64,000 nucleotides of DNA from Methanomicrobiales archaeon. Its GTDB lineage: Archaea; Halobacteriota; Methanomicrobia; Methanomicrobiales; JACTUA01. The DNA lies in NCBI GenBank assembly GCA_030019205.1, contig JASEFH010000005.1, positions 1-64,000 of the forward strand. The letters are read 5' to 3'. Below are positions 1 to 64,000 of this stretch, one piece after another; position 1 is the first letter of the stretch, and every line of letters begins with the position of its first letter. The translations under genes were made by a program, and so were the position numbers. The notes under the pieces were generated by a model. That model did not search any database. It was not told the origin of the DNA and was given only the letters and a program-made list of their open reading frames with translations.

Positions 1-2
1 CG

Positions 3-584
3 GACCTGGAGACGGTACGCTCGATTGCCACGACCTCGGATGGTGGATACATCGTCGGAGGATTAACCTTTGAACAAGGGGCACAATATCCAGCCCAAGG
101 AAGGATATTGGTTGTAAAGATGGATGCCAACGCGACCGTCGTCTGGGACGTTTTTCTGGCCGAAACGAACAGTTCCCTGCTCGACATGCATGAACAACCA
201 GATCGCGGGTATACAATCCTCTATGCAGTGGAGGATTCGGGAAAGAATGCGAACAACTCTTGGAAGATCGTCGAAGTCCTGATCAGCCACGAGGGAGCTA
301 TCGAGGAGGAGAGGATCGTTCCCTTAACAGAATATCCAAAACATGCATCCGATCAGGGATTTATTCTGATCAGCTTTTCACCCATTCAGTCTCAGGGATT
401 CTTCTCCATGAACAGAACGAATCTGGATCTGGCGGTAAGAAAAGTAGACAGTTCCGGGGATGCGCAGTGGAATACTACGATTCCTTGGGTCTCCACTCCG
501 AGCCGGACGTCGAATGTTATCCATGAAGTCCTGCAGACGGATGATGGAGGTTATGCCCTCCTTGGGGGAAGATACTTCTATTAA
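3..584 (+). CDS. Surface-protein fragment with DGGY repeats, 5' end outside window
   Basis: The frame is open from the left edge, so the start lies outside the window. The translation carries at least two copies of a T(S/D)DGGY-(I/A)-(V/L)-x-GG motif, near the window start and at the very end, about 170 residues apart. Such motifs mark beta-propeller-like repeats of secreted methanogen surface proteins. The protein stops straight after a GGRYFY segment, where repeat proteins of this type normally continue, so the 3' end is probably truncated. The IS5-type relic starting about 150 bases downstream fits decay by insertion. No catalytic residues are visible; a structural or adhesive role is inferred. 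Confidence 0.6.
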   Translation, partial: DLETVRSIATTSDGGYIVGGLTFEQGAQYPAQGRILVVKMDANATVVWDVFLAETNSSLLDMHEQPDRGYTILYAVEDSGKNANNSWKIVEVLISHEGAIEEERIVPLTEYPKHASDQGFILISFSPIQSQGFFSMNRTNLDLAVRKVDSSGDAQWNTTIPWVSTPSRTSNVIHEVLQTDDGGYALLGGRYFY

Positions 585-736
585 GGCTATCCAACGATTC
601 GCTGACTATTCCAATATTAATGAAGTTCTATCGAGTGATGGAAGGGCAATAGGTCCTATCGGGGTGCGATCGTCGTTTTTTGGAAAACGAGGACATCCCA
701 AAAGTATGAGACCCTGGCGAACCCTAAGCCCGGGGC

Positions 737-1521
737 ATGACATTTCAGGAAATCAACGACGATCTCTGGGAAATTCTCCGGAAGCATCTGCCTCCCCGGA
801 AACCGCACACCGGCCGGTCCCCGACGCGACCCTCGGCAGATCCTCAACGGCATCTTCTACGTCCTGACCATCGGGTGCACCTGGAGCGATACTCCCACCA
901 AATGCGGTAAAAAATCAACCATCCACCGGTACCACCTCGAGCTCTGCAGACGGGGAGCGTATCAGGCGATCTGGATCTCCTCCAGTCCGGCTAGGACCCC
1001 CAGAAGCCCGACCTTTCCCACTGCATCACCGATACCAAGGATATCTCCGCGAAAAGGGGGAGATATCGGGTATGATGGCTATAAGAAGGTGAATGGGAAC
1101 AAGCTGAGCGCCCTGGTCGATCAGAACGGTCGCCCCGTAGCCTGCACGGTTGCTCCGGCGAACATCCTCGATTCTCTCCTCTACAAGTCAACGGTGGGAG
1201 CATTCGAGATTCCCGAAAGATCTGAAAAACCGGGGATCATCACCGCGGATGCGTCCTACGACACGCATGCCATCCGCCAGTATAACCGGAACCGTGGGAT
1301 TAAGAGCAATATCCCGATCAATCCGATAAAGCGGAAATATCCCAAGAGAGACAGACCGATTCAGTATGATAAGAATCTCTATAAAAGCCGAGGCGCTATC
1401 AAGCGGGTCTTCAGCTGGATCGAGGCCTTCAAGAAGATCGTTCCCTGAACGGTATGAACATTCATTCCTGGGGCTAATATACCTGGCTTGTGCCCTCCCG
1501 ATCTGGAGAGTTTTGGAATGA
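737..1521 (+). pseudogene. IS5-family transposase relic, several frameshifts
   Basis: Translated segments in different frames join into one IS5-type transposase. The N-terminus reads MTFQEINDDLWEILRKHLPP from 737. A frame change near 830 leads into ILNGIFYVLTIGCTWSDTP and then IHRYHLELCRRGAYQAIW. The DDE core is intact only from about 1062 to 1448: DIGYDGYKK, then ADASYDTHAIRQYN, then RVFSWIEAFKK with the presumed catalytic Glu. A last frameshift at 1450 leads to ERYEHSFLGLIYLACA, with a natural-looking end at 1521. No single frame gives an active enzyme. I could not identify terminal inverted repeats or a target duplication with confidence. Confidence 0.85.
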
Positions 1522-1829
1522 CCTCGTTCAAAAAAACGTTAATGGAAACTGGTTGGATGTCGTCAACGTACCTTCCGTGGATGCAGGGTTCCGGCTGCAG
1601 CCCAACGAGATGTTCCTGCGGGTGCGTGCCTGGGACACCGCCGGGGGAGACGGGGATTATGCGATCGACCGCGGCACGGACTACGCTTTAAAAATATGGT
1701 ACCAACGGCACGATCACGCCCGGGAAATACCGTATCCTGGTCTACGGCCCCCGGGACGACCAGAAGAACTATCCGGTACATTGGTTCACCCTGGTGAAGG
1801 GGAATGAGACAGTACCGGCATCGTACTCC
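1522..1829 (+). pseudogene. Fragment of an archaeal surface/secreted protein, frameshifted
   Basis: One frame reads EFWNDLVQKNVNGNWLDVVN and then a RVRAWDTAGGDGDYAIDRGT segment up to about 1700. A second frame resumes at 1704 as NGTITPGKYRILVYGPRDDQ and KNYPVHWFTLVKGNETVPA. Together they resemble the beta-sandwich region of methanogen S-layer-like or secreted proteins (GKYRILVYGP, VKGNETVPA). There is no convincing start codon, and the fragment abuts the transposase relic. It may be the right half of a gene interrupted by the insertion sequence, although it is not clearly the same protein as the DGGY-repeat fragment on the left. Family assignment is tentative. Confidence 0.45.
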
Positions 1830-1855
1830 GAACAGCTGCACCGGTGCAGCTGTTC
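1830..1855. repeat. Perfect 26-bp palindrome, no spacer
   Basis: The left arm GAACAGCTGCACC is followed directly by its exact reverse complement. It lies at the 3' end of the decayed surface-protein fragment. It could be a bidirectional hairpin, a protein-binding operator or a boundary left by a mobile element. There is no U-tract immediately after it, so it is not a typical archaeal terminator. Confidence 0.8.
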
Positions 1856-2066
1856 TGGTTGCTTGCCGCTTCCCGGACTCTCATGCGGCCTGGTTCCCCC
1901 GAGAAGAGCCTTCTGTGATTGTGAGTGAGGTTACCCAAAAAAAGTCCTGACGGAAGAGCTCCCCTTCCGTTCAGCACTATGCATGTGCTTCTGGATACGT
2001 CCAGAAAATCCCTATCGGATATAACTACGAAATGGAATCCGGGAGGGTTTGCAGGCTCCCATCCAC

Positions 2067-3008
2067 TCAGACGGGCTCCCCTTCCATCTCCACCATCAGC
2101 TCGGCAAGCGTCGCCTTCCGCTCGGCGTAGGCGTTGTGCTGGTGGATGCTCTCCTCGTTCGTCTGCTTGATCGTGATCACCGCATCCGCCGGGAGATCCT
2201 TGAACTCCATCAGGACCATTCTCGCCATCTCCCGCACGCAGTCCTCGACGAACCGTGGATTCTTGTGCGCTTCGAGCACCACGTAGCTCTCGTCCCCGCG
2301 CTTGAGCAGCTCGAAGATCCGCGCGCTCATCGAGTCTTTCAGGATGCGGATGATCTTCTCCAGCCCCACGTGCTGATCGTCGTCGGTCTCGATGCAGAGG
2401 AAACCCCGCCCCCGCTGGTTGTGGGTCGCCATGGGCACCTCCTCGAAGAACCTCTCCATCTTCTCCGCGGGGATGTCGAGATCCTGCATCACCTGCATCG
2501 CACGGTCCTTCATGATGTTCTGCGCACAGGGGCAGGCAGTCATCCCCGTCACCTCGGCGCCGATGAACTTGCGGACGATCGGCTCGTCGGCGGTCCGCTT
2601 CGCCACCGCGCCCGCATGGACGTTGACGACCTCGTGGCAGCTGGTCTGACTTACGGGCGTCTCGCGCTTGACCATGAACTGGCTCTTCATCAGCACTTCC
2701 GTACGATCCGCGTACTCGTGCCGATCCAGGAGCCTGCGGGCAACAAAACTGCAGAGCTCCTCTATCTCCTTGACCTCCCCCTCGATCGCCTGCTGGAGCA
2801 CTTCGTCGATCACCTCGAAGTTGCGGGACAGGTTGGCGCCCTTCAGGCTCGCGGGCAGATCCACGAAGACATCGAAGTTGGAGATGAAGATGACCGGCCG
2901 TTTCCCGGGTCGGGCCACTTCCACCAGTTTATTGACGTTCTTCACTCCAACGCGCGTCAGGTTTATCCGGATATCGGGACAGGTCGACTGTACATCGGGT
3001 AATTCCAT
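2067..3008 (-). CDS. mptA: GTP cyclohydrolase MptA (FolE2/GTP cyclohydrolase IV family)
   Basis: The 313-residue protein matches archaeal MptA over its full length. This is the Fe(II)-dependent GTP cyclohydrolase that makes 7,8-dihydroneopterin 2',3'-cyclic phosphate, the first step to the pterin of tetrahydromethanopterin. Visible signatures include RVGVKNVNKLVEVARPGKRP near residue 20, the VSQTSCHEVVNVHAGAVAKR region with the conserved Cys-His, and GMTACPCAQNIMKD with two more cysteines. The start is an ATG at 3008. It is divergent from ilvC across about 120 bp with an AT-rich promoter core, which may serve both directions. Cytosolic. Confidence 0.93.
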   Translation of the reverse strand: MELPDVQSTCPDIRINLTRVGVKNVNKLVEVARPGKRPVIFISNFDVFVDLPASLKGANLSRNFEVIDEVLQQAIEGEVKEIEELCSFVARRLLDRHEYADRTEVLMKSQFMVKRETPVSQTSCHEVVNVHAGAVAKRTADEPIVRKFIGAEVTGMTACPCAQNIMKDRAMQVMQDLDIPAEKMERFFEEVPMATHNQRGRGFLCIETDDDQHVGLEKIIRILKDSMSARIFELLKRGDESYVVLEAHKNPRFVEDCVREMARMVLMEFKDLPADAVITIKQTNEESIHQHNAYAERKATLAELMVEMEGEPV

Positions 3009-3084
3009 CGTATAACTCCATTGCCAGGGGATCTCTACCGGCTGACCCCTCTGCCTGGGAAAATAACACGATCAAATCTTTTAG

Positions 3085-3102
3085 TAATATATAATATTTA
3101 TT
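3085..3102 (+). promoter_or_regulatory. AT-rich TATA region between mptA and ilvC
   Basis: The sequence TAATATATAATATTTAT stands out in GC-rich surroundings. Its centre is about 32 nt upstream of the ilvC ATG, as expected for an archaeal TATA box driving a transcript with a very short leader. The reverse strand is equally TATA-like and could serve mptA with a leader of roughly 60-70 nt. Confidence 0.65.
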
Positions 3103-3126
3103 TCCCTTCCGGCCCATATCTCATGC

Positions 3127-4125
3127 ATGGACAATGCAATCAAGAGATACTACGAGGAAGATGCGGATCTCTCCTACCTCGAAGGGAAGAGGATAGCCGT
3201 TATCGGATACGGTTCGCAGGGAAGAGGACAGGCGCTGAACCTGCGGGACAGCGGCCTCGACGTGATCATCGGGCTCCGCCAGGGGAAGAGCTGGAGGACG
3301 GCGATCGAGGATGGTCTGGATGTCTTTACGGTGAAGGAGGCGGCGAAACAGGCCGACATGATCCAGATCCTCCTCCCCGACGAGTCGCAGGGAGCCGTAT
3401 ACAGAGCGGAGATTGCTCCGTACCTGGAGGAGGGGGACGTCCTCTCGTTCTCCCACGGGTTCAACATCCACTACGGGCAGATCGTGCCCCCCGATAACGT
3501 GGACGTGACCATGATCGCGCCCAAGGGGCCCGGCAGGATGGTCCGCCGCCAGTACGAGGAGGGGAAGGGCGTCCCCGCGCTCATCGCCGTCCACCAGGAC
3601 TTCAGCGGCAGGGCCAAGGAGATCGCGCTCGCCTACGCCCGGGGGATCGGGGCCACGCGGGCGGTCGTGCTCGAGACCACCTTCCGCGAGGAGACCGAGA
3701 CCGATCTCTTCGGCGAGCAGGCGGTCCTCTGCGGGGGGACGACCGCACTCATCAAGGCGGGCTTCGAGACGCTGGTGGACGCCGGCTATGCCCCGGAGAT
3801 GGCCTACCTGGAGGTCCTGCACGAGCTGAAGCTGATCGTGGACCTCATCTACGAGGGCGGGATATCCCACATGCGCTCGTCCATCAGCAACACCGCCCAG
3901 TACGGCGACCTCACGCGGGGCCCACGGGTGATCGGAGCGGAGGTCTACCTGGCGATGCAGGAGATCCTGGAGGAGATCCAGAGCGGGGAGTTCGCCAAGG
4001 AGTGGATCCTGGAGAACCAGGTGAACCGTCCGGTCTTCAACGCCCTCACGGCGAGGGACGAGGAGCACCTGATCGAGCAGGTGGGAAGAGAGATCCGCGC
4101 CTTGATGCCGCAGTTCAAAAAATAG
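3127..4125 (+). CDS. ilvC: Ketol-acid reductoisomerase (class I)
   Basis: A 332-residue short-form (class I) enzyme that converts acetolactate or acetohydroxybutyrate into dihydroxy acids in valine/isoleucine synthesis. The N-terminal Rossmann fold shows [20 protein letters not shown] near residue 25. The MIAPKGPG motif and the metal-binding [16 protein letters not shown] near residue 190 are intact. The C-terminal knotted domain contains [14 protein letters not shown]. The gene stands alone: no ilvB, ilvN or ilvD is visible nearby. Its ATG lies about 30 nt from a strong TATA element. A short T-run at 4144-4148 may help termination. Confidence 0.97.
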
Positions 4126-5168
4126 CCCTCCGATGAGCCTCTCCTTTTTAAAACCATTCCTCAACACCGCCTCCCGATCCCTTTCGACCGGGGGTACAGC
4201 CGCCAGCGGTGCTCTCTGTGCTACCATGGATCCGGTCCGCACCCGCGGCCTCGGCCCGGTGAAAGCTCTCATGCGGGCGACAGGGGGGGATCGGGCATAC
4301 TTGCTGCCGTTCTCGCGGTAACCTGTCATCTTTTGCAACCCGGATCCTCTCGTGTTCTGCGAATCATTCGCACATCTCTCGGTCCGGTTGCACCGGACCG
4401 GGGGCCCATACCATTCGGGGGGGGCGAGGTGCAGGAGGTGAGTGGGTTCCACGCACCCCCGTACGATGGAAGGCCTGTTCCGGATCGCGGATAAGACTCT
4501 CCTCGCCGCCGGGGAACCAGGAAAGTTCGACCCGAGCAGGGGTGACAATCCGAACTCCCGCTGCCCCCTGGACAGGCCCTATCCTCCTGAAGAGGGGGAG
4601 GAGGGGCGGATGCTTTTCCTCCGGTCCCTGCGATCCCGAGTAGGGCGGCGTGACACGGATGCATCGCTCCCCTGCCCCCTCGATCAAGGTCCATCGCACC
4701 AGGGATCCCCTCCGAATCTCCGCCCGGCAGTCCGATACATCCAATTCTGTTGGGTGCACCGGACTCCCCCTGCGACTCCGAAGCAACGTTCCGGGTCTTC
4801 TACAGGATCCCAATCGAGTCCTGTCGCTACTCTCCCCCCATTGAAAGAGGGGGGAAGGGGAGGGGAGAGGTTCCCCCGCGCCCCCACCCCGCCAGTCCGG
4901 ATAGCCTCGGAGGGGGAAAAGATCCCGGGGAGGGAGGGCAGAACATCTCAACTCGCCGCCTCTTATCACCATTCCCGTGCGGATCGCATGATGGATGGCA
5001 GGCAGGGAAAGAACTTCCTCCGTCTCCCGGAGTCGCAGGATGGCAACGATGCCATTACGGCCCCAATGTCCCCGCACGGCACTCCAGCACCATACCTCCT
5101 TCCCGCCTGCCGGCTCGCAGGGCGGACAGGGGGCAAAGCATATATCCTCCTTCTCGGGATCTTCGGCC
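4126..5168. other. Gene-free GC-rich stretch with C/G-run dyads
   Basis: About 1 kb without a gene I can support. Long open frames exist on both strands, but their translations (rich in Arg, Pro, Ser and Gly) match nothing and lack start signals. A short T-rich run at 4144-4148 could terminate ilvC. A C-run/G-run dyad at about 4832-4855 resembles the flanks of the hairpin repeat found at 8.5 and 34.8 kb. A TATA-like AAGCATATATCC at about 5137-5148 serves the next gene. Confidence 0.5.
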
Positions 5169-5651
5169 ATGCCGATATGCTACATCTACCACTCGCGGGA
5201 CGGCCACACACGGGGCGTCGCCGAGCGCTGCGCCTCCGAACTCGGGGGCGAGCGGATCGAGGTGCGGGACAAGAGCGGCTACAACGCCGTCACGGTATAC
5301 CTGATCGGAGCGTTCCGCGCCCGGCTGGGTCGAAGGGATCCCATTGAGCCGAAGGCAATCGACGTCTCCGCCTGCGACACCCTGGTCGTGGGATCCCCCG
5401 TGTGGGCGGGGAAACCCACCCCCGCCATGAACTCCGCCCTGGACGCCCTGACCGGGGCGAGGGGAAAGAAAGGGATCGTCTACGTCACCTGCGGGGGCTC
5501 ACCGGGGGTCAGCATGGAGCTCCTGAAGCGGGGTCTTGCCGCCCGCGGGGTGCAGGTGAAGAAGGGGGAGATCTTCACGCACCGGGACCTGCCGGAGGGC
5601 GAGAAGATCCAGCGATTCGTGGAGACGGTGCGGCGGGTCAGTAGCGCATAG
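5169..5651 (+). CDS. Flavodoxin-like protein
   Basis: A 160-residue flavodoxin fold. The N-terminal strand [20 protein letters not shown] is the phosphate-binding loop region (T/S-rich in classical flavodoxins). It is followed by [19 protein letters not shown], the typical isoalloxazine-side loop, and YVTCGGSPG near residue 105. The start at 5169 sits about 25-30 nt downstream of a TATA-like element, consistent with a leaderless transcript. The frame is open further upstream, but that part has no flavodoxin character. It is convergent with purL, overlapping it by 14 bp. A role in electron transfer or as a quinone/flavin reductase is inferred; the partner is unknown. Confidence 0.8.
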
Positions 5652-7710
5652 TGCGGGTGGTGGCGGAGAGCGCCGCCTCGATCTCCCCCTCCTCGAGGAC
5701 GAGGCGCTGGGATCCGCAGCGGATCCGCAGCGCGTCCCCGCCGGTGGTGCCGATCGCCCGGTACCCGACGTTGCAGAGGGGCACCCCGTCCCGCAGCGCC
5801 ACCAGGAACCGTCCGTAGGACTCCGAGAAGAGCTCGTCCAGCATGTCGCCCCGGAGGGCGATCTCGGAGCGGGGGGCGAGCCTGGCGAGGGCCGCCAGCA
5901 GCCCGCCCCGCGAGATGTCGGTCGCCGCCTCGATGCTGCCCGCCTGCACGAGATCCCGCACCGCCGCGACCGTCCGCGGATCCGCCAGCGGCGGGGCCTC
6001 GCCCCCGCAGCCGCTCACGGCGTCGAGCACGGACCCGCCGAACGCCGCCGCGCCCTCGCCGATGACCGCGAGGGTGCACCCGTCCCTCGGGCGGCCCGCC
6101 CTCCGCACCTCGCCCCGTCCCGCCATCCCGAGGGAGGGGGTGGGTTTCACCTGGGTCCCGAACTCGTCGCTCTCGTTGTAGAGCGAGACGTTGCCCCCCA
6201 CGACGGGTATGCCCAGGCGTCTCGCCATGTCCCCGAGCCCGCGCACGCACTCCTCCATCTGCCAGTAGACCTCGGGGTGGATGGGGCTGGCGAAGTTCAG
6301 GCAGTTCACCAGACAGAGGGGCTCGGCGCCCAGGCAGGCGAGGTTCGCCGCGTTCTCGACGACCGCGTTCCCCGTCCCCTCGTACGGCCGCAGGTAGATG
6401 TGCCGCGGATTGCAGCCGCAGGAGAGGACGAGCGCCCGGTCCTCCAGGCGGAGCACGGCGGCGTCCCCCTCGAGCGAGACCGACCGCAGCTGCACGTGGC
6501 GGTCGTACTGCTCGAAGACCCAGTCCTTCCCGGCAACATCCGGATGGGAGAGCACCGCCAGGGCCAGATCCTTTATATCCGCACCGGGCCTCGAAAACGG
6601 CCTCTCCGCAGTGTAGGCCCGCTTCTCCCAGAAGCAGAGGGGCGCCCCGCCGGTCAGGAGCGCGATGGGGACGTCGCAGACGATCTCCCCCTTGAACTGG
6701 ACGATGTAGCGCGGCTCGGGGATCACCTCGCCGATGTCGCTCCAGCAGAGATCGTACTTCTCGGCGATGGCACCTATCCGGGGCACGTCCCCGGGGGCGA
6801 CCTCGAAGAGCATCCGCTCCTGGGATTCCGCGAGCATGATCTCGACGGCATTCATCCCCTCCTCCCGCAGGTGCACCCTGTCTGCCGTGATGATGCCGCC
6901 GAGCGTGCTGCACATCTCGCTGCTGGCGCCGGCGAGGCCGGCGGCTCCCAGGTCTTTGCAGGAGAGCACCGCCCCGCTCTCCACCATCTCCAGGGTCGCG
7001 TCGATGATCAGCTTCTCGGTGTAGGGATCGCCGATCTGCACGCTGGGGCGGTCCAGCGCCTCCGCGGAGACCCCAAGGTCCCGCGAGGCGAAGGACGCCC
7101 CGCCGAGACCGTCCCTGCCGGTGGCCGACCCGACCAGCACCAGGCGGCTCCCCGGACGCTTCGCCCGCGCCGTGACGTAGCGCTTCGGGTGCACCACGCC
7201 CACGCAGACCACGTTCACCAGCGGGTTCCCGCGGTAGCTCTCGTCGAAGACCACCTCCCCCCGCACCACCGGCACCCCGATGCAGTTGCCGTAGTCCCCG
7301 ATGCCGGCGACCACGTGCTCGAACAGGTAGCGGTTCTTCGCCTCGGCGAGCGGCCCGAAGTAGAGGGGGTCCATGAGGGCGATCGGCCGCCCCCCCATCG
7401 AGATCACGTCCCGCACGATGCCTCCCACCCCGGTGGCGGCACCGTGGTAGGGATCCACGTAGCTGGGGTGGTTGTGGCTCTCCATCCCGATGACGATCGC
7501 ACAGGTATCGGAGAACTGCACCACGGCGGCATCGTCCCCCGGACCCAGGATCACGTTGGGCCCCTCGGTCGGGAGCGTGCGGAGAAGGGTCTTTGTGGAG
7601 CGGTAGCTGCAGTGCTCGCTCCAGAGGTTGTCGAATGCGGCGATCTCCAGGGGAGTCGGGTCACGTTTCAGTTCGGCCCGCAGATAGGCCAGGTCCTCGG
7701 CAGACAGCAT
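5638..7710 (-). CDS. purL: Phosphoribosylformylglycinamidine synthase subunit PurL (small type)
   Basis: A 690-residue FGAM synthase II that uses ATP and PurQ-delivered ammonia to convert FGAR to FGAM in purine synthesis. It starts at an ATG at 7710. The N-terminus has [20 protein letters not shown] near residue 30, then GPGDDAAVV, and the Mg-binding ESHNHPS near residue 78 followed by [13 protein letters not shown]. The second half repeats the AIRS-like fold ([31 protein letters not shown]). The length matches the small archaeal/Bacillus type that needs separate PurS and PurQ, neither of which is here. The 3' end overlaps the convergent flavodoxin gene. Confidence 0.97.
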
Positions 7711-7806
7711 GTACCGTGAAATGTCTGTCCCGGGCTAGATAAGCATGTCTGCACCGGACGGGGCGGGTGCGACCTTTTTCTCATCGCCCGCCCCATATAT
7801 AAATGC

Positions 7807-8418
7807 ATGACAGACACCTACGAGGAGCTTTTGAAGAAGGCCTACGCTGGCATCACCCGCACCGACGAGCGGCACGAGCGATTCGTGATCCCGGAGCCCC
7901 GGGCGTTCGTCGAGGGCAAGACCACGGTGCTGGAGAACTTCGCAGAGATCGCGGACAAGCTGCGGCGCGAACCGGACGAGCTGATGAAGTACCTGGTGGG
8001 CGAACTCGGCACGGCCGGCAAGATCGAGGGGAGCCGGGCGGTCTTCTCGGGCAAATTCGACCAGGCGACGATCAGCGCGGTCATCCACAACTACGTCGAC
8101 GACTACGTGATCTGCTCGGAGTGCGGGCGTCCGGACACCCGCCTCGTCAAGGACGGGCGGGTGCTGGTGCTCCGCTGCGAGGCCTGCGGCGGGCACCGCC
8201 CGGTGCGGAAACGGAAGCCCCGTACGGAGGCGGTCGCGAAGAAGTTCGAAGAGGGCGCCATCCTGGACCTGGAGATCCAGTCCCTGAGCAAGCGGGGCGA
8301 CGGTGTCGTGCGCGAGGGGAAGTACACCATCTACGTCGCCAACGCCAAGCCCGGCCAGAAGGTGCAGGTGAGAATCACCAAGATCGCCGGCTCCATCATC
8401 TTCACAGAGCGCGTGTAA
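7807..8418 (+). CDS. Translation initiation factor aIF2 subunit beta with C-terminal TRAM domain
   Basis: A 203-residue protein. Residues 1-100 form the aIF2-beta core ([28 protein letters not shown]). Residues 103-127 form a zinc ribbon with Cys103, Cys106, Cys124 and Cys127. Residues 146-203 are a TRAM RNA-binding domain ([22 protein letters not shown]). aIF2 brings initiator tRNA to the small ribosomal subunit. The TRAM extension is absent from the canonical factor and adds a second RNA-binding surface. I recall it in some methanogens. A TATATAAAT stretch lies only about 5 nt upstream of the ATG, too close for a normal TATA position. The stop is followed by a run of nine A residues. Confidence 0.93.
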
Positions 8419-8495
8419 AAAAAAAGGCTCTGGAGAAAAGCTCCCCGGCGTATTTTCCACCCATCCCGCGGATGACCCGTCGACGATCCGCATTC

Positions 8496-8612
8496 CCCCT
8501 TCCCCGAGGGGAGGGGGATCGTGCGACAGGGCCGTATCGGACCGGGAATGCCGGGCAGGATGCTCTCTGTCGCACGAAGGGGCCGGAGGAGAGAGGCCCT
8601 TCCCCGGAGATA
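8496..8612. repeat. Structured intergenic repeat, copy 1 (hairpin element)
   Basis: The core is an 11-bp inverted repeat: TCGTGCGACAG at 8519-8529 and CTGTCGCACGA at 8567-8577, enclosing about 37 nt. It is preceded by a C-run/G-run dyad and followed by GGGGCCGGAG and CCCGGAGA blocks. The same arms, order and flanking blocks occur at 34776-34885. It lies in the 317-bp gap between the convergent aIF2-beta and rpoL genes, where I see no gene. It could act as a terminator or RNA structure, or be a REP-like mobile repeat. Confidence 0.8.
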
Positions 8613-8735
8613 CACCCGAGAGCCCTGCACAGGCTCTTGATGGGAATTTCGAGCCAAAAAGAGAGTATAGCAGGGGGACCTCCTCCGCCCCGGCACGGTT
8701 TCTGCCGCTCCCCGGGCGCTATCTTTTCTATCCGA

Positions 8736-8999
8736 TCACGGCAGCTCTGCCAGGAGGTCGTCGCATTCGGCTGCGATGCGGCTGCAGGCATCGCGGATCG
8801 CGCTGACGGGATTCCGGCTGCCGCGGGTGGTCACCAGCAGCTCGGGATCGGAGAACTGGTACTCCATGCGGTAGCGTGCCACGTCCACCTCGGGATCTTT
8901 CAGGATCTCGGAGGCGAGGAGGTTCATGAAGGTGTGGCCTTCGCCGACGAAGAGGATTCGCGCCCTGTTCTCGTTCAGTTCCAGAACCTTGATCTCCAT
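8736..8999 (-). CDS. rpoL: DNA-directed RNA polymerase subunit L (Rpo11)
   Basis: An 87-residue Rpo11/RpoL, the partner of Rpo3 in the alpha-like assembly platform of archaeal RNA polymerase. The GEGHTFMNLLASEILKDPEV segment near residue 19 is the family hallmark, followed by the strand-helix pattern YRMEYQFSDPELLVTT. Length fits the family (about 85-95). The ATG at 8999 has a TATA box (GTATAAAAAGT on the minus strand, 9032-9042) about 38 nt upstream, which suggests a leader of around 12 nt. A nine-T run on this strand follows about 310 nt downstream at 8419-8427. Confidence 0.95.
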   Translation of the reverse strand: MEIKVLELNENRARILFVGEGHTFMNLLASEILKDPEVDVARYRMEYQFSDPELLVTTRGSRNPVSAIRDACSRIAAECDDLLAELP

Positions 9000-9031
9000 T
9001 GCACCTTAGCATACGTCGACGGGACGTAAAA

Positions 9032-9042
9032 AGACTTTTTAT
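9032..9042 (-). promoter_or_regulatory. TATA box of rpoL
   Basis: GTATAAAAAGT on the minus strand, about 38 nt upstream of the rpoL start and well separated from the end of the metallo-hydrolase gene. It is the clearest TATA match in this stretch. Confidence 0.6.
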
Positions 9043-9076
9043 ACCCCGGCATCCTGCACCCGCAGGAGGGGGAATC

Positions 9077-9796
9077 TCACAATCGGATGCACTCCATATC
9101 CCTCCCCAGACGGGGGAGGTCCCAGGGCACCAGGTGGCTCATGTGGACCGTCCGGTAATCCCCGGCGCCGAGGGACTCCGCCAGGGAGCAGGCCTCCGCG
9201 TAGTTCATGTGCTTGGGAATGCGGATTCCCGGCGGCACGATCGCGTCCAGGAGGAGGAGGTCCACGCCCCGCAGGAGCGCCAGGCTCCGCTCCGGCAGCT
9301 CGCTCGCCGTGTCCGCGGTGTAGCCGACGGATGCCCCGTCGTGCTCCAGCAGCAGCCCGCAGCAGGAGACCGGCGGGTGGTTGACGGGAATCGGTGTGAT
9401 CCGCAGCCCGAAGAGGTCGAAGGGGCGGTAGGGGGGGAGGGGATGCTGCTCGAAGGAGAGGAAGGCGAAGAACGAGGAGCAGTACTCCACCACCCCCGCT
9501 GCCCCGTAGACCGGGGGCGTCTCCTGGACGCGGTAGAAGTCGCCGTAGCCGGCGTAGTGGTCGTAGTGTCCGTGCGTCCAGAAGACCGCATCGATGTGCG
9601 GCGATCCGCTCCGCAGCAGCTGCTGCCGCAGGTCGGGCGACGTGTCGATCAGGATATGCTTTCCTTCGGCCTCCACCAGGATCGAGGTGCGGAGCCTCGA
9701 CCGCCCCTCCCCCGACGCCGCGGCGCAGGTGGGGCAGCAGCAGCCCACCTTGGGGGTACCCACCGCGTCGCCCGTGCCGAGAAGCGTGATCCGCAT
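9077..9796 (-). CDS. MBL-fold metallo-hydrolase (PhnP-like)
   Basis: A 239-residue metallo-beta-lactamase-fold protein. It begins MRITLLGTGDAVGTPKVGC and then CCPTCAAASGEGRSRLRTS, a cysteine-rich N-terminal segment as in PhnP-type phosphodiesterases. Next come DTSPDLRQQLL and the metal-binding THGHYDHYAG (HxHxDH) near residue 95, with later ligands in TADTASELP and VHMSHL. PhnP-like enzymes hydrolyse cyclic phosphodiesters; the substrate here is unknown. It is the last gene of a minus-strand operon, starting 1 nt after the stop of the AAA ATPase, so translational coupling is likely. Confidence 0.87.
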   Translation of the reverse strand: MRITLLGTGDAVGTPKVGCCCPTCAAASGEGRSRLRTSILVEAEGKHILIDTSPDLRQQLLRSGSPHIDAVFWTHGHYDHYAGYGDFYRVQETPPVYGAAGVVEYCSSFFAFLSFEQHPLPPYRPFDLFGLRITPIPVNHPPVSCCGLLLEHDGASVGYTADTASELPERSLALLRGVDLLLLDAIVPPGIRIPKHMNYAEACSLAESLGAGDYRTVHMSHLVPWDLPRLGRDMECIRL

Positions 9797-9797
9797 C

Positions 9798-11081
9798 CTA
9801 CACCCAGCTGCCGTATTTCAGGGCGTTGCGCTCCTCTACGAGGAGGATGCCCTTCTCCATATCCTCCTCGCCGATCTCCTGCTTCTGCCGCGTGAGCGCG
9901 GAGATCACCGCTTCTTTGACCATCATGCGCAGATCGGCGCCGGAGAACCCTTCCGTCCGCGCCGCCAGTGCGTCGAGGTCGGCGCGGCAGTCCAGCGTCG
10001 CCGTCACCGACGCCAGGATGTCCCGCCGCATCCGGCAGTCCGGCAGGGCGAACTCGACCACCTGGTCGAACCGCCGCCAGGCCGCCTCGTCCAGCAGCTG
10101 GGGGTGGTTGGTGGCGCCGATGAGCAGGACCCCGTCCCGGATCAGGCTGCTGCTGTCGATGTTTTTCAGGAGCATGTTCACCGCACGCTTCATGGCGCCG
10201 TGGTCGTCTGTCACCCGGCTCTTCGCCACGTAGTCGAACTCGTCGATGAACAGGATGCAGGGGGAGAGCCTTTTCGCGAACTCGAAGACGCGGTCGATGT
10301 TTTTCGAGGTCTCCCCCAGGTACTGGGAGGTGATCATCGAGAGGCGGACCTCCAGGAGGGGCAGGTGGAGGCGGTGCGAGAGGGCGAGGGCGAGCGAGGT
10401 CTTCCCCGTTCCCGGGGGCCCCACGAAGAGGATCTTGCCGATCTCGTAGATGCGGTGGGCGCGGAGGAACTCGCGGTGCTGCAGCGCGGTCTCGATCTCC
10501 TGCACGAACTCCTGCTGCCGCGGGGTGCAGACCAGATCGGCGAGCCGCTGCTCGATCTCCTCCGGGGCGCTGACGATGAGGAGATCCATCGCCCCGCGGA
10601 GCGGTTCGCTCTCCGCGATCACGCGGGATATCTTCGCATCCAGGTACGACCGGGTGTCCTCGAAGAGCGGGTTGCTCTCTTTCGCCGCGCGGTAGGAGAA
10701 GTCCGCCGAGTCGAACCGCTCGAAGAAGTAGGCGAGAGCGGGATTGCGCTGGATGCGATCCCGCCCTCCCCGCTTCAGGAACCACCGCGCCGCCGGCTCG
10801 ACCGCCGTGATGGAGAGACGCTGCCCGAACTCCTCGTAGCCCACGAACGGGTTCTTCCTGACCCGCTCATAGGCGTTCGGGATCCCGAGCACCCGCTGGA
10901 TCGCCCCTTCGCTCACCATTACGGGGCGTTTCAGCTCCCCACTGCTGCCGTTGACCCCGTAGAGGTCCCGGCACGCCGGAGTGAGATCGTTCCAGTCGAG
11001 GGCAGGGTTCTGGTTGACGATCTCGGCGGTGAGCAGCGCCTCCATGATATCCAGGATCTCGTTCGCTTCCTCGCCTGACAT
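9798..11081 (-). CDS. AAA-family ATPase
   Basis: A protein of about 427 residues with one AAA domain in its C-terminal half: Walker A GPPGTGKTSLALAL, Walker B CILFIDEFDYVA, a sensor-1 region LLIGATNHPQLLDEAAWRRF, and the second-region-of-homology arginines after it. The C-terminal lid reads FSGADLRMMVKEAV, typical of the CDC48/proteasome-regulatory branch. The N-terminal ~190 residues are not a recognised domain. I chose ATG 11081 (MSGEEANEI); an in-frame extension to 11147 adds non-conserved sequence and overlaps map. Operon context with two aminopeptidases suggests protein quality control, which is inference. Confidence 0.85.
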   Translation of the reverse strand: MSGEEANEILDIMEALLTAEIVNQNPALDWNDLTPACRDLYGVNGSSGELKRPVMVSEGAIQRVLGIPNAYERVRKNPFVGYEEFGQRLSITAVEPAARWFLKRGGRDRIQRNPALAYFFERFDSADFSYRAAKESNPLFEDTRSYLDAKISRVIAESEPLRGAMDLLIVSAPEEIEQRLADLVCTPRQQEFVQEIETALQHREFLRAHRIYEIGKILFVGPPGTGKTSLALALSHRLHLPLLEVRLSMITSQYLGETSKNIDRVFEFAKRLSPCILFIDEFDYVAKSRVTDDHGAMKRAVNMLLKNIDSSSLIRDGVLLIGATNHPQLLDEAAWRRFDQVVEFALPDCRMRRDILASVTATLDCRADLDALAARTEGFSGADLRMMVKEAVISALTRQKQEIGEEDMEKGILLVEERNALKYGSWV

Positions 11082-11125
11082 GAATGCAACTTTGTACCTT
11101 GGACAGGAATCGGAATAATAGTATC

Positions 11126-12001
11126 TCAGGCCGTGGTGACGATGCACTCGCCCTCCAGCACGATGAGCGTATGCTCGTGCTGGGAGACGAGCGATCCCGG
11201 CACATCGTGCAGCACCGGGTACGCCCGCAGCACGCCGCTGCGGACGAGAGTCCCGAGCGCGATGTCGCGTTTGTCGCTCTCCATCCAGCGGCGGGCGAAC
11301 GGCAGACCCCGCCGCCCCCGCACCTGGTCGAGGAGGCGGCGGGCGGCCGGCAGGCGGACCGGTCGCACCGCCACCTGCTGGTAGATCTCCACCCGGTGTC
11401 CCTCGCTCACCATCCCGCTGCCGCTGGTGGCGAAGGGTTCGATGGCAAAGACCGTCCCGGGCGGGATCGCGGCGCCGCTCCCCGAGGGGATGTTCGGGAT
11501 GTGGGGATCGGTATGGATCTGGTAGGGCGCGAGCCCGTGGCCGGAGAGGTTGGCGACGGGGCGGTACCCCCGCGCCTCGATCTCCGCCTGGATCGCCCTG
11601 CCGATCTCGACGATGGGTGCGCCCGCCTGCACCCGCTCGATCGCGGCGGCGAGCGCCCGCTCCGATGCTTCGACGAGGCGGGCGTTGTCCCCGAGGTCGA
11701 TCGTGGTCGCCGTATCCGCGATGTAGCCCTCGATGTGGACGCCGAGGTCCAGCTTCACCACGTCCCCCGCCTGGAACTCCCGGGTGTCCCCCTCCATCGC
11801 GGTATCGTGGGCCGCGTTCTCGTTGATGGAGAGGTTGAGGGGGAAGGCGAGATCCGCCCCAGCCTCCCGCACCAGGGACTCGATCGTCTCCACCGCCGTG
11901 AACACCGAACCCCCGACGCGGACTTCGTCCCTCCCCTTCCGCAGCAGGCGGGCGGCGATCGCCCCCGCCTCCCGGTAGAGGTCCAGTTCCGCGTCGTTCA
12001 T
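11126..12001 (-). CDS. map: Type II methionine aminopeptidase
   Basis: A 291-residue M24 peptidase that removes initiator methionine. The five metal ligands can be traced: Asp in KLDLGVHIEGYIADTATT (two Asp), His in NLSGHGLAPYQIH, Glu in VFAIEPFATSG and Glu in VLEGECIVTTA at the C-terminus. The inserted subdomain between His and the first Glu places it in the archaeal/eukaryotic type II class. Its start overlaps the stop of the upstream Xaa-Pro-type peptidase by 4 bp (ATGA). An AAA ATPase follows after 44 bp. Confidence 0.96.
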   Translation of the reverse strand: MNDAELDLYREAGAIAARLLRKGRDEVRVGGSVFTAVETIESLVREAGADLAFPLNLSINENAAHDTAMEGDTREFQAGDVVKLDLGVHIEGYIADTATTIDLGDNARLVEASERALAAAIERVQAGAPIVEIGRAIQAEIEARGYRPVANLSGHGLAPYQIHTDPHIPNIPSGSGAAIPPGTVFAIEPFATSGSGMVSEGHRVEIYQQVAVRPVRLPAARRLLDQVRGRRGLPFARRWMESDKRDIALGTLVRSGVLRAYPVLHDVPGSLVSQHEHTLIVLEGECIVTTA

Positions 12002-13125
12002 AGTTCCAGCTCCATCGGGTAGCGCGTCAGGCAGTCGAACCCGTCCTGCACGACGACGCCCAGGTTCTCCAGCCGCACGCCGCCGGCGTCCCGGTAGTAG
12101 AGAGCGGGTTCGAGGGTGATCACGTTCCCCGACGACAGCGGCTGCCCGCGGGGACCGACGATCGGCAGCTCGTGCACCTCGAGCCCGACACCGTGCCCGA
12201 GGTTGTGGATGAAGCCCTCCGTGCCGCTCTCGAAGCCCCGCTCCCGGAAGAGATCGACCACCTGCTGGTGCAGGTCCGCGCCGCTCACCCCGGGACCCGC
12301 CCGGGCGGCTGCCAGCGCTCCGGCCTCGCGGACGGCGGCGTACATCTCGCGGATCCGCGGGTCCGCCTCTCCCTTCACCACGGTGCGGGTCATATCCGCG
12401 TGGTAGCCCGTCTCCTCAGAGCGGGGGAAGACGTCGATCACGATCGGCTCGCCCTCGCGGAGCGGCCCGCTGCCCCGCACGTGGGGGATGGCGGTATCCC
12501 TGCCGCAGGAGACGATCGTCTCCGACGCCTGGTAGCCCTGCTCCAGCAGGAGGCGGTGCATGGCATGCCGCACCCGTTCGGAGGTGAGGGGGGCGCCGTC
12601 GCGGTGGAGGATGCCCCTGCGGGGGACCGAAGCCCGGATCAGGGAGACGGCGTAGTCGATCGCCGATTCCGCCGCCCTCTGGGCGGCGGTGATGCGGGCG
12701 ATCTCCTCCCCGCTCTTCTTCGCCCGCATGGACGCGACCGTCCCGCTGTCCAGCAGCACGCGCCGCGATGCCTGGAGCGCCTGCGCCAGCGCGAAGGGGA
12801 AGGTGGGCGGGACCAGGACGTCGCCTTCCACGAGCCCCGCGATGGTCCGTGCCAGCGCCTTCCAGGGATCCCCCTCCTTCTCGAGGTGCTCCAGGTAACC
12901 GGCATCCGCGCGGGTGATCGCCTCCGCGGAGGACTCCTGCACCGCCCGCGCGTACTCCATCTGGGAGACGACGATCAGCCCCCGATGACCCCCCTTCCGG
13001 ATGTAGGGGACGGGATCCGAGGTGACGAAATGTGTGAGGTAGCGCATGTCCGCATCGGCGGAGGATGCATAGAGGAGGTAGGCCGAAGCCCCGCTTCGCC
13101 GAACCGCGTCATCCAGTTCTTCCAT
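11998..13125 (-). CDS. Xaa-Pro-type aminopeptidase (M24 family)
   Basis: A protein of about 375 residues: an N-terminal creatinase-like domain (YLLYASSADADMRYLTHFV) plus a pita-bread M24 catalytic domain. Metal ligands are visible in VIDVFPRSEETGYHADMTRT (two Asp), GHGVGLEVHELP (His), ITLEPALYY (Glu) and VRLENLGVV (Glu). It probably cleaves X-Pro dipeptides or N-termini in peptide turnover. ATG 13125 is chosen because it begins the recognisable MEELDDAV segment and a TATA-like element lies about 33-40 nt upstream. It is the first gene of the four-gene minus-strand operon. Confidence 0.92.
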   Translation of the reverse strand: MEELDDAVRRSGASAYLLYASSADADMRYLTHFVTSDPVPYIRKGGHRGLIVVSQMEYARAVQESSAEAITRADAGYLEHLEKEGDPWKALARTIAGLVEGDVLVPPTFPFALAQALQASRRVLLDSGTVASMRAKKSGEEIARITAAQRAAESAIDYAVSLIRASVPRRGILHRDGAPLTSERVRHAMHRLLLEQGYQASETIVSCGRDTAIPHVRGSGPLREGEPIVIDVFPRSEETGYHADMTRTVVKGEADPRIREMYAAVREAGALAAARAGPGVSGADLHQQVVDLFRERGFESGTEGFIHNLGHGVGLEVHELPIVGPRGQPLSSGNVITLEPALYYRDAGGVRLENLGVVVQDGFDCLTRYPMELEL

Positions 13126-13149
13126 TAGCAACACCGTATGCCGTGCAAC

Positions 13150-13168
13150 CACAAGTACTTTTATGCGG
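13150..13168. promoter_or_regulatory. Shared divergent promoter core
   Basis: CACAAGTACTTTTATGC lies between the Xaa-Pro peptidase (minus) and the small membrane protein (plus). The plus strand offers TTTTATG about 27 nt before the ATG at 13188, and the minus strand offers CATAAAAGTAC about 35 nt before its ATG. The two TATA-like elements overlap, so initiation in the two directions may compete. Confidence 0.5.
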
Positions 13169-13187
13169 ACGACTCATGTACTGGGTG

Positions 13188-13415
13188 ATGGACGAGGCAC
13201 ACAAGACGGTCTTCAAGACGAAGTTCATCCGGCTCACCCTTCTCCTGAACCTGATCGTCTTCTGCGTAGCGGCAGCCGTCATCATCCTGTTCCTGTTCCC
13301 CTCGGCGGTCACCCTGGGCATCTCGGGTCTGCTGGGGGTCGCCGTCATCCTGCTCTCCCTGTACTTCCTCCGCTCCTACAGGGCGGCCAAGATCTGGCTG
13401 GAGGAGCATGCATGA
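13188..13415 (+). CDS. Small two-helix membrane protein
   Basis: A 75-residue protein with two hydrophobic helices: one after FIRLTLLLNLIVF (roughly residues 14-38) and GISGLLGVAVILLSLYFL (roughly 45-63). A basic/aromatic tail RSYRAAKIWLEEHA follows. I do not recognise a named family. Start ATG 13188 fits a leaderless transcript from the TATA 27 nt upstream; an in-frame ATG at 13176 is the alternative. The 3' end overlaps a winged-helix gene, so the two are probably cotranscribed and the helix-turn-helix protein may regulate or accompany it. Confidence 0.75.
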   Translation: MDEAHKTVFKTKFIRLTLLLNLIVFCVAAAVIILFLFPSAVTLGISGLLGVAVILLSLYFLRSYRAAKIWLEEHA

Positions 13416-13737
13416 CTCTGCCCGAGGGGATGCCGGGATCGGTGCTCGCATGCTGGATCGGGTGAAGCTCGAGATCGAACTTCTCAAGCGGCACATAGAG
13501 GTGCTGCGGGTGGTGGCGGTCCACCAGCCCATCGGGATCATGAAGCTGGCGGAGAAGCTGGACCTTCCCTACCACCGCATCCGCTACTCGCTGCGGGTGC
13601 TGGAGCAGATGGGCTACATCCGCGCATCCCCGGCCGGAGCGGTGGCAACCCCCCGCGCCGAGGAGCTGATCCGCACCCTGGATGCGCACATCGATGCGCT
13701 CGTGGAGGAGCTGGAATCCCTGAAAGGGAACACATAA
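13408..13737 (+). CDS. Winged-helix transcriptional regulator
   Basis: A protein of 95-109 residues: a winged helix-turn-helix in the middle (IGIMKLAEKLDLPYHRIRYS, then LRVLEQMGYIRASPAGAVAT) flanked by helices likely to form a coiled-coil dimer (LEIELLKRHIEVLRVV; LDAHIDALVEELESLK). ATG 13408 overlaps the upstream membrane-protein gene and has GGAGG just before it. The ATG at 13450 (MLDRVKLEIEL) begins the conserved-looking part and may be the true start. Two tRNA genes follow. Target unknown. Confidence 0.8.
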   Translation: MHDSARGDAGIGARMLDRVKLEIELLKRHIEVLRVVAVHQPIGIMKLAEKLDLPYHRIRYSLRVLEQMGYIRASPAGAVATPRAEELIRTLDAHIDALVEELESLKGNT

Positions 13738-13783
13738 CGTTTAAGTCGATCGGGGACCAACTGTACTGGTCACACCAACGATG

Positions 13784-13856
13784 CCGCCATAACTCAGTTG
13801 GTAGAGTGGCTGGCTGTTAACCAGCATGTCACAGGTTCGAGTCCTGTTGGCGGCGC
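13784..13856 (+). tRNA. tRNA-Asn (GTT)
   Basis: A 73-nt cloverleaf. The acceptor GCCGCCA pairs with TGGCGGC, with discriminator G at 13856. The anticodon loop CTGTTAA lies in a CTGG/CCAG stem and gives anticodon GTT. The T-arm contains GGTTCGAGTCC. No CCA is encoded. An AT-rich GTTTAAGTC at about 13739-13747 may be the TATA box. Confidence 0.96.
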
Positions 13857-13857
13857 T

Positions 13858-13862
13858 TTTTT
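13858..13862 (+). terminator. Poly-T stretch after tRNA-Asn
   Basis: Five T residues directly after the tRNA, the usual form of an archaeal U-tract terminator. It sits just upstream of the next tRNA, so it may instead be part of a cotranscribed spacer. Confidence 0.4.
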
Positions 13863-13866
13863 CCAC

Positions 13867-13941
13867 GGGCCCGTAGCTTAGTCCGGTCAGAGCGCCCGGC
13901 TCATAACCGGGCGGCCAGGAGTTCGAATCTCCTCGGGCCCA
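13867..13941 (+). tRNA. tRNA with CAT anticodon (elongator Met, or Ile2)
   Basis: A 75-nt cloverleaf. The acceptor GGGCCCG pairs with CGGGCCC, with discriminator A. The anticodon loop CTCATAA lies in a CCGG/CCGG stem and gives CAT. The T-loop is GTTCGAATC. It is 10 nt downstream of tRNA-Asn. The sequence lacks the features expected of an initiator. A tRNA-Ile with lysidine/agmatidine-type modification cannot be excluded by reading alone. Confidence 0.93.
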
Positions 13942-14043
13942 CTGCCGATCGTTCTTCTCCCGCATCTCGCGCCCCTGCTGTCAGCACGGAAAGGTCCGCA
14001 GAGAGCCATTACCATTTATACAGGCAATGCCATAGGAGATACT

Positions 14044-15174
14044 GTGCATTCGGGAGAACGGATCGGGCACGGAGGCGCCGGCACGATCGAAGGGACGGTG
14101 CTGCCCTCCCCCGGTACGGGAGGGGAGGGGATCGGCGCACGGTTTCCACCGATCGCCCGCACCCTGCTGATCGGGGCCGCCGCGGTCGTCGTGCTCGCCG
14201 GCATGCGCGGAGCCGCTTCCATCGTCAGTCCGCTCCTCTTCTCTGCGTTCCTGGCCGTCATCGGTTCGGCAGCGCTCCAGTGGCTGGAGCGGAGGGGGCT
14301 GCCCCGCTGGCTCGCGTTCGTGGTCCTGATCGCCGGGCTGATCGTGCTCGGCATTCTCCTGGTCGCGTTCCTCGCCCTCTCGTTCAACCAGCTCCTGGAC
14401 CGGCTCCCGTTCTACCGTGACAGGTTCCTGGAGCTCGAAGCCCTGATCCGTTCGTCCCTGGGCGGTGCCGGCATCGACTCTTCCGCCATCATCCCGTCCA
14501 ATGCCGCGATCCAGGATGCCGTCGTGGGACTTCTCTCGTCGCTCATCTCCCTCTTCCAGACGGTTGCCAGCGAGATCTTCATCATCCTCCTGGCAACGGC
14601 GTTCCTCCTGGCGGAGGTCCCGCGGTTCCGCGACCTGATGCAGGGGGAGGCGGGCAGAGGAAACCGCATGGTGGCGCACCTGCTTCGGTCCGGCGACGGC
14701 ATCGTGCGGTTCCTCATCATCCGCATCCAGATCAATTTCATCGTCGGGATCGGATTCGGTCTCTTCCTCTACCTGCTGGGCGTCGATTTCGCCCTGCTCT
14801 GGGGGTTCCTCGCATTCGTCCTGGGGTTCATCCCCTACATCGGATTCCTGCTGACCGCGGTCCCCCCCTTTCTCCTGGCCCTGCTCGAGCAGGGCCCGGT
14901 CGGCGGGCTTATCGTGATTGCCGGCCTCGTGCTGATCAACCTCGTCGGCGAGAACGTCATCTTCCCCGAGATGGCAGGACGGGGGCTTAACCTCTCCCCG
15001 TTCGTCGTGATCGCCTCCATCTTCTTCTGGGGCTTCGTTCTGGGTTGGCTCGGCGTATTCCTGGCTGTGCCGCTGACCTACGTCCTGAAAATCCTCCTCG
15101 AGAGCTCGGAGGACACCCGCTGGCTGGCCGATCTGATGGGATCGGGGAATGCGGCCGAGCCCGGGGAGGGCTGA
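14044..15174 (+). CDS. AI-2E/PerM family membrane transporter, copy 1
   Basis: A 376-residue membrane protein of the AI-2E (YdiK/PerM) exporter family: N-terminal helices (FPPIARTLLIGAAAVVVLAG; ISPLLFSAF-like segments), a soluble central loop (residues ~115-170), and the conserved C-terminal block FALLWGFLAFVLGFIPYIGF and FLAVPLTYVLKILLE. The start is a GTG at 14044, about 28 nt from CATTTATAC, so leaderless. The first ~30 residues (TVLPSPGTGGEGIG) are encoded by a C/G-run dyad resembling the intergenic hairpin-repeat flank. Substrate unknown; a second family member lies at 21.1 kb. Confidence 0.88.
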   Translation: MHSGERIGHGGAGTIEGTVLPSPGTGGEGIGARFPPIARTLLIGAAAVVVLAGMRGAASIVSPLLFSAFLAVIGSAALQWLERRGLPRWLAFVVLIAGLIVLGILLVAFLALSFNQLLDRLPFYRDRFLELEALIRSSLGGAGIDSSAIIPSNAAIQDAVVGLLSSLISLFQTVASEIFIILLATAFLLAEVPRFRDLMQGEAGRGNRMVAHLLRSGDGIVRFLIIRIQINFIVGIGFGLFLYLLGVDFALLWGFLAFVLGFIPYIGFLLTAVPPFLLALLEQGPVGGLIVIAGLVLINLVGENVIFPEMAGRGLNLSPFVVIASIFFWGFVLGWLGVFLAVPLTYVLKILLESSEDTRWLADLMGSGNAAEPGEG

Positions 15175-15289
15175 CCCGGGCGCTGCAGGACCTCCTGCGG
15201 AGAGGAGCGGGGGCGTCCGGGAACGCGAACGCGCCGGCCCTCCCATCCGTCCTGCGGGATCCGGAGGGGAATTGTGCGGGTAAAATTGT

Positions 15290-15550
15290 CTAGAATCGCC
15301 GGAACTCCCGCCGCGGCTGCTGCGGGCGGGCCTCGTCCACCCGCAGCGTGCGGCCCTCGAACACCGTCTCGTTCAGGGCCTCTTTTGCTTTCTCCGCCTC
15401 TTCCGGGCTGGACATCTCCACGAACCCGAACCCCTTCCGCTCGATGACGCGGACGTCCTTCACATCCCCATACGGGGAGAATAACTTCCTCAACTGTTCT
15501 GCATTGACAGAATACGTAAGGTTGCCGACATACAGTTTGCTGCTTTCCAT
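15290..15550 (-). CDS. RRM-type RNA-binding protein
   Basis: An 86-residue single RNA-recognition-motif protein. RNP2 is KLYVGNLTYS near residue 5 and RNP1 is RKGFGFVEMSS near residue 44; both carry the exposed aromatics needed for RNA stacking. The tail is Arg/Gln-rich (QQPRREFRRF). Start ATG 15550 begins the RRM exactly and has GGAGACCGGG just upstream. Single-RRM proteins of this size are common in Methanomicrobia and many bacteria; an RNA-chaperone-like role is inferred. It is convergent with the AI-2E transporter gene. Confidence 0.93.
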   Translation of the reverse strand: MESSKLYVGNLTYSVNAEQLRKLFSPYGDVKDVRVIERKGFGFVEMSSPEEAEKAKEALNETVFEGRTLRVDEARPQQPRREFRRF

Positions 15551-16186
15551 CCCGGTCTCCTTTTCCAGCTCATTCAGTCTCAATACTAATGTAGCTTTTG
15601 GCCGCTCCCCGCCTCCGGGCGATGGGGGCACGGATCCTGCCCGGGCGGGCGGCGGCTCTCCTGCGCGTTCACCGGAACGATCGGCTGTTGGCAGGGCGGC
15701 GTGCGAGAGGCACGCGGACCGTTCGAGGCCGTACGGTGCGGTGCGGCATGGCCGTATTCCGCTCGATCCGGTCCCTCCTCCGCCGTGCTGCCGTATGGCG
15801 GCGCCAGCATCAACCGGGTATCTCTCCGGCGGATCGCGGTGCAGAATCGTGCGGGCGGTCGTTCTTCAGCCCTCCGGGTGCACCGGGATCCGGGCAGGAA
15901 ACGGATGGTCCCGGTATGCAGGCCCGGGTCGAACTCCCCATGACGGCATGCGGCGGGGGTCCCCATCCCCGAGAGCCCCTCGCCCGGTCTATCCGCGCGG
16001 CATCCTGGTCTCCGCACCGCAGGGCGCCGGGATTCGATCGGCATCCCCGCCGCACGCACCCGCAGAGGGGCGGGAACCGGGGCGCGGCGCGGACCTCCGG
16101 CGGCGCCGTCCAGGCGGCTCTGCCGAACAGTTAATCGACCGGAAAGGAGAATGGTACAGTGCACGATGTACCTCGGGAGGGAGCCC
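15551..16186. other. Gene-free stretch upstream of the PHP gene
   Basis: Roughly 600 bp without a supportable gene. Several overlapping open frames exist on both strands, but their translations are Arg/Pro/Gly-rich and unmatched. The only clear signal is a Shine-Dalgarno-like GGGAGGGAG immediately upstream of the ATG at 16187. Confidence 0.45.
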
Positions 16187-17086
16187 ATGCAGCATACGGA
16201 GGTCTGTTCGGATGTCCTCTTCTCTCGCCCCGTCCCCGCCCAGCTCCGCTGCATGGGGCTCCTCCCGGTCGACATGCATTTCCACACGAACCACTCCGAC
16301 TCGCCCACGAGGGTGAAGGACGCGCTGAAGCTCGCCGACCGTCTCGGGATCGGGCTCGCCATCACGGATCACAACCAGATCAGCGGCGTTCTCGAGGCCG
16401 TACACCTGGATACCGGCGTGCCCGTCGTCCCGGGCATCGAAGTCAGCGCCAGCGACGGCCCGCACATCCTGCTCTACTTTTACAGCGTTGCGGATCTGCA
16501 GGAGTTCTACCGGCGGTACGTGGAGAGGAACCGGAGGTCCGCCCCGTATGTGGCGATCCGCCTGAACACGCAGGAGATCCTCGACGCACGCGAGGCTTAC
16601 CCCTGCATCGTATCCGAGGCCCATCCCTGCGGCTACTTCTTCCTGAGTCAGAGCGTGGAGCGGTGCATCGACGGCGAGTGTCTCTCCCGCGACATCCGCT
16701 CCCGTTTCGACGCGGTCGAGGTGATCTGCGGCGGCATGGCGCGGGTGCACAACCTGAAAGCCCTGCAGATTGCCGAGAGAAACCGTCTCGGGCGGACCGG
16801 GGGGACCGACGGCCACCTGCTGCACGAACTGGGCGGCGTCGTCACCTGTGCGCAAACCGAGAGCGTGGATGAGTTCCTGGATGCGATCCCCCGGCGGGAG
16901 AACCTGGTCATCGGGCACGAGAAGACCATCTTCTACAAGACGCTCACGGGAACGGCGATCCTTCCGCACCACATACCCTATGCGTTCCCCATTCTGCGGG
17001 CACGCTGGGAGCAGCATCTGCCCCGGATCCGGAGGTACATGCACTCCCGCCTGAACGGAGGGTCGGGGTCGGTGAAAAAACGGTGA
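16187..17086 (+). CDS. PHP-domain phosphoesterase
   Basis: A protein of about 299 residues with polymerase-and-histidinol-phosphatase metal motifs: VDMHFHTNHSD (HxH) near residue 28, ITDHNQISG near residue 59, a Glu in VPGIEVSASDG, SEAHPCGYFF, and GGTDGHLLHELGG near residue 207. The set is complete enough for a trinuclear metal site. ATG 16187 has GGAGG six nt upstream; an in-frame ATG at 16151 has only a one-nt-spaced GGAG, so 16187 is preferred. Related proteins hydrolyse phosphoesters or nucleotides; substrate unknown. Confidence 0.88.
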   Translation: MQHTEVCSDVLFSRPVPAQLRCMGLLPVDMHFHTNHSDSPTRVKDALKLADRLGIGLAITDHNQISGVLEAVHLDTGVPVVPGIEVSASDGPHILLYFYSVADLQEFYRRYVERNRRSAPYVAIRLNTQEILDAREAYPCIVSEAHPCGYFFLSQSVERCIDGECLSRDIRSRFDAVEVICGGMARVHNLKALQIAERNRLGRTGGTDGHLLHELGGVVTCAQTESVDEFLDAIPRRENLVIGHEKTIFYKTLTGTAILPHHIPYAFPILRARWEQHLPRIRRYMHSRLNGGSGSVKKR

Positions 17087-17319
17087 GCCGCGGCAGGAAG
17101 GGCAGCATTTTCACAGGATGCCGCAGCTCCTGCAGCGGGCACCAAACCCGCTGCCAGGCCTGCCGACCATGCGTGCGGAGTATACACCCTGTAACGACGC
17201 TCGATTGAGGGTTCAGCCGGATTATACCGTATCGATTCATGGATCGTTTCATGAAATCCTTGTTCGGGCGATACGAATATTTTTATAGTCGATTGCGGCA
17301 TCTTCGCGGCAGTGAGTTT

Positions 17320-17670
17320 ATGGCGGATTTCAGAGGAGGCAACTTCTGGACTGGCGTCATTGCCGGATGGATCCTGATGATCATTGTCGATCTGTTCGTA
17401 CCCGTGGCGGGACCGTTTGTCGGGGGGTTTGCTGCTGGCTATATCGCCAGGGGCGGCCCGTGGAACGCCGGCATTGCGGGGCTCGTCTCGGGCATACTCG
17501 GGGGGATCATCGTTGTGCTGCTCGTCCTCGTCGGAAGTACGGTGCTCCTGGGAGGGGTGGGTTTCTTTACAGCGTTGTTTGTCGGCATTCTGCTGATGGT
17601 CGTCCTGTTCCTGGTTCATGGAATCCTGGCGTTCATCGGCGGCGCGATTGCGGGTGCTCTTCGGGGATGA
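17320..17670 (+). CDS. DUF5518-like membrane protein
   Basis: A 116-residue very hydrophobic Gly-rich protein: NFWTGVIAGWILMIIVDLFV, then PFVGGFAAGYIARGGPWNAG, then two or three further helices ending in HGILAFIGGAIAGALRG. The GGFxAGYIA-x-GG-xxNAG pattern matches the DUF5518 type seen in archaea. ATG 17320 lies about 35 nt after ATATTTTTATAG, indicating a short leader; an upstream in-frame ATG at 17239 adds a non-hydrophobic extension that overlaps that promoter. Function unknown. Confidence 0.82.
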   Translation: MADFRGGNFWTGVIAGWILMIIVDLFVPVAGPFVGGFAAGYIARGGPWNAGIAGLVSGILGGIIVVLLVLVGSTVLLGGVGFFTALFVGILLMVVLFLVHGILAFIGGAIAGALRG

Positions 17671-18570
17671 CGTGTCCGTTCCGTGTCCAGAGAGCATCCG
17701 GGATCTCCCATGCAGGTGCCTGCAGGATCCAGGCGATCCCTGACGGGGGGAGAGATCGGAGGCCTTTGAGGAGGCGCGCGTCTGGCCGATCTCAACGCCA
17801 ATCCGGCTCTGCTCCAGAGATGCTCTGTCCCGCCGGCGTTCCGATCGGGGTCTCACGCGTGCAGGCTTCAGGGGAGTGGTCAGGCCCTCACCGGTCGCCC
17901 GGCGCCGGATCAGGCTCTACGGCCTGATCTTCGGCAGAGACCCTGTACGGGTATGCCGGGGGCGGCAACCTGGATCCCTCGCCCTCTCGGATGTGAATCT
18001 CGCCCCCCTCCAGGCCCGGAACGCCTTCGTTGCCGAAGTGAACCGATCGATTTCCGAGGGGCGCGACCGGCTCCTTGCCCTACCGAAGGGCGAGTGCCTG
18101 TTCTTCCGACGGCATCCCGGCGGATATTCTGCAGCACTGGAGTACCGCATTCCTGAAAGCGGTGATAATCGCCTTGTTATCGGCAGCACATCGGGGAGAC
18201 GTTCGGGGAGTTCCCGCTCCTGATCAGAATGCCCCCCCACCGCTGAAGCAGAATGCGATCTTCCGCAGCGGGGGGCACCTGACCCGATCAGGGCATGTGT
18301 TAGCACCGCCCCAGGATACCCCCTCTATCGGAGATAACCGGCGGCGAAGGAGGAGACGGCAGAAAGGATCGATCGAGCAGTGCCCCGGGCGTATCCGCCC
18401 GGTTACATCATTGCAATAGATGCAATCGCCATTCGCATAATGTCTGTGCCGATCCGGTGCCTGGAACTCCATGCATCGCTGTCGAGCATCCCGAGCAGAG
18501 TCGGAGCGTCAAACAGCATCTCGAATCGACCGCAAAGGTTTATCCATAGGGTGATGAATTAGGCCCCCCT
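17671..18570. other. 900-bp stretch with a possible decayed gene
   Basis: No intact gene is supported. In one plus frame, around 17990-18110, the translation NLAPLQARNAFVAEVNRSIS followed by GRDRLLALPKGECLFFRRHP looks protein-like. A neighbouring frame around 18135-18210 gives ILQHWSTAFLKAVIIALLSA. These could be pieces of one frameshifted gene, but I do not recognise the family. A TATA-like GGTTTATCC at 18538-18546 belongs to the next gene. Confidence 0.35.
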
Positions 18571-19350
18571 ATGCCGGAAGAGGAAGAGCCGTCCCTGTAC
18601 TGGATCCTGTTCCAGCGGTACGCAGGCCTCCTGGTATTTCTGGCTATCGTCGGTTTATTGAACCTTATGACACTCTTCGTCGTCGACGCCACCTTCCAGA
18701 ACATGGTCTCCTTTATCAACGAGAGCCTGGTGCTCATCTTCACCATATCCATCATCTACTTCGCCGGCATGATCGTGCGGATCCTCCCCTTTCCCCTGAA
18801 CCTCCCCGCACCCGTCTTAATAGCAACTTCGAGCGTATTCCTGGTCGTATTTCTCATCAATGCCTTTCTCCTCGTCGACACCATGCTCGGGGTGCAGCTC
18901 TTCCAGCTCGCCCCGGGGTTCTTGCGGATCGCGCTCGTCGCCGTCTTCGCCGGCGTTCTCGGGGTGGGCTACATCCACCTGATCGGGCCGCTGATCCGAT
19001 CCGGGGATCGCCGCGGGATCACGCTCTTCCGGTGCAGGGCCACAGAGGACCGTTCCAGAGAGGAGAAGGAGAGCATATCCTGGGAGGATGTAAATCGTGA
19101 GCTGCGTTATGCCATATTTGACGTCCCGGGGAGAATCCGGTCCTATATCAATCGAAAAATAGACCTGAAAGTTTTGCAGGTGCGCTTTACGGGCTTTGCT
19201 GCACGGCAAGCCTGCTTCCGGATGGCCGCGGGCTGGGAAGGGATCCCACATGTCTTTGGCGCTGAACATTCCGGCATCCGCGGATTCTTGAGCGGATGTG
19301 AGGGGGATGCTGACACGATGCGATCGGACTGTCTGGCCCCTGCGGGATGA
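18571..19350 (+). CDS. Membrane protein of unknown family
   Basis: A 259-residue protein with about four hydrophobic helices in residues 10-150 (RYAGLLVFLAIVGLLNLMTL; ESLVLIFTISIIYFAGMIV; APVLIATSSVFLVVFLINAF; FLRIALVAVFAGVLGVGYIH), followed by a charged cytoplasmic part (EDRSREEKESISWEDVNREL). The last ~55 residues have poor composition and may be read-through past a lost stop. ATG 18571 is about 29 nt from a TATA element. I do not recognise a family. Confidence 0.65.
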   Translation: MPEEEEPSLYWILFQRYAGLLVFLAIVGLLNLMTLFVVDATFQNMVSFINESLVLIFTISIIYFAGMIVRILPFPLNLPAPVLIATSSVFLVVFLINAFLLVDTMLGVQLFQLAPGFLRIALVAVFAGVLGVGYIHLIGPLIRSGDRRGITLFRCRATEDRSREEKESISWEDVNRELRYAIFDVPGRIRSYINRKIDLKVLQVRFTGFAARQACFRMAAGWEGIPHVFGAEHSGIRGFLSGCEGDADTMRSDCLAPAG

Positions 19351-19483
19351 ATGGCTCCTGGATCCGGAGCGGCCTTCTCCCGGTTGCGGATCTATCCGGA
19401 AGAGCCGCCGACGCTTCGGACGGGAAAGGGGGTCTCACCTTTGATATCCGGGGGACCCTTCGTCGCCGCCGCGGGCCTGTCCG

Positions 19484-20017
19484 TCATCGCCTCCGCCGGA
19501 AGAGGGCGGCGATGATGTCGAGTATCCCGAGGATGATCGCATAGACGCCGACGATCTGCACGGTGAGAAGCGTGGTCAGCAGTGGGTAGAACAGCAGGAT
19601 CCCTGCAAAGACGATGGAGACGATCCCGACCAGCACGAGAAGCCAGCGGTACGTTCCCGCCCCGGCCGTGGTCAGCCCGGTGATCAGATCGCCAACGCCG
19701 ATGAGGACCAGCCCTATCGCGATGAGGTAGACGAGGGCGACGATGAAGGTGGTGGGCGACAGCAGGATGAGAATGCCAACCACGAATCCCAGGACCCCTG
19801 CAACGATGATATACCATCGCGATTCCCGATCCGGGCCAAGGCCAAGGCCATTGGCGATGACGAACACCGACAGGATAATGGCTAAAAATCCAACGAAATA
19901 GGCGAAGAAACCGACAATCGCCTGGGGGAAGATGAGCGCCACCAATCCGAAAATAACCGCGATAATCCCGCGGAGAGCCGAAGAACCCCGACCGCCGGAC
20001 GCCAGATCAGCTGCCAT
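19484..20017 (-). CDS. HdeD-like DUF308 membrane protein
   Basis: A 177-residue protein with six hydrophobic helices arranged as three DUF308 repeats (GIIAVIFGLVALIFPQAIVG; GVLGFVVGILILLSPTTFIV; GIVSIVFAGILLFYPLLTTL), each ending in the repeat-typical (F/L)xP before the next helix. The tail is basic (LFRRRR). The family includes E. coli HdeD, linked to acid resistance; the methanogen role is unknown. ATG 20017 is about 25-30 nt from ATTATATACGG on the minus strand, so the mRNA is probably leaderless. Confidence 0.9.
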   Translation of the reverse strand: MAADLASGGRGSSALRGIIAVIFGLVALIFPQAIVGFFAYFVGFLAIILSVFVIANGLGLGPDRESRWYIIVAGVLGFVVGILILLSPTTFIVALVYLIAIGLVLIGVGDLITGLTTAGAGTYRWLLVLVGIVSIVFAGILLFYPLLTTLLTVQIVGVYAIILGILDIIAALFRRRR

Positions 20018-21091
20018 ACCCAGTCTTCTTCCCGTATATAATATCTTCCATCACTCGAAGCACGATCCGATGGATGCCAGGCAGAGAGCGGAGCGTTGGA
20101 TTCCGTGAAGATACCCGAAAGCGATATGGGGCCGGATGCATGGATATTCTGCCATGCGGACGCATTGCAAACGGTATTCGCCATGTTCCTGCTGTAAACG
20201 GACGAATCCGGTCCCGTCCGTTTCGGCCAGGGCGGCACGGTGCAAAGGCCTGTGTGCGGTCCGGGGAGGAACCACGGGTGCCATCCAGACGATGGGTGAG
20301 CCCGCCTCCCCTCAGGGTGACAGGGGCCAGATCGAGATCACGAGATTGGTGTTGCATCCGCGGCTCGAACCGCCCTATTCCACTCCTCGACTGCGGGGAT
20401 ATCACGGTGTCGGGGTTGGGGTGTTTCGAAGTCGAACTCCTGCCATACAGGGCAATCATTTCCCCGGGGTGTCCAGCGGGGTGGGGGCACGGTTGAGGGG
20501 GTGCGCTCCCTACTCGGAGCGATACCGCCCGTATTCGGGGAAATGAGGACTGATGTTCTCTACTCCGAACACGGGATCGAACTGCCCCTACTATCCCGAC
20601 GTTGGGGAGAGTCTGCAAACCGGAGCAGAACCTCCGCATACTGCAGGGGCGGATCCCGTATTCTCACCGTCAGAGTCGATTCCGGTGTCCCTCCTTTGTT
20701 CTCCCTATCGGTTGTCGCGTCCGTCGGGGATCGCCGGGGAACTGGGGGACGAGCCTCGGCCGTCATTGCCTCTATCGGCGTGATCGAGAGTTGGCCCGCA
20801 ATCCCAAAACGAGACCGTACGGGTATGCTCGAGACTGCCGATACGAGAGCCTTAAATAGCCGAAAACACGAGGGGTAAAGCATGCTTGGCGGCTTTGCCA
20901 GAACAACGCCCGGACATACCGGATCGGGTCCACGGTGCTTCCACGGATGCCCTGCGAGACGGAAGTTGCCGCCGATGCACGGAAGGCAGGGCGTGACCCG
21001 TCCCGAGACCCTCCCGGCGCATTATCCCATCGAAGAGGAGTGCCGCGGTGACATCCGATGCGGATCGTGATCGGCAGTGTGCGGTGACCGC
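20018..21091. other. Gene-free 1-kb stretch
   Basis: No gene is supported on either strand; long Arg/Pro/Ser-rich frames lack start signals and similarity. CCTTAAATAGCC at about 20849-20860 is a plausible TATA element for the next gene (leader about 210 nt), for an unrecognised 62-codon frame at 20882-21070, or for a small RNA. Approximate CCGTATTCGG/CCGAACACGGG blocks near 20530-20575 form an imperfect dyad. Confidence 0.4.
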
Positions 21092-22177
21092 ATGAATCGC
21101 CCGTCCGTCGATGCAACCCGCGCAGCCGAATCGCCCGACCTGTCCACACTTGCACGGGTTCTCATCGTCCTCGCCATCGCGGTGGGCGGCATGAGCCTTG
21201 CTGCCCCCTTCGCGAGCCCCATCATCTTTGCCTTCGTCCTCGCCATCCTGGCAGCCCCGCTTGTCCGGTGGTTCGAGGACAGAGATGCACCCGCATGGCT
21301 GGCGCCCCTGCTCGCCATCGGTATCATCGTCCTCGTCAGCCTGCTCCTGATCGCGCTCCTGAGCATCTCCCTCCTCCAGCTTCAGGAGGCGCTTCCGGCA
21401 TACCAGGACCTTCTGTCGGCCCAGATCGCGCAAGCCGGGATCGTGCTTGCAAACCTGGGCATCCGAATCGATCTCCCCCCGCCCGGGCAGGTGGCGGGAG
21501 ACTCCCCGTTCATTCCGGACACCGAAACGATTCTTGCAGGGCTTACCGCCCTGGTGGTGGACTATCTCCTGATCGTAATCGTGACAAGCTTCGTGATCCA
21601 GGAGATCGCCGGGGTCTGGCGCAGGCGCGGAGGAGGACCGTGGAGCGTTGCCGGGAACCTGGCCCCGTTCGTCGTGCGGAGCCGGAACCTGGTTCGCTAT
21701 GCTGCCGCCAGAACCCGGTCCAGCCTGATTGCCGGAACGGCGATTGCCTTGCTCCTCTGGGTCCTCGGGATCGATACCCCCATCCTCTGGGCCGTCGTCT
21801 ACGTCGTTCTCGGCTACATCCCCTACTTCGGCCTCTACCTCGCGCTCGCCCCCCCTGTGGGCATCGGATGGCTGCAGTACGGTCTCGCAGGTGCGGCAAC
21901 CGTCCTCATCGGCATGGTGGTCATCGACCGCAGCGTCCACTACCTCTTCCCCTACCGGGTGGAGCGGGAACTCGAACTATCCCCGCTCGCCATCGTACTC
22001 TCCATCTTCTTCTGGACCTTCGTACTGGGCGTGCCGGGCCTGTTCCTGGCCATCCCCCTCACCCTCGCGGTGAAGGCGTTCCTGGAGATATCCGATGCGA
22101 CCCGCTGGATGGCGGCCCTGATGGGGCCCGCGGATGCCGCCGATGGCAGGGAAGAATCTGGGGCGAGAAGAGAATGA
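21092..22177 (+). CDS. AI-2E/PerM family membrane transporter, copy 2
   Basis: A protein of about 361 residues of the same family as the one at 14044. N-terminal helices (ARVLIVLAIAVGGMSLAAPF; APLLAIGIIVLVSLLLIALL) are followed by a soluble stretch containing LPAYQDLLSAQ. The C-terminal signature is IDTPILWAVVYVVLGYIPYF and LGVPGLFLAIPLTLAVKAFL. The two copies are clearly diverged paralogues. ATG 21092 is preferred over a GTG five codons upstream. No partner gene is visible; substrate unknown. Confidence 0.87.
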   Translation: MNRPSVDATRAAESPDLSTLARVLIVLAIAVGGMSLAAPFASPIIFAFVLAILAAPLVRWFEDRDAPAWLAPLLAIGIIVLVSLLLIALLSISLLQLQEALPAYQDLLSAQIAQAGIVLANLGIRIDLPPPGQVAGDSPFIPDTETILAGLTALVVDYLLIVIVTSFVIQEIAGVWRRRGGGPWSVAGNLAPFVVRSRNLVRYAAARTRSSLIAGTAIALLLWVLGIDTPILWAVVYVVLGYIPYFGLYLALAPPVGIGWLQYGLAGAATVLIGMVVIDRSVHYLFPYRVERELELSPLAIVLSIFFWTFVLGVPGLFLAIPLTLAVKAFLEISDATRWMAALMGPADAADGREESGARRE

Positions 22178-22321
22178 ACCACGGGTGAAAGGCGCATTAT
22201 GCTGGGCCGCCACCGCAGGTAATTTATAAGATCGTGCTGTAGGTGACATCCCGCCGGACGACGGGATACTGGAACCGCGATCCGGTTGGAGGCAGATGTC
22301 GGAATCGAGGGAGAAATGGAG

Positions 22322-22834
22322 ATGACAATCGGCCCGATACAGTTGATACTGGTTGGATTCGAGAAAGGCCAGTTCGAGGAGGAGATCTTCCGCCAGCTGG
22401 AAAGCCTCCGGAATGCGGGAGACGTCCGCCTGATCGATATGCTGTTCATACACAAGACCCTGGAGGGGAGCGTCTTCCGCCTGGATCTGAGCGACCTGGG
22501 ACCCGAGGTCGCCCTCCGGTACGGTTCGATCGCCGAAGAGCTCATCGGGCTCGAGAGCGGGGTCGAGGAGATCAGTCCCCGGGCAACCGGCGAGCGCATG
22601 CTGGAGATGGCGCATACCTACGGCCTGTCACAGAGCGATCTGCGAAACATACCCGATCGAATCCCGAACGGCAGCTCCGCCGCCATCGTCCTCGTAGAGC
22701 ACCTCTGGATCCTGCGGCTGAACGAGTCTCTCCAGGAGCTCGGCGGCAGCCTCGTCGCCCAGGGCCTCGTGAAACCCGTATCCCTGGGCACCATCAAGGC
22801 GCGCATCGCTCCGCCGGCGGAGGCGTCGGATTAG
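22322..22834 (+). CDS. DUF6325/DUF1269-like protein
   Basis: A protein of about 170 residues. The N-terminal half, GPIQLILVGFEKGQFEEEIF then LRNAGDVRLIDMLFIHKTLE, fits the small alpha/beta domain of DUF6325/DUF1269-type proteins. The C-terminal half has SAAIVLVEHLWILRLNESLQ and ELGGSLVAQGLVKP, again as in that family. ATG 22322 has GGGAG eight nt upstream. GTAATTTATAAG at 22221-22232 is the likely TATA box, giving a leader of about 70 nt. Biochemical role unknown. Confidence 0.75.
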   Translation: MTIGPIQLILVGFEKGQFEEEIFRQLESLRNAGDVRLIDMLFIHKTLEGSVFRLDLSDLGPEVALRYGSIAEELIGLESGVEEISPRATGERMLEMAHTYGLSQSDLRNIPDRIPNGSSAAIVLVEHLWILRLNESLQELGGSLVAQGLVKPVSLGTIKARIAPPAEASD

Positions 22835-22899
22835 GCGGGGGAGGGGTGCCGAGCAGCCATCCCGCAACGTTTTTCACGGAGCCCCGCCCACGCAGACCC

Positions 22900-23931
22900 A
22901 TGGAATGTCCCGTCTGCGGGGGCGACTGCATCACCCCTGCTCCCGAACTGCTGGCACGGGTTCCGGGCATCTTCTCTCCCTGCCCCGCCTGCCGCGGACG
23001 AGTCCTGGACAAGAACAGACCCCTGAAGGACCTCGCCTTCCCATCCCCCTGCGAATGCGGGAAACGGTTCATCGACGGCGTATTCGCCCACCTCTACGTG
23101 ATCCTCGTCGAGGAGGGCGGCCTCCCCCGCACCGCCCCCCTGCGGCAGGTCGGCACTCCGCTCGTCCATCCCGGGTTTCCCATGGAGCGCCCCCCGTTCC
23201 TGCCGGAGGACTCCCTCGTGCTCCTCTCGCGGCACGTCACCCGGGCGAGCGCGGAGCGGATGGTGCGCGAGGTGCCGGAGATCCGGGGCGTGGTGCGATG
23301 CGGGGACTTCGTGCCGGGCGCGGTCGACGCTGCCCTCGAGGAGCCCCCGAAGGTCCACGAACTGCTCGCCGGCTGCGATGTCCGCGCCAACATCTTCCCC
23401 ACCTCTGTCAGCCCCGCGGTCATCTACAAGCAGCAGTCCCTGATGCACATCGAGTTCCCCCGCCCGGACAACCCCAAGATAGCCTCTGTCACGAGTCGGC
23501 TCGCGCGGCAGATGCCGTACCTCTTCGTGGATGCCTGCAGCGGCCCGGGAACGCTGGGGATCGCCGCCGCCCTGTTCGGCGTTCCGCACGTCATCCTCAA
23601 CGATGCCTGGTACGCCGCGGCCTACTGGACCGCCCGCAACGTCGAGGTGAACCGCGAGAACCTGTTCATCGACTCGTATCGCCTCCTCGCGGACTACGGC
23701 GCGATGAAGGAGAATCCCGTGGGCAGGGAGCCCGTCAGGATCGCGGAGGCCGAAGGCGAGCAGCGGATCGAGGTCTACCAGGGCGATCTCCGCCGGCTCC
23801 ACACCGTGATCCCGCATAAACGGGAGATGCTGACGGTACTCGATCTCTACGAGAAGGCCGACCGCAGTCGGAACGATCGCCTCCTGAAGGAGTGGGGGAG
23901 CCGTGTGGGCGGGGAGGTCTTCATCCCCTAG
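22900..23931 (+). CDS. Zinc-ribbon protein with methyltransferase-like domain
   Basis: A 343-residue protein. The N-terminus has paired cysteines (MECPVCGGDC; SPCPACRGRV; PSPCECGKRF), suggesting one or two zinc sites. From about residue 205 a Rossmann-type segment FVDACSGPGTLGIAAALFGV and HVILNDAWYAAAYWTARNVE resembles the SAM-binding motif I/II of class I methyltransferases, ending in MLTVLDLYEKADRSRND. The combination points to a nucleic-acid or protein methyltransferase of archaeal type, but I cannot name the substrate. ATG 22900 begins the first CxxC; a T-rich GTTTTTCAC about 30 nt upstream may be its promoter. Confidence 0.7.
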   Translation: MECPVCGGDCITPAPELLARVPGIFSPCPACRGRVLDKNRPLKDLAFPSPCECGKRFIDGVFAHLYVILVEEGGLPRTAPLRQVGTPLVHPGFPMERPPFLPEDSLVLLSRHVTRASAERMVREVPEIRGVVRCGDFVPGAVDAALEEPPKVHELLAGCDVRANIFPTSVSPAVIYKQQSLMHIEFPRPDNPKIASVTSRLARQMPYLFVDACSGPGTLGIAAALFGVPHVILNDAWYAAAYWTARNVEVNRENLFIDSYRLLADYGAMKENPVGREPVRIAEAEGEQRIEVYQGDLRRLHTVIPHKREMLTVLDLYEKADRSRNDRLLKEWGSRVGGEVFIP

Positions 23932-23975
23932 AGCGGAAGAGAGCGCCGCGGCGACCCCGTCTGCCGGGGGAGAGA

Positions 23976-23985
23976 GTATTTATCC
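23976..23985 (+). promoter_or_regulatory. TATA box of the SRP RNA gene
   Basis: GTATTTATCC, centred about 26 nt upstream of the predicted 5' end of the RNA at about 24006. The spacing fits archaeal promoters. Confidence 0.65.
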
Positions 23986-24005
23986 CCCCTGAATGCGATA
24001 TGTAT

Positions 24006-24322
24006 ACCCGGGGACTAGCCCGGGTGGCTCGGCGTCACCTGTAACCCGACATCGTCGGCATGCGGGGGGCGAAGTCCGAGGAAGGCTCCGGCGACCGGCT
24101 GGCGTTCGGGGCGTCCTGACGTAGAAGCCTCGTCCCATGAGGTCGGCGGACAGGCATCGAAGCTCCGGAGGGGGTGACGACCTGTTGCCGCGGAGACCGG
24201 TTCAGGCCCGGAAGGGAGCAGACTTACCGCGGACGTTCGGCGCCCATGGGGTCGCGGGGTGGAGAAGGGATGCCCCGGCAATAGCCGGAACGTGGTGTCG
24301 ACCGAGGACGTGTCCCCAGTAC
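24006..24322 (+). ncRNA. Signal recognition particle 7S RNA
   Basis: The 5' domain contains TAGCCCGGGTGGCTCGGCG followed by the CCTGTAACCCGA block characteristic of archaeal 7S RNA helices 2-4. The SRP54-binding helix 8 contains CAGGCCCGGAAGGGAGCAG, the near-universal loop motif. The ends pair as helix 1: GGGGAC at 24010-24015 with GTCCCC at 24312-24317. Length of about 317 nt is normal for archaea. It targets membrane and secreted proteins co-translationally with SRP19 and SRP54. The mdh ATG lies only about 13 nt beyond the 3' end. Confidence 0.93.
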
Positions 24323-24334
24323 TTCTCGATCACC

Positions 24335-25306
24335 ATGTCCAGAGTCGCGATCATCGGGGCAACGGGGAGACTCGGCTCTTTTGCCGCCCATGCGATCTCG
24401 CATATCCCGTACGTCCACGAACTGACGCTCGTGGGGCGGGACGGCCGCGAGAGTCACCTGGAGGGGCTTGCCCGGGATCTCATGGACTCGTTCGCCGCCC
24501 GCGGCGACCACACGTCCGTCCGCTGGACCTGCGATCTGCTCGACCTGCGGGGATCGGACATCATCGTCTTCACTGCGGGGGAGCCCCGCAAGCCGGGGCA
24601 GGATCGGCTCGATCTCGCCCTGCAGAATGCACGGATCGTGGCTCCGATGGCCATGACGATCGGCAAAGTCGCGCCGAAAGCCTTCCTGTTCATGGTATCG
24701 AACCCGGTGGACGTGCTGACCTCCGTCGCCCTGCAGTACTCGGGCATGCGGCCGCAGCAGGTATTCGGGCTCGGTACGCACCTGGACTCCATGCGCCTGA
24801 AATCCCTCATCGCCGCCTTCTTCAACGTGCACGTGAGCGAGGTGCACACCCGCATCATCGGGGAGCACGGGGAGAGCATGGTCCCCCTCTGGTCCGCCAC
24901 GACGATCGGCGGGATCCGGATCGACAACCTGCCGTCCTTCGGCCAGATCCCGGTGCAGGAGATGGTGGAGACGGTGAAGAATACCGGCGAGCTGATCATC
25001 AAGCAGAAGGGATCCACGATTTACGGCCCGGGAGAGGCGATCTCAACCCTGGTGCGCACGGTCCTGGGCAACGAGAACCGCATACTCACGGTATCCAGCT
25101 ACGTCCGAAAAGAGGTTCATGACATCGGAGGCGTCTGCATCGGCGTGCCGGCCCGCATCAACCAGGACGGCGTGTTCCCGGTCCCCATCCGGCTCGAAGA
25201 GGACGAGGTGCTCGCGTTCCGGAAGTCTGCGGAGAAGATACGGATCATCACCGATCAGGTGATGGAGCGGCTGGAAGAGTTGGATGATGTCAGATCATCC
25301 GGTTGA
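24335..25306 (+). CDS. mdh: Malate dehydrogenase (LDH/MDH family)
   Basis: A 323-residue NAD(P)-dependent dehydrogenase interconverting malate and oxaloacetate, part of the incomplete TCA pathway in methanogens. The dinucleotide fold starts MSRVAIIGATGRLGSFAAHA. The catalytic and substrate loops are FTAGEPRKPGQDRLDL, MVSNPVDVLT, GTHLDSMRLKS, and IIGEHGESMVPLWS with the active His. The ATG at 24335 is only about 13 nt downstream of the SRP RNA, so its message may be a read-through or processed product of that transcript. The 3' end overlaps aEF-1beta (convergent) by 17 bp. Confidence 0.93.
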   Translation: MSRVAIIGATGRLGSFAAHAISHIPYVHELTLVGRDGRESHLEGLARDLMDSFAARGDHTSVRWTCDLLDLRGSDIIVFTAGEPRKPGQDRLDLALQNARIVAPMAMTIGKVAPKAFLFMVSNPVDVLTSVALQYSGMRPQQVFGLGTHLDSMRLKSLIAAFFNVHVSEVHTRIIGEHGESMVPLWSATTIGGIRIDNLPSFGQIPVQEMVETVKNTGELIIKQKGSTIYGPGEAISTLVRTVLGNENRILTVSSYVRKEVHDIGGVCIGVPARINQDGVFPVPIRLEEDEVLAFRKSAEKIRIITDQVMERLEELDDVRSSG

Positions 25307-25550
25307 CTTCGATCGTTTCAGCGCTTGCCACGCCCGAAACACTGCGCAGCGACTGCTCAACGGCATCGGTGCCGCCCTCCTCGTCGCCGACGACAACGGC
25401 GAGTTTGAGGGCCTTTAGCCCGAACGCGATCGGCTCCTCGCGGATATCCTGTATTCCCGGAACCTTCTTCCGCATGGAGGCCTTCAGTTCTTCCAGATCC
25501 GCTTCGACCGACTCCGGCATCACCCGGAGCACTGCAACGACTTTTCCCAT
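25290..25550 (-). CDS. Elongation factor 1-beta (aEF-1beta)
   Basis: An 86-residue archaeal exchange factor for EF-1alpha that promotes GDP release. Family pattern: VVAVLRVMPESVEADLEELK at the N-terminus, EEPIAFGLKALKLAVVVGDE in the centre, and VEQSLRSVSGVASAETIEVN at the C-terminus. Length matches archaeal aEF-1beta (about 85-90). It follows a 53-residue zinc-ribbon gene by 3 bp on the same strand, an arrangement I recall as conserved in many euryarchaea. Confidence 0.96.
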   Translation of the reverse strand: MGKVVAVLRVMPESVEADLEELKASMRKKVPGIQDIREEPIAFGLKALKLAVVVGDEEGGTDAVEQSLRSVSGVASAETIEVNRMI

Positions 25551-25553
25551 GCC

Positions 25554-25715
25554 CTAGGGCCCCCTGAACCTGCACTTGGGGCATTCGTACGGTATGCTCT
25601 GCTGCCTGCAGCGGAGGCACCGCCGGATCTCCGTGCCGCATTCGGGACAGAGAAACTCCGCCGCCCCCATCTCGGCCAGCGGCGCGTTGCAGGAAGTGCA
25701 CCTTTTTATTTCCAT
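25554..25715 (-). CDS. Small double zinc-ribbon protein
   Basis: A 53-residue protein read directly on the minus strand: MEIKRCTSCNAPLAE, then FLCPECGTEIRRCLRCRQQS, then PYECPKCRFRGP. Four CxxC pairs make two zinc-binding sites. This matches the short zinc-finger proteins encoded beside aEF-1beta in archaea (HVO_2753 type). It sits 3 bp upstream of the aEF-1beta start and 43 bp after mfnE. A role in translation or as a small regulator is inferred from context. Confidence 0.88.
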   Translation of the reverse strand: MEIKRCTSCNAPLAEMGAAEFLCPECGTEIRRCLRCRQQSIPYECPKCRFRGP

Positions 25716-25758
25716 TCTGTGACTCCTTGGATTCCTATAGTGTCTATTTTCAAACGAG

Positions 25759-26349
25759 TTAAAATCTTGTATCGATGACCGTTCCCGCCCCGTCCCCGCT
25801 CTCCAGGTATCTGGCCACCGATCCCGCCCGCTGTCCGTTCAGGATGACGGTGCGCACTCCGCGGGAGAGGGCGAAGGGGATCAGCGCAGGGTCCACCTCC
25901 GTGCACGCACACGGGCGGTCGATCCGCTCCTGCAGGACGCCGCTGCAGCGGATGCCGTCGACCGACTTCAGGAGCACCAGGTCGAGACGGAGGCGCTCGG
26001 CCACCCAGGCGGCGATGGTATCGGAGGTGACGCTCCAGGTGTGCGGGAGGGGATCGAGGGCACGGAGGACCGCATAGGGTAGGAGCACGGTCGGACCCGC
26101 GGGAGGGTGGAGGCGATCCTGGACCGGGAGACCGTGGGCTGCGATGTACCAGCCGAACTGCTCCATGGCGGCGATCGCCATCCAGTGGGCGGCGTCGTCG
26201 GGCGGCGAGAGCCTCCGCACCTGATCCGCAAACGGCCCCCCGCCGGGAACCAGGAGCACGGGCGCTCCGAGGTCCTGCAGCTCCTGCACGATGCCGGGCA
26301 CCCGCCCGAGGAGGCTCCCGCCGCACTTCAGCACGATCGGGGTGTGCAT
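25759..26349 (-). CDS. mfnE: [5-(aminomethyl)furan-3-yl]methyl phosphate kinase MfnE
   Basis: A 196-residue member of the amino-acid-kinase family, much shorter than aspartate or glutamate kinases, as expected for MfnE. MfnE phosphorylates aminomethylfuran phosphate in methanofuran synthesis. Signatures: VLKCGGSLLG at the N-terminus, LVPGGGPFADQVR near residue 33, WSVTSDTIAAWVAERLRLD and LLKSVDGI in the nucleotide-binding half, and RTVILNGQRAGSVARYL at the end. It is 16 bp downstream of a flavodoxin-like gene in the same transcription unit. Confidence 0.87.
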   Translation of the reverse strand: MHTPIVLKCGGSLLGRVPGIVQELQDLGAPVLLVPGGGPFADQVRRLSPPDDAAHWMAIAAMEQFGWYIAAHGLPVQDRLHPPAGPTVLLPYAVLRALDPLPHTWSVTSDTIAAWVAERLRLDLVLLKSVDGIRCSGVLQERIDRPCACTEVDPALIPFALSRGVRTVILNGQRAGSVARYLESGDGAGTVIDTRF

Positions 26350-26365
26350 GGCAGGACGCCCCGCA

Positions 26366-27010
26366 TCACCGCTCCGACCGCCCTCCGGCAGGAGGGCCGC
26401 GGGGGGCGCCGGGCATGTCGTTCCGTATGAGCGTGCACATCGTGCGGGCTTTCTCGTATGCCGCCTGCATCACGTCGGGACGGGTGGCGATGTCCTTGAT
26501 CGCGTCCATGTTGTTCTGGAGCACGTCCCCCCAGTAGGGGCAGTCGATGATGTCACAGAAGGCCTTCATGGACGTGACGGAGCAGTCGAAGTCGTTCTCG
26601 ATGTCCATGCCGCCGATGGATATGAAGAGCGTCCTGCGCCGTTTTTTATGCTCGCTCGAGACCAGGGGGCGGCGCCGCATGTACTTGGCGTTGAAGAAGA
26701 CCTGGAAGCGGTCCATGAACGACTTCAGGGCTCCCGGGATGCCCATCGTCATGACGGGCGCGGCGACGATGAGGCCGTCCATCTCGCGGAACTTGCGGTA
26801 GTAGGGCGTCACGTCGTCCTCGATGGCGCACTCGTCGATGTGGAGACACTGGAAGATCTCCATGCAGGGGCGGAACCGCAGGCTGGAGACGTCGACCCGC
26901 TCCACGACGCACCCGGCGTCCTCCGCACCCTGGACCGCGCGGTTCAGGAGCCTGGCCGTGTTCCCGTCGGGTATGGGGCTGCCGAGGATGGCGATGATCT
27001 TCGGAGTCAT
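26366..27010 (-). CDS. Flavodoxin-fold NAD(P)H/FMN reductase-like protein
   Basis: A 214-residue protein. The N-terminus KIIAILGSPIPDGNTARLLN carries the FMN phosphate-binding SPxxxGNT motif. A Cys-containing loop CMEIFQCLHIDECAIEDD and the flavin-side motif GLIVAAPVMTMGIPGALKSF follow. Iron-sulfur flavoproteins and multimeric flavodoxins share this plan, but I see no compact CxxCxxC cluster motif. ATG 27010 is about 27 nt from a TATA box. First gene of the flavodoxin-mfnE-zinc ribbon-aEF-1beta unit. Confidence 0.85.
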   Translation of the reverse strand: MTPKIIAILGSPIPDGNTARLLNRAVQGAEDAGCVVERVDVSSLRFRPCMEIFQCLHIDECAIEDDVTPYYRKFREMDGLIVAAPVMTMGIPGALKSFMDRFQVFFNAKYMRRRPLVSSEHKKRRRTLFISIGGMDIENDFDCSVTSMKAFCDIIDCPYWGDVLQNNMDAIKDIATRPDVMQAAYEKARTMCTLIRNDMPGAPRGPPAGGRSER

Positions 27011-27030
27011 ACTCTCCTGTAGCATTCCGG

Positions 27031-27040
27031 GCATATATAC
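27031..27040 (-). promoter_or_regulatory. TATA box of the flavodoxin-mfnE unit
   Basis: GTATATATGC on the minus strand, centred about 26 nt upstream of the flavoprotein ATG. This is a strong archaeal TATA match implying a leaderless transcript. Confidence 0.65.
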
Positions 27041-27153
27041 ACCTGCGCCCGCAGGACGACCGGGAGGGCTGTCCGCCGGAAGCGGTCCGCCGCCGTCCGC
27101 AGGATGCAAAAGCCCGCTATTCATAAGGGGCGGTGACAAAAACTTAAAAACGA

Positions 27154-28821
27154 ATGAGGGTAGCTCTCTGTGTCCTTCTCCTGTGCCTGCTCGTTCTTCC
27201 CGCCGTCGCCCTCCAGATCGTGGAGTTCTGCCCCGATCCCTATCGTTCCGGAGATCCCGACGAGTACATCGTGCTGGAGGGTGAGGGATCCCTGGCGGGG
27301 TATACGGTGACCGACGGGGAGGGGGGATTCCGGTTCCCCGCCGGCGCGTGCATCCAGGGACGCCTGGTGGTGGCGCGGGATGCGGCGGCGTACGAGAGGA
27401 CGTACGGAACCCTGCCGCACTACGAACTGTTCGATCACTCCCCCCTCGTCCCCGAGGTGATCCGCGGCGACGACCTCCGCATGGGGAACGAGCGGGACGA
27501 ACTGGTGCTGCTCGCGAACGGGGAGGAGATCCAGAGGGTCTCCTGGCCCGGGGATGTCCACCCGCGGGAGGGGCAGATCCACTTCCTCGAAGAGGGAGTA
27601 TGGGACCCGCGGGTGCTTCTGATCGGCCAGTCGCGGTTCCCGCCGGCGACGTTCCATGACGTCAGCCTGACGGCGTTCGTGGCCCCGGACGCGTCGCTCG
27701 AGGTCTTCTACGCCGCTGTGCGCGATGCCGACGACGAGATCCTGGTCAACGTCTACGAGTTCACCAGCCCGGATCTGGCCCTGGCGCTCGCGGACGCATC
27801 GGCCCGCGGTGTGCAGGTGCGTATGCTCCTGGAGGGCGGGCCGGTGGGCGGCATCGCGCCGGCGGAGCGCTACGTCTGCAGCCTGATGATGGAGAGCGGC
27901 ATCCCCATCCACCAGATGAGCAGCGGAGGGGACGCCCACCCCAAGTACCGCTTCAACCACGCGAAGTACATGGTGATCGACGGCGAGGGGCTCTTCATCA
28001 CCAGCGAGAACTTCAAGGAGAACGGGTTCCCTCCCGCCGGATCGAGCGGAAACCGCGGCTGGGGCGTCTACCTGGAGAGCCCCGCCCTGGCGGAGTACTT
28101 CCGGGAGGTGTTCCTCTGGGACAGCAGCGGCGGGGACATCGTCCCGATGGATGTGCACGGCGGCAGCTACGCTCCGCCGGTCTACGCACCCTACACGGTC
28201 GAGTTCCCTCCGGCGCGGTTCGAGGGTGCGACCGTCACGGCGGTGCTCGCGCCGGACACCAGCCGCCTGATCCGGGAGATGCTGGAGGGGGCGGAGACCT
28301 CTATCGACATCGAGCAGGCGTATATCACCAACCGGACACCGGCCGAACCGAACCCGTTCCTCGCGGCGGCGATCGAGGCCGCCCGGCGGGGGGTGAAGGT
28401 GCGGGTGCTCCTCGACTCCTACTGGTACAACACGGAGGACGCCGCCGACAACGACGAGATGGCGGCGTACATCAACCGCGTCGCCGAGGCGGAGGGACTG
28501 CCTCTCGCTGCCCGCTGCGCGGATCTGGGCGGCAACCGCCTGGAGAAGATCCACAACAAGGGCGTCATCGTGGACGGGCGGCGGGTGCTCGTCAGCAGCG
28601 TCAACTGGAACGAGAACTCGCCCAACTTCAACCGCGAGAGCGGGGTGATCATCGACCACCCCGGTGTCGCCGCCTACTTCGGGGCGGTGTTCGAGGACGA
28701 CTGGACGGCGAGCGAGAGGCATGCCGCCGGGGCGGTCGGGAGGGACTGGGGGCGGATTGCCGCGGCGATGGCGGTCCTGGCGGCACTCCTGGCGCTCTAC
28801 GTCCACCGCCGCCGGAGATAG
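27154..28821 (+). CDS. Secreted/anchored phospholipase D-like nuclease
   Basis: A 555-residue protein: signal peptide (VALCVLLLCLLVLPAVALQ), then a lamin-tail-like beta-sandwich (IVEFCPDPYRSGDPDEYIVL; LVLLANGEEIQRVSWPGD) in residues ~20-165. Two PLD domains follow with full HKD motifs: NHAKYMVIDG near residue 270 and IHNKGVIVDG near residue 470. A C-terminal helix (AAAMAVLAALLALYV) with a basic tail ends the protein. It should face the outside of the cell, anchored at its C-terminus. It may cleave DNA or phosphodiesters. The next gene encodes an OB-fold protein, which supports a nucleic-acid role. Confidence 0.9.
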   Translation: MRVALCVLLLCLLVLPAVALQIVEFCPDPYRSGDPDEYIVLEGEGSLAGYTVTDGEGGFRFPAGACIQGRLVVARDAAAYERTYGTLPHYELFDHSPLVPEVIRGDDLRMGNERDELVLLANGEEIQRVSWPGDVHPREGQIHFLEEGVWDPRVLLIGQSRFPPATFHDVSLTAFVAPDASLEVFYAAVRDADDEILVNVYEFTSPDLALALADASARGVQVRMLLEGGPVGGIAPAERYVCSLMMESGIPIHQMSSGGDAHPKYRFNHAKYMVIDGEGLFITSENFKENGFPPAGSSGNRGWGVYLESPALAEYFREVFLWDSSGGDIVPMDVHGGSYAPPVYAPYTVEFPPARFEGATVTAVLAPDTSRLIREMLEGAETSIDIEQAYITNRTPAEPNPFLAAAIEAARRGVKVRVLLDSYWYNTEDAADNDEMAAYINRVAEAEGLPLAARCADLGGNRLEKIHNKGVIVDGRRVLVSSVNWNENSPNFNRESGVIIDHPGVAAYFGAVFEDDWTASERHAAGAVGRDWGRIAAAMAVLAALLALYVHRRRR

Positions 28822-28872
28822 GCGGCGGCGGATCGAATCGGATATGTAGTTCCCCCATCCCATAACTGCATC

Positions 28873-29238
28873 ATGGAGCGCCAGGAGCGGATCGCCCTCC
28901 TCCTGCTCGTCGGGGTCACCGCCGCCATCCTGCTCTCCCAGGGCGTCCTCACCCTCATCGGGAAGTCTGCGTTTGCCTCGCCGCTCACGAACGCCTCGCG
29001 GGAGGGCGAGCTGGTGGTGCTGGAGGGGACGGTGGACCGCGTCACCCATACCCGCGAGGGCGGGCACCTGATCCTCTCGGTGAACGGGATGCCGGTCTTC
29101 GTCCCGAGCCCGGTCTCCGCTGCCGTCCAGGTGGAGCCGGGCTCGCGGGTCACCGTCTACGGGGTGGTGCAGACCTACCGCGGCGAGCGGGAGATCGTGG
29201 TGCAGTCGGCGGGAGACGTCATCGTAGAGGACCCCTGA
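28873..29238 (+). CDS. Membrane-anchored OB-fold protein
   Basis: A 121-residue protein: one N-terminal helix (RIALLLLVGVTAAILLSQGV) followed by a small beta-barrel (VVLEGTVDRVTHTREGGHLI; LSVNGMPVFVPSPVSAAVQV; RVTVYGVVQTYRGEREIVVQ), the pattern of nucleic-acid-binding OB-folds as in tRNA-anti-like domains. It follows the PLD-like nuclease gene by 51 bp on the same strand. The orientation suggests the OB-fold is outside the membrane with the nuclease. Function inferred from this pairing only. Confidence 0.78.
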   Translation: MERQERIALLLLVGVTAAILLSQGVLTLIGKSAFASPLTNASREGELVVLEGTVDRVTHTREGGHLILSVNGMPVFVPSPVSAAVQVEPGSRVTVYGVVQTYRGEREIVVQSAGDVIVEDP

Positions 29239-29390
29239 TGGGGCATCAGGTGTATGCAACGGTCCGCAACAGTCTTTGAGCGGCTGCTGGCGGCCCGTCA
29301 TGCAGAGGGATGGCGTGCACTCGCTCCCGGTCGGCGCGCATTCTTACTATGCACCTTGTTAAATAAAATAGCTAATATAAATACGTGTTA

Positions 29391-30150
29391 ATGCCGAAGA
29401 TCAGCCAGCCGTTCGCAAAATCCTGCGAATCTCAACTCCAGCACGGCAGGATCGAGGGGCTCTACGACGCCTACCTCAACGGTTCTTGCCGCCCCGGCCC
29501 GATCGACTGGATGCGGCCCGATCTCCTGCCCTTCGCCGTGCACGACATCTACCGGCGATGGCTTCCGAAGACAGTGAGAATCCTGTTCATCGCGGAGTCG
29601 CCCCCATGGACAGGTGTCCAATCGGCTCTCGATATCGAGAGACCTGAGTACGTCTACTTCTACAACGCCCGCTACGACCCGGAGCGAGGGCCCCGGGGGA
29701 GGACCACCCTGGGCAGCACGATCTTCCACCACCCGGGGAGTGGAGGGTGCGACCCGGCACGAGCAGCTGGTCCGGTTCCGGGGAGCGGGGCTGTTCCTCA
29801 CGGACACGATCAAGTGCGTCTTCTACAAGAACCGCAAGCCAGCCATCCCGTCGTCCCTGATCCGCTTCAGCGCCCGATCCATCCTGGAGCCGGAGATCGC
29901 CCGCATCGATCCCGACTGCATCTGTGCGCTGGGGAACACCGCCTTAGCGGCCCTCCGCTGCATGGAACGGTTCCACCCCTTCCCGGAGGCGGGGAATGCC
30001 GGCGCCACGCGGAAGGAGTCGCTGAACGAGCAGGCTCGTCCCGGGATCATCCCGATGCCGTTCCCCAACCAGCGGAACCGCGGGAGGCCGTGCAGCCGGG
30101 AGCGGATGGACGCCGGTTTCGAGACGGTGAGAGCGCTGGTGGATCTGTAG
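29391..30150 (+). pseudogene. Frameshifted uracil-DNA-glycosylase-like gene
   Basis: The frame starting at 29391 reads MPKISQPFAKSCES through VRILFIAESPPWTG to STIFHHPG. The sense then continues in another frame as VEGATRHEQLVRFRGAGLFL, TDTIKCVFYKNRKPAIPSSL, DPDCICALGNTALAALRCM and ends at 30150. Removing one G from the four-G run at 29735-29738 joins them into a protein of about 252 residues. IAESPPW, LTDTIKC and ALGNTALAAL resemble UDG-superfamily motifs. A GTTAAATAAAAT element about 27 nt upstream supports the start. The break may be real or a homopolymer sequencing error. Confidence 0.7.
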
Positions 30151-30712
30151 AGCACGCCTATGCACATCCGCAGTGCAATTTTCGCCGGTGATGATGGCCA
30201 GCGGGGAGGACGCCATCCCGTGGCCCTGTGGACCGCACTGCTCTTCTTTCGGGGGAGGGTGGTTTCGGGATAACGCACCGGAGATGCACTCCAGAGACAC
30301 CTCCTCGTGGGATGGCCTGCCATTATACGGATGCAAGAGGGAATTGGACCTCTCACCCCTTCGATGCGATTCGGTCTCGATCCGGAATACCGAAGCGAGC
30401 CTTCCGTAACCCGTTATCAGAGAAAGACCGGTGTTCATTCTAAGATCGAGAGAATACCGATCCTCGCTTCTCCTGTACAGGCCCTCTCGCACTCAGGGGG
30501 AGGGGGTCTTGAGGGGGAGGGGGGATATGACCGGGCTGATAAAACACCTGCCCGTCATTCCGTTTGCCGGTCCCGGGCGCCGGTTCATCGAGCGGGAGGG
30601 GGGTGTCACGATGGGACGGGAGATCCGCCTCGTTGGAATATCGCGAACGGCTCGGGAGGGGGACACCCCTGTCGTTCGCGGGGATCGCGCCGATGGGCAC
30701 GGGAACCGCTGC
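30151..30712. other. Gene-free stretch with G-run blocks
   Basis: No supportable gene in about 560 bp. Around 30480-30600 there are several GGGGGAGGGGG blocks, similar in composition to the flank of the hairpin repeat but without the TCGTGCGACAG arms. No convincing promoter was seen. Confidence 0.4.
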
Positions 30713-32245
30713 TCACGGCGGAACGGCCCAGGCGGGCAGCTCCACCGTGAACCCGAGAGCCCACATTGTCACGGTGAAGAGGACGGCGACCCAGAGCCCG
30801 ATCCCGATGAAGTTCAGCGGCCATCCCGTCCGCAGCATCTGCTGCATGCTGATGTGGCCCGTCCCGTAGGCGATGGCGTTCGGCGGCGTCGCCACCGGAA
30901 ACATGAACGCGATGGATGCGCAGACGGCCGCCGTGAGCATCAGCAGGTAGGGATTGACGAGGAGGCTCACCGACGTGACGGCCATGATGGGCATCATGAT
31001 GGAGGCGATCGCGGTATTCGAGGTCACCTCCGTGAAGAGAGAGACTGCGATCGCGATGATGAGCACCACCGCCAGGACGGGCAGGACACCCAGAACGGTG
31101 AGGCTGGAGACGATCTGCTGCGCAAGCCCGCTCTGGATGAACCCCGTGGAGAGGGCGAGGCCGCCCCCGAAGAGGAGCAGGATCCCCCAGGGTATCTGGA
31201 CCGCCGTCTTCCAGTCCATCGTGTAGATCCCCTTCTCCCGGTCCACGGGCAGCAGGAAGAGCAGGAGGGCGCCGAAGATGGCCACCGTGGAGTCGTCGAT
31301 GGCCGGAAAAAGCACATCGAGCCCCGGTATCGTCACGCCGCCGATATCCTTGCTCTTCTCGAAGATCCAGGCCAGAGCGGTCAGCACGAAGACGAGAAGC
31401 GTCCACCGCTCCCCCCGCCCCATCGGGCCCATCTTCCGCAGCTCCTGCGAGATGATCTCCCCCGCGTGGCTGACGGTCTGCGGCAGGTGGCGGTAGGGGC
31501 CGTAGACCAGCCAGAGCCAGGTGACCGGGATGAACGCCGCCACGAAGGGGACGCCGAACAGCATCCAGGAGAAGAAGTCGATCGGCGGCGCGGCGGGGAA
31601 GAGGGTGTGGAGCTGCGCGACGAAGATGCCGTTGGGCGGCGAGCCGATGATGGTGGCGATGCCGCCGATGCTCGCGGCGTAGGCGACGGCGATCACCAGA
31701 CAGGCGGCGAACGACTGCTGCTCTTCGGTCAGGCCCTCCCCTGCAGGGTTCCCGTTCGGGAGGATGGTCGTGATGATCGCGATCGCGATCGGGATCATCA
31801 TCATCGCGGTCGCCGTATTGGAGATCCACATGGAGAGGAAGGCGGTCGAGACCATGAAGCCCAGCACCAGTTTTTTGGGGCCTGTCCCGAGGAGACTGAT
31901 GATGTGGAGCGCGATTCGGCGGTGCAGCCCCCAGCGCTGCATGGACATGGCGATGATGAACCCTCCCAGGAAGAGGAAGATCACCCGGTCGGCATAGGGC
32001 GCCGCCGCCTCCGCCGCGGAGAGGACGCCGAGGAGGGGGAAGAGGAGGAGGGGCAGGAGCGCGGTTGCCTCCAGCGGGATCGCCTCCGTCACCCACCAGG
32101 CGACCATCAGCACGGTGACCGCGGCGACGTAGCGCGCCGCGGTGGGGATGGGCAGGGGCAGGAGGAGGAAGACGGTGAAAAGGAGAATGCCCAGCAGGAT
32201 CCGGTCGAGTTTCACTCCAGCTACTGAGGCTTTTGCGTATTTCAC
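30713..32245 (-). CDS. DASS-family sodium/anion symporter (SLC13-like)
   Basis: A 510-residue transporter with about 11-12 hydrophobic helices. The family signatures are the two SNT motifs: SMWISNTATAMMMIPIAIAI near residue 160 and EVTSNTAIASIMMPIMAVTS in the second half. MVAWWVTEAIPLEATALLPL and the hairpin SIGGIATIIGSPPNGIF also fit. It probably imports di/tricarboxylates or sulfate/phosphate-type anions with Na+. The start is a GTG at 32245. A nucleotide-processing gene lies 9 bp upstream on the same strand, so the two may form an operon. Confidence 0.93.
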   Translation of the reverse strand: MKYAKASVAGVKLDRILLGILLFTVFLLLPLPIPTAARYVAAVTVLMVAWWVTEAIPLEATALLPLLLFPLLGVLSAAEAAAPYADRVIFLFLGGFIIAMSMQRWGLHRRIALHIISLLGTGPKKLVLGFMVSTAFLSMWISNTATAMMMIPIAIAIITTILPNGNPAGEGLTEEQQSFAACLVIAVAYAASIGGIATIIGSPPNGIFVAQLHTLFPAAPPIDFFSWMLFGVPFVAAFIPVTWLWLVYGPYRHLPQTVSHAGEIISQELRKMGPMGRGERWTLLVFVLTALAWIFEKSKDIGGVTIPGLDVLFPAIDDSTVAIFGALLLFLLPVDREKGIYTMDWKTAVQIPWGILLLFGGGLALSTGFIQSGLAQQIVSSLTVLGVLPVLAVVLIIAIAVSLFTEVTSNTAIASIMMPIMAVTSVSLLVNPYLLMLTAAVCASIAFMFPVATPPNAIAYGTGHISMQQMLRTGWPLNFIGIGLWVAVLFTVTMWALGFTVELPAWAVPP

Positions 32246-32254
32246 CTGTTCGTT

Positions 32255-33106
32255 TTACGGCGGGGGCTCCATGCCCGCCGGCAGCGGCGCCCGCATCGCC
32301 TGCAGCAGGTCCCCGATGCTCCGTACGAACACCGCCGACTCCTCGAGCATGAGGTTCACCCGTTCGCAGGCGCCGGCCATGCGGAAGTCGCTCCGTATGG
32401 CGTACACGGGTTTTCCCAGGGCGTGCGCAAACCCCATCTCCCAGGCGGTCCCCGAGTCGGCATCCGCACCGTCGCAGACCGCGACCACGATGTCCGCATC
32501 GCGGATGGCCCGAACGTTGTCCGCGAAGATCGCCCGGTTCGCGTCCCGATCCCGCCGGCATCCGTCGCTCCGCTCCTGCGGAAGGTGGACCGCGAACAGG
32601 TGCTCTGCCAGCGCGTCCCGCAGGCGGGCGTTATACGTCCGCTCCGCGTCGGAGAAGAGGGGGGCGGCGAGGTACACCCGGTAGCGGGCGAACTCCCCGG
32701 CGTCGAAGGCCGGGATCTCGGGGAACCGCGAGAGGAACGCCCCCCTGCCCGGCTGCCGGGGAGGCTCGCCGCCGCGGTGGGTGAAGTGCACCCCGCAGGT
32801 CGGCGACGCGTCGACGCCGAGGATGGCGAGGGGCGGGCCCCGCCGGGCGATCAGGTCCCGCGCGTCCCGTTCGAGGCGGTCCAGGAGGGCGGCGAACGCC
32901 GGTGTGTCCAGGCCCGCGAGGTACGTCGTCGGCTCCCGGTCCCTCCCCCGGTGGAGGGTCTCGGGGCAGGGCAGGCGGACCACCTCGATGCCGAAGCGGG
33001 CGCAGCGTTCGATGGCCCGGGCGAACGCCCGCCGGTCCGCCTCCGTGGTGATGCCCCGCGCCCGGAGCGACGGGTCCGCGAGGCAGGGGCAGGCAAGCAC
33101 GTACAT
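32255..33106 (-). CDS. TudS/DUF523-like domain fused to nucleoside 2-deoxyribosyltransferase
   Basis: A 283-residue two-domain protein. Residues 1-~115 carry three cysteine sites (VLACPCLADPS, RLPCPET, DASPTCGVHF), the pattern of TudS/DUF523-type desulfidases that bind an iron-sulfur cluster. Residues ~140-265 resemble nucleoside 2-deoxyribosyltransferases: YRVYLAAPLFSDAERTYNAR, DADIVVAVCDGADADSGTAW and the catalytic-type Glu in AWEMGFAHALGKPVYAI. The fusion suggests salvage or cleaning of thiolated or damaged nucleobases. The domain identities are family inference; the combination is directly visible. Confidence 0.8.
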   Translation of the reverse strand: MYVLACPCLADPSLRARGITTEADRRAFARAIERCARFGIEVVRLPCPETLHRGRDREPTTYLAGLDTPAFAALLDRLERDARDLIARRGPPLAILGVDASPTCGVHFTHRGGEPPRQPGRGAFLSRFPEIPAFDAGEFARYRVYLAAPLFSDAERTYNARLRDALAEHLFAVHLPQERSDGCRRDRDANRAIFADNVRAIRDADIVVAVCDGADADSGTAWEMGFAHALGKPVYAIRSDFRMAGACERVNLMLEESAVFVRSIGDLLQAMRAPLPAGMEPPP

Positions 33107-33391
33107 GGGTAGAATTACAGGGAACCCTGCGACAATAATCCTATCTGTCCCGTGCCATGCGGTCTATCCGGCCCCCCCGGGGGGTTTTCTGGGAGATCCG
33201 GAGATCCGGGAGCGTCACGGGATCGGGGTTCACGGTTCGCCGGCATCGGTGCCGCACGATCCCGGCCGTTCCAGCGACGGACGTGGCCGATGAGCCATCC
33301 GGCAGGAGGGGTGCCGCAGCGTCGTGCATTCGATATCCCCCGATCGTTCCCGGCAACACTTTGATGGGAATCCACGCTGAGATCCTGTTCG

Positions 33392-33889
33392 ATGATACCC
33401 CTCTATGCCTACCGCGACAACACCTGCGATCCCCGCAAGTGCTCCGTGAAGAAGCTGGAGCGGTTCGGGCTGGTGAGGGTGGCGAGCCGGATGGCGCGGA
33501 TACCGAGGAGCAGCCTGCTCCTCGACCCCACCGCGGAGCAGGCGCTGTCGCCCGCCGACCGCACGGCTCCTTCCATCGCCGTGCTGGACTGCTCCTGGGA
33601 GGTGCTGGACACCTCCCAGGTGCGGTCGTGGCGGCGGAGGAGGGCGCTGCCCTTCCTGCTCGCGGCGAACCCCGTGAACTTCGGGAAGCCGTTCAAGCTC
33701 TCCTCGGTCGAGGCGTTCGCCGCCGCCCTGTTCATCCTGGGCGAGCGGGATCAGGCCCACGCCATCCTGGAGAAGTTCGGGTGGGGGCTCCGATTCCTGG
33801 AGGTGAACCGGGAGCCCCTGGAGCTGTACGCCCGGGCCAGGGACAGCCGGGAGGTGGTGGCGATCCAGGCGACCTACCTGGAGCCATAG
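33392..33889 (+). CDS. tsr3: rRNA aminocarboxypropyltransferase Tsr3 (DUF367)
   Basis: A 165-residue Tsr3 homologue that transfers an aminocarboxypropyl group from SAM to a modified uridine of small-subunit rRNA. Visible: the N-terminal DPRKCSVKKLERFGL, SLLLDPTAEQALSPADR, VLDCSWE, the SAM-binding RALPFLLAANPVNFGKPFKL near residue 90, and VEAFAAALFILGERDQAHAI. Length fits the archaeal single-domain form. Start ATG 33392; no strong promoter was identified. The 285 bp before it hold no gene I can support. Confidence 0.93.
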   Translation: MIPLYAYRDNTCDPRKCSVKKLERFGLVRVASRMARIPRSSLLLDPTAEQALSPADRTAPSIAVLDCSWEVLDTSQVRSWRRRRALPFLLAANPVNFGKPFKLSSVEAFAAALFILGERDQAHAILEKFGWGLRFLEVNREPLELYARARDSREVVAIQATYLEP

Positions 33890-34162
33890 ATGCGGGATCT
33901 GCAGTACGTGCACCGGGAAGAGCCTGCCGATCCTCGACGATGCGATCCCCCGCTTCGAGAATGCATCCCGAGACCCTGCGAGAGGCGGGATCCACCCCCT
34001 TCCGCTCCCCTTGCGATAGGCCCGGTTCCAGAGACGCCCGATATCCGAACCCGTATGCCCCGACATAGGGGCGTTCAGGCCTTTTCCTCGAAGGAAGAGA
34101 GGGGGTACGGGACCGGGGTTCGGGGCGAGATCCGCCCACCTCCCGAACGATATTCCGAGACT

Positions 34163-34723
34163 TCAGGGGGCGGGGGATGCGATCATCAGGTAGTGGTACC
34201 GTCCGCAGGGCTCCACGGACTCCACCCGGAACCCGCTCCCTTCGATGAGGCGCGCCGCCTCCTCCTCGCTGAAGCGAACATGGCAGGGCGGCCCGATCGG
34301 CATCTCCTCCTTCCTCCAGTCCAGGTTCGCCAGGCGGCCGCCGGGTTTGAGCATCCGCCGCGCGTTGCGGAGCACGCGCCCCGGATCCTGGAAGTCGTGG
34401 AGGACGATTCCAAAAAAGAGAATGTCCGCACAGCGATCGCACAGCACGATCTCTTCTGCCGGACCTACGCGGAGACGAATCATCGCTTGCAGACCTTCCT
34501 GCGCTGCCCTCTCCCGCAGCCGCTCGATCGCATCCGCGTCGATGTCCAGACCGCACACCGCTCCGCCCTCCCCGACCATCCTGGCCGCCGGGATGGCGAA
34601 GAAGCCGTCGCCGCATCCGATATCCAGGAACGTCGAACCGGCCCGTACGCCGATGCGGGAGAGGATCTCCCCGGGATTCTGCCACTCCCGCCGTGCTTCC
34701 CAGCTGCGAACGCTGCTGTGCAT
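34163..34723 (-). CDS. Class I SAM-dependent methyltransferase
   Basis: A 186-residue methyltransferase: motif I TFLDIGCGDGFFAIPAARM near residue 30, the acidic motif II GAVCGLDIDADAIERLRERA, motif IV ILFFGIVLHDF, and the post-motif helix NARRMLKPGGRLANLDW. The C-terminus (RYHYLMIASPAP) is typical of UbiE-like small enzymes. ATG 34723 begins the recognisable protein; upstream in-frame sequence is repeat-derived. Substrate unknown. The 270 bp between it and tsr3 hold nothing recognisable. Confidence 0.88.
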   Translation of the reverse strand: MHSSVRSWEARREWQNPGEILSRIGVRAGSTFLDIGCGDGFFAIPAARMVGEGGAVCGLDIDADAIERLRERAAQEGLQAMIRLRVGPAEEIVLCDRCADILFFGIVLHDFQDPGRVLRNARRMLKPGGRLANLDWRKEEMPIGPPCHVRFSEEEAARLIEGSGFRVESVEPCGRYHYLMIASPAP

Positions 34724-34775
34724 CTGCACTCCACCCGAGGATGCCGTCAGTCGCCCTACAGCGTAACTCTTTCGC

Positions 34776-34885
34776 CGCTCCCCTGAAGGGAGGATCGTGC
34801 GACAGGCCCGGACGATGCGTGCCGGGTGGGAGCCTCTCTGTCGCACGACGGGGGCAGGAGCATGTCCTATCCCGGAGAACGTCGG
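34776..34885. repeat. Structured intergenic repeat, copy 2 (hairpin element)
   Basis: The arms TCGTGCGACAG (34795-34805) and CTGTCGCACGA (34838-34848) are identical to those of the copy at 8519-8577 and enclose 32 nt. The internal TGCCGGG block, the CTCT before the 3' arm, the GGGAGG before the 5' arm and the downstream GGGG and CCCGGAGA blocks are shared too. It lies in a 684-bp gap (34724-35407) that otherwise shows nothing recognisable until the gap promoter. Confidence 0.82.
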
Positions 34886-35375
34886 GCGTCACCATGCCCT
34901 CGGCGAGGGTCTCGACCGAGCCGGATCAGCGAGAACTGCTGGCGCACCTTCCGCACCGGATCGGAGTGGTCAACCCTCTTCACGGGATGTCGAGCGCCGC
35001 GGGAGGGCAGCGATTACGGCAGTGCCGGGAGAGCCAATTCGCCCCGCGGCACTGACGGTCAGCCCGGGATTCCTCGATGGGGAGAGGCGGCGGTTCGGCA
35101 GGGCACCGGCACCCTCCTGCTCGACTCCGCATTCCCGGAAGCGCAGGAACGATCCGGGGCCTTCCACGGGGATGCCCCCGCTTCCGGGTCCCGGTCGGAT
35201 CCGGCGGGCGGTGTTCCGCCGGTGTGCGCTGTTGCACGGACGCTGCTTTCCCACTGCTGCGGGGCCCGGGCATCGCCACCGTCCCCGACCCCCTCACCGG
35301 TCCCCACGCAGCCGTTGGTCCGAAGAAAAGGATGGAAACATCCAGAATCCCGTCCATAAGCGCTGCCATGGCAAT

Positions 35376-35385
35376 CTTTATATGA
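35376..35385 (+). promoter_or_regulatory. TATA box of gap
   Basis: CTTTATATGA, centred about 28 nt upstream of the gap ATG, implying a leaderless or nearly leaderless transcript. Confidence 0.65.
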
Positions 35386-35407
35386 TTTCCCCCGTATTCC
35401 CTCTCAT

Positions 35408-36427
35408 ATGATAAAGGTGGCAATCAACGGTTACGGCACCATCGGCAAGCGGGTGGCGGACGCCGTCGCTGCACAGCCGGATATGGAGATCGTCGGCGTC
35501 TCGAAGACGCGCCCGAGCGCCGAGGCGTTCGTCGCGCAGGAGCGCGGCTATCCGCTCTACATCGCGGACATCGGGAAGAAGGCGGCATTCGAGAAGTTCG
35601 GTCTCAAGGTCGCCGGCTCGGTGGACGACATGCTGAAGATCGCCGACGTGGTGGTCGATGCGACGCCGGGCGGGATGGGCGAGAAGAATCGCCCGCTCTA
35701 CGAGAAGGCCGGCGTGAAGGCGATCTTCCAGGGAGGCGAGGAACACGAGGTCGCCGGATTTTCGTTCAACTCGGACTGCAACTACCGCGAGGCGATCGGG
35801 CGGCAGTTCGTGCGGGTGGTCTCCTGCAACACCACCGGTCTCTGCCGCATCATCAACGCGATGGACAGGGAGTACGGCATCGAGAAGGTGCGGGCGGTGA
35901 TGGTCCGCCGGGGCGCCGATCCGGACGATGTCAAACGGGGCCCCATCGACGCGATCGTCCTCAATCCCGTGACCATCCCGAGCCACCACGGCCCGGATGT
36001 CCAGTCCGTGCTCCCCCACATCCCGATCGTCACGATGGCGATGATCGTGCCCACCACCCTCATGCACATGCACGCGATCAACATGGACCTCAAAAGAGAG
36101 CCGTCCCGGGAGCGCATCGTCGAGATCGTCCGATCCCACCCGAGGATGGGGCTCGTGCAGAAGGCGACCGGCATCACCAGCAGCGCCGAACTGAAGGAGT
36201 ACGTCTCGGACATCGGAAGACCCCGCTCGGACCTCTGGGAGAACGGTGTCTTCGAGGCGTCCATCGGCATCGACGGGAAGGAGGTCTACCTCTTCCAGGC
36301 GATCCACCAGGAGGCGGACGTGGTCGTCGAGAACGTGGACGCCATCCGCGCCATGACCGGAACGGTGCGGGATCCCGAAGTATCCATACGCATGACCAAC
36401 GAGGCGCTAAAATTCACCTCCATCTAG
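35408..36427 (+). CDS. gap: Glyceraldehyde-3-phosphate dehydrogenase (archaeal type)
   Basis: A 339-residue archaeal GAPDH that in methanogens mainly serves gluconeogenesis. The N-terminal NAD(P) fold is MIKVAINGYGTIGKRVADAV. The active-site cysteine is Cys140 in VVSCNTTGLCRI, followed by ALMVRRGAD-type and PIVTMAMIVPTTLMHMHAIN segments characteristic of the archaeal class. EEHEVAGFSFNSDCNYREA is also family-typical. Single transcription unit by spacing; tyrS follows 37 bp after its stop but has its own TATA-like element (CCTATAAC at 36433-36440). Confidence 0.96.
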   Translation: MIKVAINGYGTIGKRVADAVAAQPDMEIVGVSKTRPSAEAFVAQERGYPLYIADIGKKAAFEKFGLKVAGSVDDMLKIADVVVDATPGGMGEKNRPLYEKAGVKAIFQGGEEHEVAGFSFNSDCNYREAIGRQFVRVVSCNTTGLCRIINAMDREYGIEKVRAVMVRRGADPDDVKRGPIDAIVLNPVTIPSHHGPDVQSVLPHIPIVTMAMIVPTTLMHMHAINMDLKREPSRERIVEIVRSHPRMGLVQKATGITSSAELKEYVSDIGRPRSDLWENGVFEASIGIDGKEVYLFQAIHQEADVVVENVDAIRAMTGTVRDPEVSIRMTNEALKFTSI

Positions 36428-36464
36428 AACAACCTATAACACCCGCCCCGCACAACTATTTTCA

Positions 36465-37412
36465 ATGGATCCATACGAGCTGGCGACGCGGAACACCGTG
36501 GAGGTCGTTACAGAGGGCGAGCTGAGAGCCCTCCTGGAGAGGCCCGAAAAACGGGTATACGCCGGGTACGAGCCCAGCGGCGAGATTCACCTGGGCCATC
36601 TCGTCACGGTCAACAAACTCCTCGACCTGCGCGCGGCGGGGTTCGAGGTGGTCGTGCTGCTCGCCGACCTGCACGCATTCCTCAACCGCAAGGGGACGCT
36701 GGAGCAGGTGGAGGAGCTGGCCCGCTACAACCAGCGGTGCTTCGAGGCCCTGGGACTCTCGGACGTGCACTACGTCACCGGCAGCGAACTCCAGCTCAAC
36801 CCGGACTACGAACTCATGGTCCTGCGCCTGGCCCAGCAGATCACCCTGAACCGGGCCACCCGCAGCATGGACGAGGTGGGCCGCAACATGGAGCACCCCA
36901 CCGTCTCCCAGATGATCTACCCCATCATGCAGATGGTCGACATCGTCTGGCTCCGCGTGGACGCCGCCGTCGGGGGGATCGACCAGCGGAAGATCCACAT
37001 GCTGGCGCGGGAGCACCTCCCATCCGTGGGCTACGCGGCGCCCGTCTCCATCCACACCCCGATCCTGCTCGGGCTGGACGGCAAGAAGATGTCCTCGTCC
37101 CAGGGCAACTACATCTCGGTCGCGGACTCCGAGGAGGCGATCCAGAAGAAGCTGCAGAAGGCGTTCTGCCCGCCGGAGACGGAGGGGAACCCCGTGCTCC
37201 AGATCCTCCAGTTCCACGTCTTCCCCCGCTGCCGTGAGGTGGTTGTGCGGCGGCCCGAGAAGTTCGGCGGCGACCGCACCTTTACCCGCTATCCGGAGCT
37301 GGAATGCGCCTATGCACGGGGCGAAGTCCATCCCCTGGACCTGAAGAAGACGGCGGCACGCTGCCTCGCCGAGATTCTGGCGCCGGTGAGGGACTACATG
37401 CAGGGAGGCTGA
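36465..37412 (+). CDS. tyrS: Tyrosyl-tRNA synthetase
   Basis: A 315-residue class I synthetase of the short archaeal/eukaryotic type, lacking the bacterial C-terminal S4 domain. HLGH is at residues 42-45 and the KMSSS loop (LDGKKMSSSQGN) lies near residue 205. Tyrosine-pocket residues are visible in VYAGYEPSGEIHLGH and YPIMQMVDIVWLRVDAAVGG, the latter containing the (D)QRK loop (VGGIDQRKIHML). Charges tRNA-Tyr. It starts a likely operon with rio1 (7-bp gap) and the KH gene. Confidence 0.96.
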   Translation: MDPYELATRNTVEVVTEGELRALLERPEKRVYAGYEPSGEIHLGHLVTVNKLLDLRAAGFEVVVLLADLHAFLNRKGTLEQVEELARYNQRCFEALGLSDVHYVTGSELQLNPDYELMVLRLAQQITLNRATRSMDEVGRNMEHPTVSQMIYPIMQMVDIVWLRVDAAVGGIDQRKIHMLAREHLPSVGYAAPVSIHTPILLGLDGKKMSSSQGNYISVADSEEAIQKKLQKAFCPPETEGNPVLQILQFHVFPRCREVVVRRPEKFGGDRTFTRYPELECAYARGEVHPLDLKKTAARCLAEILAPVRDYMQGG

Positions 37413-37419
37413 TTCGCGC

Positions 37420-38229
37420 TTGAGCCGGGAAGACGTCCAGGAGATGTTCGACCGGGAACTCCAGGAGAAGGGCGTCCGCCTGAAGGACCGGGATCAGCTG
37501 AAGGTGCGGCAGGACGTCTTCGACGAGGTCACCCTGCTGGCGCTCTACCGCTTCGTCCATAAAAGGCTCATCTCCGCCATCGGCGGGGCGATCAGCACGG
37601 GAAAAGAGGCCAACGTCTTCTACGGCGAGATGGACGGCCGGCCCCTCGCCATCAAGATCTACCTGGTGCAGACCGCGAACTTCCGCCGCATGACGGAGTA
37701 CCTGGACGGTGACCCGCGGTTCGCCCGCATCCGCCGCACGCGGAAAGATATCATCTTCGCCTGGACCCGGAAAGAGTACAGCAACCTGGCCCGGGCAAGA
37801 GAGGCGGGCGTGCGGGTGCCCGAGCCCATCGCGTTCGACCGCAATATTCTCCTGATGGAGTTCCTGGGCGAGGACGAGCTGGCCTACCCCCCGATCCGGC
37901 TCGCGGAGGTGAACGACCCGCCGGCCGTCTACGAGGAGGTCGTCGATTCGATGCGGCGGCTCTTCCAGGAGGCGCGGCTGGTGCATGCGGACCTGAGCGA
38001 GTTCAACATCCTCTACGACGGGAGGGTGCCCTACATCATCGACCTGAGCCAGGCGGTGACGCTGGATCACCCGCGGGCGATCCCGTTTCTTGTGCGGGAT
38101 ATCCATAACGTGAACCGCTTCTTCTCGCAGCTCCTGGATGTGCCGGAGGAGAAAGAGGTTTTTAAACGTATAACCGGCAACCCTATATCGGGATTGTACA
38201 GCGAGAGGCAGCAGGAGGGTTCGAGGTGA
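37420..38229 (+). CDS. RIO1-type serine protein kinase
   Basis: A 269-residue atypical kinase of the RIO family, acting in small-ribosomal-subunit maturation. Phosphate-binding loop: GGAISTGKEANVFYGE near residue 52, with the lysine in LAIKIYLVQTANF. Catalytic loop: LVHADLSEFNILYD near residue 190. Metal-binding: YIIDLSQAVTLDHP. The start is a TTG at 37420, 7 bp after tyrS. Its 3' end overlaps the KH-domain gene by 4 bp, and the eukaryotic counterparts (Rio and Pno1/Dim2) also work together on the small subunit. Confidence 0.95.
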   Translation: MSREDVQEMFDRELQEKGVRLKDRDQLKVRQDVFDEVTLLALYRFVHKRLISAIGGAISTGKEANVFYGEMDGRPLAIKIYLVQTANFRRMTEYLDGDPRFARIRRTRKDIIFAWTRKEYSNLARAREAGVRVPEPIAFDRNILLMEFLGEDELAYPPIRLAEVNDPPAVYEEVVDSMRRLFQEARLVHADLSEFNILYDGRVPYIIDLSQAVTLDHPRAIPFLVRDIHNVNRFFSQLLDVPEEKEVFKRITGNPISGLYSERQQEGSR

Positions 38230-38765
38230 CCGTGCAGGAGCTGAAGATACCGCCGGACCGCGTCGGAGCGCTCATCGGCAAGAACGGCGCCACCAAACGC
38301 TTCATCGAGGAGCAGACGGAGACCACGATCGGCGTGGACAGCAAAGAGGGTCTGGTGACGGTGCAGGGGGAGAATATCGAGGGGGTGATCGCCGCCGCCG
38401 ATGTCGCGAAGGCGATCGGGAGGGGGTTCTCGCCCGAGCGCGCCTTCCAGCTCCTCGACGAGGATATGATGCTCGAGGTGATCGATCTCTCGAATGCCGC
38501 GGACTCCCCCCAGCAGCTGGAGCGCGTGCGGGGGCGGGTGATCGGGCGGGCCGGACGGTCCCGGGAGCAGATCGAGGACATGACCGGAACGCAGATCTCC
38601 ATCTACGGCAAGACAGTATCCATCATCGGGCTGCCGGAACAGATCCGCATCGCACGGACTGCCATCGAGATGCTGCTCTCCGGCGTGCCCCACGAGACGG
38701 TCTTCTCCTTTTTAGACAAGAAGAGGAGGGAGGCCAAGCAGGAGATGCTGGAGTACTACTACTGA
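38226..38765 (+). CDS. KH-domain RNA-binding protein (Pno1/Dim2-like)
   Basis: A 179-residue protein with two KH domains. KH1 has LKIPPDRVGALIGKNGATKR (GxxG loop IGKNG) near residue 8. KH2 has RVRGRVIGRAGRSREQIEDM with the IGRAG loop near residue 105, followed by ISIYGKTVSIIG. Archaeal homologues of Pno1/Dim2 share this layout and support pre-rRNA processing. The start is a GTG at 38226 overlapping the rio1 stop (GTGA), indicating translational coupling. Confidence 0.93.
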   Translation: MTVQELKIPPDRVGALIGKNGATKRFIEEQTETTIGVDSKEGLVTVQGENIEGVIAAADVAKAIGRGFSPERAFQLLDEDMMLEVIDLSNAADSPQQLERVRGRVIGRAGRSREQIEDMTGTQISIYGKTVSIIGLPEQIRIARTAIEMLLSGVPHETVFSFLDKKRREAKQEMLEYYY

Positions 38766-38843
38766 CGGCGGGGCTCGCCCCCCCTGCACGAACGACCATG
38801 TCCGTATGCCGCCCCGACCGAATCCAACCCTGCCTCTAGAACC

Positions 38844-40997
38844 ATGGAGATAGCTGCACTTCCGCTGCCCGAACGGCTCAAGGAGGTCTACCGCGAGAAG
38901 GGCATAACGGAGCTCTACCCGCCCCAGGCGGCCTGCATCGGGAAGGGGCTTCTTACCGGGCGGAACCTCCTTCTCGCCATCCCGACGGCGAGCGGGAAGA
39001 CGCTCGTGGCCGAGATGGCGATGCACCACCATATCGCGAGGGGGGGCAAATGCCTCTATATCGTCCCCCTGAAAGCGCTCGCCAGCGAGAAGTTCGAGGA
39101 GTTCGGCGGAAAGGGGGTGCGGGTGGGGATCTCGACGGGCGACTATGACCGCCGCGAGGAGCACCTGGGCCGCTACGACATCATCGTCGCCACCAGCGAG
39201 AAGGTCGACTCCCTCCTGCGGAACCGCACGCCCTGGATAACGGAGCTGACTCTTCTCGTCGTGGACGAGGTGCACCTGCTCGACTCCCCGGACCGGGGGG
39301 CGACGCTGGAGATGGTCATCACCAAGCTCCGCCACCGCAACCCGCACCTCCAGATTCTGGCCCTCTCCGCCACCATCGGCAACCCCCGGGCTCTCGCCGG
39401 ATGGCTGGATGCGGAGGCGGTGGAGAGCCGCTGGAGGCCGGTGGACCTGCGGGAGGGGGTGTACTACCGCGGGAGGATCCACTTCAAGGACCGCGACCGC
39501 ACGGTCCCGCAGCCTTCCAAGCACGACGACCTCAACCTCTGCCTGGACACGGTCGCCGAAGGGGGGCAGTGCCTGCTCTTCGTGAGTTCCCGCCGGAACG
39601 CCGAGGGCTTCGCCAAACGGGCCGCCGCTGCCCTGGGCATCCGGGACCCCGCCCTCGCCGAGTACGCTCGGAAGATCGCCGCCGCCGCGGATACGGACGT
39701 CGACCGCACGCTGGCGGACTGCGTCTCCCGGGGGTCCGCCTTCCACCACGCCGGCCTCACCCGGGAGAAGCGGCAGATCGTCGAGGAAGGGTTTCGCAGC
39801 GGCCGCATCAAGTGCATCGCCTCCACGCCGACCCTCGCCGCCGGCCTGAACCTGCCGGCGCGGCGGGTGATCGTCCGCGACTACCTGCGGTTCCAGTCGG
39901 GGCAGGGAATGGTCCCGATTCCGGTGCGGGAGTACCGCCAGATGGCCGGCCGCGCCGGTCGCCCGCACCTGGACCCCTACGGCGAGGCGGTGCTGATCGC
40001 GAAGTCCCGGGAGTCCGTGCACGACCTCTGCGAGCACTACATCGACGCCACAGCGGAGGACGTCCAGTCGCAGTGCGCCGGGGAGTGGGCGCTCTGCTCC
40101 CACGTCCTCTCCCTCGTCGCGACGCAGTTCGCGGAGAGCCGCGAGGGGCTGCTGGCGTTCATGGACGGGACCTTCTACTGCCACCAGAACCAGAACCGCC
40201 GCGCCCTCGAGCGGAGCATCGAGGATATCCTCGCGTTCCTGCGGGACGCCGAGATGATCGCGGAGACGCCTGACCGCCTCTACGCAACGGAGTTCGGGAC
40301 CCTGGTCTCGCGCCTCTACCTCGACCCCCGCGGGGCGGATGCGATCGCGAACGCCCTGATCGCTGAGAGCGAGTTCTCCGAGATCGGGATGCTGCAGCTG
40401 ATCTGCTCCACGCCGGACATGCCCAGGCTCTACGTCCGCCGGAGCGATCTCGGGTTCCTGGAGCGGTTCGTCAGCGAGCACGAGGACGAGCTCTGGCTGC
40501 CGTTCCCGGCGTTCGAGGACGACGGCGCCGAGGCCTACTACCAGAGCCTCAAGACCGCGATGCTCCTCCTGGACTGGACCGGGGAGCTGCCCGACACGGC
40601 GATCTGCGAACGCTACGGCGTGGGTCCGGGGGATCTCCACGCGATGGTGGAGGGCGTGAACTGGCTCGTCCACGCCAGTGCACAGCTGGCGCGAATGTTC
40701 GCGCCGCCCCACGCCCCGCGGATCCGGGATCTCGAGCGGCGGATCCGCTATGGCGTCCGCTCCGAGCTGCTGCCGCTGGTGCGGTTCCGGGGCATCGGGC
40801 GCGTCTTCGCCCGCCGCCTCTACAACAACGGCATCCGGGACGGGGAGGGCATCCGGGCGGCCAGCAGGGACACGATCGTCTCGATCCTGGGGAGGGGGAG
40901 GACGGAGCAGCTCCTGGCCCAGGTGGAGACGGGGGATGCGGACGATGCGGAGGCGGAGGGGCAGTCCACCCTGAACGCCTTCGGGGACGACGCATGA
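38844..40997 (+). CDS. hel308: Hel308-type DNA helicase
   Basis: A 717-residue superfamily 2 helicase for repair of stalled forks. Motif Q region: [14 protein letters not shown]. Walker [10 protein letters not shown] at residues 45-53. Ia: [11 protein letters not shown]. Walker [71 protein letters not shown]. The ratchet and C-terminal helix-hairpin-helix-like region ([20 protein letters not shown]) are present, so it is complete. It is followed by cgi121 with a 4-bp overlap, an arrangement I recall from other euryarchaea, and lies about 1.6 kb from the origin candidate. Confidence 0.95.
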
Positions 40998-41539
40998 AGG
41001 CCGATCCCGCGATGCCGGCGGGCCCGGAGGATGCCGGGTGCGAGATCCTCCAGGCGGTCTTCTGCACCGAAGACCCGTCCCGATTCGTGCAGGAGCTCCG
41101 GCGGCTCGCGCGGACGTTCGGGATCGTGATCGTCAGCTTCGACGCCGAGAAGATGGCCGGCAGGGCCCACGTGGAGGCGGCGCTCCGGCATGCCCGCCGC
41201 TCCTGCAGGCGGGGCGACTGTATCGCCAGCTCCTTCGAGATGGAGGCTCTCCTCTACGCCGCGGGGACCCGGCAGTGCGCGCTGGCCGCCGGGTTCGGGG
41301 TGCACGCCGGGTGGAACCGGGCCTACATCGCTCTCTGCCCGCCGAGCCCGCCGGCTGCCGCGGCGCTCGAAGGTCTCGTTGCCATGGTTGAGGAAGACTG
41401 GGAGATCCTCCCGGCGGAGAAGAGGCGCCGTCTGGCGGATCTCTTCGGCATCACCCCGCAGGAGATCGAGGCGGCCGGGCCCGATCGGATCCCGGACCTG
41501 GTGCTGGAGCGGGTCGCCCTGCTGGACGTCCTGAAGTGA
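40994..41539 (+). CDS. KEOPS complex subunit Cgi121
   Basis: A 181-residue Cgi121-like protein. The core [60 protein letters not shown] and [18 protein letters not shown] follows the CGI-121 fold. The KEOPS complex adds threonylcarbamoyl to ANN-decoding tRNAs, and Cgi121 helps bind the tRNA. The ATG overlaps the hel308 stop (ATGA). The N-terminal 15 residues look non-conserved. Other KEOPS genes are not in this window. Confidence 0.88.
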
Positions 41540-41548
41540 GCGGGCTGT

Positions 41549-42037
41549 CTACCGCTGGGCGTGGCTCAGCATGTGCTGAACGACGGGGATGATCACCCGG
41601 CTGGTCGCCAGCTGCACCGCCTTGGGCGATCCCGGGATGCAGAAGACCGCCCTCTCCCGGAGGATGCCCGCGACGGCCCGCGACAGGATTGCGGACACCC
41701 CGATCTCCGCGTAGCTCATCGAGCGGAATATCTCGCCGAATCCGTCCAGTCTCTTCTCCAGGAGGGGTTCGATCGCCTCGATGGTGCAGTCGTCGTGCGT
41801 GAGGCCGGTCCCGCCGTTGAAGATGATGCAGTTCGACCGATCGGCTGCCCGGAAGAGTTCCGACCGGATCTTCTCGACAGCATCGGGAACGACGGCGTAG
41901 TGCGTCACGTCGATGCCGGCCTTCTCCAACAGGGAGCGGATCGTCTGCCCGCTGAGGTCGAGGTCCGGCGTTCTCGAGCTGGATACCGAGATGATCGCGG
42001 CGGTGATCTTGATGTCCCGTACGTGCCCCGAGTTCAT
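41549..42037 (-). CDS. moaB: Molybdenum cofactor biosynthesis protein MoaB/MogA family
   Basis: A protein of about 162 residues with the MogA-like fold: ITAAIISVSSSRTPDLDLSG at the start, then CIIFNGGTGLTHDDCTIEAI (the conserved GGTG-x-x-xxD loop that binds molybdopterin), and AVFCIPGSPKAVQLATSRVI. It adenylylates molybdopterin in Mo/W cofactor synthesis, needed for formylmethanofuran and formate dehydrogenases. ATG 42037 is preferred; an in-frame TTG at 42067 adds ten residues. Its upstream side faces the origin candidate. Confidence 0.93.
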   Translation of the reverse strand: MNSGHVRDIKITAAIISVSSSRTPDLDLSGQTIRSLLEKAGIDVTHYAVVPDAVEKIRSELFRAADRSNCIIFNGGTGLTHDDCTIEAIEPLLEKRLDGFGEIFRSMSYAEIGVSAILSRAVAGILRERAVFCIPGSPKAVQLATSRVIIPVVQHMLSHAQR

Positions 42038-42115
42038 GTACCGGGATTCGGCGTATTCGGTATTCAATCCGATGGTGGCGAAGGGGCGGTGCGGGGAGCC
42101 GGGGGTTCCGCCGGG

Positions 42116-42137
42116 GGACCCCTTTGTTTCCAGTGGA
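42116..42137 (-). promoter_or_regulatory. Origin recognition box A
   Basis: On the minus strand it reads TCCACTGGAAACAAAGGGG followed by TCC. This is a full match to the archaeal ORB pattern: short dyad around CCA-TGG, A-run, then G-string. The G-string points toward moaB. The 22-nt core differs from box B by a single base and is identical to box D at 45851-45872. Confidence 0.88.
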
Positions 42138-42248
42138 ACGACTGGAGTTCGGGGGCGGTATCTTCCGGTGCGATGGCATGGTGGAGATCCCGTTCCTCCG
42201 CTTCACCTCTACCCCGATCCCGGCGGCGACGATCGACGATCACGGGGG

Positions 42249-42262
42249 ATCATTCGAATGAT
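42249..42262. repeat. 14-bp palindrome in the putative unwinding region
   Basis: ATCATTCGAATGAT is a perfect palindrome followed at once by the AT-rich TTTTAATAATTGAA. It lies between the inverted ORBs, where a duplex-unwinding element is expected. Confidence 0.75.
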
Positions 42263-42311
42263 TTTAATAATTGAAGTGAGAAACCGCTACAATAGAGCAT
42301 TTCATGTATAG

Positions 42312-42338
42312 GGGAAATGATGCACGAGATCATTTCCC
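42312..42338. repeat. Inverted repeat next to ORB B
   Basis: GGGAAATGAT (42312-42321) and ATCATTTCCC (42329-42338) are exact 10-bp arms around a 7-nt loop. The dyad ends four nt before the first base of box B and lies inside the inter-ORB segment. Confidence 0.8.
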
Positions 42339-42342
42339 GTTT

Positions 42343-42364
42343 TCCAGTGGAAACAAAGGGGTCC
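42343..42364 (+). promoter_or_regulatory. Origin recognition box B
   Basis: TCCAGTGGAAACAAAGGGG followed by TCC on the plus strand, with a longer C-run after it. It is oriented opposite to box A, with its G-string toward orc1/cdc6. Confidence 0.88.
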
Positions 42365-42547
42365 CCCCATCATCCGCCCACCACCCGTTGTCGAGGATCA
42401 AAACCTCGCTGCATCGTCATTCTGCCGGAACCAGGAAGAGACGGGGGTTCCGAATCGAACTCGCGGATCGGCCGCAACGGGTGCTGACGAACCAGAATCG
42501 CGGTTCGATCGGCGAACTGCGGTGTAGCCAGCCGGATCCGGAGACGC

Positions 42548-42570
42548 TCCAGTGGAAACCGGGGGGTTCC
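42548..42570 (+). promoter_or_regulatory. Origin recognition box C (variant)
   Basis: TCCAGTGGAAACCGGGGGG followed by TTCC. It keeps the dyad and G-string but has lost the A-rich spacer. It lies about 70 bp before the orc1/cdc6 start, where binding could also autoregulate the gene. Confidence 0.75.
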
Positions 42571-42639
42571 GTCAAACCGATTGGCTTATGAAGACCCGAG
42601 ACACCAACCTAACGAATAGGCAACGCCAGTGTGAATGCC

Positions 42640-43923
42640 ATGGCAGACGAGAGGGAGCGATCAACGGGACTGTTCGACAAGTACCTTACCAATAAGAGCA
42701 TATTCAGGAACCGGGAAGTTCTGCGGCACTCCTACCGTCCCAATATCCTCCCGCACCGCCAGCCCCAGATCGGGGCGGTCGCCTCCATTCTGGCTCCGGC
42801 GCTGAAGAACGAGACCCCCTCCAACATCCTCCTCTACGGAAAGACGGGCACGGGGAAGACGGCGGTGGTGCGCTACGTGGGGGCGGAGCTGGAGAAGGCG
42901 AGCAGCGAGATGGGAACCGTCTGCCGTGTGGTCCACCTCAACTGCGAGGTGATCGACACCCAGTACCGCGTCCTGGCCCAGATCGCCAAGGGGATCGAGG
43001 AGGCCGACGCGGTCCCGAGCGACCGAAGCCGCGCCACGATTCCCATGACCGGGTGGCCGACCGATCAGGTCTACGCCGAGTTGAAAAGCCAGCTTGAGGC
43101 CTCCGTCGGGGTGCTGGTGATCGTGCTCGACGAGATCGACAAGCTCGTCAAGAAGAGCGGCGACGAGACCCTCTACAACCTGACGCGCATCAACTCCGAC
43201 TTGAAGAAGGCCAAGGTCTCCATCATCGGGATCTCCAACGACCTGCGGTTCACCGATTTCCTGGATCCCCGCGTGCTCTCGTCCCTGTCCGAGGAGGAGA
43301 TCGTCTTCCCCCCCTACGACGCCCACCAGCTGCGGGATATCCTCCAGCAGCGCGCGGAGATGGCGTTCGAGCCGGGCGTGCTCGAGGAGGGGGTCATCCC
43401 CCTCTGCGCCGCCCTGGCGGCGACGGAGCACGGGGACGCACGGCGGGCGCTGGACCTGCTGCGGGTCTCGGGAGAGCTCGCTGACCGCGAGAGCGCGGAC
43501 AAGGTGACCGAGAGGCACGTGAAGATGGCGCAGGAGAAGATCGAGACCGACAGCATGATCGAGTGCGTCTCGACGCTGCCGACCCAGAGCAAGGTGGTGC
43601 TCTATGCCATGGTCCTCCTGGACCAGATGGGGAAGAAGATCTTCACGAGCGGAGAGGTGGTCCAGGTCTACCGTGAGGTCGCCAAGCTGCTCGACCTGGA
43701 CATCCTCACCCACCGCCGGATCACGGACCTCGTCTCGGAGCTGAACATGCTCGGCGTGATCAACACCCGGGTGGTCTCCAAGGGGCGCTACGGGCGGACC
43801 AAGGAGATGTGGTTCGACGCGAACACCGCCCGCATCCGCGACGTGATCTACAAGGATCCGCGCCTCTCCGAGGAAAGGTTGATGCAGATAGATGCCAACC
43901 GGTTGAGAGGATTGTTCCGGTGA
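42640..43923 (+). CDS. Orc1/Cdc6 replication initiator
   Basis: A protein of about 427 residues. The AAA+ part has Walker A LLYGKTGTGKTAVVRYVG near residue 70, Walker B VLVIVLDEIDKLVKK, sensor 1 VSIIGISNDLRFTDFLD and sensor 2 HGDARRALDLLRVSGELAD. The C-terminal winged helix covers residues ~320-427 (LDILTHRRITDLVSELNML; GVINTRVVSKGRYGRTKEM). It binds ORBs to load the MCM helicase. A GTG three codons upstream (42631) is an alternative start. The stop overlaps the Lrp gene by 4 bp. Boxes A-C lie directly upstream. Confidence 0.95.
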   Translation: MADERERSTGLFDKYLTNKSIFRNREVLRHSYRPNILPHRQPQIGAVASILAPALKNETPSNILLYGKTGTGKTAVVRYVGAELEKASSEMGTVCRVVHLNCEVIDTQYRVLAQIAKGIEEADAVPSDRSRATIPMTGWPTDQVYAELKSQLEASVGVLVIVLDEIDKLVKKSGDETLYNLTRINSDLKKAKVSIIGISNDLRFTDFLDPRVLSSLSEEEIVFPPYDAHQLRDILQQRAEMAFEPGVLEEGVIPLCAALAATEHGDARRALDLLRVSGELADRESADKVTERHVKMAQEKIETDSMIECVSTLPTQSKVVLYAMVLLDQMGKKIFTSGEVVQVYREVAKLLDLDILTHRRITDLVSELNMLGVINTRVVSKGRYGRTKEMWFDANTARIRDVIYKDPRLSEERLMQIDANRLRGLFR

Positions 43924-44420
43924 TACACGTGGACGAGACAGACCGAACGCTGCTGCATCTCCTGGAGGAGAACAGCCAGACGCCCGTGCAGGACATCGCT
44001 GTGATGCTGAACATCCCGCTTCCGGAGGTTGAGGAGCGGATCCGGAGACTGGAGAAGGCGCGGATCATCCGGAAGTACACGACCATCATCGACTGGGAGC
44101 GCGGCGGAGACGGGGAGGTGGCGGCGATCATCGACCTGAAGGTCAGCCCGGAGCGGAACTTCGGCTACGACAAGATCGCGGAGCGGATCGCCCGCTTCCG
44201 CCAGGTCCGCTCGCTCCACCTGGTCACGGGGGTGTACGACCTCCAGCTCGTGGTCACGGGGAGGTCCATGCACGAGGTGGCCCGGTTCGTGGCAGAGGAG
44301 ATCGCGCCCATGGAGCAGATCCGCGAGACGGCGACCCACATGATCATGAAGACGTTCAAGGAGAACGGACTCCTCTTCTTCGAGAAGGAGTCCGGCGAAC
44401 GGCTCCCCTTCTCGCTCTGA
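43920..44420 (+). CDS. Lrp/AsnC-family regulator
   Basis: A 166-residue protein: N-terminal helix-turn-helix (DETDRTLLHLLEENSQTPVQ; IPLPEVEERIRRLEKARIIR) and a C-terminal RAM ligand-binding domain (EVAAIIDLKVSPERNFGYDK; VRSLHLVTGVYDLQLVVTGR). The start is a GTG overlapping the orc1/cdc6 stop (GTGA), and an aminotransferase gene starts 7 bp downstream. It probably senses an amino acid and regulates the neighbouring aminotransferase. Cotranscription with the replication initiator is unusual enough to note. Confidence 0.92.
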   Translation: MIHVDETDRTLLHLLEENSQTPVQDIAVMLNIPLPEVEERIRRLEKARIIRKYTTIIDWERGGDGEVAAIIDLKVSPERNFGYDKIAERIARFRQVRSLHLVTGVYDLQLVVTGRSMHEVARFVAEEIAPMEQIRETATHMIMKTFKENGLLFFEKESGERLPFSL

Positions 44421-44427
44421 GGTCAGG

Positions 44428-45591
44428 ATGAGGGACTTCGTCTCGAATAGGGCCCGCACCATCCCCCCTTCGGGCATCCGCAGGTTCTTCGACCTGGTGC
44501 AGGACATGGAGGGTGTCATCTCCCTCGGGGTGGGCGAACCCGACTTCTGCACCCCCTGGAAGATCTGCGAGGCGAGCATCTACTCGATCGAGCACGGGCG
44601 CACCTCCTACACCTCGAACAAGGGGCTCCGCCCGCTGCGGGAGGCGCTCGCAGGCCACCTCGCCTCCCGCTACCGCCTGGAGTACGACCCCGAGGAGGAG
44701 ATCATCATCACCAGCGGCGTGAGCGAGGCGGTCGACATCGCGCTTCGCGCCGTGGTGGATCCCGCCGACGAGGTGCTGGTCGCCGAACCCTGCTACGTCG
44801 CCTACGCCCCCGGTGTGACCCTCGCCGGCGGGGTTCCGGTCCCGGTGCCCTGCCGGGCGGAGGACGATTTCCGCCTCACGGCGGATGCCCTGCTGGAGCG
44901 CATCACCCCCCGCACCAAGGCCCTGATGATCAACTTCCCCAACAACCCGACGGGGGCGGTGCTGACCCGCTCCGACCTCGCGGAGATCGCCGACGTGGTG
45001 ATCGACCACGACCTCCTGCTGATCAGCGACGAGGTCTACGCGGAGCTGACCTACGAGGGGACCCATACGGCGGCGGCTTCGATCGACGGGCTGCGGGAGC
45101 GCACCATCACCTTAAACGGCTTCTCCAAGGCCTACGCGATGACCGGCTGGCGCATCGGCTACCTCTGCGCTCCCGCGCCGCTCTGTGCGGCGGCGCTGAA
45201 GATCCACCAGTACGTGATGCTCTGCGCTCCCGTCATGGGGCAGATGGCTGCCCTGGAAGCCCTCCGCTCCGGTGAGGAGGAGAAGAACGCCATGGTGCGG
45301 GAGTACCGCCTGCGGAGGAACCTCTTCGTGGACGGGCTCAACAAGCTCGGGCTCTCCTGCCACGTGCCGAAGGGCGCATTCTACGCCTTCCCCTCCGTCG
45401 CGTCCACGGGGATGTCCGACTTCGAGTTCGCCGAGGCGCTCCTGAAAGAGCAGCGGGTGGCGGCGGTGCCGGGCAGCGTCTTCGGAGCTTCGGGAGCCGG
45501 ACGGATGCGGTGCGCCTACGCCGTCTCCCGCGAGGAGATCCTGACGGCCCTGCGGCGGATGGAGGAGTTCCTCGCCGCGCGGAAGAGGTGA
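44428..45591 (+). CDS. PLP-dependent class I aminotransferase
   Basis: A 387-residue fold-type I aminotransferase of the aspartate/aromatic group: GVISLGVGEPDFCTPWKICE, TSNKGLRPLREALAGHLASR, NFPNNPTGAVLTRSDLAEIA (PLP-side Asn), ISDEVYAELTYEG, and the Schiff-base lysine in NGFSKAYAMTGWRIGYLC. Substrate not determinable: aspartate, aromatic or branched-chain are possible. It follows an Lrp-type regulator by 7 bp. Downstream T-runs at 45613-45632 look like a terminator. Confidence 0.93.
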   Translation: MRDFVSNRARTIPPSGIRRFFDLVQDMEGVISLGVGEPDFCTPWKICEASIYSIEHGRTSYTSNKGLRPLREALAGHLASRYRLEYDPEEEIIITSGVSEAVDIALRAVVDPADEVLVAEPCYVAYAPGVTLAGGVPVPVPCRAEDDFRLTADALLERITPRTKALMINFPNNPTGAVLTRSDLAEIADVVIDHDLLLISDEVYAELTYEGTHTAAASIDGLRERTITLNGFSKAYAMTGWRIGYLCAPAPLCAAALKIHQYVMLCAPVMGQMAALEALRSGEEEKNAMVREYRLRRNLFVDGLNKLGLSCHVPKGAFYAFPSVASTGMSDFEFAEALLKEQRVAAVPGSVFGASGAGRMRCAYAVSREEILTALRRMEEFLAARKR

Positions 45592-45610
45592 GCCGCCTCC
45601 GAGATCCGGT

Positions 45611-45632
45611 TATTTTTCGCGAAGGCTTTTTT
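45611..45632 (+). terminator. T-rich terminator after the aminotransferase
   Basis: TATTTTTCGCGAAGGCTTTT followed by two more T residues: two T-runs within about 20 nt of the stop codon. This is the usual form of an archaeal intrinsic terminator. Confidence 0.6.
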
Positions 45633-45850
45633 CGTGAGTTCTCTTCGGATTTCCCGGACCGGGGATGGTTTGCCGTAGATTTGCGGGCGTGTATGTGGAT
45701 CAATTGAGATCGCGGCACCCAGTTCAGCGATTCTGTGCCGGATTCGATCCTGACACGCGGTATCGGAGTCCGCTCCGGATCCAGAACCGCCGGCTGCCTG
45801 GTGTCAGACATTACGGACAGCCTGCCCCCTGTCCGACAGAATGGGGAACC

Positions 45851-45872
45851 GGACCCCTTTGTTTCCAGTGGA
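45851..45872 (-). promoter_or_regulatory. Origin recognition box D
   Basis: The 22-nt core is identical to box A and in the same orientation. It lies in the 698-bp gap between the aminotransferase and purA, about 3.7 kb from box A. A TTTATATGC element follows immediately at 45877-45885. No gene is supported in this gap. Confidence 0.85.
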
Positions 45873-46063
45873 GATGTTTATATGCTTCGCCCAACTCTGC
45901 GGAAAGTGCGGAGAGTCCTGTGCCAATAATACGGCGTTTTCACGGCCCTGCGGGAAATCCACCGTATATTCTCGGGCATCCTGCAGAGCCCGGCGGGGCG
46001 GGCGATCGGGCGGGCAGCTCGAAAATGCTCGCCGGGATCCCCTGCATCTCCGAAAAAATCCGC

Positions 46064-46077
46064 TTCCACTGGAAATA
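46064..46077 (+). promoter_or_regulatory. Mini-ORB E
   Basis: TTCCACTGGAAATA keeps the ORB dyad and first A residues but lacks the G-string, as in the mini-ORBs described in other archaea. It is about 190 bp from box D in the same gap. Confidence 0.55.
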
Positions 46078-46289
46078 TCGTCGCAGGCGCCGGCAGAAGA
46101 ATGTTGAAAATCGGGGGGGGGGGAGCCCCGCCCGTCCCGAGGGATCTGCGTCCGCCGGCGCGGCCCTGGGACGGGAATGCCCTCCGTCAGGTCTGCGGCC
46201 CCGTCTGCGCCCCGCCGCACCCGGGAATTCGGGGGAGGGACTATGATCAACTATTTCTTCCTGTATCTCCCACACTACATGATAGAACA

Positions 46290-47300
46290 ATGGCTTGTAC
46301 GATCATCGTCGGCGGATTCTTCGGGGATGAAGGCAAGGGTAAGATTGTTGCGCATATTGCAAACCGCGACCGCCCCTCGGTAATCTCGCGGGGTGGCGTG
46401 GGCCCGAACGCCGGTCACACCGTCACGATCGGCACACAGACCTACGGGGTTCGCATGGTCCCCTCCGGATTCGTCTTCCGCGATGCAGACCTCTGCATCG
46501 GGACCGGCGTCCTGGTGGATCCGCGGGTGTTCCTGCGGGAGGTGGAGATGCTCGGGGTGCAGGGGCGGATGTACGTGGACCGGCGCTGCGGGATCATCGA
46601 GGAGGAGCACATCCAGCGGGACCGGGGGAGCGAACACCTGAGCAAGAAGATCGGGAGCACCGGCACCGGCTGCGGCCCGGCGAATGCGGACCGGGTGCTC
46701 CGCCTCTCCCGCCAGGCGAAAGATGTGCCGGAGCTCTCCCCGTTCCTCGCCGATGTCCCCCTGAAACTGAACGCGGCGATGGACGCCGGCGAGAATGTCC
46801 TGCTGGAGGGCACCCAGGGGTTCGGCATCTCCCTCTACTTCGGCACGTACCCCTTCGTCACCAGCAAGGACACCTCCGCCTCCCAGATCGCCGCGGACAA
46901 CGGTGTCGGACCCACGCGGATCGACGACGTGATCGTGGTCTACAAGGCATACCCCACCCGGGTGGGGGAAGGGCCGTTCTCGACGGAGATGTCCAGGGAA
47001 CGGTCCCACGAGATGGGGATCGAGGAGTTCGGGACCGTCACCCACCGCCCGAGAAGGGTCGGTGTCTGGGACGGGGGAATGGCCCGCTACTCCGCGATGG
47101 TGAACGGCTGCACGCAGGCGGCGATCACCGGGATCGACCGGGTGGATCCCGCCTGCGCCGGGGCGACCGAGTACTCGAAGCTCTCCCGCAAGGCCCGGGA
47201 CTTCCTGGCGCAGGCCGAAGAGGATATCGGGGCCCCGATCACGCTGATATCGACGGGTCCGGATATCAGCCATATTATCGACCGCCGTGATGAGATATGA
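46290..47300 (+). CDS. purA: Adenylosuccinate synthetase
   Basis: A 336-residue archaeal short-form enzyme joining IMP and aspartate with GTP on the way to AMP. P-loop: IIVGGFFGDEGKGKIVAHIA at the N-terminus, then GVGPNAGHTVTIG. Mid-protein motifs: STGTGCGPANADRV, LLEGTQGFGISLYFGTYPFV and TSKDTSASQIAADNGVGPTR. The aspartate-binding loop region is GTVTHRPRRVGVWD. The start at 46290 is about 29 nt after a weak CAACTATTTC element. The stop overlaps the Trm112-like gene (ATGA). Confidence 0.96.
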   Translation: MACTIIVGGFFGDEGKGKIVAHIANRDRPSVISRGGVGPNAGHTVTIGTQTYGVRMVPSGFVFRDADLCIGTGVLVDPRVFLREVEMLGVQGRMYVDRRCGIIEEEHIQRDRGSEHLSKKIGSTGTGCGPANADRVLRLSRQAKDVPELSPFLADVPLKLNAAMDAGENVLLEGTQGFGISLYFGTYPFVTSKDTSASQIAADNGVGPTRIDDVIVVYKAYPTRVGEGPFSTEMSRERSHEMGIEEFGTVTHRPRRVGVWDGGMARYSAMVNGCTQAAITGIDRVDPACAGATEYSKLSRKARDFLAQAEEDIGAPITLISTGPDISHIIDRRDEI

Positions 47301-47482
47301 GAAGACGGCTGATGGAGATCCTCTGCTGTCCGGTCTGCAAGGGTGACCTGATCCTTCAGGTCGAGGCGGAGAACGAGGAGGAGGTGCTGGAGGGAACCCT
47401 CCTCTGCGGGGCATGCGCCGCAACCTACCCGATCCGGGAAGGGATCCCGAACCTGCTCCCCCCGAACGAGAGAGAGTCATGA
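47297..47482 (+). CDS. Trm112-like zinc-binding protein
   Basis: A 61-residue Trm112-family protein: LMEILCCPVCKGDLILQVEA near the start, then GTLLCGACAATYPIREGIPN, with two Cys pairs (CCPVC; CGAC) as a zinc site and the family end (I)PNLLP. Trm112 activates several methyltransferases that modify tRNA, rRNA and release factor. It overlaps purA upstream and the next gene by 4 bp each. An internal ATG at 47312 is an alternative start. Confidence 0.87.
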   Translation: MRRRLMEILCCPVCKGDLILQVEAENEEEVLEGTLLCGACAATYPIREGIPNLLPPNERES

Positions 47483-48015
47483 GCGTCTACGAGATTCACC
47501 TGAACCGGCGGGGCATCAACTCCCTGGAGGCCCCGAAGCAGGCGGAGGTGGAGACAGGAAGCGACCTGGAGCTGCGGCTGATCAACCACGGGCATCCGGT
47601 CCACCTCACCCTTTCCGCCCTCAATCCGAAGCCGTACACCCACTTCGTCCACGAGAACCTCTACATCGACGACGAGGAGACGTACCCGATCCCGATTCGC
47701 ACGGATGCGCAGGAGGGATCCTTCGACCTGGAGGTCATCGCCGGTTACGGCTCACGGCGGTCCCGCTTCAGCGTGATCGTGAAGAAGGCGGAGGAGAAGG
47801 TGGAGCAGCCGGCGCCGGAGCCGGCGCGTGCGGCGTTCACCGTCCCCGAGCAGATCAGGACGCCGTCCGCGCTCCTGGCGATAGCGGCCCTGGTCGCCTA
47901 TGCCGTGTGGCTGCTGGCCTTCCCGTCGAGCGCGGAGAGCGTTCTTGTGAACGTCTTCGCCTTCCTTCTGCTGATCGGGGGTTTCGTGGCGGCATGGTCA
48001 CGGCGGGGCTCGTAG
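47479..48015 (+). CDS. Beta-domain protein with two C-terminal membrane helices
   Basis: A 178-residue protein. Residues 1-~100 look like a beta-sandwich (VETGSDLELRLINHGHPVHL; NLYIDDEETYPIPIRTDAQE; DLEVIAGYGSRRSRFSVIVK). A Pro/Glu linker then leads to two helices (ALLAIAALVAYAVWLLAFP; VLVNVFAFLLLIGGFVAAW). I do not recognise a characterised family. The start overlaps the Trm112-like gene by 4 bp, and the 3' end overlaps cobD by 22 bp, so all four genes from purA to cobD are probably one transcription unit. Confidence 0.8.
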   Translation: MSVYEIHLNRRGINSLEAPKQAEVETGSDLELRLINHGHPVHLTLSALNPKPYTHFVHENLYIDDEETYPIPIRTDAQEGSFDLEVIAGYGSRRSRFSVIVKKAEEKVEQPAPEPARAAFTVPEQIRTPSALLAIAALVAYAVWLLAFPSSAESVLVNVFAFLLLIGGFVAAWSRRGS

Positions 48016-48965
48016 GCCTTCTCCCGGGAGAGCCCGCCCCCCACCTCCTGGCCGCGCTGACCCTCCTCCTCGCCCTCGCGGTGGATCGCGCCCTCGGGGA
48101 TCCGCGGTCCCCGTTCCACCCGGTCGCCCTGGTCGGTCGGTTTATCGGCTGGTGGGGCCGCCCGGCGCTCTGGCCCCCCTCCCTCCAGCGGGTTGGCGGT
48201 GTCTGCGCCGCTCTCTGCACCGCCGCTCTCTTCGCCCTCCCGTTCTTCGTCTTCGAGCGGTTCGCTCCCTGGTACCTCTACCTCCTCGCCGCCCCCTTCC
48301 TCCTGAAGTTCTGCTTCGCCTGGAGATCCCTGGAGGAGCACGCGGAGGCGGTGCGGCAGGCGCTCGCCCGTGACGACGCCGCGGCACGGGAACTGCTCGC
48401 CCGCATGGTGAGCCGCGACACCGCCGCCCTCTCCCGCGAGCAGATCCTCTCGGGCGCGTACGAGTCCGCCTCCGAGAACCTGGTGGACAGCATCGTCGCG
48501 CCCCTCTTCTACTACGCACTCTTCGGACTCCCCGGGGCGGCGTTCTACCGTGCGGCGAACACGATGGACGCGATGCTCGGATACCGCGACGAGCGGGAGC
48601 GCCTGGGGTGGTTCCCCGCCCGCCTCGACGACGCCCTCAACTTCGTCCCGGCCCGGCTCGGCGGTCTCGTCCTCCTCCTCTACTTCGGGCTGCGGGGGCG
48701 GTTTGCGGCGGCCCGTGGCGCCCTCCGCCGGGATGCGCGAAAACGCCCCGGCTTCAACGGGGGGATCCCGATGGCGATCATCGCCGGGGGCGCCGGCGTC
48801 TGCTTCGAGAAGCCGGGCGTCTACTGCATGGGAAATCCCGAGCGGTCCCTTTTCGAGGGTGGGGACGGCGTGATCCGGGCGATCCGGGCGGCGACCCTGA
48901 TCTCCGCGGGGCTTCTCGCGGGAATCCTGGTGCTGGCGGGGCCGCTCGCCGCACCTCCCGTCTAG
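47994..48965 (+). CDS. cobD: Adenosylcobinamide-phosphate synthase (CbiB/CobD)
   Basis: A 323-residue membrane protein of corrinoid synthesis that attaches the aminopropanol arm. Family motifs: ALAVDRALGDPRSPFHPVAL near residue 30, SRDTAALSREQILSGAYESA with the ENLVDSIVAPLFYYALFGLP block after it, AANTMDAMLGYRDERERLGW, and ALNFVPARLGG. ATG 47994 starts inside the preceding gene. Corrinoids are essential to the methyltransferase step of methanogenesis. Cytoplasmic membrane. Confidence 0.94.
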   Translation: MVTAGLVGLLPGEPAPHLLAALTLLLALAVDRALGDPRSPFHPVALVGRFIGWWGRPALWPPSLQRVGGVCAALCTAALFALPFFVFERFAPWYLYLLAAPFLLKFCFAWRSLEEHAEAVRQALARDDAAARELLARMVSRDTAALSREQILSGAYESASENLVDSIVAPLFYYALFGLPGAAFYRAANTMDAMLGYRDERERLGWFPARLDDALNFVPARLGGLVLLLYFGLRGRFAAARGALRRDARKRPGFNGGIPMAIIAGGAGVCFEKPGVYCMGNPERSLFEGGDGVIRAIRAATLISAGLLAGILVLAGPLAAPPV

Positions 48966-49279
48966 GGCGGCTGGCGTCCCGTACCCTCGGGATGCCAGGG
49001 GGCGCGGCTCCTTCCCCGGTCCCCCCGGCACGGCAGCCACCCGGGGACGCGGATCGGGGAGTTGCCTCAGGGCGCCTGCGAATCCCCGTGGAAGGATGGG
49101 AATGACGCATCCCGGCGGTAGCGGGAGAAGAGGGGTTCGATGCCGCCCACCGACTGCGATCGAACCTCCCGCTGCTCCTGTGCCCCGCGCTCTCGTGCCC
49201 GGCGGGAGAAGAAATGCCCCAGCTCTGCGGCGCATCTCCGTATTTTCCCGCGCGATACCCCATGGCATGGTCGGATGCA

Positions 49280-49291
49280 CTATTTTTATGG
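49280..49291 (+). promoter_or_regulatory. TATA box of pdxST
   Basis: CTATTTTTATGG, centred about 33 nt upstream of the pdxS ATG. The stretch 48966-49279 before it shows no gene I can support. Confidence 0.65.
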
Positions 49292-49318
49292 GAATGGCTG
49301 GCCAACTAGCTAACCGCA

Positions 49319-50215
49319 ATGAAGCTAGAGGAGCTGAGATTCGGGACCGAGCTGCTGAAGCGGGGTTTTGCGTCCATGCAGAAAGGGGGCGTGATCATGG
49401 ATGTGGTCTCCGCCGAGCAGGCGAAGGTGGCGGAGGAGGCCGGCGCCGTCGCCGTGATGGCGCTCGAGCGGGTGCCGGCGGATATCCGCAAGGCCGGCGG
49501 GGTCGCGCGGATGGCGGACCCGGCGAAGGTGCTGGAGATCATCGATGCGGTCTCCATCCCGGTGATGGCGAAGGTGCGGATCGGCCACTTCGTCGAGGCC
49601 CAGGTGCTGGAGAGCCTCGGCGTGGACATGATCGACGAGAGCGAGGTGCTGACGCCGGCCGACGAGCAGTTCCATATCGACAAGACGCGGTTCACCATAC
49701 CGTTCGTCTGCGGCGCACGGGACCTGGGGGAGGCGCTCCGCCGCATCGACGAGGGCGCCGCGATGATCCGCACCAAGGGCGAGGCCGGCACCGGCAACGT
49801 GGTGGAGGCGGTGCGGCATATGCGGAACATCATGGGTGCGATCCGCAGCCTGCAGGGGAAGAGTTCGCAGGAGCTCACGGACTTTGCCCGGGAGATCGAG
49901 GCCCCCGCGGCCCTCGTGGCGGAGTGCGCACGTCTCCAGCGGCTCCCCGTGGTCAACTTCTCCGCGGGCGGAATCGCCACGCCGGCCGACGCCGCCCTGA
50001 TGATGCAGCTCGGCGCCGACGGGGTCTTCGTCGGCTCCGGCATCTTCCTCTCCAGCAACCCGCCGCGGATGGCGAGAGCGATCGTCGAGGCGGTCAACCA
50101 CTACGACGAGCCTGCGGTCATCGCCGAGGTCTCGAAGAACCTGGGAGAGCCGATGCGGGGCCTGGACATCCACACCCTGAAAGAGTCCGAGGTGCTGCAG
50201 ACCCGTGGGCGGTAG
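49319..50215 (+). CDS. pdxS: Pyridoxal 5'-phosphate synthase lyase subunit PdxS
   Basis: A 298-residue PLP synthase that combines ribose 5-phosphate, glyceraldehyde 3-phosphate and ammonia. The barrel carries the chromophore-forming lysine in [20 protein letters not shown] near residue 82 and the second lysine in [18 protein letters not shown] near residue 150. The phosphate loop is [20 protein letters not shown]. It overlaps pdxT by 11 bp. The PLP it makes would serve the nearby aminotransferase among others. Confidence 0.97.
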
Positions 50216-50792
50216 GATCGGGGTGCTCGCCCTCCAGGGCGACGTATCGGAGCACGTCCAGGCCTTCCGCAGGGCCCTTCGGGAGGCGGGGCGGGGCGAA
50301 GGCGCCGCAGTCTTCGTACTCCGCCGCGCCGACCAGATCGCGGGCTGCGACGCGATCGCCATCCCCGGCGGGGAGTCCACCACCATCTCCCGCCTGATCG
50401 ACAAGAACGGCATGCGGGCTCCTCTGGAGACGTTCGACGGCGGGATCTTCGCCACCTGCGCCGGCATGGTGCTGATGGCAGAAGAGGTGGACGACCCCCG
50501 GGTCCGCCCCCTTGGCCTGATGGACATGACGGTCCTCCGCAACGCCTTCGGGCGGCAGCGGGAGTCGTTCGAGGCCGACCTGGACGTCGCGGGGCTGGAC
50601 AGGCCGTTCCACGCCATTTTCATCCGCGCCCCGCTCGCGTCCCGCGTGGGCGGGGATGCGCAGCCGATGGCGTCCATCGAGCGGGGCGCCGTCGCGGTGC
50701 GGCAGGGGCGGCACATGGCGTTCTCCTTCCACCCGGAGCTCGGCGGGGACCTGCGGCTGCACCGCCTGTTCCTGAACGGTCTTGTTGGTTGA
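50205..50792 (+). CDS. pdxT: Pyridoxal 5'-phosphate synthase glutaminase subunit PdxT
   Basis: A 195-residue class I glutaminase that supplies ammonia to PdxS. N-terminus [32 protein letters not shown]; nucleophile Cys in [15 protein letters not shown] near residue 85; His/Glu of the triad in [17 protein letters not shown]. The start is a GTG at 50205 inside the end of pdxS. Confidence 0.96.
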
Positions 50793-51378
50793 TGCACAAA
50801 GCATGGGACTTTCGCCATTTGTTTTCCTATCTGATCTTCAGGGCCGTACCTCTCAACGCCGGGTAGGGTAACCGGTCTGGGGAAAAACCGGAGCCTCCCC
50901 CCTCCAACGGGTGCGATGGAGGGTCCGGGAAGGCCCGTGGAGGCCTGCTCAATCACGCTCCTCCATGACCTCGCCTCCGGGAAGGAGCAGGCCCTGTCAA
51001 TGAACCGGTCAGGTATCACGGAGCCGGACCGCTCCGGGACCGGGCTGTCGCAGCCGCGAAGAGCTGACGGCCGAGATGAGCGCGGCGTTCCTGGGAACCA
51101 TGATGGGGGACGGATCCGCCCGTGCTCGCGTGATGGCGGCGTCTCGGGATGGCTGCGGCTCATCTGCAATGAGTTGGCGGCCCGGGTGAGCCGGGCGGCG
51201 GGGGATTCCCAGCGGGCGAGTCTCTCCGCTCGCCTACGTTCGCTTCGTGGCGGCTCCCCCGATCCCGCCGCTTGCACCGCTGCTGGTGGTGAATACGGGC
51301 TCATACCCCGTGTTGGCCTCCGACCGGGGGTTGAACGAGGTGCTAATCCGGTAATCGTTCCCCGATTTCCCAAGAAGT
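50793..51378. other. Gene-free stretch between pdxT and the MutS-like pair
   Basis: About 590 bp with no supportable gene. Base composition changes visibly near 51330-51380, from GC-rich to clearly AT-richer, marking the edge of the following island. No attachment-site-like repeat was found by eye. Confidence 0.4.
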
Positions 51379-52950
51379 TCAGGGAGATTCCTGAAATATC
51401 CTGTCATACAGATCTTTACCAAAACTCGTTTGAAGCGGTTCGCCCTCTTTCACTTTGAAGGTCCGTTCTCCGTCAGGTCTTCTTTCAGCTCGGAGAAATA
51501 ACGCATTGTCCATGTTTCTTTCATACATCCCCCGTGAAAATTCATAGAGGTGAGTAACGAAGACGACCTTAACCCGTTTTTCCAGCAATGCACCGACGAT
51601 CTGCCGTGATATCTCCGAACCTTCCCGTTCATTCGTCGCAGCAAAAGATTCGTTGAACAACACCATGCTGTCCGGTTTCAGGAGATCAACGATATCACTC
51701 ATTCTGCTGAGTTCTTCGTCGTATTTGCCCCTTCTCATCGTCCGATCCTCTTCCCGTTTGAAGTGGGTGAAGATCCCGGTACATACATCAGAACAGAATG
51801 ATTCAGCCGGTACGAACGAACCACACTGCATCATCAATTGCGCCAGCCCTGCACTCCGGAGAAACGTTGATTTTCCTCCCCGGTTTGCTCCGGTGATAAT
51901 GATAAGGTCCTTATTTTCAGCGTTCACATCATTCCCGACAATCCCCCGTTCCTTCGTTATGGCCATGCACACATCATAGAGCTCTTTGCAGCAGAGAGCC
52001 CGTCTTCCAGGCTCAAAGGGGATAGGAAAACAGAATGGTTTGCCAATGCGGATCAGCTGCTCTCTCAGATTCAGGCACCCGATATAAAAGGCCAATTCGG
52101 TCTTCAGTGAGGTTAAAAAACCGAGCATGTGATCAGACGACTGGAGGAGGATACGGGCAACCGTATTCACACTCTTTTCCTTCATCTCTGCCAGTGCCTG
52201 AAAACCCGTTATATCCCGATCAGCGATGGCAAAACTGTAGTGAGACGGCTGTTCTCTGGAGAATACCCGGGACATCCACCCCGGTTTTTTTATGTCCTGA
52301 TACTTTTGAAGAGTATAATTCGATCCCTTGTTCCCTTTCCCGAGTTCAACGCCGACAAGTATCCCCTTTGGAAAGGATAATTCCTCGAGTTTTTCCTTCA
52401 GGCGAGCGATGTATTCATCGGGCAGCTCTCTCTCAAGCATTGCAAAAAACTCTTTGAAACCCTCGGATTCAAAATTCCCCGCATGCTCCTCCGCTATGTT
52501 CCGCAGTGCCACAAGCTTATCTATAAACGGCCCGAGTGCTCGTAGGGATGCGCTCCGCACGGAATCTGCACTTTTCCCGAGATACCAGGTTAACCCTTTT
52601 TGATACTCCTCGATCGTTTCGTCGGAAATCCTGTATATGTCCCTGACGACCTCCGCATTCTTTATGCAATCCTTGAGGATATCCTGACGGTACAGGATCG
52701 TGTCGGTGTCTGTTACGCTTGTAAGAACAACATTTTTGACTACTTCAAAGAGAAATTTGTCCCCGCCTGCCATGGCATGGAAGAGAATATCCAGTTCCAG
52801 GTCTTGCGTCACTATTCGTTTATTTTGTGGCAGCATTGCCCATTGTTGGTCATAATCGCGGGCTCTCCACAGGGCAGGCGAGGGGGAGATCTGGAGCATC
52901 CCCCAGAGGGGATTGAAATCGCGATTCCGGTATAAGAGCAACGGTTTCAT
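51379..52950 (-). CDS. MutS-superfamily ATPase without mismatch domain, gene A
   Basis: A 523-residue protein. Residues ~1-330 are helical (TDTDTILYRQDILKDCIKNA; LRNIAEEHAGNFESEGFKEF), like the MutS lever/clamp region. The C-terminal ABC-type ATPase has Walker A DLIIITGANRGGKSTFLRSA, a region LGF/MRRGKYDEELSRMSDIV, Walker B DSMVLFNESFAATNEREGSE and VKVVFVTHLYEFSRG. The Walker B Asp of canonical MutS (DE) is Asn here (NE). There is no mismatch-recognition domain, so classical repair is unlikely. It overlaps gene B by 4 bp and is AT-richer than its surroundings. Confidence 0.88.
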   Translation of the reverse strand: MKPLLLYRNRDFNPLWGMLQISPSPALWRARDYDQQWAMLPQNKRIVTQDLELDILFHAMAGGDKFLFEVVKNVVLTSVTDTDTILYRQDILKDCIKNAEVVRDIYRISDETIEEYQKGLTWYLGKSADSVRSASLRALGPFIDKLVALRNIAEEHAGNFESEGFKEFFAMLERELPDEYIARLKEKLEELSFPKGILVGVELGKGNKGSNYTLQKYQDIKKPGWMSRVFSREQPSHYSFAIADRDITGFQALAEMKEKSVNTVARILLQSSDHMLGFLTSLKTELAFYIGCLNLREQLIRIGKPFCFPIPFEPGRRALCCKELYDVCMAITKERGIVGNDVNAENKDLIIITGANRGGKSTFLRSAGLAQLMMQCGSFVPAESFCSDVCTGIFTHFKREEDRTMRRGKYDEELSRMSDIVDLLKPDSMVLFNESFAATNEREGSEISRQIVGALLEKRVKVVFVTHLYEFSRGMYERNMDNALFLRAERRPDGERTFKVKEGEPLQTSFGKDLYDRIFQESP

Positions 52951-54479
52951 GGTTGAATACGCTCCAGAATATCTTCATATGTCAACCGGTGCTTTCTGGC
53001 AATCGCTATGGCATAGGAAAGTCCGTCTGCAGGTTTGCGTACAATCTTATACGTCCGCAAATCCGGATTATCCGGAACCATCGTGCTGACAAGACTCACG
53101 GTCTTTTCCAGCGTGCTCAGCTCGTCCAGGAATGTGACGTAGACGCACAACAGATCCAGATGTATGGCCTGCTCCAGAACTTTTCTTCCCAGGAACAGGG
53201 CATCCTGGACTGTTGTGGATGTGAACATCTCGTTAATGATGATGATGCTCCGGGATGTGCTCTCCGAGAAAATGGAGTGAATCCGGACGAGATCGTTCTC
53301 CAGTTTACTTTTCAAATCAGTGATATGCTCTTCCCGTTCGAAATGCGAGAACAGTCTGTCGAAAAGAAAGAGGCGGGCTGATCGGCCGGGAACAGGACAC
53401 CCAATACTTGCGAGGAAATGCAATTGGCCAAATGTCCGGGCAAATGTCGTTTTTCCGCCTTGGTTTGGGCCGGTTATGACAAATATACGTTCCTCGTCCT
53501 CGAGGTAAAAGTCATTGGTTACAATTGGTTTCTTCTCATGGCTCAATGTGACAGCCAGAGCAAGGTCGAATCCTTCGCGGCTCCAGATCTCTTTGTTTGT
53601 ATCAGAAACCTGGGGGATACAGAAGGATAGCCCCCCTCTTCCGATCGAGGCAACTAACTCCAGATATGAGATATAAAACTGAATCTCCCGATTGAACCGG
53701 GCGATGGTGATATCCAGATAATGGATATTCTTCTCCTGGAATGCATCAAGATGCGAGAACACCTCCGGATACAGTGCTGCAACCAGATCGAGGACCTTTG
53801 CTTCAACGTGGTTCATTTCAGGGTCTTCGAGAAAATTTTCATGGAAAGGCCGAACCGGTTCCTGGAGGAATTTCTCAAAGGTAGATTCTACCTCTCCGAT
53901 ATAGTCCTCGTCCGATTCCCTTTTTAGAACAGTGATCTCCTTTCCCCTGATAAGCAGACAATACCTTGCCCGGGACAGTTCTTCCCTGAGATTTTCTGTT
54001 TCTGCAACTAAAGAACGAAAATCAGCTGATTCTACATAGCGATTCAGATATTCGCGAAAGGCCAGGAACCCCCGTGATTTAAGATCGAGATGTGCGAGGT
54101 CATGGAACAGGCATGCGATCGCTTCGCAGTATAATGCCACTGCGTCCAAGAACCAGCGTCTCTTTTGGTATATGCAAGGGAGTTTCTCAGCCTGGACGAG
54201 ATGGTTCCGCACCGTTTGCATCCTGCGGGAAAAAGATTTGATAGCCTCAAAAAGTCGGGCATCCCCGAGTTCCTGGACAATTTCCTGACGGTACGTTATG
54301 GCATCGATACTTTTCAATGAATGATAGAAAAATGGCTCGAGATCGTATTCTTCATAGCCGGTTGTGACAGCATGGACAATCTGATCCAGATGCAAATCCG
54401 AGAAAAACGGTGGTTCCTGGAGAGTTCCCCCGCTTATATCTTCATCTGGATTGTCAAAGAGGATGCTGAAAAAGCTCAT
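52947..54479 (-). CDS. MutS-superfamily ATPase without mismatch domain, gene B
   Basis: A 510-residue paralogue of gene A. The helical N-terminal part (LKSIDAITYRQEIVQELGDA; SRRMQTVRNHLVQAEKLP; LDLKSRGFLAFREYLNRYVE) leads to the ATPase: Walker A FVITGPNQGGKTTFARTFGQ, LFSHFEREEHITDLKSKLEN, Walker B RSIIIINEMFTSTTVQDALF and VYVTFLDELSTLEKT. As in A, NE replaces DE. ATG 54479 overlaps the stop of a possible small upstream gene (ATGA). A and B probably form a heterodimer, by analogy with MutS dimers; that is inference. Confidence 0.86.
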   Translation of the reverse strand: MSFFSILFDNPDEDISGGTLQEPPFFSDLHLDQIVHAVTTGYEEYDLEPFFYHSLKSIDAITYRQEIVQELGDARLFEAIKSFSRRMQTVRNHLVQAEKLPCIYQKRRWFLDAVALYCEAIACLFHDLAHLDLKSRGFLAFREYLNRYVESADFRSLVAETENLREELSRARYCLLIRGKEITVLKRESDEDYIGEVESTFEKFLQEPVRPFHENFLEDPEMNHVEAKVLDLVAALYPEVFSHLDAFQEKNIHYLDITIARFNREIQFYISYLELVASIGRGGLSFCIPQVSDTNKEIWSREGFDLALAVTLSHEKKPIVTNDFYLEDEERIFVITGPNQGGKTTFARTFGQLHFLASIGCPVPGRSARLFLFDRLFSHFEREEHITDLKSKLENDLVRIHSIFSESTSRSIIIINEMFTSTTVQDALFLGRKVLEQAIHLDLLCVYVTFLDELSTLEKTVSLVSTMVPDNPDLRTYKIVRKPADGLSYAIAIARKHRLTYEDILERIQP

Positions 54480-54766
54480 AAAGGAAATCCCCCCAGAACC
54501 AGGAACCTTGACGAAGGAGAGGGATCTTCGCCACGTTCGGGCATCATCACTGGAACCGTTCGCAATTTTTTTCCCTGACTGCATATCAGGGATGTGACTC
54601 TCCGGATCCCCGTTTTCATGCTACAAAACGCGGCATACCTGTAGACTGCATTTCTGTTGTATGGGGGAGATGACCCATCCGTCAGATAAATGCATTTTTC
54701 GATGATGGGACAACGAGATTCAGAGATGATACGAATAAATGTCGCTCGTTCACCCTCGGATATCAT
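54476..54766 (-). CDS. Possible small protein leading the MutS-like operon
   Basis: A 96-codon frame. Its ATG at 54766 is preceded by GGAGG with ideal six-nt spacing (CCGGGAGGAACAGT before the ATG), and its stop overlaps the start of gene B as ATGA, the same junction seen between B and A. The N-terminus ISEGERATFIRIISESRCPI and EKCIYLTDGSSPPYNRNAVY looks protein-like, while the last 30 residues are less so. I do not recognise a family. The case rests on the ribosome-binding site and coupling geometry. Confidence 0.42.
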   Translation of the reverse strand: MISEGERATFIRIISESRCPIIEKCIYLTDGSSPPYNRNAVYRYAAFCSMKTGIRRVTSLICSQGKKLRTVPVMMPERGEDPSPSSRFLVLGGFPL

Positions 54767-55262
54767 ACTGTTCCTCCCGGGTAGAAGTCATTAGCTATCG
54801 GCGGTTCATCGGTGGACTTCATCACCGGCAATATTCCGTGGAGGTGTCAACTGCTGTAGAAGAGTATTGGAGAAATATTATTAAAGTTCATGGAGGATGA
54901 ACTGATACATTGCAAAAGAGGGATGAAGAGAACCGTTTTATCGCCTCATATGCGGGTACATTTCTCCAGAACAGAACAAGAGCATTTAATCGTATACCGA
55001 TTGGTCGGGGACAATAAGGATGCCGGGAATGAAATGGAATCAAACATTCATCCGACCGGAACGTCTCCCAGAAGAGGCGGTGATCCGGAGTAAAAACCTT
55101 CACTGCGGGAGATCGGTTCTCGCGAAGATGCGTACACGGTGAAACGCGGCTGATCGATCTTCTCGCTTCCAGCCCCAGAAAAATGGGGTGACGGTGACTG
55201 GATGAGCATTGCTGTCCGTCAGGAAGAGGTAGCTGGCGGGATGCCTGGCCTTCTTCAGGGAT
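54767..55262. other. AT-richer gap upstream of the MutS-like operon
   Basis: About 500 bp without a supportable gene. Composition is AT-richer up to about 55200, like the operon. It contains ATATTATTAAAG at about 54876-54887 and several short open frames on both strands without ribosome-binding sites at the right distance. Confidence 0.4.
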
Positions 55263-55736
55263 TCAATTCTCCTCGGGGAGGTGCCAGGCATGCTTGATTT
55301 CAGTCAGCGCGTTCTCCGCCGCCTCCCGCAGACGGTCGTCCGGCTCCTGCAGGATGCGCGTGAGCGGGTCGATCGCCCGGATGCTCCGGATCCGCCCCAG
55401 CGCTTCCGCGGCATGGACGCGCGTCTCGCTCTGCTCCCGGGTGTCGAGGAGCCTTTCGATCAACGCCCCCACGGCACGGACGCTCGGCAGATCCCGCAGG
55501 GCGCAGGCGGCGTGCATGCGGATGCCGGAGTCCGCATCCTGCAGACACTGCACCAGCGTCTGCACCGCCCGGGGGTCCCCGCTCGCCCCCAGGGCATCCA
55601 CGGCCGTGATTCGCGCCGCCCTGTCAGACGCACCCCCTGCGGTCTCGATCAGTCCGTAGACGTCGGGGGCGAGCGGCAGGTTCGATCCCTGCCCCCCCCG
55701 ATCGATTTCCCGATACATCGTGCCCATGTACATCAT
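55263..55736 (-). CDS. HEAT-repeat protein
   Basis: A protein of about 157 residues with roughly four HEAT/PBS-lyase-type repeats: RAARITAVDALGASGDPRAV, QDADSGIRMHAACALRDLPS, QSETRVHAAEALGRIRSIRA and EPDDRLREAAENALTEIKHA. Such alpha-solenoids bind partner proteins. I chose the ATG at 55736; a TTG at 55748 and later ATGs are alternatives. The following stretch 55749-56071 (about 320 bp) contains no gene, only the cofE promoter. Confidence 0.85.
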   Translation of the reverse strand: MMYMGTMYREIDRGGQGSNLPLAPDVYGLIETAGGASDRAARITAVDALGASGDPRAVQTLVQCLQDADSGIRMHAACALRDLPSVRAVGALIERLLDTREQSETRVHAAEALGRIRSIRAIDPLTRILQEPDDRLREAAENALTEIKHAWHLPEEN

Positions 55737-56071
55737 CACCCCGAACAACGGAAGACACCCCGCCCCGCAACGGGACGGCGTGAAGAAGCTGCACGTGTGA
55801 TCTCAGGCTGCCCGAGTCGCTACCCGAGTCCCTCTCCGCTTACCACCAAGATCGGCCGGGCTAAAACCAGAAGTGCAGGACTCGCACCCGTGATCCTTGG
55901 CGGCACCGTGCATTACCGTATGTTCGCGATCCCTCTATAAAAACGTATAGCCTTCGAAATCCGCCCTGCGTTTGGAGCCTCGACAGCCCCCTTCTGCGGC
56001 GGGCTCGGACCGTGCGGGCTGCTGCGGTTCGAAAACCCTTAATGCCCATCCGCCCGAACTCTCCTGCAGCT

Positions 56072-56830
56072 ATGTCAGTACAGGTATTCGGTGTGGAGGG
56101 TCTGCCGCTCATCCGCAAAGGGGACGATCTGGCTGCCCTGATCTGCGGGCGCGTCGCCTTCGAGGACGGGGACATTCTCGCTCTGGCGTCGACCGTCTAC
56201 TCGAAGGCGAAGGGGTATACCCGTGACCTGCGCACGATCGTGCCCGGGGACGAGGCGAAGCGGATCGCGGCGCGGGACCATGAAGATCCACGGTTCGTCC
56301 AGGCGGTGCTCGACGAGGCGACCGACGTCCTCCTGGACGAACCGTTCATCCTCTCGGCGATGCCATCCGGTCACATCGGCGTCCGCTCGGGCGTGGACCG
56401 CAGCAACGTCGAGGACGGGTTCGTCATCCTCCTCCCCCCGGACCCCATGGGGGCGGCCGCGGAGCTGCGGGAGGCGATCCGCAAACGGTCGGGGAAGAGA
56501 GTCGGCGTGATCATCACCGACACCGTCGGGCGGGCGTTCCGCCGGGGGCAGACGGGCAACGCGATCGGCTGGAGCGGGATGCCGGCGATCCGGGACTTCC
56601 GGGGCGACACGGATCTCTTCGGCCATTCCCTCCAGATCACGGAGGAGGCGGTGGTGGACGAGATCGCCGGGTTCGCCAACTTCATCATGGGGGAGAGCGA
56701 CCAGGGCATCCCGGCCGTCGTCTTCCGCGGGTGCGGGACCTGGCAGGGGCACGACAACCTCTACTTCACGCCCGACGAGGACATCCTGCGGTGCGCCCTG
56801 AAGAGCATGGGGTCTCCCGTCCGCGATTAG
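56072..56830 (+). CDS. cofE: Coenzyme F420-0:L-glutamate ligase
   Basis: A 252-residue CofE that adds the first and second glutamates to F420-0 using GTP. Signatures: GLPLIRKGDDLAALICG at the start, ALASTVYSKAKGYTRDL, SGHIGVRSGVDRSNVEDGFV near residue 105, and the metal/GTP region VIITDTVGRAFRRGQTGNAI near residue 150. ATG 56072 is about 27 nt from CCTTAATGCCC, fitting a leaderless mRNA; an upstream in-frame ATG at 56012 precedes that promoter. F420 is the main hydride carrier of methanogenesis. Confidence 0.95.
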   Translation: MSVQVFGVEGLPLIRKGDDLAALICGRVAFEDGDILALASTVYSKAKGYTRDLRTIVPGDEAKRIAARDHEDPRFVQAVLDEATDVLLDEPFILSAMPSGHIGVRSGVDRSNVEDGFVILLPPDPMGAAAELREAIRKRSGKRVGVIITDTVGRAFRRGQTGNAIGWSGMPAIRDFRGDTDLFGHSLQITEEAVVDEIAGFANFIMGESDQGIPAVVFRGCGTWQGHDNLYFTPDEDILRCALKSMGSPVRD

Positions 56831-56898
56831 GCGGGGGAGACCGACGAGCAGTCTGCACCGCATGCAGAACCTGCCATCCCCCCGGGCGCGGAAGCGGT

Positions 56899-57057
56899 AT
56901 GGCAGGCATCGTCGAGGATCTCGCGTCCACTATCGTCCAGCGGATCGAGAGCATGGACGGCCTCGACCCGGAGCTGGAGCAGGCGTGCGCGGACATCGCG
57001 AAGATGTGCGACGTCATCGACAGAGACCTCGAGCTCATCCTCAGCACCCTGTGGTGA
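56899..57057 (+). CDS. Small acidic protein, unknown
   Basis: A 52-residue acidic protein: MAGIVEDLASTIVQRIESMD, then LDPELEQACADIAKMCDVID, ending RDLELILSTLW. It is predicted to be all helical with heptad-like hydrophobic spacing. It starts at an ATG 68 bp after cofE on the same strand, so cotranscription is plausible. I do not recognise a family; the composition and clean amphipathic pattern support it being coding. Confidence 0.62.
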   Translation: MAGIVEDLASTIVQRIESMDGLDPELEQACADIAKMCDVIDRDLELILSTLW

Positions 57058-57215
57058 GGTCCGGCGATCCATCCGGAGAGCGGCCCCCTTCCTGTGTCCC
57101 GCGCACCGGAGGGGTACCGGCGCAGCCCCCTTCGTATTCCGCGACGGATCGTGGAATCGGGAATTGCATAAGGTAGATATGATCGGACGAATAACCCGGA
57201 GTACCTGGTGAGATC

Positions 57216-57440
57216 ATGCTCTGCCGAACCAGAGAAGAGAATCCCGTCATGATCTGCCCGAACTGCGGATACCGGCTCCTGCCCTCCGAGCGTCTGGAGT
57301 ACAGCGGCGACAACGACTGCCTGTGCATCCCCATCCTCATCTGCCCCAACTGCGGCTGGAAGCGGCAGCGGTTCTGGGAACCTGACTGCGACGATCTCCC
57401 CATCGGCTACACCGAACCTCAGGACAAATCATTTATCTGA
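57216..57440 (+). CDS. Small zinc-ribbon protein
   Basis: A 74-residue protein with two CPNCG knuckles: MICPNCGYRLLPSERLEYSG and PILICPNCGWKRQRFWEPDC, forming one zinc ribbon. An acidic/aromatic tail follows (DLPIGYTEPQDKSFI). ATG 57216 has GGTGA four nt upstream; an ATG at 57249 directly before the first CPNC is an alternative. A nucleic-acid or protein-binding role is inferred. Confidence 0.75.
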   Translation: MLCRTREENPVMICPNCGYRLLPSERLEYSGDNDCLCIPILICPNCGWKRQRFWEPDCDDLPIGYTEPQDKSFI

Positions 57441-57503
57441 AGAGACAGAAGAAGCTCGGGATACGCTGGCGATGAAGTCCGCCACCAACCGCCCGTCCGG
57501 CTG

Positions 57504-58406
57504 ATGACTTCTACCCACAGGGAGGTGGAGATCATCCGGAGCGATCGGACAGTTCGATACATCCTGGAACGGCGATGTTCGGACGGCGGGTTCTGTTTTT
57601 ACCAGCTCGACGAGCCGAATACGGCGGACACCTTCTGGGCGCTCGCCTCTCTCGCAGCGCTCGGGATCCGACCGAGAGACGCAGCGACCGCGGAGTACCT
57701 CGCGGCGTACCAGAGAGCGGACGGGGGATTCGCATCGCCCTATACGGCCTACCATGCGATCCAGGCCCTGCGGATCCTGGGGCGTCCGCCTCCCGCGGAT
57801 CCGTCGCCGTGGCTGCAGGAGCACCTGGTTCTCCCCGGGGATCGGGATCGGCCCGTGGAGTCCACGTCACGGTTCGAGCCGCTCTACCTGATCGCGGATC
57901 TCCACCGCACCCTGCACCTGCGCGTCGATCCCCGCGCCCGCGGCACGATCGTGCGGGGCCTTCTCCGGATGCTGCACGAGAGCGGCGGGTTCGGCCGCCC
58001 GCCCACGCTGATCGAGACGCACCATGCCCTCTCCATCCTGCAGGCGCTCGGGCACCCGATCGGATCCCTCGGGTGCGGAACCTTCCTCCGCCTCTGCGAA
58101 GATCCACGGTTCGGGTTTGTCAACGTCCCCGGCAGCCAGCCCTCATACCTCGAGCACATCCACGCCGGCGTCCAGGCATGTCTGCTCCTCTCCTACCCCT
58201 CGTCCGTCCTCGAATGCTGTGAGGCCCTGATCCGCCGCTGCCGGCATGCCAGCGGGGGATACGCGCGGTCCGTGTACGGCGGGATCTCCACCCTGGAGAA
58301 CACATGGATGGCCCTTGCCGCGCTCTCGGGGATCCGGATGCTGGAGCAGGCGTGCCCGCTGCCCCCGCAACGGGAGGTGCTCGACCTATCGAAGCCCCGG
58401 GGGTGA
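57504..58406 (+). CDS. Terpene-cyclase/prenyltransferase-like alpha-barrel protein
   Basis: A 300-residue protein built of repeated helix pairs introduced by GG(F/Y) turns: CSDGGFCFYQLDEPNTADTF, RADGGFASPYTAYHAIQALR, ESGGFGRPPTLIETHHALSI and ASGGYARSVYGGISTLENTW. This is the repeat of squalene-cyclase and protein-prenyltransferase beta subunits. I see neither the DxDD nor the DCTAE-type catalytic motif of squalene cyclases. It could be a zinc-free binding protein or a new enzyme. It stands alone on the plus strand; the following 292 bp hold no gene. Confidence 0.8.
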   Translation: MTSTHREVEIIRSDRTVRYILERRCSDGGFCFYQLDEPNTADTFWALASLAALGIRPRDAATAEYLAAYQRADGGFASPYTAYHAIQALRILGRPPPADPSPWLQEHLVLPGDRDRPVESTSRFEPLYLIADLHRTLHLRVDPRARGTIVRGLLRMLHESGGFGRPPTLIETHHALSILQALGHPIGSLGCGTFLRLCEDPRFGFVNVPGSQPSYLEHIHAGVQACLLLSYPSSVLECCEALIRRCRHASGGYARSVYGGISTLENTWMALAALSGIRMLEQACPLPPQREVLDLSKPRG

Positions 58407-58698
58407 GGGGCTGACATTCCCGCATCCGTACGGGGGGGCGGAGAGCCCGCGGCCCGGCTGTCGGGAGCGTCCGATCCTCGCGACCCAGCTTCCGGGCTGG
58501 TCGGGGTGCGCCGACGCCGTGGCGGTGTTCGGGAAGATGCCCGCGTCCGAGCGCGGCGTCAGCCCGGCTGGAGCGATCGCCTCCGCGCTCGCGTCGATCG
58601 GCGGCGTACGTCGCCCCCTGCGGTGTCCCTCCGCTCGCCCGTCGCCTGTTGCACGGCACCGCGCGGCAGTCCTTTTCATGGGCAACCGGTGAACCGCG

Positions 58699-59592
58699 AT
58701 GCGATCCGTCAGCAAGACCCGGGTCCTCCAGAGTCTCCTGGACGGCGGGACTCTCTCGGAGTCCGCCCTGGCGGCCAGATCCGGGTACACTCTGCGGGGG
58801 ATCGCAAAGCACCTCGTCAACCTGCACCAGGGCGGGCTCATCACCCGGATGCGGGATCCCTCCGGCAGCGGCGAGTTCCTGTACGCGATCAAGAGAACCC
58901 GCGAGGCGGTCCTCCGTATCTACGACAGCCGGGACTTTGCAGAGCTCCGGGAGGAGATACGGCAGGCCCCCTGGGTGGTCGACCTCTTCACGCGGGGATA
59001 CACCGATCTGCCCGACGAACTCGTCCCGATTCTCCGCGCGATGGTGCGGCAATCCGCCTCGTTCTTTGGCGTCGTACGGGAGAATGAGACGATGGAGCGC
59101 CTTCGGGAGACCTACCGCCTCTACCGCCTGGTCGATCGGCTGACGGGCAACAGCGATCCCTACGTCAGGGACTGCTGCCTTCTCTACCAGGTCTATGCCG
59201 AGTCCGTCACGCGGGACATCGGGCGCAGCGGACTCTCCGGTGAGTTCATCCAACCCCTCGACCGGATCGAGCAGTCGCTCATGCGGGCATTCGATGCGAA
59301 GGTGACCCGTGTGCAGCAGGCGATGCTGGTGTATGCCGTGGAGCAGCTGCTGGATGCGCACGATGGCGGACCGTTCTCGAACGAGACCGTCGAGCGGCTC
59401 CGCGACCTCTGCGCGCGGTTCCAGCGATTGTCTGCCGACGCCATGCAGCGCGGGGGAGACTATCCGGCGATCCGCCGAGAACTGCGGGACGTGACGAATG
59501 CGCTGCAGGCGATCCTGGAATCGGAGCGGTCCTCCGGTCCTCCCCCGGATCCCCTGCAGCGTTCAGCGGGGACGGATCGCCGCGGGCGATGA
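58699..59592 (+). CDS. Winged-helix protein with unknown helical domain
   Basis: A 297-residue protein. Residues 1-70 form a helix-turn-helix (SKTRVLQSLLDGGTLSESAL; SGYTLRGIAKHLVNLHQGGL; ITRMRDPSGSGEFLYAIKRT), like MarR/ArsR-type domains. The rest is helical (REAVLRIYDSRDFAELREEI; ESVTRDIGRSGLSGEFIQPL; MLVYAVEQLLDAHDGG), without recognised motifs. It is convergent with the dynamin-like gene 198 bp away. A regulator with a sensor or dimerisation domain is inferred. Confidence 0.75.
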   Translation: MRSVSKTRVLQSLLDGGTLSESALAARSGYTLRGIAKHLVNLHQGGLITRMRDPSGSGEFLYAIKRTREAVLRIYDSRDFAELREEIRQAPWVVDLFTRGYTDLPDELVPILRAMVRQSASFFGVVRENETMERLRETYRLYRLVDRLTGNSDPYVRDCCLLYQVYAESVTRDIGRSGLSGEFIQPLDRIEQSLMRAFDAKVTRVQQAMLVYAVEQLLDAHDGGPFSNETVERLRDLCARFQRLSADAMQRGGDYPAIRRELRDVTNALQAILESERSSGPPPDPLQRSAGTDRRGR

Positions 59593-59790
59593 AGCCCGTC
59601 TCCAGCCGCCGGGGTGCGTCATCCCCCCGTCAGCCGATCCCGACGCCGGTGGTGCCGCCGTCGGATCCGGAATCAACCTCCGCCCCGGGTGTTGCGGGGG
59701 GAATGATGGGGAATTTTTACGAACCCCCTCTCGCCGAAAGGTGAGGAGCCATACGGCCCCTCATCGCGGAATCCCGCTCCCGTCTGCCGG

Positions 59791-61872
59791 TCATCGGTCC
59801 TGCACTCCGGGTTCTTCTTCACGGAATGCGTCGGGGGCGCATCCGGACGGGACGGACTCCAGGAGTCGCAGGTCCCGCTCTATGTCCTGGATGGCAGCGG
59901 TCGTCATCTCTCTCCCCGCGATAGACTGCTCCGCCAGTGCGCGGTAGCGCTCCGCATACCCCTCGAAGCGGCTGCGGAGGAGATCCATCGTCTCCCCCGC
60001 CCACTCCTCCAGCGCTTCACCGTAGGCGGCGAGGGTCTGTTCGAGGGAACGCCCGAGAGACCGGTACATCCTCTCCGCGAGGCGCCTCTCGGCATACTTT
60101 CGTCCGAACAGCCGGGAGGTGGAAGAGCGGAATGCAGGGGTGCTGATGTGGGCGGGATCGCAGACGGGCATCCCGCGGACCAGGGATGCCAGTTCGCCTT
60201 CTTCCGGCGCATCGGCGATTCCCAGCGCGGCAGCGCTCTCCTGCAGGTCGCGCTCCAGCTGGAGGGCCAGGGTCTCGATCGCGTCCGGGAGGGGTTTCGC
60301 CCGCCCCCGGGCATACTCCCGGATCGATGCCCGGAGCACGTCGGAGGGCTCGCATTCCGCCCCGTTGGCCGTCATCCGGGCGGCGGCCGCCACGCAGATC
60401 TCCGGGGCACCCCGCGCCATCTCCCGGATTCCGCGTTCGACCACGGAGCGCGTCTCCTCGATCCGCCCCGTCGCCTGCCGCAGGCGGGACTCCGCGGCCC
60501 GGATCCGCTCCTGCGTGTGCGGGGACGCCTGCCGGCTCCGCTGAACCTGGAGGCGGAGGGCAGCCACGACGGATTCCCGCAGCGCGCCGATCTTTCGCCG
60601 CAGAGATGCCTCCCTGAGGTCCTGCGAGCGGCTGCAGAGCGGAAGAATCTCCTCCTCGAACCATGCGTCCAGCAGCCGGCGGTGCGAGGGGCGGACGCTA
60701 ACGGGGTGCACCGGCAGGTCCCGATCGAACTCCGCCGCCAGGTGCTGCTGAATGTACCGAAGGATGCGCCCGCAGTCCGGCGGGGTCAGCAGGTCCGCTT
60801 TACTCAGCAGCACGTTCACGGGAACCGCCGCTTCCTGCAGCGCACGGATCGTCTGGATGTCGCCCTCCGTTAGGGTGGATCCTGCATCGATCATCACAAC
60901 GCCGAGGTCGCACCGCGGCAGGTAGGCGAGAGTTTCGGCAGCACCGCCCGTTGCCAGCGAGCCCAGCCCCGGAGTGTCCACAAAGGTCACCCCGCTGCCG
61001 AGGCGGGGTGCGGGGAGCGTGACCGCGATGCGGGTAACGCGCTTGACGTTTCCGGGGTTCTGCTGCTCCGTTGCGTATTCGCCGAGCCGATCGATGTCCA
61101 GCGCACGGGAGGGCGCATGGGCGAAGGATACCGTGATCGCCGCCCTCTCGCCGAAAGCGATGTGGATGGGGACCGCCGTGATGGGCGTCACCCCCACAGG
61201 CAGCGCATCCGTATCGAGGATGGCGTTCAGGAGGGACGATTTTCCGCAGCTCACGCGCCCGAAGACCGCGATCTCGAACGCCCTGTCCTCGGCCCGGTCC
61301 AGGATCGAGGCGATCGTCCCGCGGAATTCGACCAGCCCCCGCTCCGCCACGACCCGCTCGATGGCCGACAGGAGGCGGAGATCGCCCCCCTCTCTCTCCA
61401 GCCTCTGCAGGCGTGCCTCCAAATCCTCGCCGCCTCCTCCGGCGAGACAGCGGTCGAGCCGCACGACCAGGCCGTGCAGTTCCGCCGCGATGCCGTTCAG
61501 CTCCGTCGCCACGTCCGCGGACACCTCCCCGTAACCCCGCATGTGCTGCGGTCTGAGCTCTTCGGCAGCGATATCGATCGCAATGAGCGTGGCGTGGATG
61601 GCTCTGGAGGCCGGAACACGCGGTTGATCCCGGGGGATGCCCTGGCCATCCAGGATCCGCACCACCTGGGCGCGCAGGCGGGCGACGAAGTCCTCGATCG
61701 TCCGCCGACGGGCGGGGTCGAGATCGGGGGCGTATCTCGGGAAGGCGGCGCGTGACGTGGAGGTATTCAGGATGGCTTCGATCTCGCCGAGGAGCCTGTC
61801 GATATGCTCGCAGGAGACCCGCAGGTATCGGGCCTGATGCTCGTTCAGGGATGACGAAGACCTGTCCGTCAT
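59791..61872 (-). CDS. Dynamin-like large GTPase
   Basis: A 693-residue protein. The GTPase domain has G1 IAVFGRVSCGKSSLLNAILD (P-loop at residues 205-212), a G2 Thr in GVTPITAVPI, G3 VTFVDTPGLGSLATGG, and a G4-like NVLLSKADLL in which Ser replaces the Asn of NKxD. A long helical N-terminal part (1-195) and C-terminal part (400-693; RRKIGALRESVVAALRLQVQ; ERMYRSLGRSLEQTLAAYGE) resemble bacterial dynamin stalks. Such proteins remodel membranes or act in stress/defence. ATG 61872 is preferred because the upstream extension is Gly/Pro-rich. The 281 bp upstream hold no gene. Confidence 0.88.
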   Translation of the reverse strand: MTDRSSSSLNEHQARYLRVSCEHIDRLLGEIEAILNTSTSRAAFPRYAPDLDPARRRTIEDFVARLRAQVVRILDGQGIPRDQPRVPASRAIHATLIAIDIAAEELRPQHMRGYGEVSADVATELNGIAAELHGLVVRLDRCLAGGGGEDLEARLQRLEREGGDLRLLSAIERVVAERGLVEFRGTIASILDRAEDRAFEIAVFGRVSCGKSSLLNAILDTDALPVGVTPITAVPIHIAFGERAAITVSFAHAPSRALDIDRLGEYATEQQNPGNVKRVTRIAVTLPAPRLGSGVTFVDTPGLGSLATGGAAETLAYLPRCDLGVVMIDAGSTLTEGDIQTIRALQEAAVPVNVLLSKADLLTPPDCGRILRYIQQHLAAEFDRDLPVHPVSVRPSHRRLLDAWFEEEILPLCSRSQDLREASLRRKIGALRESVVAALRLQVQRSRQASPHTQERIRAAESRLRQATGRIEETRSVVERGIREMARGAPEICVAAAARMTANGAECEPSDVLRASIREYARGRAKPLPDAIETLALQLERDLQESAAALGIADAPEEGELASLVRGMPVCDPAHISTPAFRSSTSRLFGRKYAERRLAERMYRSLGRSLEQTLAAYGEALEEWAGETMDLLRSRFEGYAERYRALAEQSIAGREMTTAAIQDIERDLRLLESVPSGCAPDAFREEEPGVQDR

Positions 61873-62153
61873 GCCCCCGCCCATCCCTGCCGAAGGTGCC
61901 CGGAGCTGCCCTTCATATCCGGGGGTCGCGCCGCGTCCCCCAAGAACCTGCGAACTGTGACCATGCCCTGCCCTGTCCTGTGCGATCTCTACGAAGGCAG
62001 GCATCGACCTGCCCGGCGGCGATGCGCTGAAGGGGATCGCCGGGGAACCAGAAGTCATCAGCCGGCAGGCGGCGGTTAGGGGCGGACCTCATCGCCCTTC
62101 ATGTACCCGGGATAGGTCTGCAAGGCATTAATGCTTTCAGGTGCACCCCCCGT

Positions 62154-63350
62154 TCATCGGACATCATACGAACGGGAGCGTGCGGCGGCCAGGAGCAGTG
62201 TCCCGATAGCAGCGACCGTCGCGGCGAAGAGGAATCCGGCGGTGTATCCGACGAACGTCCAGATAAACCCGATGACAATGCTCGATGCCAGGTCGCCGAT
62301 TCCGTTCACGGTGGCGAGTGCCCCGAATCCGGTACCCCGGCGGCGCTCCTCCACGAGTTCGGCCGCGACGGCCCCCTCGAGTGTATCCTCGGCGGCGAGA
62401 TAGAGGCCGGCGAGTGCAAAGAGCACTCCGTAGATGAAGAGGCCCGGCGGGACGACGGCGAATCCGATGTACATCACGAAGGCGACGGCATATCCGAAGA
62501 TAAGCACCCTCCACCGCCCGAAGCGGTCCCCGAGGACGCCGAACGGGTAGGACCCCGCCGCGTAGACCGCGTTCCGAATGACATAGAGGGCGGCGCCGGC
62601 GGCGGTCGCAGCCGTAAACCCGAGCGACGGCGTCAGGGCGACGATGGCAAAGGCGACGAGGAGCGTGTCCGAGAAGTCGGCGATCCCGAAGACGAGGACC
62701 GCCCCGAGGAACCGCTTGAACCTCTCCGGGAGATCCCGGAGCGAAGCGACCAGGTTCATCCGGTCGCGGGAGGGCGCCGGATTCTTCTCCCGCACGAGGA
62801 GCCAGAAAGATCCGACGGCGAGGAAGCCCGGGATGAGGGTGAGCCAGATGATCTCCCGGATGCCGATCGAGGCGAGCAGGGCCAGGGCGACCAGCGGGCC
62901 GGCGATCGCCCCGAGGGTGTCGCCCGCACGGTGGAACCCGAAGGCCTTCCCGAGGTCCTGCGGCGGGACGGACTTGGCGAGGATCGCGTCGCGCGGCGGC
63001 CCCCGCGTCCCGCGGCCCACCCATCCGATGACGCGGCCGAGGAGGACAACGGGCCATGCGGTCGCGACCGCAACAAAGGCGGGGAAGATCGCGGTGGCGA
63101 AGTACCCGGCGAGCGCGAACTCCTTTCTCTTCCCGAGACGGTCCGAGAGGTGGCCGGAGAAGAGCTTGACGAAGCTCGATGCGCCGTCGCTCACCCCCTC
63201 GATCACGCCCAGCGCATACACGGGGGCGCCCAGGACGATCAGGAGCGAGGGGAGCAGCACGGTGACGGCTTCGTGGCCGAGGTCGGAGAGAAAACTCGTC
63301 ACCCCGGCGCCGATCACCGTGCGGTTCAGCCAGCCATCATCGCGGTTCAT
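62154..63350 (-). CDS. MFS transporter
   Basis: A protein of about 398 residues with 12 hydrophobic helices. The loop 2-3 motif is GHLSDRLGKRKEFALAGYF near residue 72, and its half-repeat equivalent is GVLGDRFGRWRVLIFGYAVA. GRVIGWVGRGTRGPPRDAIL and FGFHRAGDTLGAIAGPLVAL are typical of one archaeal/bacterial MFS subgroup. ATG 63350 has GGAG eight nt upstream (GCAGGAGAGTCT before the ATG). It lies 17 bp after the DUF92-like gene on the same strand. Substrate unknown. Confidence 0.9.
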   Translation of the reverse strand: MNRDDGWLNRTVIGAGVTSFLSDLGHEAVTVLLPSLLIVLGAPVYALGVIEGVSDGASSFVKLFSGHLSDRLGKRKEFALAGYFATAIFPAFVAVATAWPVVLLGRVIGWVGRGTRGPPRDAILAKSVPPQDLGKAFGFHRAGDTLGAIAGPLVALALLASIGIREIIWLTLIPGFLAVGSFWLLVREKNPAPSRDRMNLVASLRDLPERFKRFLGAVLVFGIADFSDTLLVAFAIVALTPSLGFTAATAAGAALYVIRNAVYAAGSYPFGVLGDRFGRWRVLIFGYAVAFVMYIGFAVVPPGLFIYGVLFALAGLYLAAEDTLEGAVAAELVEERRRGTGFGALATVNGIGDLASSIVIGFIWTFVGYTAGFLFAATVAAIGTLLLAAARSRSYDVR

Positions 63351-63367
63351 AGACTCTCCTGCGTGGA

Positions 63368-64000
63368 TCAAAAGATGGCAAACGGGTGAAGGTATACGAG
63401 GACGAGCGCAACCGCCCCTCCCCCCAGCGTCCCGATCAGGTTGGACCCGGCATTCCCGATGAGCCCCCGGTTCTCCACGGTCGCACCGGCAAGGGAGTCC
63501 AGGTTCGTCCCGGCAAAGCCGGCCAGGGTGCAGATCCCCCCCGTGAGCGGGTCGACCACACCGAGCGCGACGGCGAAGAGGGATATCGCTCCCGCGCCCA
63601 GGATCGCAGCGGCTTCGCCGAGGAGGGTCACGCCCCCGTTCGTCCCGGCCGGCACCCTCCGGAACGTCGTGATCAGGCGGGGCGATCCCCCCGTCACCCC
63701 GATCTCGCTGGCCACCGTGTCCCCTGCGGCGGCGGCCACGCTCCCCACAAACATCGCCACGAAGAGCGGCTGGCCAGAGATCCCGTAGAGGATCGCGGCC
63801 GCTGCCGATACCAGGCCGTTCCCGAATACGTTGCGGTAGCCCCGCGCCCCGCCGTGGGACTGCTCCACGCCGAGTCTCTCCTTGTAGGCGTACTTGTAGC
63901 GGGTGCAGAGCGATCCCAGGACGAAGAAGGCGAGCATGACGAGGAACCAGGAGATGCGGTAGGTCTCCCAGGTGAACAGGATCAGGATGAGGCCCACGAG
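63368..64000 (-). CDS. DUF92/TMEM19-like membrane protein, 5' end outside window
   Basis: The last ~210 residues of a membrane protein. Conserved blocks YRNVFGNGLVSAAAAILYGI, AAAAGDTVASEIGVTGGSPR, LITTFRRVPAGTNGGVTLLG and FAGTNLDSLAGATVENRGLI match the DUF92 family, which includes plant VTE6, a CTP-dependent phytyl-phosphate kinase. In archaea a role in isoprenoid phosphate metabolism is possible, which is inference. The frame is open to the window edge, so the start is missing. Confidence 0.88.
   Translation of the reverse strand, partial: LVGLILILFTWETYRISWFLVMLAFFVLGSLCTRYKYAYKERLGVEQSHGGARGYRNVFGNGLVSAAAAILYGISGQPLFVAMFVGSVAAAAGDTVASEIGVTGGSPRLITTFRRVPAGTNGGVTLLGEAAAILGAGAISLFAVALGVVDPLTGGICTLAGFAGTNLDSLAGATVENRGLIGNAGSNLIGTLGGGAVALVLVYLHPFAIF

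Follow-up and report, generated by a model that had tools for sequence, protein, structure and literature searches.

In Sulfolobus oriC1, which belongs to the Orc1-1 type, the unwinding region next to the Orc1-1 gene is AT rich and lies between inverted ORBs, which carry G-strings. Similarly, the orc7 origin of Halobacterium NRC-1 and oriC1 of Haloarcula hispanica combine an inverted repeat of ~30 bp, ~190 to 205 bp of AT-rich DNA and an orc7-type gene (PMC1906834, PMC3936714). In another origin of H. hispanica, oriC2, downstream ORBs restrain the origin (PMC3936714). For the Methanomicrobia, the ORB motif has been published as TCCA[GC]T[GT]GAAA[CT][AG]A[AT]GGGGT (PMC4164010). The origin type, this motif and the adjacency to orc1 are already established, while views on how origins are unwound by Orc1/Cdc6 have not clearly converged, according to a review (PMC5333045).

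Here, we analyzed a window of 64 kb (the whole stretch of DNA under study) from a Methanomicrobiales archaeon. It contains a locus that shares the Sulfolobus arrangement as well as the inverted repeat around AT-rich DNA and the orc7-type gene of the two haloarchaeal origins. We consider it very probable that this is the main chromosomal oriC, of the Orc1-1/Orc7 type, of a Methanomicrobiales methanogen, with the roles proposed below for Orc1, boxes C and D and a hairpin beside box B. The features of the locus are collected in Table 1.

Table 1. Features of the putative oriC locus in the 64-kb window
Feature	Position	Strand	Description
ORB A	42119..42137	-	TCCACTGGAAACAAAGGGG, then TCCCC; distal arm of inverted pair; fits published Methanomicrobia ORB regex
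A-B spacer	42138..42342	.	candidate duplex-unwinding element; least stable part 42251-42310
14-bp palindrome	42249..42262	.	ATCATTCGAATGAT; carries hexamer AATGAT/ATCATT, also in hairpin arms
Inverted repeat (hairpin)	42312..42338	.	GGGAAATGAT-N7-ATCATTTCCC; position-conserved element of relatives
ORB B	42343..42361	+	TCCAGTGGAAACAAAGGGG, then TCCCC; proximal arm of inverted pair
Variant ORB C	42548..42566	+	TCCAGTGGAAACCGGGGGG; in orc1/cdc6 promoter; ortholog of relatives' TATA-abutting box
orc1/cdc6 initiator gene	42640..43923	+	427 aa from ATG; GTG 42631 = alternative start
Lrp/AsnC-type regulator gene	43920..44420	+	second gene of conserved cassette
Class I/II aminotransferase gene	44428..45591	+	third gene of conserved cassette
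ORB D	45854..45872	-	downstream satellite box; aminotransferase-purA gap; identical to A over 19 nt
Degenerate half-box E	46066..46076	+	CCACTGGAAAT, G-string lost; ~192 bp from D

The layout proposed in the first-pass annotation was confirmed. The two near-identical opposed boxes reported ~205 bp apart are exactly so placed, although the repeat that they form is longer than stated (26 nt instead of 22), with 25/26 positions complementary (GGGGGACCCCTTTGTTTCCAGTGGAA / TTCCAGTGGAAACAAAGGGGTCCCCC) and 203 nt between the arms. The third, variant box that had been located ~70 bp ahead of orc1/cdc6 was found 73 nt before ATG 42640 (64 nt before GTG 42631), and the 14-bp palindrome between the boxes is real, as is the hairpin with 10-bp arms, for which the distance of four nucleotides to box B was verified. 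The A/T-richest part of the gap does lie between A and B, where the least stable 60-mer of the gap falls within the lowest 0.07% of the window. Box D and half-box E, on the other hand, had been missed; D is located beyond the orc1-lrp-aminotransferase cassette. The G-string of ORB A is directed away from the A-B spacer, and boxes B and D match the published motif as A does. Allowing up to 3 mismatches, four copies of the core were found in 64 kb, compared to 0.02 expected by chance. In the relatives, the GGGGT of A and B tends to be followed by another G-tract, which the C, D and hel308 boxes do not have; the window differs in showing C-tracts after both A and B.

These boxes are restricted to one place in the genome. 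Across 2.73 Mb, TCCASTGGAAACNNNGGGG was matched without mismatches only by A, B, C and D, all of them in a 3.8-kb region that includes orc1/cdc6. Cores scattered along the chromosome had been set in advance as the result that would speak against an origin, and no such scatter appeared. The same was observed in 24 complete or nearly complete genomes of the order, where ORBs cluster at orc1 in most cases and the reversed control pattern gave zero matches. We also scanned 119 loci (1.45 Mb; relatives, the locus itself and 80 named genomes, some genomes being included twice) with a weight matrix trained only on the upstream-gap sites of the first locus set, at a threshold of ≥14 bits. Of 507 matches, 348 fell in the gap upstream from orc1, another 115 between the aminotransferase gene and purA, and 40 immediately before hel308, which leaves 4 at other places; 0.5 Mb of shuffled control gave one match at the same threshold. 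The upstream boxes usually follow the order -,+,+. The locus in the window has ORBs of the lineage consensus with at least one inverted pair. A search against a plasmid collection gave no match. Many relatives (L083-L110 among others) have an ORB-like box (GTTTGCAGTGGAAATGAAGGGGTATAC-ATG) directly before hel308, 24 to 6 nt before the start codon, and this box stays with hel308 even where the gene is found 10 to 23 kb from orc1; the hel308 of the window lacks it (no such box at 38820-38843). As the GGGGT of this box may double as a ribosome-binding site, control of hel308 by Orc1 is only a suggestion.

The DNA enclosed by the inverted pair is AT rich and unstable. The 205-bp spacer has a GC content of 0.517, compared to 0.643 for the window, and in 66/77 loci of relatives it is likewise between A and B that the upstream gap has its least stable 60-mer, at a median of 62 nt to the left of B. 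In the relatives, the GC content drops to 0.29 in the 80 nt preceding B, versus 0.57 for the loci overall. The hexamer AATGAT/ATCATT occurs 15 times in 64 kb, and 4 of these copies are located in the spacer, where they form two dyads. As a structural element, the 14-bp palindrome was discarded, since it folds no better than shuffled sequences (z=-0.35).

The adjacent initiator gene is of the Orc1-1/Orc7 class. Its product belongs to the PRK00411.1-3 class (614.6 bits, with a cut-off of 501), has AAA+, lid and C-terminal winged-helix domains, and among solved structures is closest to the archaeal initiators 2qby_A (Cdc6-1) and 2v1u_A. The gene order hel308 - orf - moaB (reverse) - gap - orc1 - lrp - aminotransferase - gap - purA is kept in most loci from 6 families of the order Methanomicrobiales, the named relatives being Methanoculleus, Methanofollis, Methanolinea, Methanoregula and Methanocalculus.

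Since the genome itself, in 73 contigs, was too fragmented for a disparity curve, we sampled two complete relatives of different families (G013 and G022). In both, the A-T and M-K disparities switch at the syntenic orc1 locus and again near the antipode. In G013 (54 × 20 kb), the replichores were best split at 360 kb by both A-T (p=0.0018) and M-K (p=0.0012), close to orc1 at 355.8 kb, and the A-T maximum and minimum were found at 343 kb and 1342 kb, with the antipode at 1346 kb. In G022 (40 × 20 kb), the A-T maximum and the G-C minimum were in the sampled stretch beside orc1 (p=3e-5 and 0.005, respectively). These p values are rough, as samples were treated as independent. In these two relatives, the skew check suggested in the first-pass annotation pointed to orc1 by A-T and M-K, and in G022 also by G-C, but not by G-C in G013, which was uninformative alone and has its minimum at ~47 kb, away from orc1. 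Disparity within contig C5 alone (137 kb) was uninformative. Altogether, the uniqueness of the ORBs, the match to the published motif and the disparity switch in relatives support the original interpretation as a replication origin.

Along these lines, the Orc1/Cdc6 encoded by the adjacent gene would bind ORBs A and B, in opposite polarity, and direct MCM onto the AT-rich spacer, from where two forks would leave. The ORBs might instead act mainly as Orc1 operator sites (for orc1, the cassette and purA), with replication starting elsewhere. The location of box C in the orc1 promoter, abutting the TATA in relatives, of D in the aminotransferase-purA gap and of ORB-like boxes at the start of hel308, outside the origin gap, would fit such operators. 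Nevertheless, we regard this as very improbable, given that the inverted A/B pair encloses the least stable DNA, that disparity switches at the locus in two relatives, that the genome has no other ORB cluster and that D remains by the end of the aminotransferase gene when purA moves away. An unlikely but less remote alternative is that a second orc1/cdc6 paralog has an active origin of its own, this one being only one of several. The paralog is present in this genome (contig C4, 47.0 to 48.2 kb) and in most relatives, and in some relatives of the Methanoculleus type a single isolated ORB (in most cases TCCAGTGGAAATCAAGGGG) is found 3 to 7 kb away from it (G043:C1:1807959, G038:C1:632896, G048:C1:944365, G058:C2:301209). 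Against it, the disparity in two relatives fits one origin, and in this genome no ORB was found within reach of the paralog, which was accordingly rejected here as an ORB origin. A short inverted repeat (TTTGCTCTGCAGGGCAAA, L170 4990-5015) is found just upstream from this paralog in place of ORBs.

Within an origin at orc1, boxes C and D would have regulatory functions. In most loci of relatives, the box nearest to orc1 is found 76 to 101 nt before the start, and a TATA-like motif (GGGGTTATA or GGGGTTTATA) follows its consensus without a gap. The box abuts the place where TFB/TBP would bind, which suggests autoregulation. Box C most likely lets Orc1 repress its own gene. In the window, C is degenerate (CCGGGGGG) and the TATA motif of the relatives is missing behind it, so autoregulation may be weakened in this species. 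D-type boxes were found ~3 kb downstream in 59 of the 113 loci where the aminotransferase-purA gap was covered, and they were absent from Methanoregulaceae-type loci. They keep near the aminotransferase end where purA moves away. Relatives have 1 to 5 downstream boxes, while here there is one full box (D) and a half-box; in the Methanoculleus type, the station is an inverted pair ~217 bp apart, with a full box at the position of E. By analogy with oriC2 of H. hispanica, box D, ~3 kb downstream, most likely titrates or fine-tunes the initiator. A run of eleven G (46113-46123) is present in the aminotransferase-purA gap of the window, just after half-box E.

The hairpin before B is a conserved element and not an accident of the sequence of the window. 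Here, its arms (42312-42321/42329-42338) are 10 bp each with a loop of 7, its dyad centre is 17.5 nt from B, and as single-stranded DNA it folds with -8.6 kcal/mol (z=-4.1). Of 89 non-redundant loci, 40 have a perfect inverted repeat (arms of ≥8 bp) on the TCC/unwinding side of B, compared to 5/591 flanks when all remaining ORB sides are taken together (Fisher p=3.6e-34, a value overstated because the loci are related). The repeat centre is at a median of 19 nt from the TCC of B (interquartile range, 17.5 to 19.5), while the arm sequences differ between genera. When mismatches were allowed, 66% of loci were paired at B, versus 3% at A and C. Among 18 loci of the Methanoculleus type selected for having the repeat, 93.7% of cells were paired, and the 10 cells with both sides changed were more than in any of 500 shuffles, a count biased upward by that selection. 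In the lineages tested, genomes have one copy of the element at the origin and no more than one at another place; 3/9 Methanoculleus-type genomes lacked the exact pattern searched. Outside the order, it was present in 6/6 loci of family f7 and 1/2 of f12 among the loci listed, and was not seen in the haloarchaeal-type loci tested (assigned as such from their ORBs and Orc1). A terminator was discarded, as there is no consistent T-run between the hairpin and B, and an Rfam search of 41500-46400 gave no match.

Palindromes form more readily in AT-rich DNA, and a perfect arm of ≥7 bp is missing in ~44% of loci, as would be expected if the repeat were a chance structure. However, this is scarcely credible, because other ORB flanks and Markov controls mostly gave 0 to 5%, the distance to B is fixed, 42 distinct arms occur in 50 loci, and compensatory changes are seen within one genus (in loci chosen for having the repeat). 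The inverted repeat would rather be a separate origin element on the unwinding side, either a hairpin or cruciform that helps to open the DNA adjoining ORB B or to mark it, or else a dyad to which a dimeric origin factor with lineage-specific half-sites binds. A hairpin or cruciform where the unwinding region meets the ORB would fit an element that is near-unique and that keeps its pairing and position although its letters vary freely between genera. A dimeric binder is in turn suited by half-sites that are stable within genera, by arm 7-mers that recur in the same origin (40, versus 16 ± 5 for shuffled arms) and by the four copies of AATGAT that build two dyads in the spacer of the window. 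We hold the reading by form and the reading by sequence to be about equally probable. It is quite possible that the palindrome is the site of a dimeric DNA-binding protein, such as a nucleoid protein or the Lrp encoded in the cassette, and not a hairpin, which would be compatible with an origin. Yet the tested palindromes are near-unique per genome, unlike the sites of a regulon or nucleoid protein, the half-sites are wholly different between genera, even within Methanoregula-type loci, and the element is also found in phylum-level relatives where the same search did not detect the Methanomicrobiales neighbour genes. Our tentative proposal, in which we have somewhat less than even confidence, is that a third, previously undescribed origin module exists in the Methanomicrobiales as well as in one or more other groups of the phylum. 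It would be an inverted repeat of free sequence, under selection for its palindromic form, with its dyad on the unwinding side at ~17 to 20 nt from the ORB. Acting as a hairpin/cruciform or as the dyad of a lineage-specific origin factor, it would mark the place of MCM loading or first priming.

In the open-access papers searched, neither the hairpin next to B nor the D station nor the box at hel308 was found to be described, which is weak evidence, since most subscription papers were outside the search. A palindrome at a fixed distance with changing letters provides a defined DNA element with which form and sequence can be tested against each other in origin opening. Likewise, the three ORB stations (orc1, the downstream station and, in relatives, hel308) represent a testable map of the putative Orc1 regulon.

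Compared to known systems, the locus has the same ORB motif and orc1/cdc6 adjacency as the Methanomicrobia origins predicted in DoriC and by Ori-Finder 2. The closeness of its initiator to the Cdc6-1 of 2qby adds to the likeness with the Sulfolobus oriC1 type, from which it differs in that the A-B distance is variable among relatives. Sulfolobus also has a ucm element, bound by UBP, midway between the ORBs, whereas here a palindrome of variable sequence lies directly beside one of them. Judged by position and conservation, no such conserved motif midway was found, the palindrome beside B not being conserved in sequence between genera. The enhancer of H. hispanica is a G-rich inverted repeat with one arm per ORB, in contrast to the local hairpin at a single ORB described here. 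As in H. hispanica oriC2D, there are ORBs on the downstream side, beyond the initiator gene, although oriC2D has 11 of them directly behind cdc6E with proven negative control, while here one box and a half-box, for which a regulatory role is only predicted, are located behind two further genes.
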